DNA from: an uncultured Bacteroidota bacterium
GTDB lineage: Bacteria > Bacteroidota > Bacteroidia > 2-12-FULL-35-15
NCBI GenBank assembly: GCA_903847205.1
Contig: CAINDA010000033.1
Location: 1 to 41,413 of the forward strand
Length of the DNA: 41,413 nucleotides
Direction of reading: 5' to 3'
Below, in pieces: positions 1-41,413 of this stretch. Numbering within the stretch: position 1 is the first letter of the stretch; the number at the start of each line of letters is the position of its first letter. A program made the position numbers and the translations under genes. A model generated the notes under the pieces. That model saw only the letters and a program-made list of their open reading frames with translations, made no database searches and was not told the origin of the DNA.

Positions 1-137
1 AAAATCATTCCACCCCATGGCGTAATCTCTTTATTGGTATAGCGTATATCTAATTCCATTGTGCAATTTTGTCTAACGCTAAGCATTAGAAATTTTAAAC
101 CAAATTAAATATTTTTTTCTATTGCGTAATTTGGGTT

Positions 138-209
138 AAAACACATGGTTTAGTCCAACTCCTAATCCCGAGATTAATAAAAACACTTAGTTTCATCCAA
201 CTCCTAATC
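138..209. repeat. Two-copy ~42-bp direct repeat
   Basis: Units begin AAAACAC at 138 and at 180 and both run to TCCAACTCCTAATC (ending at 167 and 209). The offset is 42 bp. The first ~30 bases of each unit are well conserved and the rest diverges. It is noncoding and its function is unknown. Confidence 0.6.
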
Positions 210-211
210 TG

Positions 212-335
212 AACATAAATGGAGCATTCTGCAAGTGCAGAACGTATCATTTAAACATAAATGGAGCATTCCGCAATGCCGAACGCATCATTTAAACATA
301 AATGCCCCCTTCTGCATATACAGAAGGAGGCAAAT
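212..335. repeat. Three-copy 41-42-bp repeat, each with a small hairpin
   Basis: Copies start AACATAAATG at 212, 254 and 295. Copies 1 and 2 share nearly all of their 41-42 bases. The centre of each unit is palindromic: TTCTGCA-AG-TGCAGAA in copy 1, the same with a central C.C mismatch in copy 2, and in copy 3 a stronger stem pairing 305-314 with 321-330 (9 of 10) around CATATA. The array lies just 3' of the minus-strand dehydrogenase gene, so copy 3 could act as its terminator. No long T-run follows the stem, so that is only a possibility. Confidence 0.6.
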
Positions 336-372
336 GGATTTATTTAAGGTATTCGAAATATAACAGGGAATA

Positions 373-1533
373 TTACCCTGCTGTCTGCATCGATTTTTTG
401 ATGATAGTTTCTTCCTTACGGTAATTAACTCCCCGCTCTTTTAAGTAATTAATAAAATGATTGAAACATTTTTCGTGTTTACTCACCAGTTCAGGCGGGA
501 AAACTCCTTTTTCTGCAAATGTATTTTCTAATATTAAGTTAACAGCAGCAGTTGCTGTATAGCCTGTTGTACGGGCCATAGAGGAAGTATTGGTTTCTTT
601 ATTATACTCATCATACAAATGATAGCTTACTTGTTTTGTTACGCCGTTTTCTTCTCCGGTAACGGTAACGCGCATTACAGTTATCTCTTCTTCGGTTTCT
701 CCTAATTTCCATTCGTTGAATAAAATTTTAGAAGTAAAATCTAAAGGAACAACACTGGCGCCGTTTATCTGTATCGGTTCTTTGCTCAAAAAACCTGAAT
801 CGCGCAAAGCAAGCACTTTTTCAATATGTCCGGGATAACGCATTGTTTTCTCTTTCATATTTTGAATGTGGGGCATCGTAAAAATGATAGAACGCAGTCC
901 GTCCGAATTAAAGGTTTCAAGCGTTCCCACGCCTTCCATTTCAATGTGTTCAATATCCGACATAGCGGGCTTGGTAACAATTTTGCCGTTTTCGACATAA
1001 CGTGCAGGCCGCGTATATTCTTCAATAACATCAATCGGCGAAAAAGGAGCTTTATAATTGAAGGGCCATTTTTTTACTTTCGGAAGTCCGCCTACCAAAC
1101 ATTCGAAATCGGTAAGTTTCATTTTCTCATTGTAATAGCCTAAAATAATATTGTCCATGCCCGGAGCAACACCGCAGTCGACAATAGCAGTAACACCTTT
1201 TTGTTTTGCCAGCTTATCTAAATCAAGCGAGTTCTCGGGGAAGAAAGAAATATCAACCACATTTTTACCTGTCTCAATAATTGTTTTAAGCGTTTCGAAA
1301 CCCATAAAGCCCGGAACAGCGCAAACCACAATATCAAACGGAGTAATTGCTGACTTTAATAAAGCTTTGTCCTTAGCATTGAGCTCAAGGGTATTTATGT
1401 TTTTATTTTTTTGTTTTAATTTTTCCAATGCTTTGCCGCTTAAATCAGCAACTGTTACACTGTGTTTTTTAGCCAGGTCTAAAGCCATAGCACTGCCTAC
1501 CATTCCGGCGCCGAGTACAATAATTTTTGTCAT
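373..1533 (-). CDS. Saccharopine dehydrogenase-like NAD(P)-binding oxidoreductase
   Basis: This 386-residue cytoplasmic enzyme opens with a Rossmann dinucleotide-binding strand and glycine loop, IIVLGAGMVGSAMALDLA (residues 4-21), followed by an acidic/polar end to the second strand (VTVADLS). It matches the saccharopine dehydrogenase / carboxynorspermidine-type reductase superfamily, which act on lysine-pathway or polyamine amino acids. The ACxxxG-like stretch DCGVAPGMDNIILGYY (about 119-134) corresponds to the junction with the catalytic domain. Length fits single-domain bacterial members. Which substrate it uses (saccharopine, carboxyspermidine or another imine adduct) cannot be decided from the sequence alone. 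It is on the same strand as the PKD giant gene, with a 200-bp gap, so it may be transcribed separately. No clear Bacteroidota -7 box was seen in front of it. Confidence 0.85.
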   Translation of the reverse strand: MTKIIVLGAGMVGSAMALDLAKKHSVTVADLSGKALEKLKQKNKNINTLELNAKDKALLKSAITPFDIVVCAVPGFMGFETLKTIIETGKNVVDISFFPENSLDLDKLAKQKGVTAIVDCGVAPGMDNIILGYYNEKMKLTDFECLVGGLPKVKKWPFNYKAPFSPIDVIEEYTRPARYVENGKIVTKPAMSDIEHIEMEGVGTLETFNSDGLRSIIFTMPHIQNMKEKTMRYPGHIEKVLALRDSGFLSKEPIQINGASVVPLDFTSKILFNEWKLGETEEEITVMRVTVTGEENGVTKQVSYHLYDEYNKETNTSSMARTTGYTATAAVNLILENTFAEKGVFPPELVSKHEKCFNHFINYLKERGVNYRKEETIIKKSMQTAG

Positions 1534-1733
1534 GAAATTTTATTTAAAAGATGATTAATTATTTTTGAAATTATAAAAGAGGAAAAGAAAACAATAAGAA
1601 TCACAAACCGGGTAAGGCGACCCAGGGCAGAAATTTGAAGGGTGTTTTGAAATGTTTTCTCATAATAGCAGATTTTAATTTAAGCCCAAACAGCTTTTCA
1701 TTGTATTGATAATTTTTTTTAACTATTTCAATT

Positions 1734-4700
1734 TTACTGCACCAAGGTAACTATTCCTTTGTAACTATGTTTATTTCTGTTAAAATCTATAATATTTATA
1801 ATATATACATACGTATCCTGATATGCAATCGCGCTTCCATGATTTGCAATACCATCCCAGCCTTTATTAAGGTCATCGGTATAAAAAATCAAATTTCCCC
1901 ATCGGTCAAATATCTTCATTTCATATTCTTTTATAAATATTCCTTTACCCGAAAATTTATCATTTATTCCGTCATCGTTCGGCGAAAATGTGTTAGGTAT
2001 ATAAAACACAAAGTCAGGTTCAATGATAACTGTTTTATAAGCGGTATCAATACAATTGTGTACAGTTGATGTTATCAGGGTAATAACATAAGTGCCGGTA
2101 TCAGCATAAGTAAGCGGCGCCGGATTACTCAGAGTGCTTGTATCAGCGCCGGGGGCTAGCTGAGTTAAACTGCCAAAATTCCAGCGCCAAAAATCTGCAC
2201 CGGTTGATAGATTTTTTATTGAAATCACCGGATTTACTATACTGCTGCTTGCCGGCTGAACCGAAAAATTTGCATTTGGTGCAGGATAAACAGCTATGCT
2301 GTGGTTTTTGGTTTTTAAACTTACACATCCGCTGTCGGAAGTTACAGTAAGTGTTACATCTACAAAACGGGTTGCAAAAACGGAATCATTATTATAACAA
2401 TGGTGAGGCGCCTGTCCCGTTCCCGGCAGACTTCCATCCCCAAAATTCCAGTTAAATGAAATGTTTGAGCCGGAGGCAATATTTGAGGCATTTAAAAAAT
2501 TGATGCAGAGCGGTTCACAGCCTGCACTGTCGCTGCTGGTAAAATTAACTACAGGATTAGGGTTTACTTTAACTATTTTGATAACAGAATCAATACATCC
2601 AAAATTAGAACTGATATACAGCTGAACATGGTAAGCGCCTATTGCCTGATATAAGTGAGAAGTATTCTCTGTATTGGCAAGCGGGCTGCTATCAGCAAAG
2701 TTCCAGCGCCAGCTGTGAATAGTATCGGTTGATGATATAAAAGATGCATCATTAAACAGCATCGGGCTTCCGCTGCAGACATTGTTTGCCGCAATTCCGG
2801 CATGAGGCAATGGATGAACTACTGCGCTTTTTGTAATTGTATCCTTACATCCAAAACTGCTTGTCACTATTAATGATACCGGATATGTTCCGGGATTAAC
2901 ATACAGGCGGCTTGGATTAATATTTGGTGATGCTGCCCCGCCATCCCCAAAAATCCAGGAGTGTGAAACAATGCTTCCGCTTAAAATTACTGATGAATCA
3001 TAAAAATTCATCACCTGATTTAAACAAACATTTCTGAAACTATACCCGGCAGCGGGCATAGGGTAAACGGTAATGCTGTCTTTAACAGTATCTGCACAGC
3101 CAAGGTTTGATGAACGGGTAATCAGGGTAATATGATAAATTCCCGGTGAAGGATAATAATGAAAGGCATTCCAATGGCTGGTATCAGGCGGGGTATTATC
3201 TCCAAAATTCCAGTTCCAGCTTGAAGTGCTTCCCATTAAAGGAGGTATGGTTGTATTGTTTAATAATTCACCGTTTCGCAGACAGATGCTGCTCTTACTG
3301 AAAGAAGCCTGAGGTGCATCATATATTTTTACTGTATGGGTTGCCGCGCCGGAACAGCCGTCGGCAGTGTTGCTTATCATAGTAACAGAATATGTTCCCG
3401 ACTGAATATAATAATGAGCCGGGCTGGCTGTATTGCCAGTTGGACCGGAATCACCAAACAACCATAAATAGTGTGAAATGGATGCCGGCAGATTTACTGT
3501 GCTGGTATTGGTAAAGTGCATACTGTCTGGGAAACAAACATCACTATGGCTGAAATCCGCTGCAGGATTAAAATATACCTGCACTGGCTTTGTAGTGGTA
3601 TCAGCACATCCGAAGTTGTTAACCGCTGTCAAAGAAACAGTATATAAACCTCCGGAAGCATATATCCGTGATGGGTTTTGAATGCTGCCCAATGCACTTC
3701 CGTCGCCGTAATTCCAGCTCCATGCGGTAATGCTGCCCAAAGCTGTGGTGGAAGTATCGGTGAACTGAGTTGAGCTGCCTTCACATACTGTAGTGTTTTT
3801 AAAATTTGCTGCCGGCTTAGGATGAACAGTTATTATTTTAGAAATAGAATCTAAACATCCGAAATTAGAAACAGCTGTTAATTTAGCAGTATAAGTACCC
3901 GGTGCAGCATAAAGGTAGCCGCCGGTAATTGATTGATTAGGATTAACAACGCTGCCATCGCCGAAATTCCATGCCCATGAATGTATAGAATCTGCTTGAA
4001 TACTTGATGAATCAATAAACTGTACTTTGTTTTTATCGCATATATCCCCGGCGCTGAAATGCACATTCGGTAAAGGGTGTATCACAATGCTTTTTAAAAT
4101 ACTATCCCTGCAGCCATCACTGTTCATAACACTTAAAGAAACACTGTATGTGCCGATGCCCGCATAAATATGTACCGGATGCTGCAGCGGATTTATTGAT
4201 GTTCCGTCACCAAAATTCCAGGACCATGAGCTGATGCTGCCAGATACTGCACTCGAACTGTCTGTAAATTGCGTTGTATTGCCCAGGCAAATTTTGGTAA
4301 ACCCGAAAGCTGCAGCAGGATTAGAATAGACGGTTATTGTTTTAGAAATAGAATCTGTACAGCCGAAATTTGAAACAGCAGTTAATCTAACATTATAATT
4401 TCCAGCAGCTGCATACAGATGGCCGTTTGTAATAAATCGATTTGAGTAAACAGCACTGCCATCACCGAAATTCCATAACCAGGCATGTATGCTGTCGAGA
4501 GGAATGCTCGATGAATCGTTGAACTGAGCTCTGATTTTATCGCAAACATTTGCAGTGCTGAAATGCACAACAGGTATAGGATGTATAATTATATTTTTAA
4601 AAATGCTGTCTTTACATCCGGTGCTGGCCGTTATAATTAATGAAACACCGTATGTTCCGGCATTTGTATAAAGGTGCGACGGATGCTGCAGGGTATTCAA

Positions 4701-7700
4701 AGGACTGCCGTCTCCAAAATTCCATGTCCAGGAATTAATAACCCCCGAAGCAGCCGTTGAGCTGTCTGTAAAATTGGTGGTATTGCCTTTACATATATTG
4801 GCAGTTCCGAAAGCTGCAATTGGATTGGAATAGATGGTAATTGTTTTTGAAATGGAATCTGCACAGCCGAAATTTGAAACAGCAGTTAATTGAACATTAT
4901 ATATCCCGGCAGCAGCATAAAGATAGCCTCCTGTGATAACTTGATTGGTATTAACCGGGCTGCCATCACCAAAATTCCATTTCCATGAATGTATCGAATC
5001 CGGCGCAGGAATACTTGCTGAATCACTAAAATGGGCTCTATTGCCATTACACACATTTGATGTGCTGAACTGCGCATCCGGAAAAGGGTGTATTATTATG
5101 CTCTTTGAAATAGTGTCTTTACAAGCATTGTTGGTTGTTGTAATTAAGGAAACGCCGTATGTTCCGGCACTTGTATAAATATGCTGCGGGTACTGAAGCG
5201 TGCTTGCGGGGGAGCCATCACCGAAATTCCATATCCAGGAATGCAGCGTATCAGAGGCAGCAATACTTGATGAATCATTGAACTGAGTAGTATGGTTAAC
5301 ACAAATATTAAGAGTGCTGAACTTTGCATCCGGCACCGGATGTATTACCAATGTTTTTGTAATACTGTCCTTACATCCATTGTTTGATGAAGCAATTAAC
5401 GTAACATTGAAAGGGCCTGTCCCGGCATAAACGTGCGACGGCTGCTGCAGTGCATTCAATGGTGAACTGTCCCCAAAATTCCATAACCAGCCTGTTATAC
5501 TGCCTGAAGACGGCGGGGTTGAAGTATTTGAAAATATTTCTGAATCATGTAAACAAGTATTGCTGAAGCTGAACATTGCCATGGGTGCATCAACAACTGT
5601 TACTACTGCCGATGATGATGCAGTACAGCCGTAACTGTCAAGGGTTGTAAGTGAATATGTTCCTGCCAGAGAAACATCAATTGCCTGCTGGTTCAAGCTT
5701 CCCGGCTGCCACACGTAATTACTCATGCCGCTGTTAGCAGAAAGTACAACTGAATCGCCCCTGCAAAAAGTCAAAGGCCCGCTTGCACTTATATGCGCAA
5801 TTGGGGTTGATTGGGTAATAATAATACTTGCAAAGGTTTGAATACCGCAGGATGTAACCGAACAGGTGTATGTTCCGGGGCTTGTAACTTTTTTTTGTGT
5901 ACCGCTGCCGCTGAAAGGAGCCTGCCATTGAATAGCAGCCCCAACGGAGGTGATTACAGAAATAACTACTGAATCGCCCGCGCATAAAACAGTGCTGGGA
6001 GTTACTGCTAAATATGGTGTTGCATATTGATTAACTTCTGCCGTATTTGAAACAAGTGTACAGCCGCCGGCATCAGTTCTGACGCAATAATAACTTCCCT
6101 GTGTTTTTACATACACCACAGAACTATTTCCTCCGATAGTACCGGATTGCCCCTGCCATACAAATGTTCCGCTTCCATTGCAGGTCAATTGAATTGAATC
6201 ACCGGGGCAGCAGGTGCCGCTTGCAGGGTTCATACTTATAACCGGCTGGGGGCTGGTTGATACATAAACTGTTCCATAGCAGGAACTGATTCCATCTACT
6301 CTGTATGATCCCGGCTGGTAAATCCAAAGACTGCTGTCAGTAGATAATACCTGGCTATATCCGCTGCGCGTCCATTTGTAAGTTATTCCATCTCCTCCTG
6401 AAACTTTTAACAGCGTCGAATCACCGGGGCATAAAGCTGTATTTCCGGTAAAGGTAAAATTGGAAAGCAAATCAACATAAATTGTTTTGCTCAAGTAAAA
6501 AGTATCTGAGGCACAAATGTTCACTCTAATTATTCTTGCTGTTATAATGTATGTGCCGCTGGCTGTGGGACAGAATGTTCCGAAAGTATTTATAAAATCA
6601 GAATGGGGCATGTTTGGAGAAACACTCCAGGTTGTATGAGTAGAGTAGGGTACAACAGTCGGAAGGTATGCATAATTTGCTGCCGGATTGGAAATACTAT
6701 CGTACAGCTGTATTTGAAAGCAGCTGCATGTTTTGGTGCTGTCAGTTAAATCAGGCTCATTATATAATTTTATCTTTGGCTTAAAGGGAGGAAGTCCCGG
6801 GTAAAAATATGCTGAAATAGGTGTACTGGCCGTGCATCCGTTAGAATCTTTAACTGTAAAATAATAAGTTCCCGTTGTTGAAACAGTTGTGCTTTGAACT
6901 GCCAATCCGTTTGACGGTAAATTCCCGCCTGTCCAATTATAAGAATAAGTTCCAAAGCTGCCGCCCGTAAGCCTTACTGAATCAGGCAGACAAAGATTAA
7001 TTGAAGCAGGGTTTTGTGAATTTGTATTTATTACTACATTATCAGATATTGTTGGAAAAGGCGGATTAGTATTTTTAATTACATACACTGTATCTGAACT
7101 TACAAAGCAGCCGTCAAAAGAAGTTTGTTTTACCGAATAATATCCGGTAGTGGTAACTGTAATATATTTGGTTGTTTGTCCTGTTGACCAAAGGTAATTG
7201 AAATCTGGGCCTGCATTATTATTGCTGTACCAAACATCATTCGTATTTGAATAAGCATATATCAGGTTATTATCACCGCAGAAAGTAATTGTGTCGGGAC
7301 AGTTTGTAAGATTCAATTTATTTATGCAGACTCCAACATATGGTTTACCACATCCTGTTCCCGTTCTTGTATAATAGTCGTATGTTGCTCTGGCAGGATC
7401 AAAATTTTTCGCTATCAAAATATCTGAATTTCCTGCCGATGTGAAACCTTGATATTCAAAATAATTACTGTTGCTGCAATAAGATGACCACCAGTTGTTA
7501 TTCACTTCATTGGTATGGTATCCGAGAAAGCCGCTTGTAAATGGGAAATTCATCTGCTGGTAAAAACTTCCGGCAATATGCACCTGCCCCGCACTATTTA
7601 CTGCTATCCCGGCTCCGTTATCATTGTCTCTGCTTCCGCATTGCCTGCTCCATTGCCATGCTCCTGCAGCATTATACTTTGTTACAAAAATATCCCAGTA

Positions 7701-8861
7701 CCCTACACTGTTAAAAGTTCCCTGCCCGTATTGATCGGCATAGTCATTTAAAATACATTTAAAATTGCCGATGATATAAGCATTACCAGATGCGTCAAGC
7801 GTAATGTTTTTGGATGTAAGATCATTTGATGAGCCATCAGCATGTCCCCATTGAAAAGTACCGCTGTTGTCATATTTGGCGGTAAAAATTCTGTTTGCAT
7901 ATGTATTGGTAAGAGTAATGTTAGGGGTACCGAAAAAAATCACCCCCCCTGTAAAATCTCCTGTTAAATAAATATTGTCATTGGCATCAATTGCAATTCC
8001 AGAAACATTGTTCATTGTTCCGCCGCCTATTTTTCTGAACCATTGTTCCTGCCCTGAGCTGTTATATTTTATAAGGAAGATAGCATTGTTTATAGTATTG
8101 TTATGTGCTGCATCAAAAGTAATTGTATCAGAATACTGCCCTGTAACAAAAACGTTTTCGGAAGCATCGCAGGCAGCATCAATTCCCCTGTCGGTAGATG
8201 CTCCGGAGCCTTTTTTAGCCCATAGAAAATTTCCATTACCATCTAATTTTGTTGTAAAAACATCTGTTGAATTATAAAGACTTGAAAGAGAAAAACCTCC
8301 GAAAGATGCAGTGCCGGAGAATTCACCGGTAACAACTACATTACCAGAGTTGTCAATAGTTATTCCATTGCCGATATCTGCGCTTGCACCGCCTGCACTT
8401 TTTACCCATTGCAAAACGCCGGCATTATTATATTTTGCGATAAATAAATCCTGTATTCCAACAGCGGTGATTGTCTGGCTGCCGAAAGAAGCTGTTCCAT
8501 AATAAAACCCAGTAATGTAACTGTTGCCTGCGGCATCCGCTTTAATTGACAACGCTCTGTCAGAACCGGGACCGCCTGCTTTAACAGCCCAAACATAATT
8601 TCCAGTATTGTCAATTTTTGCAATAAAAATATCCGTAACCCCGGATGAGTGAAGTGTGGTTGTTCCAAAATCAGCTGCGCCTGTAAAATATCCGGTAGTA
8701 TAAGTGTTGCCGCCGGCATCAATAGATATATCAGAAGCCTCATCAGGTGTGGCTCCTCCGGCTCTCTGCATCCAATAACCTGCCTGCGAAAACAAGGTGC
8801 TGTTTCCAAATAATATGGAAAGAAAAGAAATAAAGAAATTTAAATATTTTTTCCGAATCAA
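1734..8861 (-). CDS. Giant secreted SBBP/PKD repeat protein with T9SS type B (CHU_C) sorting domain
   Basis: This 2375-residue cell-surface or secreted protein has an N-terminal signal peptide ending near FGNSTLFSQ (about residue 26). Residues about 27-490 form seven SBBP-type repeats, each closing with a strand such as DIFIAKID, DLFIAKYN or DIFVTKYN; seven copies suit a complete beta-propeller. Residues about 490-1085 are Cys-containing Ig-like segments. From about 1090 to 2275 come 14 PKD-type domains, 13 with the W-x-W-N-F-G-D core or a close variant and the last with NFGS. The end (about 2282-2375) has FYIPNTFSPNDDGIND, IFDRWGN and GWDG, the gliding-motility-associated C-terminal (type B) sorting domain of the type IX secretion system. 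Most PKD repeats carry a paired-Cys pattern and a C-x-D-(S/T) motif. Expected role is adhesion or matrix building; no catalytic domain is visible. The 3' end faces the dehydrogenase gene and the 5' end diverges from the PAP2 gene. Confidence 0.93.
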   Translation of the reverse strand: MIRKKYLNFFISFLSILFGNSTLFSQAGYWMQRAGGATPDEASDISIDAGGNTYTTGYFTGAADFGTTTLHSSGVTDIFIAKIDNTGNYVWAVKAGGPGSDRALSIKADAAGNSYITGFYYGTASFGSQTITAVGIQDLFIAKYNNAGVLQWVKSAGGASADIGNGITIDNSGNVVVTGEFSGTASFGGFSLSSLYNSTDVFTTKLDGNGNFLWAKKGSGASTDRGIDAACDASENVFVTGQYSDTITFDAAHNNTINNAIFLIKYNSSGQEQWFRKIGGGTMNNVSGIAIDANDNIYLTGDFTGGVIFFGTPNITLTNTYANRIFTAKYDNSGTFQWGHADGSSNDLTSKNITLDASGNAYIIGNFKCILNDYADQYGQGTFNSVGYWDIFVTKYNAAGAWQWSRQCGSRDNDNGAGIAVNSAGQVHIAGSFYQQMNFPFTSGFLGYHTNEVNNNWWSSYCSNSNYFEYQGFTSAGNSDILIAKNFDPARATYDYYTRTGTGCGKPYVGVCINKLNLTNCPDTITFCGDNNLIYAYSNTNDVWYSNNNAGPDFNYLWSTGQTTKYITVTTTGYYSVKQTSFDGCFVSSDTVYVIKNTNPPFPTISDNVVINTNSQNPASINLCLPDSVRLTGGSFGTYSYNWTGGNLPSNGLAVQSTTVSTTGTYYFTVKDSNGCTASTPISAYFYPGLPPFKPKIKLYNEPDLTDSTKTCSCFQIQLYDSISNPAANYAYLPTVVPYSTHTTWSVSPNMPHSDFINTFGTFCPTASGTYIITARIIRVNICASDTFYLSKTIYVDLLSNFTFTGNTALCPGDSTLLKVSGGDGITYKWTRSGYSQVLSTDSSLWIYQPGSYRVDGISSCYGTVYVSTSPQPVISMNPASGTCCPGDSIQLTCNGSGTFVWQGQSGTIGGNSSVVYVKTQGSYYCVRTDAGGCTLVSNTAEVNQYATPYLAVTPSTVLCAGDSVVISVITSVGAAIQWQAPFSGSGTQKKVTSPGTYTCSVTSCGIQTFASIIITQSTPIAHISASGPLTFCRGDSVVLSANSGMSNYVWQPGSLNQQAIDVSLAGTYSLTTLDSYGCTASSSAVVTVVDAPMAMFSFSNTCLHDSEIFSNTSTPPSSGSITGWLWNFGDSSPLNALQQPSHVYAGTGPFNVTLIASSNNGCKDSITKTLVIHPVPDAKFSTLNICVNHTTQFNDSSSIAASDTLHSWIWNFGDGSPASTLQYPQHIYTSAGTYGVSLITTTNNACKDTISKSIIIHPFPDAQFSTSNVCNGNRAHFSDSASIPAPDSIHSWKWNFGDGSPVNTNQVITGGYLYAAAGIYNVQLTAVSNFGCADSISKTITIYSNPIAAFGTANICKGNTTNFTDSSTAASGVINSWTWNFGDGSPLNTLQHPSHLYTNAGTYGVSLIITASTGCKDSIFKNIIIHPIPVVHFSTANVCDKIRAQFNDSSSIPLDSIHAWLWNFGDGSAVYSNRFITNGHLYAAAGNYNVRLTAVSNFGCTDSISKTITVYSNPAAAFGFTKICLGNTTQFTDSSSAVSGSISSWSWNFGDGTSINPLQHPVHIYAGIGTYSVSLSVMNSDGCRDSILKSIVIHPLPNVHFSAGDICDKNKVQFIDSSSIQADSIHSWAWNFGDGSVVNPNQSITGGYLYAAPGTYTAKLTAVSNFGCLDSISKIITVHPKPAANFKNTTVCEGSSTQFTDTSTTALGSITAWSWNYGDGSALGSIQNPSRIYASGGLYTVSLTAVNNFGCADTTTKPVQVYFNPAADFSHSDVCFPDSMHFTNTSTVNLPASISHYLWLFGDSGPTGNTASPAHYYIQSGTYSVTMISNTADGCSGAATHTVKIYDAPQASFSKSSICLRNGELLNNTTIPPLMGSTSSWNWNFGDNTPPDTSHWNAFHYYPSPGIYHITLITRSSNLGCADTVKDSITVYPMPAAGYSFRNVCLNQVMNFYDSSVILSGSIVSHSWIFGDGGAASPNINPSRLYVNPGTYPVSLIVTSSFGCKDTITKSAVVHPLPHAGIAANNVCSGSPMLFNDASFISSTDTIHSWRWNFADSSPLANTENTSHLYQAIGAYHVQLYISSNFGCIDSVIKIVKVNPNPVVNFTSSDSAGCEPLCINFLNASNIASGSNISFNWNFGDGSLPGTGQAPHHCYNNDSVFATRFVDVTLTVTSDSGCVSLKTKNHSIAVYPAPNANFSVQPASSSIVNPVISIKNLSTGADFWRWNFGSLTQLAPGADTSTLSNPAPLTYADTGTYVITLITSTVHNCIDTAYKTVIIEPDFVFYIPNTFSPNDDGINDKFSGKGIFIKEYEMKIFDRWGNLIFYTDDLNKGWDGIANHGSAIAYQDTYVYIINIIDFNRNKHSYKGIVTLVQ

Positions 8862-9079
8862 ACTATATGCTGGTTAAATTGTTTTAGTCATAAAGATATT
8901 AATAAATGAGATATTTAAAATAGTTCTGAAAGACTTTTCTCTTTTCAGATTTTTTCTGTCCATAAAAATATTATTAATTACAGCCAAAGCTTTAGGTTTA
9001 TTCTCTAATTTAGCTTCTGTGCTTCCTAGAAAATTCTGAACAGAATATTAGCATACAGCATCAATTTTTATTTCGCAGC

Positions 9080-9844
9080 TTGAAAACATTTAACCGCATT
9101 TTATTTATTTCAATTTTCTTTTATGCAGCAATGCTCTGTGTAATCTGGCTCTTTCCTATAGGTTTTACAGCCTGTTCGAAAGACAGCCTATGGTGCAGCA
9201 CCGCCTATTGGATTACTGAGTCATCCGGGAAATGGGGAACTGCATTGATCATACTTGCAGCAAGTTTTTTATTTATCATCTGGCTTCAGGAAAAAAAAGG
9301 AATAACATTTTTAAAATCAATTCTTGCATTCAGCATTTTGCTGGGCACGTTTGCATTTGTGAATGAAAATGTAACAAAAAAAATATTGAAACTCCCGCTG
9401 CCGTGCCAGACATACATGGCTTCACAATGCGGTACAGCAGTAAAAATGGATTCGATATGTTCGCTCGGCGAAAGTGTAAGGAAATCATTTTTCGAGCAGC
9501 TCGTTAAATCTAATCCCTCAGGTTTCAATAATATTGATCAAAAAGTTTTGAATCATTGGATGCAGGAAGCAGGCTATTCTTTCCCATCAGGTCATTCTTT
9601 CAATGCATTTCTGCTGGCCTGTATCCTGGCATTCAGCATGTACGAATCAAAAAATAAAATTGCTAAACAGCTTTATATACTTCCATTTTTCTGGGCCGCA
9701 ACGGTATGTGTGTCAAGAGTTGCAATAGGTGCGCATTCGCCGGTGGATGTCAGCTTCGGTGCAGGACTCGGATTATTAATCGCAGAATTATGTCTTTATT
9801 TCGACTATTCACGTAAATTGATTTTACATAAACAGACTCAATGA
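9080..9844 (+). CDS. PAP2-superfamily membrane phosphatase
   Basis: This is a polytopic inner-membrane protein of about 254 residues, predicted to dephosphorylate a lipid phosphate or pyrophosphate at the membrane surface. Two of the three family motifs are intact: FPSGHSFNAF (PSGH, motif 2) and SRVAIGAHSPVDV (SR-x5-H-x3-D, motif 3). Motif 1 (K-x6-R-P) is degenerate: the region KKILKLPLP keeps K and P but has Leu where Arg is expected. Hydrophobic segments include the N-terminal ILFISIFFYAAMLCVIWLF, a second around ALIILAASFLFIIWL, one around FWAATVCVSRVAIG, and a last at GAGLGLLIAELCLYF. The start used is a TTG; the next in-frame ATG is 17 codons later, inside the first membrane segment, so the TTG is preferred. 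Its stop overlaps the next gene's ATG (ATGA), indicating a two-gene operon with the glycosyltransferase. Confidence 0.8.
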   Translation: MKTFNRILFISIFFYAAMLCVIWLFPIGFTACSKDSLWCSTAYWITESSGKWGTALIILAASFLFIIWLQEKKGITFLKSILAFSILLGTFAFVNENVTKKILKLPLPCQTYMASQCGTAVKMDSICSLGESVRKSFFEQLVKSNPSGFNNIDQKVLNHWMQEAGYSFPSGHSFNAFLLACILAFSMYESKNKIAKQLYILPFFWAATVCVSRVAIGAHSPVDVSFGAGLGLLIAELCLYFDYSRKLILHKQTQ

Positions 9845-10899
9845 ATATATTATATGGAGTACCCGGAGAAGGCATGGGCCATGCTACCCGAAGCAAAGTA
9901 GTAATTGATTTTCTTCTGAAGGAAGGACATAATGTACATGCAGTATCATGCGACAGGGCTTACCAGTTCTTAGTTAAATCATATCCCGGCAGGGTGCATG
10001 AAATAAAAGGTTTTCACTTCGCCTATAAAGATTCAGAGATCTCTAAAATGAGAACTTTTCTTCTGAATTTTAAAACAGCACCCAAAAACCTCTTGTTTAA
10101 TTTTGCAGAATATTTGAAACTAAAAATGGATTTTCATCCTGATTTAGTGATAACAGATTTCGAATCGTTTGCATATTATTTTGCAAAGCTGCACCGCATC
10201 CCAATCATCAGCATTGATAATATGCAGGTGATGGACCGCTGCAAGCTCGACATCAAAATTTCTAAAGAAGAAAAAGGAAACTTCAGAATGGCTAAAGCTA
10301 TTGTAAAAGCTAAGGTTCCCGGCTGCGATCATTATCTTATATCCAGCTTTTTTAATGCAGCAATCCGTAAAAAAAACACAAGCATTGTTCCTCTCATTGT
10401 GAGGGACGGCATTTTAAATGCAAAACCAAGCCGTCAAAACCATATCCTTGTTTACCAAACCACCAGCACCTTTGCGGAGATAAATAAAATATTTCAGCAG
10501 CTGCCTGATATAACGTTTTATGTTTACGGCTTTAACAAAGATGAACTTTGCGGAAATGTGATTTTTAAATCCTTCAGTGAAGAAAATTTTGTGAATGACC
10601 TTGCCGGAGCATCCGCTGTGATAGCCAACGGAGGCTATTCGTTTATCAGCGAAGCCATTTATTTAAAAAAGCCTATCTATTCATTCCCTATCAAAAATCA
10701 ATTTGAGCAGTTAATGAATGCTTCTTACATTGATAAAATGGGTTATGGTAAATATTCCGAAGAGCTGGATATAAACAGCTTAAAGGACTTTTTAAAACAT
10801 CTTGATACGTTCAAAGAAAATTTATCGAAGTACAAGCAGGATGGAAATAAGGAATTGTTTGAAGTTTTAAAAGAGAAAATTAAGGAAGTGTGTTCCTGA
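9841..10899 (+). CDS. MJ1255-type glycosyltransferase (GT-B fold)
   Basis: This 352-residue protein starts MNILYGVPGEGMGHATRS, the hallmark N terminus of the MJ1255/VC2487 family of UDP-glycosyltransferase-like proteins (GT28/MurG-like GT-B fold). The glycine-rich GEGMGHATR loop corresponds to the nucleotide/acceptor loop of MurG-type enzymes. In the C-terminal half, ASAVIANGGYSFISEAIYLKKPIYSFPI (about 259-286) matches the donor-binding GG-x-x-x-x-x-E signature. It is probably a peripheral inner-membrane enzyme that adds a sugar to a lipid or surface glycan precursor. Donor and acceptor are unknown. It overlaps the PAP2 phosphatase gene by 4 bp, so translation is probably coupled and the two may act on one lipid-linked substrate. 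The gene ends 4 bp before the convergent YwbE gene. Confidence 0.82.
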   Translation: MNILYGVPGEGMGHATRSKVVIDFLLKEGHNVHAVSCDRAYQFLVKSYPGRVHEIKGFHFAYKDSEISKMRTFLLNFKTAPKNLLFNFAEYLKLKMDFHPDLVITDFESFAYYFAKLHRIPIISIDNMQVMDRCKLDIKISKEEKGNFRMAKAIVKAKVPGCDHYLISSFFNAAIRKKNTSIVPLIVRDGILNAKPSRQNHILVYQTTSTFAEINKIFQQLPDITFYVYGFNKDELCGNVIFKSFSEENFVNDLAGASAVIANGGYSFISEAIYLKKPIYSFPIKNQFEQLMNASYIDKMGYGKYSEELDINSLKDFLKHLDTFKENLSKYKQDGNKELFEVLKEKIKEVCS

Positions 10900-10903
10900 A
10901 AAA

Positions 10904-11122
10904 TTATGGATTGATAATTTCCTGAACCCGGCCAACCTGGCGGGTATCAAGTGTTACTTTTATTCCTCGCGAATGAAAGGGCGCGCTGGTGAGTATCCAC
11001 TGCACCTTTCCCCGTGTACGTTTGCCGGTACGCTGATCTTTTTTTAATACTATATCCACTTCCATTCCAAGTTTAATATTTACTCTGAACATGTTTGGAG
11101 TGTGGGGTGTGTTTAGATTCAT
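10904..11122 (-). CDS. YwbE family protein
   Basis: This is a short cytoplasmic protein of 72 residues. The core GMEVDIVLKKDQRTGKRTRGKVQWILT followed by HSRGIKVTLDTRQVGRVQEI is the YwbE (DUF2196) signature and spans almost the whole protein, so the small ORF is real. Function is not established; the fold is a small basic beta-barrel-like domain. The first Met is used here; a second Met at residue 11 (MFRVNIKLG) would also preserve the domain. It is convergent with the glycosyltransferase (4-bp gap) and divergent from the C10 protease. Confidence 0.85.
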   Translation of the reverse strand: MNLNTPHTPNMFRVNIKLGMEVDIVLKKDQRTGKRTRGKVQWILTSAPFHSRGIKVTLDTRQVGRVQEIINP

Positions 11123-11172
11123 CGGGTGTTGATAAACAATTAAAAAACGAATTTACGAAATTGCGCTTTTAA

Positions 11173-11202
11173 TTGATGATTTAATTTATCCTGTTATCTT
11201 TG
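11173..11202 (+). promoter_or_regulatory. Bacteroidota-type promoter for the C10 protease gene
   Basis: TTG at 11173-11175 and TATCTTTG at 11195-11202 match the Bacteroidota -33 (TTG) and -7 (TAnnTTTG) elements with a 19-base spacer. Transcription would start a few bases downstream, giving a leader of roughly 50 bases before the ATG at 11260. The box overlaps an upstream in-frame TTG at 11200, which argues against that codon as the start. Confidence 0.72.
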
Positions 11203-11259
11203 CTCGAATCAAAAACAATTACTCTATTTCGCTTAAACCAATCAAAAAAACAGAAACAA

Positions 11260-13860
11260 ATGAAAAAAATTTACTTGTTAATCCTTCTCGCTCTGGCACA
11301 TTTAGGTATAGCTAATAATGTATCACCTGAAAAAGCAAAAACTGTAGGTTTAAATTTTTTGCAGGCAGCTCAAAGCAGTTCAGTAAATAGAAATATAATT
11401 GCGGATGTTAATCTTCTCCTTACAGAAAATGTAAACACAGGCAGCGGCCTCGAAGCTGCTTATTATATTTTCGCCGGAGATAACAATAAAGGTTTTGTAA
11501 TTGTTTCGGGCGACGATGCAGTAAAGCCTATTTTAGGCTACAGCACTGAGAGCTCTGTCAATATAAATAATTTGCCTCCTGCATTCAGAAAATGGATGGA
11601 GAATAACAAAAAACAAATTGTTTATGCGAAAACACACAGCACTTCTGCAACGCCTGAAATAACAACAATGTGGGATAATTATTTTACAAATACATTCGTT
11701 TCCGATAACTCAAGAAGCAGCAATTCAGTAAATCCATTATGTACCACAACATGGGATCAGCAGCCATATTATAATGAAGGATGTCCTTATGATGCAGCTA
11801 ATACCACCAATCAGCATGCAGTTACGGGCTGTCCGGCAACAGCAATGGCGCAGATAATGAAATTTTGGAATTATCCTGCACAAGGCTCCGGCATTCATTC
11901 TTACAATCATGCAACGTATGGTACCCTGTCGGCAAATTACGGAGCTACAACTTATAATTGGGCTTCAATGCCGAATAATATTTCTTCATCTAATGCCGAT
12001 ATTGCTCAATTGATGTTTCAATGCGGTGTAAGCGTTGAAATGAATTACGGACCTAATGAAAGCTCCGGCTGGGTAATTACTTCAGATAATGCCGTTTCCT
12101 GCCAAAATGCTTACACAACTTATTTTGGATATGATCCTGCTACCATTCAAGGACTAAAACGCAGTGATTATGCCGACCCTGCATGGCTCACTCTTTTGAC
12201 AACAGAACTTAATGCCGGAAGGCCTATACAATACGCTGGTTTTGGCAGTGGCGGCGGGCATACCTTTGTCTGCGATGGTTACGATGCCAATACTAATTTT
12301 CACATGAACTGGGGCTGGTCGGGTTATTACGATGGATACTTTGCTATTGATGCTTTAAATCCGGGCGGAACAGGAACTGGCGGCGGAACAGGAGGATTCA
12401 ACAGCGGGCAGGAAGCGCTGATAGGTATTAAACCCATTACCGGCGGCGGTACAAATACAGGAAGTATTCAAATGTATTCGGCCATAACAATTACTCCGAA
12501 CCCGATTAATTTCGCTCAGGCATTTACTGTAAATGCAGATGTGCGCAATGCAGGAAGCACAAGTTTCAGCGGTGATTACTGCGCTGCATTATTTAATTCC
12601 GCAGGTGATTTTATTAATTATATTCAAACACTTACAACAGGCAGCAACCCGCTTGCTCCCACTTATCACTATACCGGAGGGCTTACATTTTCAAGTGCTG
12701 GTATGCTCACCGTTCCCGGAAGTTATATTGTGGGTATATATTACCGCCCGACCGGCGGCAACTGGTATTTAGCTGGAGCTAACGGATATATCAACCCGGT
12801 TAATATTAACATTGCAGGACCTGCAAATGTTATTAAATTAAATTCAAACATAGTCCCTACGCCTGCTGCATTTGTGCAGGGACAGGCCGCATCAGTAAAT
12901 GTTAATATTATAAACAGCGGCAGCACAACGTTTCTTGGAAATTATGCTGCTGCTTTATATGATTTAGACAGCGGCAACCTGGTGCAGACAATCGGCATCC
13001 TTAATGAAACTAACGGTTTGCAGGCTGGCTACACTTACAATTCACCATATCTAACATTTAATTCCGCAGCAATTACTGCAGCACCCGGATCTTATATTTT
13101 AGCCATACTTGAACAGCCAACCTCTGGTACCTGGACGTTATGCGGCGGGGATTTATTTACAAACCCTGTAAATATTACTGTTGCAGCTCCTGCCGTACTG
13201 CCTGATATTTTTGAACCGGACAATACTGAATTAACGCCGCATACGCTGCCGCTGACCTTTTCGGGAAACACAGCTGTGAAAAATACTTCAGGTTCTAATA
13301 TCCATATTGGAAGTGATGTTGATTTTTATAAAATCAATTTACCTGCCGGTTATACATATCAAATAACAGCAAGAGCGCAGGACGTTTACAGCAGTAATGA
13401 TGGGAATACATACACTGTTGATGTTTTATTTTCATATAATACCGGCTCTTCATGGTCAACAGCTTATGATGATGTTCTCCCGGGTACAATAAACGTTTCA
13501 GGCGGTACAAGTGTTATCTTTCAAGTCGCACCTTATTTCCCAGGTTCTTTGGGTACGTACCGTTTAGATTTATCAGTTGTAAGGGCTGCAGTTACCGGAA
13601 TTCAGGAATCAGCATCTAATAACAGCGCAGTTGTTTTTTATCCTAACCCTGCAGATAAAACAATCACTTTTAAATTAAATCAGAGCAGTGATAAAATAAT
13701 TAAAATTGATATTTACGATGCTCTAGGGGCTTTAGTAAAAAGCCAGCCTGATTATGAAAATAATTTAATTGACATTTCAAATTTCCCTGCAGGTATTTAT
13801 TTTACAGTTGTTTCAACAGATAAAGAAATTTTAAAATCGAAATTCAATGTGGTTAAATAA
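11260..13860 (+). CDS. C10 family (streptopain-like) cysteine protease with Spi propeptide and T9SS type A sorting domain
   Basis: This is a secreted endopeptidase of 866 residues from the ATG at 11260. An upstream TTG at 11200 is rejected because it lies in the promoter box. The signal peptide MKKIYLLILLALAHLGIA is followed by a Spi-type inhibitory propeptide (about 20-130, with GFVIVSGDDAVKPILGYS). The C10 catalytic domain has nucleophile Cys191 in TGCPATAMAQIMKFW, His334 in GGGHTFVCDGYD, and the downstream NFHMNWGWSGYYDGYF strand. Then come a Gly-rich linker, two related beta-sandwich modules of CARDB-like appearance (about 405-640), and a further beta domain (about 650-770). The C terminus VVFYPNPADKTITF...FPAGIYFTVV...KFNVVK is a T9SS type A sorting domain. 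Relatives include streptopain and prevotellal interpain; the enzyme is probably activated by propeptide removal outside the cell. Its end overlaps the next lipoprotein gene by 14 bp. Confidence 0.93.
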   Translation: MKKIYLLILLALAHLGIANNVSPEKAKTVGLNFLQAAQSSSVNRNIIADVNLLLTENVNTGSGLEAAYYIFAGDNNKGFVIVSGDDAVKPILGYSTESSVNINNLPPAFRKWMENNKKQIVYAKTHSTSATPEITTMWDNYFTNTFVSDNSRSSNSVNPLCTTTWDQQPYYNEGCPYDAANTTNQHAVTGCPATAMAQIMKFWNYPAQGSGIHSYNHATYGTLSANYGATTYNWASMPNNISSSNADIAQLMFQCGVSVEMNYGPNESSGWVITSDNAVSCQNAYTTYFGYDPATIQGLKRSDYADPAWLTLLTTELNAGRPIQYAGFGSGGGHTFVCDGYDANTNFHMNWGWSGYYDGYFAIDALNPGGTGTGGGTGGFNSGQEALIGIKPITGGGTNTGSIQMYSAITITPNPINFAQAFTVNADVRNAGSTSFSGDYCAALFNSAGDFINYIQTLTTGSNPLAPTYHYTGGLTFSSAGMLTVPGSYIVGIYYRPTGGNWYLAGANGYINPVNINIAGPANVIKLNSNIVPTPAAFVQGQAASVNVNIINSGSTTFLGNYAAALYDLDSGNLVQTIGILNETNGLQAGYTYNSPYLTFNSAAITAAPGSYILAILEQPTSGTWTLCGGDLFTNPVNITVAAPAVLPDIFEPDNTELTPHTLPLTFSGNTAVKNTSGSNIHIGSDVDFYKINLPAGYTYQITARAQDVYSSNDGNTYTVDVLFSYNTGSSWSTAYDDVLPGTINVSGGTSVIFQVAPYFPGSLGTYRLDLSVVRAAVTGIQESASNNSAVVFYPNPADKTITFKLNQSSDKIIKIDIYDALGALVKSQPDYENNLIDISNFPAGIYFTVVSTDKEILKSKFNVVK

Positions 13861-14395
13861 GTTATCAGTAGTTTTATTCGTCATGCTTTCAGCAGCATGT
13901 TCCTCTTCTCACAAAACAGGTGCAGCGCCGGCTGTACCTGCAGTTACTGAAGTCAGCAAAAGCGATAAACAGGAAACGCCGGCTAAGGTAAACTATACAG
14001 GACCGCCGGCCATTATTTATAAAACAACAAATGATTATAAAAAAAATGTACCTGTTGTTTTATCTGACGATAAAATGAAAGTAGTTTCTTATCCGGCACC
14101 ATCCGATGTTTTTCGTAATGGTGTTCTTGCTTATCCTTCGGAATTAATAAGCGGCTATTTACTTGATAACAGGGGTATTTCATTAAATACTGCCTTTACA
14201 AAATATACCTATGAAGAATATTCGAAATTGAAGGAAGCACCGGATTTAACAGCTCTTTACAATTCAGTTATAGACAAAAATCCATTTACCGAAATGTATA
14301 ACTGCGGTAACAGATACCGTTTTAAAAATGAGGTTTCCGAATTAAATGAAATTATAAAAAACAATAGTTTGTCCTCACTCAAAAAATTAAAATAG
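13847..14395 (+). CDS. Uncharacterised lipoprotein
   Basis: This 182-residue protein has a type II signal peptide: hydrophobic KLSVVLFVMLSAAC with lipobox LSAAC and Cys18, followed by Ser-rich SSS and a Pro/Ala/Lys linker. It therefore probably sits in the outer or inner membrane facing the periplasm. The folded part (about 60-182) has no motif I recognise. A stretch reading LAYPSELISGYLLDNRGI is followed by a helical C terminus. The start codon lies inside the last codons of the C10 protease gene (14-bp overlap, different frame), so it is almost certainly cotranscribed and translationally coupled. It could be an accessory or protective factor for the protease, but that is inference from position only. 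Confidence 0.72.
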   Translation: MWLNKLSVVLFVMLSAACSSSHKTGAAPAVPAVTEVSKSDKQETPAKVNYTGPPAIIYKTTNDYKKNVPVVLSDDKMKVVSYPAPSDVFRNGVLAYPSELISGYLLDNRGISLNTAFTKYTYEEYSKLKEAPDLTALYNSVIDKNPFTEMYNCGNRYRFKNEVSELNEIIKNNSLSSLKKLK

Positions 14396-14437
14396 TATTG
14401 CAGTATTGGTCCCAAGAGCAAAGCTTTCCGAAATCAC

Positions 14438-14462
14438 AAACTTTGAACTTTAAACTTTGAAC
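14438..14462. repeat. 7-bp AACTTTN satellite (3 units)
   Basis: AACTTTG, AACTTTA and AACTTTG follow each other at exact 7-bp spacing (14439-14459). They lie between the convergent lipoprotein and deaminase genes. The same sequence type recurs at 38137-38184, 38852-38879, 40067-40124 and 40150-40228. Confidence 0.6.
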
Positions 14463-14472
14463 TAAAACCAAA

Positions 14473-14907
14473 TTACAATTCACCGATATCTTCATTCCAC
14501 AGCTTAGGATTTTCTGAAATAAATTTCTCCATCATATTTTTACACTCATCCAGATTCAGGTCTATAACCTCTACCCCGTGAGCCTGCATAAATTCTTTAG
14601 CACCAGAAAATGTTTTTGACTCCCCGGCATATACTTTTTTAATACCGAACTGCACAACTGCACCTGCGCATAAATAGCAGGGCATAAGTGTTGAATACAA
14701 AACAGCCCCTTTGTAACTGCCTACCCGTCCAGCATTTCGGAGACAGTCGATTTCAGCATGTGTAACCGGGTCATTATCCTGAACGCGTTTATTATGGCCG
14801 CGCCCCACAATTTTACCATCCTTTACCAATACACTTCCTATCGGAATACCCTTTTCACTTTGACCAATCTGAGCTTCGTCAATAGCGGCCTTCATAAATT
14901 CATCCAT
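14473..14907 (-). CDS. Cytosine deaminase-like nucleobase deaminase (fungal FCY1 type)
   Basis: This is a zinc-dependent cytidine-deaminase-fold enzyme predicted to hydrolyse cytosine, or a related base, to uracil plus ammonia (pyrimidine salvage, cytoplasm). Zinc and catalytic residues are visible as THAEID (His and proton-shuttling Glu) and PCYLC (two Cys). Resemblance to yeast cytosine deaminase runs over the whole length: GIPIGSVLV, RGHNKRVQ (substrate Asn), the AGRVGSYKGAVLYSTLMPCYLC block, and above all the C-terminal W-x-E-D-I-G-E, which supplies the substrate-contacting Trp and Asp in the yeast enzyme. Guanine deaminases and tRNA adenosine deaminases lack this ending. The start chosen is MDEFMKAA (144 residues), which matches family length; an ATG seven codons upstream (14928) is also possible. 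Substrate assignment is strong inference, not proof. Confidence 0.85.
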   Translation of the reverse strand: MDEFMKAAIDEAQIGQSEKGIPIGSVLVKDGKIVGRGHNKRVQDNDPVTHAEIDCLRNAGRVGSYKGAVLYSTLMPCYLCAGAVVQFGIKKVYAGESKTFSGAKEFMQAHGVEVIDLNLDECKNMMEKFISENPKLWNEDIGEL

Positions 14908-14928
14908 GATATATTTTGTTTTAAACAT

Positions 14929-15246
14929 TATTAGATCGTCTCGAAAATCAAATATATAAATTAAAAAACTCTGGTCTGTATTTATTAAAAAATATTAATA
15001 TTACCGATGAAATTAGATTTTAAATTAATAGTTTAAAATTGGTTACTGCATATTAATATCAGCTGTTTCAGAATTTGAACTCCATTTGTTTGGCTGGAAA
15101 AAGATTTTCAATTTTTAAGGGTTTTCAACATTTAGTTGTTTGGAATTTTTATAGAATAGTTTTTCCGTTTATAAAATTTATATATTTTTACTCAGCAGAT
15201 AAAACAGCATTTTACAATTAATAAATTAATACTAAAATAAAAAAAT
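14929..15246. other. Divergent intergenic region
   Basis: This 318-bp, very AT-rich spacer separates the divergent deaminase and 295-residue membrane protein genes. Apart from the candidate minus-strand -7 box at 14949-14956, I see no repeat, hairpin or small ORF in it. The plus-strand promoter is not obvious: TATATTTTTAC near 15181 is only a partial match. Confidence 0.5.
14949..14956 (-). promoter_or_regulatory. Candidate -7 box for the deaminase gene
   Basis: Read on the minus strand this is TATATTTG, a perfect TAnnTTTG. It lies 20 bases before the outer ATG (14928) and about 40 before the inner one (14907). No clear TTG -33 element is found at the usual distance, and the region is AT-rich, so the call is tentative. 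Confidence 0.38.
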
Positions 15247-16134
15247 ATGATAGGAGCACTAATTACAATTCTGGGTGGCATATTAGCTGCGGCAGGCTTT
15301 TTTATTGCAAGAAAGCCGAATGCTAAAGAACTTATTGATAAAATAACACCTTATCAGGGATGGATAGGAGTGATTCTTTTTGTCTGGGGTGTATGGCAGA
15401 CAATAAGCGTAATACTTATGCTTGGATGGATTCATTCAAACCTTATATTCTGGCTCATTTGGGTTGCTATGGCTTTATCTAATTTGTTTGTTGGTTTCAT
15501 ATTAGGTTTCGGGCTTATAAGTAAATATGCTCTTAGCAAAAATGAGGAAGCGATGGCAAAGGGGCAGGAAATCAGGGGTAAATTGTTAAAATATCAGATA
15601 CCGCTTGGTTTTATTTCTATTGCAGTCGGCTTACTGTTTCTGTTTTGGTCACTGGGCTTGTTTTATTTTGGTTACGCCGGTTTCGGTTTAATTATAATAG
15701 CATATATTATTCTTGTATTAGTGGCAGGCAAGCCTAAAACTGCTGAAGGAGATACGGCTGCTACTGCTGAGGCAGCAGCAGCGCCTGCAGCTCAGAAACA
15801 AAGCCCGGCCGCTAATACAACTGCAGCAGTTGTGAAAGGCGGAGTTGTTTATGATACAAAAATCAGCAATGTTGCTGTTACACAAATCGGCGCAGCCTAC
15901 AAAGTAACGCTTACAATAACTGCCAGAAAATTTGTCGGCGATGCAAAAACCGGGAAAGAAAAAGAAGAAATGATAAATGATGAAATTCAAATCGGAATGC
16001 TGAAAGGCGGAAAAGAAATTTATTTAAAAAGCTACAAATTCACTAAAACAACTACTTCACTGGCCCTTTCAACTGATCAAAAACCTGATAAAATCGGAAT
16101 TGACCCTTACAATAAACTTCCGGAGAGAGGATAA
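15247..16134 (+). CDS. Uncharacterised four-helix membrane protein with M1-peptidase-like C-terminal tail
   Basis: This 295-residue protein is not recognised as a named family. Hydrophobic segments lie at about 2-21 (IGALITILGGILAAAGFFIA), 37-58, 65-95 and, as a long pair, 117-160. A Thr/Ala/Pro-rich linker follows (about 165-195). The soluble C terminus (about 198-295) reads as a beta-sandwich and ends in DKIGIDPYNKLPERG. This D-K-x-x-x-D-P-Y-N-K-L-x-x-R pattern resembles the tail of M1-type aminopeptidase/ABC-2 fusion proteins, without any peptidase domain present here. Its neighbour 108 bp downstream is another membrane protein on the same strand, so the two may form one unit. Topology is predicted from hydrophobicity only. 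Confidence 0.68.
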   Translation: MIGALITILGGILAAAGFFIARKPNAKELIDKITPYQGWIGVILFVWGVWQTISVILMLGWIHSNLIFWLIWVAMALSNLFVGFILGFGLISKYALSKNEEAMAKGQEIRGKLLKYQIPLGFISIAVGLLFLFWSLGLFYFGYAGFGLIIIAYIILVLVAGKPKTAEGDTAATAEAAAAPAAQKQSPAANTTAAVVKGGVVYDTKISNVAVTQIGAAYKVTLTITARKFVGDAKTGKEKEEMINDEIQIGMLKGGKEIYLKSYKFTKTTTSLALSTDQKPDKIGIDPYNKLPERG

Positions 16135-16189
16135 TTTGAAAATGATGTTAATTAACAATTTGAAAACATGCTGATTTATAATTTGAAAA
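16133..16189 (+). repeat. Three AATTTGAAAA boxes at 23-24-bp spacing
   Basis: The decamer AATTTGAAAA occurs at 16133, 16157 and 16180 in the 108-bp gap between the two membrane-protein genes. It may be an intergenic satellite or a spaced protein-binding site; nothing else identifies it. Confidence 0.5.
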
Positions 16190-16242
16190 TGAATGTATTT
16201 AATTATTTAATTATCAAATTAACAAATCAATAAATTATTTCA

Positions 16243-17907
16243 ATGGCAGTTCAAACCTATTCACCAAGTAAAACGGTAACATTAAACGAAGATAAAGCGG
16301 ACACAGCTGAAAAATTATCAGCTGCCCCGCCGGTGAAAGAAGATACAAAAACTGCTGCAAACAACAATTATCCCTCTCATAAATCCATAACTTTATCTGC
16401 TGAAAAAAGTATTGCTCCAGCTTCATCAAATGAGGTTTCCATTAACAATAATCCTCCAGTTAAAACTGATGATGCACCTGCTTCAAAAACTGTTTCAACG
16501 ATTGAGGAAAAACCAAAAACAGAGAATCCTGAAACACAAAATAAAACAGTTGTATCTCCTTCTATTGACAATTCTTCTAATACAAATTATCCAGCACGTA
16601 AAACAATAAATTTAGGTAATGATACTCCATCTGTAACCACTGAAGAAAAACCTAAAATAGAAAGTGCGGCTCCATCTGAAAAAACAGCGGTTTCACCTTT
16701 GAATAGTGCTGCCGGTAATACTTATCTTTCTCATAAATCAGTAAGCCTTGATGATAAAGGGACTGCAGAGACTGCTGCATTAAACACAAACACAGAAAAT
16801 AAGAGTACAGTTGTAAGAGAGAATGAAACAACTCCTCCTCCGGTAAAAACCACGGTAAATCCTGCAGATACAGATTCGAAACAAATTCCGGTTAATGCTT
16901 ATCCTAATCATAAATCTGTTTCTTTTGCAAACGAAGACAAAGCATTAACAACGCCTGCAGCAAATGAGAATCAGCCTGAAGTTAAAAAGCAGGAACCTGT
17001 TACAGCTGATAAAAACGAGGCATACTATCCTCCGATTAAAACCGCTGAAATTACGAATGAAGAAAAAGTTATTGCTGATGAAACAGTAAAAGAAAAAGAA
17101 GCAGTATCGCCTGAAATAAAACCGCTTCAGGAATCCTCTCAAAAAACTTCTGAACTGCCTAATGGCATTTATCTAAGCCATAAAACTTTCTCTTTTGTTA
17201 AAGAAGAAATTAAAGTTACTGCAGTAAATGAAACAGCAGCACCGGTTAAAACTGCTGCTGCTGCTGTTAAACAAGAAGCGGCTTCTGTTGTAAAAACAGA
17301 AACTGCCGCTGCAAAAAATATACAGCAGACAGTGCCGGCTGCGCCTGTTAAACAAAAGAAACCTGTGCTTTGGATTATACTCACAGCATTTTTCTTCCTT
17401 ACTACCGTTGCTGCTGCATTCTTTGTTTATAAACAGCATCATGATTTAAGTGAAGAAGTAACACAGTTGAAACAGAGCAAAGAAGATTTAAATGATGAGC
17501 TGAAAAAATTCAAAAAAGATATTTTTATTGACGATCTTATTACCCGAGGTGTTAAATTTAATCCTAAAAGTGATGTAACTGTTGTTGCTTCTGCTGCTGA
17601 ATCAGAAGGACTGCGGGTTTGTTTTTCAGTGACTGGCAACTTAAATGCGAAAAAAGGTAAGAAGGCTGTTTACCTTAGATTGATTGCACCTGACGGCAAA
17701 ATATTAACGAATGGAAAAGAAGAAATGCTTGAATATAAAGGAAATAAAATTCCTTATTCATTTAAAGAAAATATAGATTTCAAGAACCAGGAATTGATGC
17801 TTTGCTTTGATTTCAAGCCTTCCGCAAAACTTGTTAAGGGAGAATACAAAGCAGAAATATACAACGAAGGAGTAATGGATGGAACCGCCGCATTTGAATT
17901 AAAGTAA
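16243..17907 (+). CDS. Single-pass membrane protein with seven-motif disordered arm (uncharacterised)
   Basis: This 554-residue protein has no signal peptide. Residues 1-370 are low-complexity (Lys, Glu, Thr, Pro, Ala) and probably disordered. They carry seven copies of a short motif, roughly Y-(P/S/L)-x-(H/S/R/I)-K-(S/T)-h-x-(L/F/I), at Tyr 6, 43, 116, 161, 220, 262 and 310; examples are YPSHKSITL, YPARKTINL and YPNHKSVSF. A single membrane span follows (about 375-396, PVLWIILTAFFFLTTVAAAFFVY), then a coiled coil (about 400-425, LSEEVTQLKQSKEDLNDELKKFKKD), then a compact beta-rich C-terminal domain (about 430-554) containing VYLRLIAPDGKIL. By the positive-inside rule the arm is probably cytoplasmic and the C-terminal domain periplasmic. 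The Tyr motifs look like repeated docking sites. No family name is claimed. Confidence 0.72.
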   Translation: MAVQTYSPSKTVTLNEDKADTAEKLSAAPPVKEDTKTAANNNYPSHKSITLSAEKSIAPASSNEVSINNNPPVKTDDAPASKTVSTIEEKPKTENPETQNKTVVSPSIDNSSNTNYPARKTINLGNDTPSVTTEEKPKIESAAPSEKTAVSPLNSAAGNTYLSHKSVSLDDKGTAETAALNTNTENKSTVVRENETTPPPVKTTVNPADTDSKQIPVNAYPNHKSVSFANEDKALTTPAANENQPEVKKQEPVTADKNEAYYPPIKTAEITNEEKVIADETVKEKEAVSPEIKPLQESSQKTSELPNGIYLSHKTFSFVKEEIKVTAVNETAAPVKTAAAAVKQEAASVVKTETAAAKNIQQTVPAAPVKQKKPVLWIILTAFFFLTTVAAAFFVYKQHHDLSEEVTQLKQSKEDLNDELKKFKKDIFIDDLITRGVKFNPKSDVTVVASAAESEGLRVCFSVTGNLNAKKGKKAVYLRLIAPDGKILTNGKEEMLEYKGNKIPYSFKENIDFKNQELMLCFDFKPSAKLVKGEYKAEIYNEGVMDGTAAFELK

Positions 17908-17964
17908 TAGGATCTTTATAATTAGTATATCAATGTCGTTTAGATAAGAAGCCATCGCATATAT

Positions 17965-18013
17965 TTCGACAAGCTCAATATGACCACGACTAAGTCAGTC
18001 TGAGCTTGTCGAA
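17965..18013. repeat. Dispersed TTCGACAAGCTCA inverted repeat, copy 1
   Basis: The left arm (17965-17984) TTCGACAAGCTCAATATGAC pairs with the right arm 17994-18013 at 17 of 20 positions across a 9-base loop. A related inverted repeat occurs at 38941-38992, so this is a dispersed intergenic element rather than a gene-specific terminator. Confidence 0.72.
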
Positions 18014-18083
18014 GACTTTGGGCAGGATATTTTTGTTAAAATATCTCTTAAAAAAGGACATTGATTAGTATATTCTCTGCGCC

Positions 18084-18120
18084 CTCGCCTCGGAGTTTAT
18101 CCTGACGTAGGAAGGGCGAG
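18084..18120. repeat. GC-rich inverted repeat
   Basis: CTCGCC at 18084-18089 is complementary to GGCGAG at 18115-18120, around a loop containing GTTTATCCTGACG. The GC content stands out in an AT-rich spacer that already holds another mobile-looking palindrome (17965-18013). It is not followed by a T-run. Confidence 0.45.
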
Positions 18121-18171
18121 ACATTTTACCTCAAGCAATATATTTCACCAGCATTATCATAAACTAAAGAG

Positions 18172-18681
18172 ATGGAACCTAAAGATGATTTTAAAAAATA
18201 TTTCGATTCCAAAGAATACATCACAAAAATAATCGGTGCGGAAAATGAATCGGAAGCGCCTGCCGGAAAAGCAGAAAAAATAACAAATCTCATTTCTCTG
18301 GTAACAGACCCTAAAAACAAAAGTTTCAAAGAGGAAACACTTCTTGAATTAAAAAAAGAAAAAGAAGGAGAAACATTACTGCTTGCTATCGCAAGTCCCG
18401 AATCAATAAACAACAAACACATGCTGGTTGCAGCCTGCTGGGAATCAGAAATCAATTTTAGCAATTACCTGCCTTTTTTTATTCTGCTTGCTTTAGATCA
18501 GGATTATTTAGTGTCGCTTGAAGCGATGACGGTGATTTCCACAATGGAGGGGCCGTTTAACATGGATCACGTGAAAGAAGGAATAAAAAAAGTGAGAGCA
18601 GAACAAAAAAAACTTACCACCGAAAAAGCCGTGCTCCTGAATGATTTGGCTGCAGACTTGGAAAGCTTTCTCACAAAATAA
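18172..18681 (+). CDS. Uncharacterised cytoplasmic alpha-helical protein
   Basis: This 169-residue acidic and lysine-rich protein has no signal peptide or membrane span. The sequence is almost entirely predicted helix (KAEKITNLISLVTD, EETLLELKKEKEGETLLLAIA, YLVSLEAMTVISTME, KKVRAEQKKLTTEKAVLLNDLAADLESFLTK), which suggests a short HEAT-like or helical-bundle protein. I do not recognise a family. It stands alone: a 264-bp repeat-filled gap separates it from the gene before, and the gene after is convergent. Codon use and composition match the neighbours, and the coding frame is clean. Confidence 0.65.
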   Translation: MEPKDDFKKYFDSKEYITKIIGAENESEAPAGKAEKITNLISLVTDPKNKSFKEETLLELKKEKEGETLLLAIASPESINNKHMLVAACWESEINFSNYLPFFILLALDQDYLVSLEAMTVISTMEGPFNMDHVKEGIKKVRAEQKKLTTEKAVLLNDLAADLESFLTK

Positions 18682-18769
18682 AAAAGCAGCCTTTTATTTA
18701 AGCTGCAATTCTATCTGGAACTGTAGAAAATTCCATTCATACTATTCTATACAGGCAATGCTCTTTAAC

Positions 18770-19081
18770 TTAGGCCTGCGCAGCTGGTCCGCCGAAATTA
18801 AGCGGGAAGCCATTCGGCATATCAGTATCTTTTATAGCTCCGTGTATTTGTTCAAACTTTGAAATATTATCTTTCAAAGCTTTCATAAGTCTTTTCGCAT
18901 GCTGAGGGGTAAGTATCACACGTGATTTTACTTTTGCCTTAGGCACACCCGGCATCATTTTAATAAAATCAACTACAAATTCAGAGTTTGAATGTGTAAT
19001 TATTGCAAGGTTTGAATAAATACCTTCAGCTATTTCTTCGCTTAACTCAATATTTAATTGACTGTTGTTCGGCTCTTCCAT
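18770..19081 (-). CDS. DUF3467 family protein
   Basis: This is a small protein of 103 residues from MEEPNNSQLNIEL; a longer reading from 19150 adds 23 residues in AT-rich leader sequence and is not preferred. The core EIAEGIYSNLAIITHSNSEFVVDFIKMMPGVPKAKVKSRVILTPQHAKRLMKALKDNI is the DUF3467 signature, complete here. Members are small soluble proteins of unknown function, common in Bacteroidota. The C-terminal tail is Gly/Pro/Ala-rich. The gene lies 102 bp downstream of the giant collagen-like gene on the same strand, so read-through is possible. Confidence 0.85.
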   Translation of the reverse strand: MEEPNNSQLNIELSEEIAEGIYSNLAIITHSNSEFVVDFIKMMPGVPKAKVKSRVILTPQHAKRLMKALKDNISKFEQIHGAIKDTDMPNGFPLNFGGPAAQA

Positions 19082-19183
19082 TTTTTTTATTTTAGTGATT
19101 GTAAAATTAACAAAATTTATTAAAATCAGTTTTGAATTCTTTGAAATCACACAGTCGTTAGAATGATAAAATTTAAGATATTC

Positions 19184-26587
<7,404 letters not shown>

Positions 26588-26681
26588 AATTCATTTAGGT
26601 TTTAAATTCAACCACAGTAATAAATTAAAATAATAACAGGAAATAAAAATTTTAAATTTATTTTTAATAATTCTAAGAATA

Positions 26682-28508
26682 CTACTTCAACTCAGGCAAA
26701 GTATATTTCCTACCCTCGTTTTCTTTTTTAAGGTAATCCATTAAAGGTGCAAAATAATCAAGCATTGCTTTTGCGCTTAAATCACTTCCGGTTTTTTCTT
26801 TCAGCACTTCTCTCCAGTCTCTGCTGGCACCCGGCTTCATGATTTCGGAAATAAATTTTCCGATTTCTTTGTTTCCGAAATAATTGGTAGCATGAGGATC
26901 CTGATGAAGAATTTCTTTTGCAATATGATCATGCACCTGGAACAATAAAACGTAAGAAAGTGCATAATCATAATACTGTGCCGGATCATCATTAATATGT
27001 GTTTTTGTAGCTGCATCGCAGTATTCTTCACCTCTTTCGTTGGGAGGTGCTATACCTTGATATTGTTTTGCAAGCTCCCACCAGCGTTTGTTAAATTGAT
27101 CGGCAGGTAAATTTTCGGCATACAAATCATGTTCAAACATGCTCATAGTACCCGTACTGAAAGGGATGAATATCACATAATTCAAAGCCTCTTTCAGCAG
27201 GGTCTGCATCTCATCCGATTTTGTATTTTTAGGAATAAGATTTAGGTTTTCCATAAATGGTTTCTGCATAGCAGCCATTCCCATCATGCTTCCTAAAGCT
27301 TCGTGATAGGCTCGGTTAGCGCCCTGACGAAGCAAAATAGGCACATCAGGATTGCTGTAAGAAATGTAGTAATAAATATGTCCTAATTCATGATGAGCTG
27401 TTTCATACCATTCGCTGTTGGGAATAATGCTCATCAGCGACCGAACGTCTTTATCTAAATCCATGTGCCAGGCCGAAGCATGGTTGTTCTTTTTATACTT
27501 AGAATCAGCAGGCGCAGGATATAAATCTGATTTTTCCCAGAATGTTTTAGGAAGTTCCGGAAAACCAAGGCTCACATAAAACCGCTCACCCTGCTTTACA
27601 ATCCACTCGGCATCTTTTGTTTTTAAAGCGCTGTCTAAATTAACTCCTTTCACATCCACAAGACTTCCCCAATCCTGTCCCCAGCGGTTAGGCAGCCATT
27701 GAGCTGGAATTAAATCCGGAACTTCTTTTACACCGTATTTTTTTGCAAATTCATAACGGGCGTATGTATGCAGTTCGCGGTAAAGAGGATATAATTCTTT
27801 ATTAAATTTCTGAAGCATTTCCACCATTTCCTTCGAAGTCATGCCGTAATCGGAAACCTGGTATTCAAAAAAATCTTTATAGCCCAAACCCTGAACTGTT
27901 TTGTTGCGGAGATCACGCAGATTCACCAAACCGTCTTTCAAACCTTTACCTACTTCTTTGCTTGCCTCCCATGCTTTTTGGCGTTTCGCCATATTGGTTT
28001 CCTTTGCTAAAATCCCATCAATGTCATTTGCTGAAACCGATTTGCCATCAATCTTAAAATCAAAACCGAATAATTTTTCAGTCTGCTTTGTTTCAGCTTT
28101 AATACGCGATTTAACAACATCGGCAATAGTTCCGGGGTTGTTTGCGGCATTGTATAAAATGCATTTTAACTGCTTTACCTGCAGCTCTTTTAATTTATCT
28201 TTACGGGCCAGAAATTTATTTGCGGTTTCAATATTTTCGGTACTGCCAGTATATGCTGCAAGTTCTTCCTGCGCTTTGTTATTGGCTAAGGCGTTGGTAG
28301 AATCACCTTCGACAATATGTGTCTGAGATTTCCATGAAGTTTCATTTCCTATTATATTCAGCTCTTGATATTTTTTATTATATACATCTAAATAAGACTG
28401 TACGCTGTCTTGGATGGCTTTATCAGCATTTTTATTTTTTTCGTTTTTGCAGCCTACCCATGAATAAAGGGTTACAGCTCCAGCTAAAAGAATAAATTTT
28501 TTTTTCAT
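26682..28508 (-). CDS. M2 family peptidyl-dipeptidase (ACE-like) lipoprotein
   Basis: This 608-residue zinc metallopeptidase is predicted to remove dipeptides from peptide C termini in the periplasm or at the surface. The signal sequence MKKKFILLAGAVTLYSWVGC ends in a Cys consistent with lipidation (Cys20). The zinc site is HELGH at 373-377, with the third ligand Glu403 in RQGANRAYHEALG. The same block in human ACE reads HEMGH...REGANPGFHEAIG, and here two residues are inserted between the motifs. The FEHDLYAENLP and YYDYALSYVLLFQVHDHIA segments also fit the M2 fold, and overall length equals a single ACE domain. It is transcribed alone, divergent from the glycosyltransferase. Substrate preference cannot be read from the sequence. 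Confidence 0.92.
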   Translation of the reverse strand: MKKKFILLAGAVTLYSWVGCKNEKNKNADKAIQDSVQSYLDVYNKKYQELNIIGNETSWKSQTHIVEGDSTNALANNKAQEELAAYTGSTENIETANKFLARKDKLKELQVKQLKCILYNAANNPGTIADVVKSRIKAETKQTEKLFGFDFKIDGKSVSANDIDGILAKETNMAKRQKAWEASKEVGKGLKDGLVNLRDLRNKTVQGLGYKDFFEYQVSDYGMTSKEMVEMLQKFNKELYPLYRELHTYARYEFAKKYGVKEVPDLIPAQWLPNRWGQDWGSLVDVKGVNLDSALKTKDAEWIVKQGERFYVSLGFPELPKTFWEKSDLYPAPADSKYKKNNHASAWHMDLDKDVRSLMSIIPNSEWYETAHHELGHIYYYISYSNPDVPILLRQGANRAYHEALGSMMGMAAMQKPFMENLNLIPKNTKSDEMQTLLKEALNYVIFIPFSTGTMSMFEHDLYAENLPADQFNKRWWELAKQYQGIAPPNERGEEYCDAATKTHINDDPAQYYDYALSYVLLFQVHDHIAKEILHQDPHATNYFGNKEIGKFISEIMKPGASRDWREVLKEKTGSDLSAKAMLDYFAPLMDYLKKENEGRKYTLPELK

Positions 28509-28531
28509 TTTGTATGATTATTTAAGGGTTT

Positions 28532-28539
28532 CAAATATA
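28532..28539 (-). promoter_or_regulatory. Candidate -7 box for the M2 peptidase gene
   Basis: The minus-strand reading is TATATTTG, a perfect TAnnTTTG, ending 23 bases before the ATG at 28508. No good -33 TTG is found at 19 bases. Confidence 0.4.
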
Positions 28540-28653
28540 GTAAATTAACCCAGTGGAAATCTTGAAATGCTAAAACTATATCCTGATTTATTTAAAATAA
28601 ATATCAAGTTTTCGCTCAGCCTTCCTAAAGAACTAAAGAGAATGCTAAATCAT

Positions 28654-28661
28654 TATCTTTG
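28654..28661 (+). promoter_or_regulatory. Candidate -7 box abutting the GT4 start codon
   Basis: TATCTTTG matches the Bacteroidota -7 consensus and is identical to the C10 protease box, but it ends only four bases before the ATG at 28666. If used, the transcript would have almost no leader. A -33 TTG at the right distance is not evident. Confidence 0.4.
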
Positions 28662-28665
28662 CCAG

Positions 28666-29826
28666 ATGTTATCTCAAAAACAAAAAGTGATTATTGTTGG
28701 TCCTGCATTTCCCCTAAGGGGCGGTATTGCTAATTTTAATGAAGCATTATGCCGGGCAATGAATACTTCAGGTATTGATGCAAAAATAATTTCATTTTCA
28801 TTGCAGTATCCTGGTTTTTTATTTCCCGGTAAAACTCAGTATGATACTGGCAAAGGCCCGCAGGACATCATTATTGAAACAAAAATAAATTCGATTAATC
28901 CTTTAAACTGGCTGCGTGTTGCCCGGCAGATTAAACAGGAACAGCCGGATTATGTGGTGTTTCGATATTGGCTGCCTTTTATGGGGCCTTGTTTGGGAAC
29001 TATTGTAAAACAAATAAAAAAGGGAACAAAAATCAAAACAATTGCAATTCTGGACAACCTGATTCCCCATGAAAAACGTTTTGGAGATATTGCTTTTACC
29101 AAGTATTTTGTAAAGCACTGCGATGGTTTTATTGCTATGTCGGCTTCGGTATTAAATGATTTGCAAAGCTTTGTTATTACTAATAAAAAAACATTTCTGC
29201 CTCATCCTATTTATGATATCTTCGGCGAAAAAGCTTCTAAAGCCGAAGCTTTGAAACATTTACATCTGGATTCAAATGACAAACATATTCTGTTTTTCGG
29301 TTTTATCCGCAAGTACAAAGGTTTGGATTTACTTCTTGAAGCAATGGCTGATGCACGCATAAGGCAGATTGGTTTAAAGCTGATTGTGGCCGGGGAATAT
29401 TATGAAGATGCTGCTTATTATAACACTATAATCAGTAAAAATAATTTAGAAAATTCTGTGATTTTGAAAACAGAATTTATTCCCTCTGAAGAAGTCCGCT
29501 ATTATTTTTGCGCGGCAGATATGGTTGCCCAGCCTTATAGAACTGCTACACAGAGCGGTGTTACGCAGATTGCATATCATTTTGAAAAGCCGATGCTGGT
29601 TACAAATGTCGGCGGTCTGCCTGAAATTGTACCGCATAACAAAGTCGGGTACGTAACGGAAGTAAGTTCAAAAGCAATTGCTGATGCCATAGTTGATTTT
29701 TATGTCAATGATAAAGAAGAGCTTTTCACGCAGAATACTATCATTGAAAAACAGAGGTTCAAATGGAGTTCGTTTGTGCAGGGCGTGCAGGATTTGTTTG
29801 AGAAAATTGTTCAGCAGGATAAATAA
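28666..29826 (+). CDS. GT4-like glycosyltransferase
   Basis: This GT-B enzyme has 386 residues from MLSQKQKVIIVGPAFPLRGG. A longer reading from 28567 adds 33 residues before the first Rossmann strand and is not favoured. The N-terminal domain has the glycine-rich PLRGGIANFNEAL acceptor loop. The C-terminal domain has ILFFGFIRKYKGLDLLLEAMA (start of the second Rossmann fold) and the donor-binding stretch AADMVAQPYRTATQSGVTQIAYHFEKPMLVTNVGGLPEIV, matching the E/x7/E-type region of family GT4. It probably transfers a sugar nucleotide-derived sugar to a glycan or lipid at the inner membrane. Specificity is not readable. It stands alone, divergent from the M2 peptidase. Confidence 0.85.
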   Translation: MLSQKQKVIIVGPAFPLRGGIANFNEALCRAMNTSGIDAKIISFSLQYPGFLFPGKTQYDTGKGPQDIIIETKINSINPLNWLRVARQIKQEQPDYVVFRYWLPFMGPCLGTIVKQIKKGTKIKTIAILDNLIPHEKRFGDIAFTKYFVKHCDGFIAMSASVLNDLQSFVITNKKTFLPHPIYDIFGEKASKAEALKHLHLDSNDKHILFFGFIRKYKGLDLLLEAMADARIRQIGLKLIVAGEYYEDAAYYNTIISKNNLENSVILKTEFIPSEEVRYYFCAADMVAQPYRTATQSGVTQIAYHFEKPMLVTNVGGLPEIVPHNKVGYVTEVSSKAIADAIVDFYVNDKEELFTQNTIIEKQRFKWSSFVQGVQDLFEKIVQQDK

Positions 29827-29994
29827 TTTTTCTTTCCGCCAGCGGAATTTCCAATTGTGACTTCTCTTCCAAATTCAATGTTTAATTTTTTGAAAATTCC
29901 CTTGAACTTATTTTAGTATTTTTACAATAATAAAAGCTGATTAAAGCTGAATGTATCTTTTGTGATTTTCAGCGTTATAAATTTAAACTCAAAT

Positions 29995-30795
29995 ATGAAT
30001 AAGTTAACAAAAGGATTATATACTGCATTAAGTATTTTGTTTTTTACAGCTCAAGCTGCAGCTCAGGTTTATGCACCTAATATAACTGATGCAAAAGGCA
30101 AAAAACAAGGTTATTGGATTAAGCTTGATGAGAATAAAAAGAAAATATATGAAGGCAGTTTTGTAAATGATAATCCTTCCGGAAAATTTACATATTATTA
30201 CGAAACGGGAACAACAAAAGCTGTTTCCAATTTTTCAGAAAATGGAAAAGTAAGCCATACACAGCTTTTTAGTTTTGAAGGAAAATTGGCTGCTGTTGGG
30301 AAATATATTGATCAGAAAAAAGACAGTGTATGGAAGTATTATAATAACGATGGTAAATTATTGTCGGAGGATACCTACTTGAATGGCGAAAAAAATGGCA
30401 GCTGTAAAGTATATTACAACAGCGGGCCGGTATCTGAAGATAAAACATGGCTGAATGGTGTCTGTGAGGGCCCCTCCATCAAGTATTTCGAAAACGGGGA
30501 GATAAAATTCAAAGGACAGAATGTTAAAAATAAAATAGAGGGCAAAGCTATTTTTAATTATCCTTCAGGAAAAGTATATGCAGAAGGCAATTATATAAAT
30601 GATTACAAAGAAGGCAAATGGAATTATTACAAAGAAGACGGCACTTTGCAAAAAAAGATGGAATATAAAAAAGGCAGAGAACAGGGAAAAACAGAAAGTT
30701 TTATGACAAAAGAGGAAGAAGAAAAGGCGAAAAAAAAGTATGAAGGATCTGATAAAAAAGACATGGATATGCAGGGTGACGATATTCCAAAATAA
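29995..30795 (+). CDS. Secreted MORN-like (YwqK family) repeat protein
   Basis: This 266-residue protein starts at MNKLTKGLYTALSILFFTAQAAAQ, a clear signal peptide; an upstream Met at 29962 would bury it and is rejected. The mature part is a run of MORN-variant repeats of about 22-25 residues built on the pattern G-x-W-x-Y-Y-x-x-x-G-x-x-x (examples SGKFTYYYETGTTKAVSNF, DSVWKYYNNDGKLLSEDTY, EGKWNYYKEDGTLQKKMEY). These form an extended beta-meander. Databases often label such proteins YwqK antitoxins, but no toxin is adjacent and the protein is exported, so a toxin-antitoxin role is not supported. The C terminus is charged (EEEEKAKKKYEGSDKKDMD). Function is unknown. Confidence 0.82.
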   Translation: MNKLTKGLYTALSILFFTAQAAAQVYAPNITDAKGKKQGYWIKLDENKKKIYEGSFVNDNPSGKFTYYYETGTTKAVSNFSENGKVSHTQLFSFEGKLAAVGKYIDQKKDSVWKYYNNDGKLLSEDTYLNGEKNGSCKVYYNSGPVSEDKTWLNGVCEGPSIKYFENGEIKFKGQNVKNKIEGKAIFNYPSGKVYAEGNYINDYKEGKWNYYKEDGTLQKKMEYKKGREQGKTESFMTKEEEEKAKKKYEGSDKKDMDMQGDDIPK

Positions 30796-30904
30796 ACAAG
30801 GACTGGTTTACTAAGAACTGCTGTGAAAGGGATTCAGAAAGAATGAAAACCAGTAATTATTTTTTGTTAAATTGATTTGAACAGTTATCAAATAAAAATA
30901 TTAA

Positions 30905-32011
30905 ATGAGTAAAAAAGGAAAAGTGCTTTTAGCAATGAGCGGCGGAATTGACAGCTCCATTGCGGCATTATTGCTTCATGAGCAGGGATATGAGGTGGTG
31001 GGTATAACAATGAAAACCTGGGATTACGCATCATCAGGAGGCTCCAGCAAAGAAACAGGATGCTGCAGTCTGGATTCAATTAACGATGCCCGCTTACTGG
31101 CTGTGAACTTAGGGTTTCCGCATTTTATACTTGATATCAGAAATGAATTCGGAAACTATGTGATTGATAATTTTGTTGAAGAATATTTAGCAGGACGCAC
31201 TCCTAACCCTTGTGTATTGTGCAATACACATATTAAATGGGAAGCCCTTTTGAAACGGGCCGATATGCTGAACTGCGAATTTATCGCAACAGGCCACTAC
31301 GCGCGCATCCGGCAGGAAAATAACCGGTATGTGATTTCAAAGGGGCTTGACCAGACAAAAGATCAATCTTACGTTTTGTGGGGCTTGACTCAGGAGAGCT
31401 TAAAACGTACAATTTTTCCGCTTCAGAATTATCAGAAATCGGAAATTAAACAAATGGCGATTGACAATGGTTATGTTGATTTAGCAACGAAAAGCGAGAG
31501 TTACGAAATTTGTTTTGTGCCGGATAATAATTACCGCGAATTTTTAAAACATAAAGTGGATGGCCTGGAGAAACGCGTTGACGGCGGAAATTTTATTGAC
31601 AGAACCGGCAGAGTTTTGGGAAAACATAAAGGATATCCTTTTTATACTATCGGGCAGCGCAAGGGCTTAGAAATAGCTGTGGGTGAGCCGCTGCATGTTT
31701 TGGAAATTGTGCCTGAAACAAATACTGTTGTATTGGGTAGCAAGGAAGAATTGGAATTACAGCAGATGATAGTGGGCAAAGTAAACCTGATTAAATATGC
31801 ACAATTACCCGATAACTTTGAAGCACTGACGAAAATCCGTTATAAAGATCCGGGTACTATGGCTGCATTTACTAATGACGGAAATAAATTGAATTTACTT
31901 TTTCACAGCCCTGTATCAGCAATAGCACCGGGGCAGTCGGCTGTATTTTATGAAGGTGATGATTTAGTCGGCGGCGGAATAATTGAGCGTCCCCGTACCA
32001 TTTTAATTTAA
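30905..32011 (+). CDS. mnmA: tRNA-specific 2-thiouridylase MnmA
   Basis: This 368-residue cytoplasmic enzyme puts the sulfur into 2-thiouridine at wobble position 34 of Lys, Glu and Gln tRNAs, using ATP and persulfide sulfur. It has the PP-loop MSGGIDSSIAALLL near the N terminus, catalytic Cys103 in TPNPCVLCN and the partner Cys203 in YEICFVPD, plus GHYARI and the C-terminal beta-barrel with IGQRKGLEIAVGEPLHVLEI. Length and all motifs are intact. The CxxC (103/106) in PNPCVLCN fits the common MnmA type. The subtilase gene starts 10 bp after its stop, so the two are probably cotranscribed. Confidence 0.96.
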   Translation: MSKKGKVLLAMSGGIDSSIAALLLHEQGYEVVGITMKTWDYASSGGSSKETGCCSLDSINDARLLAVNLGFPHFILDIRNEFGNYVIDNFVEEYLAGRTPNPCVLCNTHIKWEALLKRADMLNCEFIATGHYARIRQENNRYVISKGLDQTKDQSYVLWGLTQESLKRTIFPLQNYQKSEIKQMAIDNGYVDLATKSESYEICFVPDNNYREFLKHKVDGLEKRVDGGNFIDRTGRVLGKHKGYPFYTIGQRKGLEIAVGEPLHVLEIVPETNTVVLGSKEELELQQMIVGKVNLIKYAQLPDNFEALTKIRYKDPGTMAAFTNDGNKLNLLFHSPVSAIAPGQSAVFYEGDDLVGGGIIERPRTILI

Positions 32012-32021
32012 ACGAACCTGA

Positions 32022-33725
32022 ATGGGATCATTGAAGAAAAACAGAATAAAAAAAATTATTTCCTTTTTATCAGCTGTATTATTTTTTCATTTTGTTTCTG
32101 CACAGAATGGTCAGAAAAAATATTGGATTCAGCTGAAGGACAAAAACGGAAGTCCGTTTAGTATAAACAACCCTGATACATATTTGTCGAAAGGCGCTAT
32201 AGCACGCAGAAGCAGGCAGCACATACCAATCAGCAGCAGCGATTTACCTGTTAATCCAACTTACATAAATCAAATAAAAGCTGCTGGAGCTGCTTTTATC
32301 AATCAGTCGAAATGGTTCAATGCAATTACTGTTTCGGCCTCTGATACTAATGCAATTAATGCGGTTAAAGCATTACCATTTGTGAAGTCAGTTCAAAAAT
32401 TGGAAGAGCCTTTAAATAAGAATGTGTCTTCAAAATTTGAATTCGAAAGTACTACAGCAATTGCAGTTAATCCTGAAAGATCACCTTCACCGTTACCTCA
32501 GACAGGTTTAAATTACGGTATTTCATTCAGCCAGGCAAATCAAATAGGTGCGGACTGCTTGCATAACCTAGGTTATCAGGGGCAGGGAATGACCATCGCT
32601 GTGCTTGATGCAGGTTTTTTTAATGCCAATATATTACCAGCTTTCGACAGTATGTTTATTAATCATCAATTGCTTGGAACACGTGATTTTGTTACTGGCG
32701 ACACATTGGTTTTCGAAGATTACCCGCATGGAATGAATGTGCTTTCCTGTATGGCCGGCAATCTTCCCGGGCGGATTGTTGGGACTGCACCTAAGGCGAA
32801 GTACTGGTTGCTGCGCACTGAAAATGCAAATTCAGAAACTATCAGCGAAGAATATAATTGGCTGAGAGGTGCTGAGTTTGCGGACAGCGTGGGCGTTGAT
32901 GTTATTAACTCTTCATTAGGTTATAATTATTTTGATACTGCTTCATATAATCATACTTACGCAGATATGAACGGCCATACTACAGTTATTTCAAAAGCTG
33001 CCGAATGGGCTGCCAGAAAAGGAATCCTGGTTGTGTCAAGTGCAGGGAATTCCGCCGGACCTCCCTGGTATAAAATTACCGCACCTGCTGATGCCGACAG
33101 TATTTTAACGGTAGGGGCAGTTGATTCGAATGGTGTTATTGCTTCTTTCAGTTCACGCGGCTTAACCTTCGACGGCCGCATAAAGCCAAACGTTGCCGCA
33201 AGAGGTCTTCAGGCTGTAATAGCTGCAAATGCAGGTGATATAGCAATGGAAAACGGTACTTCTTTTTCATCTCCTATTTCGGCAGGCGCTGCAGCTTGTT
33301 TGTGGCAGGCTAATCCTTCTGCAACAGTAATAGAACTTATTAATGCTATTCAGCAGAGCGCAACTCAGGCTTCAACACCTGATTCTATAAAGGGGTACGG
33401 TATTCCGAATTTCTGCGCTGCTCATACAATTCTTACTGGTATTGAATCAAAACAGCCTGCAGATAATAAATTCAATGTATATCCCGATCCATTTAATGAT
33501 AATTTTAATGTTACTTTTTATTCCGAAAAAAAGCAGACTATTGTGCTTGAGCTTTATGATATGGAAGGACGTAAAATAAGGGCAGAAGAAAGAAAATCAG
33601 ATGCAGGAAGCTTAAGCACTTTTAATATTTCAGACATGGACATACTGCCGAACGGTTTGTACCTGATCAGATTGACAGCCAATGGCAGCAGTCTTTATAA
33701 GAAGCTTGTTAAAAACAAATATTGA
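32022..33725 (+). CDS. S8 subtilisin-like serine protease with T9SS type A sorting domain
   Basis: This 567-residue secreted peptidase has a signal peptide with a basic start (MGSLKKNRIKKI) and hydrophobic ISFLSAVLFFHFVSAQ. A propeptide-like region follows (about 30-140), containing the SKGAIARRSRQ segment typical of Bacteroidota subtilases. The catalytic triad is Asp196 (GMTIAVLDAGFF), His236 (YPHGMNVLSCMAG) and Ser414 (NGTSFSSPISAGAAA); SSAGNSAGP supplies the oxyanion Asn. The C terminus FNVYPDPFNDNFNVTF...LYDMEGRKI...LPNGLYLIRL...KKLVKN is a type A sorting domain of the type IX system. The start lies 10 bp after mnmA, an unusual operon partner that probably reflects simple read-through. 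Confidence 0.93.
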   Translation: MGSLKKNRIKKIISFLSAVLFFHFVSAQNGQKKYWIQLKDKNGSPFSINNPDTYLSKGAIARRSRQHIPISSSDLPVNPTYINQIKAAGAAFINQSKWFNAITVSASDTNAINAVKALPFVKSVQKLEEPLNKNVSSKFEFESTTAIAVNPERSPSPLPQTGLNYGISFSQANQIGADCLHNLGYQGQGMTIAVLDAGFFNANILPAFDSMFINHQLLGTRDFVTGDTLVFEDYPHGMNVLSCMAGNLPGRIVGTAPKAKYWLLRTENANSETISEEYNWLRGAEFADSVGVDVINSSLGYNYFDTASYNHTYADMNGHTTVISKAAEWAARKGILVVSSAGNSAGPPWYKITAPADADSILTVGAVDSNGVIASFSSRGLTFDGRIKPNVAARGLQAVIAANAGDIAMENGTSFSSPISAGAAACLWQANPSATVIELINAIQQSATQASTPDSIKGYGIPNFCAAHTILTGIESKQPADNKFNVYPDPFNDNFNVTFYSEKKQTIVLELYDMEGRKIRAEERKSDAGSLSTFNISDMDILPNGLYLIRLTANGSSLYKKLVKNKY

Positions 33726-33826
33726 ATTTTTATTTTATAAGTTTGAGCTAAAATAATTTTGATGTACTGGTTAAAAAAAAATTAGTTTTGAGTCCGAATC
33801 TGATAATTATGAGGTTTTAATATTAA

Positions 33827-33846
33827 CTCCGCCTTTTAAGGCGGAG
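33827..33846. repeat. Left REP-like palindrome of the transposase locus
   Basis: CTCCGCCTT and AAGGCGGAG form a perfect 9-bp stem around TT. The copy at 34367-34386 is the same sequence in reverse orientation with one stem mismatch, so the two bracket the transposase as inverted repeats. Confidence 0.8.
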
Positions 33847-33868
33847 ATAATCACAGGGCCGGAAATAA

Positions 33869-33882
33869 AGGGCTTCAGCCCT
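33869..33882. repeat. Second REP-like hairpin upstream of the transposase
   Basis: AGGGCT-TC-AGCCCT is a perfect 6-bp stem with a 2-base loop, 25 bases before the transposase ATG. The same stem with an AA loop appears at 39707-39720, far from the transposase. Confidence 0.72.
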
Positions 33883-33907
33883 GAAAAAACACAAAAAATA
33901 TACTAAT

Positions 33908-34339
33908 ATGTCTTTTGTAAAAGTAATGATTCACGCAGTTTGGGGTACTAAAAGCCGCTACCCTTTTCTAACAAAAGAAATTAAACTGAAAGTGATAACA
34001 CATATCAAAGAAAATGCTCACAAAAAACAAATTTTTATTGACAGATTGAATGGTCATACCGATCATTTACATTGTTTATTTGGACTAAATGCTGATATGA
34101 GTATTTCTAAAACATTGCGGCTCTTAAAAGGAGAATCTGCATTCTGGATCAACAATCAACAATTTACTAATTCAAAGTTTGAATGGGCAGACGAGTATTT
34201 TGCGGTATCAGTCAGCGAATCTATGCTTGACAAGGTGCGTGCATATATTGATAATCAGGAAGAACACCATAAAAAAGCAACATTCATGCAGGAATACGAA
34301 GAGTTCATTAAGAAATACAGCTTTAAAAATCATGGCTAA
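33908..34339 (+). CDS. REP-associated tyrosine transposase (Y1/HUH, IS200-like)
   Basis: This 143-residue single-strand DNA transposase has the HUH metal site His53-Leu-His55 in GHTDHLHCLF and catalytic Tyr113 in VRAYIDNQEEHHKK. Length fits IS200 TnpA and short RAYT proteins. It is flanked by palindromes in inverted orientation (33827-33846 and 34367-34386), the arrangement of REP/BIME loci rather than of a plain IS200. Its stop codon lies within the stem GGCT-AA-AGCC (34334-34343). Similar stems occur at 39684-39812 without a transposase gene, suggesting this enzyme can mobilise, or has mobilised, small copies. No TnpB/IscB partner is present. The reading frame is intact. Confidence 0.88.
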   Translation: MSFVKVMIHAVWGTKSRYPFLTKEIKLKVITHIKENAHKKQIFIDRLNGHTDHLHCLFGLNADMSISKTLRLLKGESAFWINNQQFTNSKFEWADEYFAVSVSESMLDKVRAYIDNQEEHHKKATFMQEYEEFIKKYSFKNHG

Positions 34340-34343
34340 AGCC
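34334..34343. repeat. Stop-codon-spanning hairpin GGCT-AA-AGCC
   Basis: A 4-bp perfect stem contains the TAA stop of the transposase. It resembles the AGGGCT/AGCCCT stem upstream (33869-33882) and at 39707-39720, so it is probably part of the right flank of the REP unit. Confidence 0.5.
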
Positions 34344-34366
34344 GGAGGTATTGATGCATTTCATTT

Positions 34367-34386
34367 CTCCGCCTTAAAAGGCAGAG
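34367..34386. repeat. Right REP-like palindrome of the transposase locus
   Basis: CTCCGCCTT-AA-AAGGCAGAG has a 9-bp stem with one mismatch. Its reverse complement matches the left palindrome, including the TT loop, over about 24 bases, so the transposase is bracketed by inverted copies. Confidence 0.78.
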
Positions 34387-34453
34387 TTATTATTACGGCA
34401 CATCAATTTTATTTTATCCCATAAGTATAGTATAAATTATTTCATCCCTTGTT

Positions 34454-36616
34454 ATGTTTAAAAAAATTATCTCCGCAGTTTTAATCCTCAATTTTTCTTT
34501 TTTAATTTCTGTAAAAGCCGATGAGGGTATGTGGCTTCCACTGCTGCTAAAGCAGCTGAATGAATCTGATATGCAGAAAAACGGATTAAAATTAACGGCT
34601 GAAGATATTTACAGTATCAATAAATCAAGTTTAAAAGATGCTATTGTTCAGTTTGGCGGCGGCTGTACTGCAGAAATAATTTCTGACAAAGGATTAATGT
34701 TAACCAACCATCACTGCGGTTACGGGATGATACAAGCGCACAGCACCGTGCAGAATGATTTGCTGACGAATGGTTTTTGGGCAATGAAACAATCAGATGA
34801 ATTGCAGAACCCAGGACTCACTGCAACTTTAATTGTGCGTATGGAGGATGTTACATCCAAAGTATTAGCAGGCATTTCAGATACATTGAATGATGCAGTG
34901 CGCGAGAAAAAAATAAACGAAGCAATTAACCTGATTCAAAAAGAAGCTGTGAAAGGCACGCATTACGGGGCATCTATCCGTCCGTTTTATTACGGCGCAG
35001 AATATTATATGTTTGTAACCGAAACATTCCGCGATATACGTTTAGTGGGCGCTCCGCCATCATCAATAGGCAAGTTCGGCGGTGATACTGATAATTGGAT
35101 GTGGCCGCGCCATACCGGCGATTTCTCTATGTTCCGCATATATGCTGATAAAGATAATAATCCCGCAGATTATTCTTCTGACAATGTTCCTTACAAACCG
35201 AAATTTCATTTATCCATTTCCATGAAGGATGTTGAAAAAGGCGATTTTACTATGGTGTACGGCTTTCCGGGACGCACTAACGAATATTTATCTTCGTATG
35301 CCGTGGATATGATTATGAATGAATCGGATCCTTCAAAGGTTAAAATCAGGGAAACACGCCTTGCAATAATGGATGCAGAAATGAAGACAAGCGATAAAGT
35401 GCGTATTCAATATTCGGCTAAATATGCTGGTTTGGCCAATGCATATAAAAAATGGATAGGCGAAGTAAATGGTTTAAAAAAGCTGAAAGCACTTAGCAAG
35501 AAAAAGGAATTTGAACAAAACTTTTTATTGAAAGTTAATACCGATGATAATGCGAAAGGCAAATACGGCAGTCTGTTCGGAAGTTTAGAGAAATCGTATG
35601 CACAATACCGTGTTCTGAATAAAGAGCGTGATTATTTTTATGAAGCTGTTTTAGGTGTTGAAGCGGTAAGCAATGCTTACACATTTATCAATGTAATTGA
35701 TTCATTAAAAAGCGGTAAAAAACAAGCTGACCTGGAAAAAGATATTGCTAAGCTGAAAGGCCGTGTTGCCGGATTTTTCAAGGACTATAATGTGAAGATT
35801 GATGAAAGAGTGTGCGGGGCGTTGCTGCAGATTTATTTTAACGATATTGATAAAAGCCGGCAGGCTGCTATTTTCAGTGAGATAGACAAAAAATATAAAG
35901 GCGACTTCGCAAAATATGCTTCTGACATTTTTGAACAGTCAATATTTGTTTCGGAAAGCAAGTGCAATGATGCATTGGCGGCCATCGGCAAAAATTACAA
36001 GAAGATTCAGAAAGACCCTGTTTATATACTGATGCGGAGCTGCTATGATAAATTTGCAAAAGATGTTAGTCCTCAGTTTTTTAAACTGGATGCTGAAATA
36101 GCAGGGTTGAACCGCACCTATATGAAAGGGATGCGTGAACTGCTTCCGGAAAAAAAATATTATCCTGATGCAAACAGCACCCTGCGTTTAGCTTACGGCA
36201 AAGTAGAAGGCTACATCCCGCATGACGCTGTGTATTACGATTATTACACAACTCTTGACGGCTTGATGGAAAAAGAAAATCCTTTAGTGGAAGAGTTTAA
36301 TGTATCGCCGAAATTAAAAGAGCTGTATCTGAAAAAAGATTACGGACAGTATGCCGATAAAAATCATGAAGTACATATTGCCTTCTGCGCAAGCAATCAT
36401 ACAACTGGCGGTAACTCCGGCAGTCCGGTTTTAAATGGTGAAGGGCAGTTAATAGGCACCAACTTCGACCGCAACTGGGAAGGCACCATGAGTGATATTA
36501 TGTTTGACCCTGATCAAATCCGGAATATTGTTTTGGATATACATTACACCCTTTTTGTGATTGATAAATATGCAGGTGCTGGGTATCTGCTGAATGAAAT
36601 GACATTGGTGAAATAA
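34454..36616 (+). CDS. S46 dipeptidyl peptidase, DPP11-type (Asp/Glu-specific)
   Basis: This 720-residue periplasmic serine exopeptidase releases dipeptides from peptide N termini. The signal peptide is MFKKIISAVLILNFSFLISVKA, and the mature N terminus DEGMWLPLLL is typical of S46 enzymes. Catalytic residues by motif are His86 (or 87) in TNHHCGYG, Asp223 in RHTGDFSMF and Ser655 in TGGNSGSPVLN. Eighteen residues after the Ser is Arg673 in TNFDRNWEG. In Porphyromonas DPP11 an Arg at this position sets preference for Asp/Glu at P1, whereas DPP7 has Gly there. Total length and Ser/Arg numbering coincide with DPP11 as I remember it. The enzyme probably feeds asaccharolytic peptide use. No operon partner is evident; a repeat-rich 261-bp gap separates it from cinA. 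Confidence 0.93.
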   Translation: MFKKIISAVLILNFSFLISVKADEGMWLPLLLKQLNESDMQKNGLKLTAEDIYSINKSSLKDAIVQFGGGCTAEIISDKGLMLTNHHCGYGMIQAHSTVQNDLLTNGFWAMKQSDELQNPGLTATLIVRMEDVTSKVLAGISDTLNDAVREKKINEAINLIQKEAVKGTHYGASIRPFYYGAEYYMFVTETFRDIRLVGAPPSSIGKFGGDTDNWMWPRHTGDFSMFRIYADKDNNPADYSSDNVPYKPKFHLSISMKDVEKGDFTMVYGFPGRTNEYLSSYAVDMIMNESDPSKVKIRETRLAIMDAEMKTSDKVRIQYSAKYAGLANAYKKWIGEVNGLKKLKALSKKKEFEQNFLLKVNTDDNAKGKYGSLFGSLEKSYAQYRVLNKERDYFYEAVLGVEAVSNAYTFINVIDSLKSGKKQADLEKDIAKLKGRVAGFFKDYNVKIDERVCGALLQIYFNDIDKSRQAAIFSEIDKKYKGDFAKYASDIFEQSIFVSESKCNDALAAIGKNYKKIQKDPVYILMRSCYDKFAKDVSPQFFKLDAEIAGLNRTYMKGMRELLPEKKYYPDANSTLRLAYGKVEGYIPHDAVYYDYYTTLDGLMEKENPLVEEFNVSPKLKELYLKKDYGQYADKNHEVHIAFCASNHTTGGNSGSPVLNGEGQLIGTNFDRNWEGTMSDIMFDPDQIRNIVLDIHYTLFVIDKYAGAGYLLNEMTLVK

Positions 36617-36662
36617 TAAATATTATAAATGTGCTAATCTGGTATTGATGTGCCGTGTATTA

Positions 36663-36838
36663 TGGGAACACGGATTCAGCGGATTTTTAAGATTAAAAAT
36701 GATTTTTATAACATAAGGAGTTTATATGATTCGCTTTTGGCAGATATGATTAAATTCCATGTTTATGTAAAATCATAAAAATTCATAAAGCGCTTCAATC
36801 ATTTTTTTCTTAAGGATCTTAATAAATCCGCGTTCCCA
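36663..36838. repeat. 176-bp MITE-like element with 14-bp terminal inverted repeats
   Basis: The ends TGGGAACACGGATT (36663-36676) and AATCCGCGTTCCCA (36825-36838) are inverted repeats matching at 13 of 14 positions. The interior is AT-rich, contains further complementary A/T tracts, and has no ORF. It fills most of the gap between the S46 peptidase and cinA. No transposase with matching ends is in the window. Confidence 0.7.
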
Positions 36839-36877
36839 TTATACCCAGTACTGTAATTTTAATATATAAAGTCTAAT

Positions 36878-38134
36878 ATGCTTGCAGAAATAATTACCAT
36901 AGGAGACGAAATTTTAATAGGCCAGATAGTTGATACCAATTCTGCTTTTATGGCTTCGGTGCTGAATTTAAACGGCATATCAGTAAAACAGATTTCGTCG
37001 GTTTCGGATAACCGCGAACATATTTTAAAAGCCCTTGATGAAGCCAAAGAACGTGCTGATATTATTTTAATTACCGGCGGATTAGGCCCTACCAAAGACG
37101 ATATCACAAAAAAAACATTGTGTGATTACTTTAATACAATCCTGCGCTTTGATGAAGAAGCTTATCAGGATGTTGTAAATGTATTTGCTGCTTACGGCAA
37201 AGAAGTAACTCCCCTAAACCGACTTCAGGCTGAAGTACCCGCAATATGTACTGTTATCAGCAATAAAAACGGTACAGCGCCGGGAATGTGGTTTGATATA
37301 AACGGAAAAATTTTTGTTTCGATGCCCGGTGTGCCTTTTGAAATGAAGGCAATGATGGAGAACCAGGTTATTCCGAAATTGAAAAAACGTTTTAAGCTCC
37401 CTGTCATTGTTCATAAAACAGTATTGACACAAGGCATCGGGGAATCGAATTTATCGGAATTGATTTCTGATTGGGAAGACAGCCTTGCTGCTGTAAATAT
37501 TAAACTGGCTTATCTGCCGGCACCGGGAATGGTGCGTCTGCGCTTGAGTACAACAGGTGATGATCAGAAAAAATTATTGGCGGCTGTTGATGCTAAAATT
37601 GAAATACTTAAAACAATTATTCCTGGAGCGATATACGGTTATGAAACTTTCGGGCAGGAAAACGAAACGCTGGAGCAGATTGTCGGCAGACTGCTGCGAG
37701 CAAAAAAGAAAACACTTTCAACTGCCGAGAGCTGTACAGGCGGTTATATTGCGCATCTGATTACTAAGGTTGCAGGCAGCTCTGATTATTATACCGGCTC
37801 TGTTATTTCGTATTCGTATGAGATAAAAGAAACTGAATTAGGTGTTTCTAAAGATGTACTTGAAACACAGGGAGCCGTGAGCCAGCCTGTTGTTGAACTA
37901 ATGGCAGCTGCTATCCGCAAAAAATATAAAACTGATTATTCTATTTCTGCATCCGGCATTGCAGGCCCGGGTGGCGGGACTCTTGATAAGCCTGTGGGTA
38001 CTGTATGGATTGCTGTTGCTGCTCCTGATAAAGTAATTTCTAAAAGATTTCAGTTCGGTACCAACCGCGAACGCAACATTCAAAAGACTGCAAATGAAGC
38101 GCTGAATATGCTGAGGAATGAGCTGGAGGGTTAG
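36878..38134 (+). CDS. cinA: CinA: nicotinamide-nucleotide amidohydrolase / damage-inducible protein
   Basis: This 418-residue two-domain cytoplasmic protein is involved in pyridine nucleotide repair and recycling. The N-terminal MoaB/MogA-like domain (about 1-170) carries EIITIGDEILIGQIVDTN and ILITGGLGPTKDD and is the ADP-ribose-pyrophosphatase-type half in some CinA proteins. The C-terminal CinA domain (about 260-418) has the deamidase signature TAESCTGG with nucleophile Ser285, VAGSSDYYTGSVISYSYEIKE and SGIAGPGGGT, and converts NMN to nicotinic acid mononucleotide. Both domains are complete. It is preceded by a MITE-like element and appears to be monocistronic. Confidence 0.95.
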   Translation: MLAEIITIGDEILIGQIVDTNSAFMASVLNLNGISVKQISSVSDNREHILKALDEAKERADIILITGGLGPTKDDITKKTLCDYFNTILRFDEEAYQDVVNVFAAYGKEVTPLNRLQAEVPAICTVISNKNGTAPGMWFDINGKIFVSMPGVPFEMKAMMENQVIPKLKKRFKLPVIVHKTVLTQGIGESNLSELISDWEDSLAAVNIKLAYLPAPGMVRLRLSTTGDDQKKLLAAVDAKIEILKTIIPGAIYGYETFGQENETLEQIVGRLLRAKKKTLSTAESCTGGYIAHLITKVAGSSDYYTGSVISYSYEIKETELGVSKDVLETQGAVSQPVVELMAAAIRKKYKTDYSISASGIAGPGGGTLDKPVGTVWIAVAAPDKVISKRFQFGTNRERNIQKTANEALNMLRNELEG

Positions 38135-38136
38135 GT

Positions 38137-38184
38137 TTTAAGTTTAAAGTTCAAAGTTTAAAGTTGGAAGTTGGAAAGTTTAAA
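38137..38184. repeat. 7-bp AAGTTNN satellite downstream of cinA
   Basis: AAGTTTA, AAGTTCA, AAGTTTA, AAGTTGG and AAGTTGG run at 7-bp spacing from 38140, beginning three bases after the cinA stop. This is the complement of the AACTTTN type at 14438-14462. Confidence 0.6.
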
Positions 38185-38302
38185 TGTTGATGTTCGCATT
38201 TACTAAATTGAACATATGCCTTGAATCTACAGGCGAAATAACATTGGCATGACTAATCATTAACACCGCCAAGGGCATAAAATTCTTTGTAAACTATTTA
38301 AT

Positions 38303-38674
38303 CTAAAATAAAAAAAGGCGGAGAATAATATACAGCGTTGCCGGAAGAGCTTGAATAAGTGCCGACAGCCTTAGTTGCGGCGCCGAAAAAAACAGTACTG
38401 CACCTGCTGCAAAAACAGAACAAACTGCGTAATCAACAAGTGTTCTGCCTGAATCTTCCTTATTAAAATACATTAAAATAAAACCGGTTACTATTGCTGC
38501 AGCTAAAAATAAATTATAAAATCCCTGGTTGAATGCCCATGAACGGATTGTTTCTACTTCTTCGGGTTTTACCCGGAATGTTTTATTAACGGCAGGTTTT
38601 CCCCATGACAAAGATTCTAAAATAAAAACGTAGATATGTATTGATGCTATAAAAGCTGCTATTATATTTATCAT
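38303..38674 (-). CDS. DUF1304 family membrane protein
   Basis: This 123-residue inner-membrane protein has four predicted spans: IIAAFIASIHIYVFILESLSW, FNQGFYNLFLAAAIVTGFILMYF, YAVCSVFAAGAVLFFSA and IQALPATLYIILRLFLF. The motif ESLSWGKPAVNKTF followed by NQGFYNLFLA is diagnostic of DUF1304, a small family of unknown function often next to stress or transport genes. It is complete at both ends. It is convergent with cinA and, in the same direction, 362 bp downstream of the rubrerythrin start-to-stop interval, so it is probably transcribed independently. Confidence 0.88.
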   Translation of the reverse strand: MINIIAAFIASIHIYVFILESLSWGKPAVNKTFRVKPEEVETIRSWAFNQGFYNLFLAAAIVTGFILMYFNKEDSGRTLVDYAVCSVFAAGAVLFFSAPQLRLSALIQALPATLYIILRLFLF

Positions 38675-38851
38675 GAATTTTATTATTTAATTTTTCTTCA
38701 ATACCCTCGATATGCAAATGTCATTAAAATATGGGAATTTAGCTTATATATTTTTCATACATATTCATTCAATGAAAACTCAATTGCAGAACCAGCACTT
38801 CAATAAAGCTAATTTAAAGAAAAAATTTCAGGAAGGGAGTAATGGGGAATT

Positions 38852-38879
38852 AGTTTAAAGTTGGAAAGTTTAAAGTTCT
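38852..38879. repeat. Short 7-bp AAGTTNN satellite
   Basis: AGTTTAAAGTTGGAAAGTTT followed by AAAGTTC has the same composition and near 7-bp phase as the copies at 38137-38184 and 40067-40124. Confidence 0.5.
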
Positions 38880-38940
38880 AATAATTAATTTGAATCAGGC
38901 GTATAAGGAATACTGTTAATTCTATTCCCCGAGCATATAC

Positions 38941-38992
38941 TTCGACAGGCTCAGTATGACTGAATGCCCGAGGTCAGTCTGAACTTGCCGAA
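38941..38992. repeat. Dispersed TTCGACAGGCTCA inverted repeat, copy 2
   Basis: The left arm TTCGACAGGCTCAGTATGAC (38941-38960) pairs with 38973-38992 at 15 of 20 positions. Both arms are clear relatives of the arms at 17965-18013 (GTCAGTCTGA core shared), so they form one dispersed family. Confidence 0.68.
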
Positions 38993-39036
38993 GACATAGG
39001 GGACAGTACATACATGTTATTATTTAGCTGCCTAAT

Positions 39037-39612
39037 TCAATAATTAATTTCCTGAATTTCAAAAAAGGCCTGAGGGTGCAAACATACAGGACAAGTACCC
39101 GGTGCGCTTTTTGCCTCATGGAGATGGCCGCAATTTCGGCATTTCCAAACTATAACGCCGCTGCGTATAAACACTTTTCCTTGCTGCAGATTTTGGTAAA
39201 GTTTTTCATAACGTTCGGCATGTGATTTTTCGATTTTTGTTATCAGTTTAAAAGCATTGGCAGCTTCCCTGTAGCCTTCTTCTTCGGCTATGCGTGCAAA
39301 TTCGGGATACAGATGTGTGTACTCTTCAATTTCACCTTCTGATGCAGCTTTTAGGTTTTCTTCTGTGGTACCAATTTTTCCGCAGGGGTATTGGGCTGTA
39401 ATTGCTGCTTCTCTGCCTTCTAAAAGTTTGAAAAATATTTTCGCATGTGCTTTTTCATTGTGCGCGGTTTCGGCAAATATTGCTGCGATTTGTTCTAACC
39501 CATCTTTTACTGCTTGCTTTGCAAAAAAATCATAACGTGTACGAGCCTGACATTCTCCTGCAAAGGCTTTTAGTAAATTGATTTCTGTTTTTGATCCGTT
39601 TAATGATTTCAT
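39037..39612 (-). CDS. Rubrerythrin
   Basis: This 191-residue cytoplasmic non-haem iron protein uses electrons from NAD(P)H-linked carriers to reduce hydrogen peroxide in anaerobes and microaerophiles. The N-terminal ferritin-like four-helix domain (about 1-145) shows the di-iron ligand pattern: AFAGECQARTRYDFFA, ETAHNEKAHAKIFF (ExxH), EEEGYREAANAFKLI and EKSHAERYEKL. The C-terminal rubredoxin-like [Fe(SCys)4] domain has Cys158, Cys161, Cys174 and Cys177 in WKCRNCGHLH and GTCPVC. Domain order and length are those of classical rubrerythrin. It implies exposure to low-oxygen or oxidative conditions. No PerR/OxyR-type site was recognised upstream. Confidence 0.96.
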   Translation of the reverse strand: MKSLNGSKTEINLLKAFAGECQARTRYDFFAKQAVKDGLEQIAAIFAETAHNEKAHAKIFFKLLEGREAAITAQYPCGKIGTTEENLKAASEGEIEEYTHLYPEFARIAEEEGYREAANAFKLITKIEKSHAERYEKLYQNLQQGKVFIRSGVIVWKCRNCGHLHEAKSAPGTCPVCLHPQAFFEIQEINY

Positions 39613-39683
39613 TTTATGTTTTTATTTTATGGTGAACGGCATGTTTTATTGATATGCGCCGGTTTTAGTATATTATTTCGCTG

Positions 39684-39812
39684 CTAACCGGCTAAAAAAA
39701 TCATTCAGGGCTAAAGCCCTTTGCAATTTGGTGTTTCAAAAACCAGCCTTAAGGCCGGGGTTAAAAATGCGATACTCTATATTTATCGGCTTTAGCCGCA
39801 TTAATCGGTTAG
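39684..39812. repeat. Orphan multi-hairpin REP-like element
   Basis: The element is bounded by CTAACCG (39684-39690) and its inverse CGGTTAG (39806-39812). It contains three stems: AGGGCT-AA-AGCCCT (39707-39720), an imperfect stem centred on GCCTT/AAGGC (39746-39755, flanked by AACC and GGGGTT), and CGGCT-TT-AGCCG (39787-39798). The first stem matches the hairpin upstream of the transposase at 33869-33882. It has no coding capacity. Confidence 0.68.
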
Positions 39813-40066
39813 TTGTGATATTATAGGTTATGCAGCTTCGGTAAAATTTGTATGGTTACATATTTTGTTTCGATTTAAGATTCGGCAGCCGTGAAAACAT
39901 TCGATTCCCTTTTGATTGCTGCTGTTGCTGCACTCATTAATACTGCGTTTAAACTACCTTATAAATGAATTTTTATAAGTACACAAAGGTGAGAGATTTT
40001 ACTTCGGTATGTGTTACACAATTTTGGGAAGTAGTTGCATGATTCATACATCCGAAAGGGGAGGGC

Positions 40067-40228
40067 GTTTAAAGTTTGAAACAAAATTTGTTTAAAGTTA
40101 AAAAGTTGGAAAGTTTGAAAGTTCTGTGTTTTTATGCTCCTAACATTGAAGCTTCCAACTTTCCAACTTTCCAACTTTCAAACTTTGAACTTTCAAACGT
40201 TGAACTTTCAAACTATAAAAACTTTAAA
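40067..40228. repeat. Inverted pair of 7-bp satellites
   Basis: AAGTTNN-type DNA (40067-40124) is followed, after a 25-bp gap, by AACTTTN-type DNA (40150-40228). The two halves can pair in several registers to make a long hairpin. It lies immediately 3' of the 318-residue protein gene and could act as a transcription barrier. Confidence 0.58.
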
Positions 40229-40233
40229 CTCCC

Positions 40234-41190
40234 TTAAACATGGTGCAATTCAACATTTAGATTTGTTGTTTTACCGCTGATAACATTTACTGAAATAATT
40301 TTTGTAAGCACACCTTCTCCGCTGAATACAGCATTATAAGTACCTGCTTTAATACTCTTCAGGCTTACAACGCCGCTGATTGTGCTTACAGCGCTTTTAT
40401 CCAATTCTGTTATATACATTTTAATTCCGGCAATAGGGGAGACTGTTTCAGCACCTGGGGCAAGGGCTGTAATATTTGCGGCAATGCCGGTAAAATGAGT
40501 ACCGGTAACTGTAACATGCATGGCTGCCGCAAAAAGTTCAACTAATCTTGATTTAGAATTGCTGAAATGACTGAATAAAATGTCATACATATTTTTTATT
40601 GCCTTATCAGCAGTGGCAATGTATAAAGGCAGTCTGTCAGTTGATACAGCTTTTATGGTTTGAATTGCGACTATCGGCTTTACTTGAATCTTTTGATATT
40701 CCTGAATAGCTTCTGCCATTTCAGTTATATTATCAGCAGAAATATTATTTAAAATACCGTCTGGATTAGTTAGAGCATCGTATCTGTTTTCTTTCATTGC
40801 ATGCAGCAATCCCTCGGCGTACTTAATTGCCTTCTGTTTGGGTGCTGCAAAAATATATGTATAAGAACGATCTAATACTGCTGAAAGAGTTATGTTTTCT
40901 TTACGTTCGGCTTTTATGCGGGCAATGGCTGCATATTTTATAATACATGAAGCCATTGCCGATTTTACTTCTAATGCCTGACTGCCCGTAACATTTGTGA
41001 AGCCTAACTGAATATCTAATGCCTCTGATATAGACTGATAGGCCTTATCGAAGATTGCTTTTTCCTGATCATAATCCGAAAGAACGTCGGGTGCGAAGAT
41101 GGGAAGGGTGCATAATACATCAGCATGATCGATATTATATTTTTTTATATGATCATAGGAATCAAATTTACCTCTTTGTCTGTTTTTCAT
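40234..41190 (-). CDS. Uncharacterised 318-residue protein with PEGA-like C-terminal domain
   Basis: This protein has no signal peptide or membrane span. Residues 1-230 are largely helical (YDQEKAIFDKAYQSISEALDI, EVKSAMASCIIKYAAIARIKAERKENI, DNITEMAEAIQEYQKIQVKPIVAIQTIK) and I recognise no named domain. Residues about 240-318 look like a small carboxypeptidase-regulatory or PEGA-like beta-sandwich: SPIAGIKMYITELDKSAVSTISGVVSLKSIKAGTYNAVFSGEGV, with a GxY turn and a final IISVNVISGKTTNLNVEL strand. The start MKNRQRGKFDSYDHIKKY is the first Met; TTTTTC precedes the gene without an evident ribosome site, usual in this phylum. Its 5' side carries an exact six-copy 21-bp repeat array, the most striking feature around it. 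Function is unknown. Confidence 0.68.
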   Translation of the reverse strand: MKNRQRGKFDSYDHIKKYNIDHADVLCTLPIFAPDVLSDYDQEKAIFDKAYQSISEALDIQLGFTNVTGSQALEVKSAMASCIIKYAAIARIKAERKENITLSAVLDRSYTYIFAAPKQKAIKYAEGLLHAMKENRYDALTNPDGILNNISADNITEMAEAIQEYQKIQVKPIVAIQTIKAVSTDRLPLYIATADKAIKNMYDILFSHFSNSKSRLVELFAAAMHVTVTGTHFTGIAANITALAPGAETVSPIAGIKMYITELDKSAVSTISGVVSLKSIKAGTYNAVFSGEGVLTKIISVNVISGKTTNLNVELHHV

Positions 41191-41236
41191 GGCTCTTTTG
41201 TATTTAATGATTCATCTATTTGATGATTTTACGATG

Positions 41237-41362
41237 CTTATATATAAATGTTTAATATTTACGGTAAAATTTATATCACTTACATTTAAATATTCGATAC
41301 CTACATTGAAATTTTTAATACTTACATTAAAAATTGTAATACTTACTAAGTAAATTACAATA
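41237..41362. repeat. Six-unit 21-bp exact-period array upstream of the 318-residue protein gene
   Basis: Units start at 41237, 41258, 41279, 41300, 41321 and 41342, each exactly 21 bases with no spacer. Most begin CTTAC and end AATA or a close variant; the best conserved positions are CTTACATT at the start, AAA in the middle and ATA at the end. Sequence differs between units but the period never slips. Twenty-one bases is two helical turns, so every unit presents the same face of the helix. The array lies 47 bases before the ATG at 41190 and downstream of a candidate -7 box. Confidence 0.75.
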
Positions 41363-41370
41363 GTTGAATG

Positions 41371-41378
41371 CAAATGTA
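41371..41378 (-). promoter_or_regulatory. Candidate -7 box for the 318-residue protein gene
   Basis: On the minus strand this reads TACATTTG, a perfect TAnnTTTG. It lies just upstream of the 21-bp array, so the array would be in the transcribed leader (about 170 bases). No TTG at 19 bases is seen and the surroundings are AT-rich, so chance is possible. Confidence 0.35.
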
Positions 41379-41413
41379 TAATTATTATATTTTAAAATAT
41401 TATAATTACAATA

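Follow-up and report, generated by a model that had tools for sequence, protein, structure and literature searches.

For most of the bacterial cis-elements known so far, recognition is by sequence. Iterons, tandem direct repeats spaced by about two helical turns, lie beside the gene of a Rep protein and serve it as conserved binding sites on replicons, and eukaryotic satellites combine a fixed period set by the nucleosome with free sequence, concerted evolution and higher-order repeats. In Porphyromonas gingivalis, the BrickBuilt MITE forms a 23-nt head-to-tail intergenic array at 19 loci of one strain; it is described as having one unit sequence, a MITE-like structure with terminal inverted repeats, promoter activity and a limited host range (PMC4596501). 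Variable non-coding intergenic tandem repeats are described from lake Planctomycetota, in a passage that states no fixed period or gene association (PMC9426551).

Here we describe arrays of 21-bp units, beginning with one in the window, i.e. the whole stretch of 41,413 nucleotides that was analysed, which is the entire contig C33 of an uncultured Bacteroidota genome (5.49 Mb, 72 contigs). Like BrickBuilt, these arrays are found in Bacteroidota, are intergenic, have units of about two helical turns without spacers, and occur at many loci near genes; unlike BrickBuilt as described, they have locus-specific units, a period of 21, and an association with two gene families across phyla (PMC4596501). 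As with plasmid iterons, direct repeats follow one another at a distance of about two turns, here beside the gene of a candidate binding protein; their units, in contrast, are sequence-free, and a genome carries many of them. Among the weak matches of the 318-aa protein encoded behind the array in the window, there is no initiator family. Fixed period, free sequence, concerted evolution and higher-order repeats are shared with eukaryotic satellite DNA (cf. PMC8122249), from which the arrays differ in being bacterial, short (~100–570 bp, 5–27 units), spaced by two helical turns rather than by the nucleosome, and placed before genes. With the lake Planctomycetota repeats they share being non-coding, variable, intergenic and from environmental bacteria. 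In searches of the open-access literature, we recognised no description of these arrays.

The array in the window

The features of the locus are as follows.

41227..41413, no strand: part of the 21-bp array in the window, eight full units and one partial unit, cut at the contig end
41237..41362, no strand: the six units of the earlier note, in 21-bp register with no slip
41371..41378, minus strand: TACATTTG box within the array, with a predicted promoter role only
41212..41373, minus strand: 53-aa open frame across the array, rejected as coding
40234..41190, minus strand: gene of 318 aa behind the array, start codon at 41190, with a probably helical N-terminal part

An earlier note, made from the sequence alone, had reported six contiguous 21-bp units without a slip, and this was borne out: lag-21 identity is 0.66 for 41237–41362, and 2000 dinucleotide shuffles reach at most 0.56 at any lag from 8 to 42. 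TRF finds a repeat at 41246–41346 with a period of 21, 4.8 copies, 71% matches and 0% indels. The array extends past 41362, where the note had placed its end; the units run to 41413, the last base of the contig, and then into contig C34, the end of which shares an exact 24-bp overlap with the array end, in register. Joined on the strength of the overlap and the register, the two parts make an array of ~15 units of 21 bp (315 bp), of which ~130 bp lie past the 24-bp overlap. Its lag-21 identity is 0.565 (maximum 0.486 at any lag from 10 to 44 in 2000 Markov nulls), and the identity between units stays flat with distance (0.54–0.58 at multiples of 21, from 21 to 147). At the C34 end (L003 1524–1530), the shared 24 bp are followed by GATCGG, exactly where the array breaks the assembly; this is presumably leftover adapter sequence.

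The note had also placed the array in the mRNA leader in case the TACATTTG box is the promoter. Because this minus-strand box sits inside the array, with units on both sides of it, the array cannot lie wholly in the leader; TAnnTTTG shows no preferred distance upstream of 143 related genes and no promoter enrichment. The array ends ~35–50 bp before the start codon, which is unusual, as the 3' end of the arrays collected below (n = 133) lies a median of 274 bp before it. Using a 42-bp profile of the units, we clearly found this array alone in its own genome (other places have E-values of 0.23 or worse); among the weak places, L036 lies within an array of a different unit, and L032 and L041 are near period-21 repeats.

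The window contains other repeats as well: a ~4 kb run of 9-bp-based repeats (GTTGAACCA-like; by eye collagen-like G-x-T on the minus strand) at 21876–26191, and short 7–8-bp spacer repeats of the AACTTTC/GTTTAAA type at 40094–40230 and 38135–38184.

The gene behind the array and its family

The 318-aa protein (pI 8.3) has a weak CarboxypepD_reg-like Pfam match under the gathering score at its C-terminus (residues 250–315), a C-terminal match to one PHROG of unknown function, and a weak partial PADLOC match to PDC-S49 (E 4e-4, residues 43–205). Among the other proteins given to PADLOC, L015 has a weak REase_II match (0.017), and L273 and L230 have none. Helices are suggested by a low-confidence single-sequence model only (pLDDT 33), and the family profile has no match among PDB sequences.

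We called an array where lag identity reached 0.55 over 84 comparisons, a rule that was set after first sight and left unchanged for later sets. Distant homologues of the window protein were found in 7 of 59 genomes by protein search, and the family (window-type) in 15 of 295 genomes by its own profile. A periodicity scan of the flanks showed clear 21-bp arrays at all five same-genus loci outside the own genome, with a different unit at each. By the rule, no array is found at the own-genome paralogue on C56, which is 51% identical and alignable only from residue 79 on; two weak matches from other families, L010 (321 bp upstream only) and L011, are also without array. The full window-type set has 20 places besides the window, one of which was dropped for short upstream DNA; an array with a period of 20–22 bp is found upstream of 13 of the 19 testable loci, and the other six have none by the rule. 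A fourteenth locus, L314, reaches 0.76 at lag 21, second to lag 14. The window protein had no relative in a scan of named genomes.

A second family with upstream arrays

A second array-associated family, with a helical domain and fibronectin III (fn3-type), was reached via L064/L109, the neighbour of one array, and is found in 42 of the 295 sampled genomes of the class by protein-only searches. We took 93 genes, of which 90 have at least 400 bp upstream (the other three were dropped); 60 further places were picked blind to the upstream DNA, with contig-start places skipped, and L111 (15-copy array), L114 (weak), L113 (upstream cut), and L118 and L119 (fragments) were excluded from the 93. The best lag between 12 and 48 is 20–22 or 40–44 in 80 of the 90 upstream regions, with identity of at least 0.55 in 70 of them; other lags reach this identity in four, and 20 genes have no array by the rule. 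Because L109 (own C45) came to notice through its array, under the label L064, before it was used as query, we removed it and quote 69/89.

The association extends to named genomes (best 80 of 109 loci, four dropped for short upstream DNA; MAG labels as deposited). There, arrays lie upstream of 64 of the 76 testable fn3-type genes, and downstream of only 2 of 72; 12 of the 76 have no upstream array by the rule. The loci with array are from Bacteroidota (48/57), Verrucomicrobiota (14/17), Methylococcales (1/1) and Ignavibacteria (1/1), the last two carriers being single MAGs. The two fn3-type sets overlap by at least 10 common loci. Many genomes are MAGs, in which arrays at contig ends may be collapsed; isolates with fn3-type loci and arrays are Sphingobacterium, Lacibacter, Ginsengibacter and Limnovirga. 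Among controls, 36 of 689 ORFs (at least 150 aa) have an upstream array by the rule, and seven of these (L015, L016, L017, L018, L064, L066 and L081) are related to the two families or to the L018-type gene. ORFs with at least 350 bp of upstream spacer in family-bearing genomes have arrays in 14 of 62 cases, or 12 of 60 without two family members.

A basic isoelectric point is common among the fn3-type proteins (median pI 9.06 over 171 sequences, duplicates included). Their model (pLDDT 96) has helices and a fibronectin III fold, and its listed PDB matches cover the fn3 domain only (residues ~110–203). Profile comparison detected no homology between the window-type and fn3-type families (probability 0.2); as far as the weak window-type data go, the two are alike in architecture and not in detectable sequence. 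Pfam and NCBIfam give nothing solid beyond the Ig-like end, with one weak NCBIfam match (NF033596) in one of eight members. One fn3-type protein has no relative in plasmid and phage collections, and PHROGs gives matches to families of phage tail proteins for the fn3 parts of L243 and L260. In eight Verrucomicrobiota loci (L243, L260, L266, L275, L278, L282, L289 and L302), the fn3-type gene is followed by a member of the same recurrent small protein family, and a downstream partner in Bacteroidota is common to two locus pairs only, L261/L270 and L305/L307 (77 named loci in all). One fn3-type gene copy is broken, with its 8.8-unit array still there (L117/L118; G000:C52:76653–77272), and L078, the third fn3-type gene in the sampled stretches, has an array directly behind it.

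Arrays away from the two families

We counted 21 arrays with a period of 20–22 bp (or multiples) in 680 kb from five family-bearing genomes, and two in 620 kb from seven same-genus genomes where the fn3-type family was not found; for other periods, there are 19 arrays in 700 kb and 10 in 620 kb, respectively. Without L057 (A-rich, seen as L041; may be coding), the contrast of 21 and 2 has p = 1.6e-4. The L068 stretch, fetched for its known array, is left out, hence 21 in 680 kb and not 23 in 700 kb. Also outside the count are L081 (known array), three small array-free stretches from G002, G005 and G016, and ten stretches that belong to other families. Two of these ten carry arrays: a 42-bp one in L100, from the family-bearing genome G038, and one of 14/21/28 bp in L107, from G055, which has no family match. 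The commonest TRF period is 21 (23 of 86 rows with at least 3 copies and a period of at least 10; 925 kb, homologue loci included). The L068 array (10280–10586) lies before a 173-aa protein without Pfam match that is HEAT-like by eye.

Of the 23 arrays in sampled stretches, 21 are not upstream of either family, and many lie beside other genes. Together with the 12 of 60 other ORFs with long spacers, this indicates that no single gene family has the array to itself, and array origin may be selfish or mutational. The earlier note had held that arrays in unrelated positions would speak against its idea; such arrays exist and in part do speak against it.

Period and unit sequence

Pooling all sets gives 171 upstream regions (at least 10 loci are present twice), 133 of which have an array by a combined-lag rule, with a period of 21 in 115, 22 in 10 and 20 in 8, and a median of 10 units. 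The mean period is 21.02 bp (sd 0.38), exactly 21.0 in 98 of 120 arrays; periods of 41 and 62 bp and higher-order periods of 42/63 bp occur too. The 22-bp arrays have G+C-rich units (0.60, compared to 0.40 in 21-bp arrays, p 2e-4), which may be a clade effect; this is also the direction expected if the period tracks the helical repeat. They are:

22-bp arrays, G+C-rich units: L138, L144, L172, L174, L258, L269, L273, L276, L288, L308

Rather than one unit at many loci, as in BrickBuilt, the 133 arrays have 124 distinct unit consensus sequences; nine occur twice, and in each case a named-genome locus repeats a locus of the 295-genome sample. Unit similarity equals that of a shuffled null (mean 0.47) when protein identity is below 60%, and is 0.57–0.68 at 60–97%. 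Variation within the unit is clustered (one cycle per unit, z 7.3; two cycles, z 5.9), as a core plus linker would give. Two units compared with viral contigs, a very small test, had no exact match, and captured viral DNA was dropped as their source.

These results also bear on what the earlier note had proposed about mechanism. Intrinsic bending is not supported as a general one by the unit sequences, with A-tracts in 58 of 133 units (49.8 expected; no general excess) and unit G+C ranging over 10–81%, and a single sequence-specific regulator is unlikely, as units differ at almost every locus. The proposal that a fixed period with drifting sequence points to helical phasing is well supported: the period persists in species and paralogues whose units are unrelated, change is largely by substitution without indels, as described below, and there is no codon signal.

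Changes between related loci

Six aligned pairs of related loci were compared for indels. The arrays of paralogues L151/L123 (18 units, 378 bp) differ by 107 substitutions and no indel, and largely the same unit positions differ throughout; the arrays are 72% identical and both flanks ~96%. Between two Sphingobacterium species, the orthologous arrays of L305/L307 differ by 60 substitutions and no indel, and the spacer that follows has six indel events. In these best-preserved pairs, divergence is concerted and indel-free. L235/L238 has no indels across the whole aligned region and is therefore uninformative. Because indels are found in the other three pairs, i.e. four in L199/L206 (1, 1, 1 and 10 bp), one of 1 bp in L198/L206 and one of 42 bp (two whole units) in L198/L199, array length is well kept though not inviolable. 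Paralogues L280/L284 share 83% identity across the gene and its flank as far as the array edge, where unrelated units take over in the two loci. Loss of the period in close relatives, which the earlier note named as evidence against it, was seen in none of the pairs examined, while some family genes have no detectable array.

What the arrays may be

Spacing is constant at two turns and sequence is free, and neither a codon signal nor a general A-tract pattern is present. This fits a non-coding, helically phased upstream platform in which spacing is maintained and sequence is not, and we give this reading about an even chance of being right. We infer selection for helical phase and binding of a protein; which protein binds, and to what effect, is speculative.

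The rival that survives best, which we consider unlikely, is that of neutral or selfish minisatellites, in which replication or recombination makes two-turn tandem copies that pile up in long, weakly constrained spacers before fast-evolving families. The sequence-free, homogenised units, the 42/63-bp higher-order periods and the 21 of 23 arrays away from the two families are all as it would have them. It does not readily explain why arrays depend on family-bearing genomes, being few in same-genus genomes without the fn3-type family, or why they lie upstream, in strong excess both over the downstream side of the same genes and over other long-spacer genes; nor does it account for the equal unit number after heavy divergence, or for the array edge of L280/L284, which is at the same place despite unrelated units. 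The arrays found elsewhere keep this rival alive.

An operator array read by a sequence-specific regulator is rather improbable in our view; the regulator would co-evolve with each array and might be the adjacent protein repressing its own gene, as in iteron-like autoregulation. This rival would suit the clustering of conserved positions in the unit, the basic fn3-type proteins and the dyad-like units of some arrays (e.g. TACTG....CAGTA in most units of Sphingobacterium L305/L307), and stems exceed all 20 column-order shuffles in 24 of 84 arrays (29%). Units are unrelated, however, even in the paralogues with 83% identical flank and gene, so that specificity would need to be rebuilt repeatedly at each locus. 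Taken together, the arrays have a weakly palindromic consensus (12% at p ≤ 0.05), and with stems in a minority the palindrome was rejected as a general unit feature.

Some of the same data bear on the idea that the array works as RNA, i.e. as hairpins or repeats of 21 nt transcribed in a row, which we regard as very unlikely. In some arrays each unit forms a stem, and between the two species of L305/L307 the changes look compensatory (TACTG/CAGTA to TATCG/CGATA); hairpin pairing exceeds all 20 column permutations in 21% of 84 arrays; this is a minority, most arrays having no such stem in the permutation test, and covariation can be mimicked by 42-bp higher-order repeats. Finally, a heptapeptide-repeat protein encoded by the array is largely refuted and scarcely credible: 21 is a multiple of three and a stop-free frame exists in 80 of 92 period-21 arrays (67.6 expected, a mild excess left unexplained), but variation is not codon-phased (3 of 81 arrays at p ≤ 0.05, ~4 expected, on which ground the 53-aa frame was rejected too), the frame is broken by 20-, 22-, 41- and 62-bp periods, and three units of the joined window array have in-frame stops (frame shown).

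If the arrays are helically phased platforms, each unit would span two turns of B-DNA, and a bound factor would meet the same helix face 5–27 times. Spacing and the fact of repetition would be kept, with unit sequence a local matter, turned over by concerted change through gene conversion or unequal exchange. Most likely, a protein would assemble along one face of the array and set the expression or the chromosome state of the adjacent gene. Candidates for that protein are a general DNA-organising factor and the often basic product of the adjacent gene, with its helical and Ig-like parts; the basic pI of the fn3-type proteins and their confidently modelled helices and fibronectin III fold make DNA binding possible. 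A wider reading, tentative and on balance doubtful, is a "satellite chromatin" of several phyla, in which DNA would be read by helical period and repetition and not by its letters: two-turn arrays would be generated, homogenised and held at near-constant length before the genes of their cognate proteins. These proteins, with helical and Ig-like parts and from at least two families unrelated in sequence, would form a phased nucleoprotein filament on them, and in trans on orphan arrays elsewhere in the genome too.

Across great evolutionary distance, the property conserved here is the two-turn helical spacing, the sequence being nearly free, and it is tied to abundant uncharacterised protein families. 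The arrays provide a handle on multi-copy gene families that have no solid Pfam or NCBIfam match beyond the Ig-like end, and the system is bench-testable because isolates of Sphingobacterium, Lacibacter, Ginsengibacter and Limnovirga carry it. If it is true that spacing is what is read, this would be a new principle of bacterial DNA recognition.
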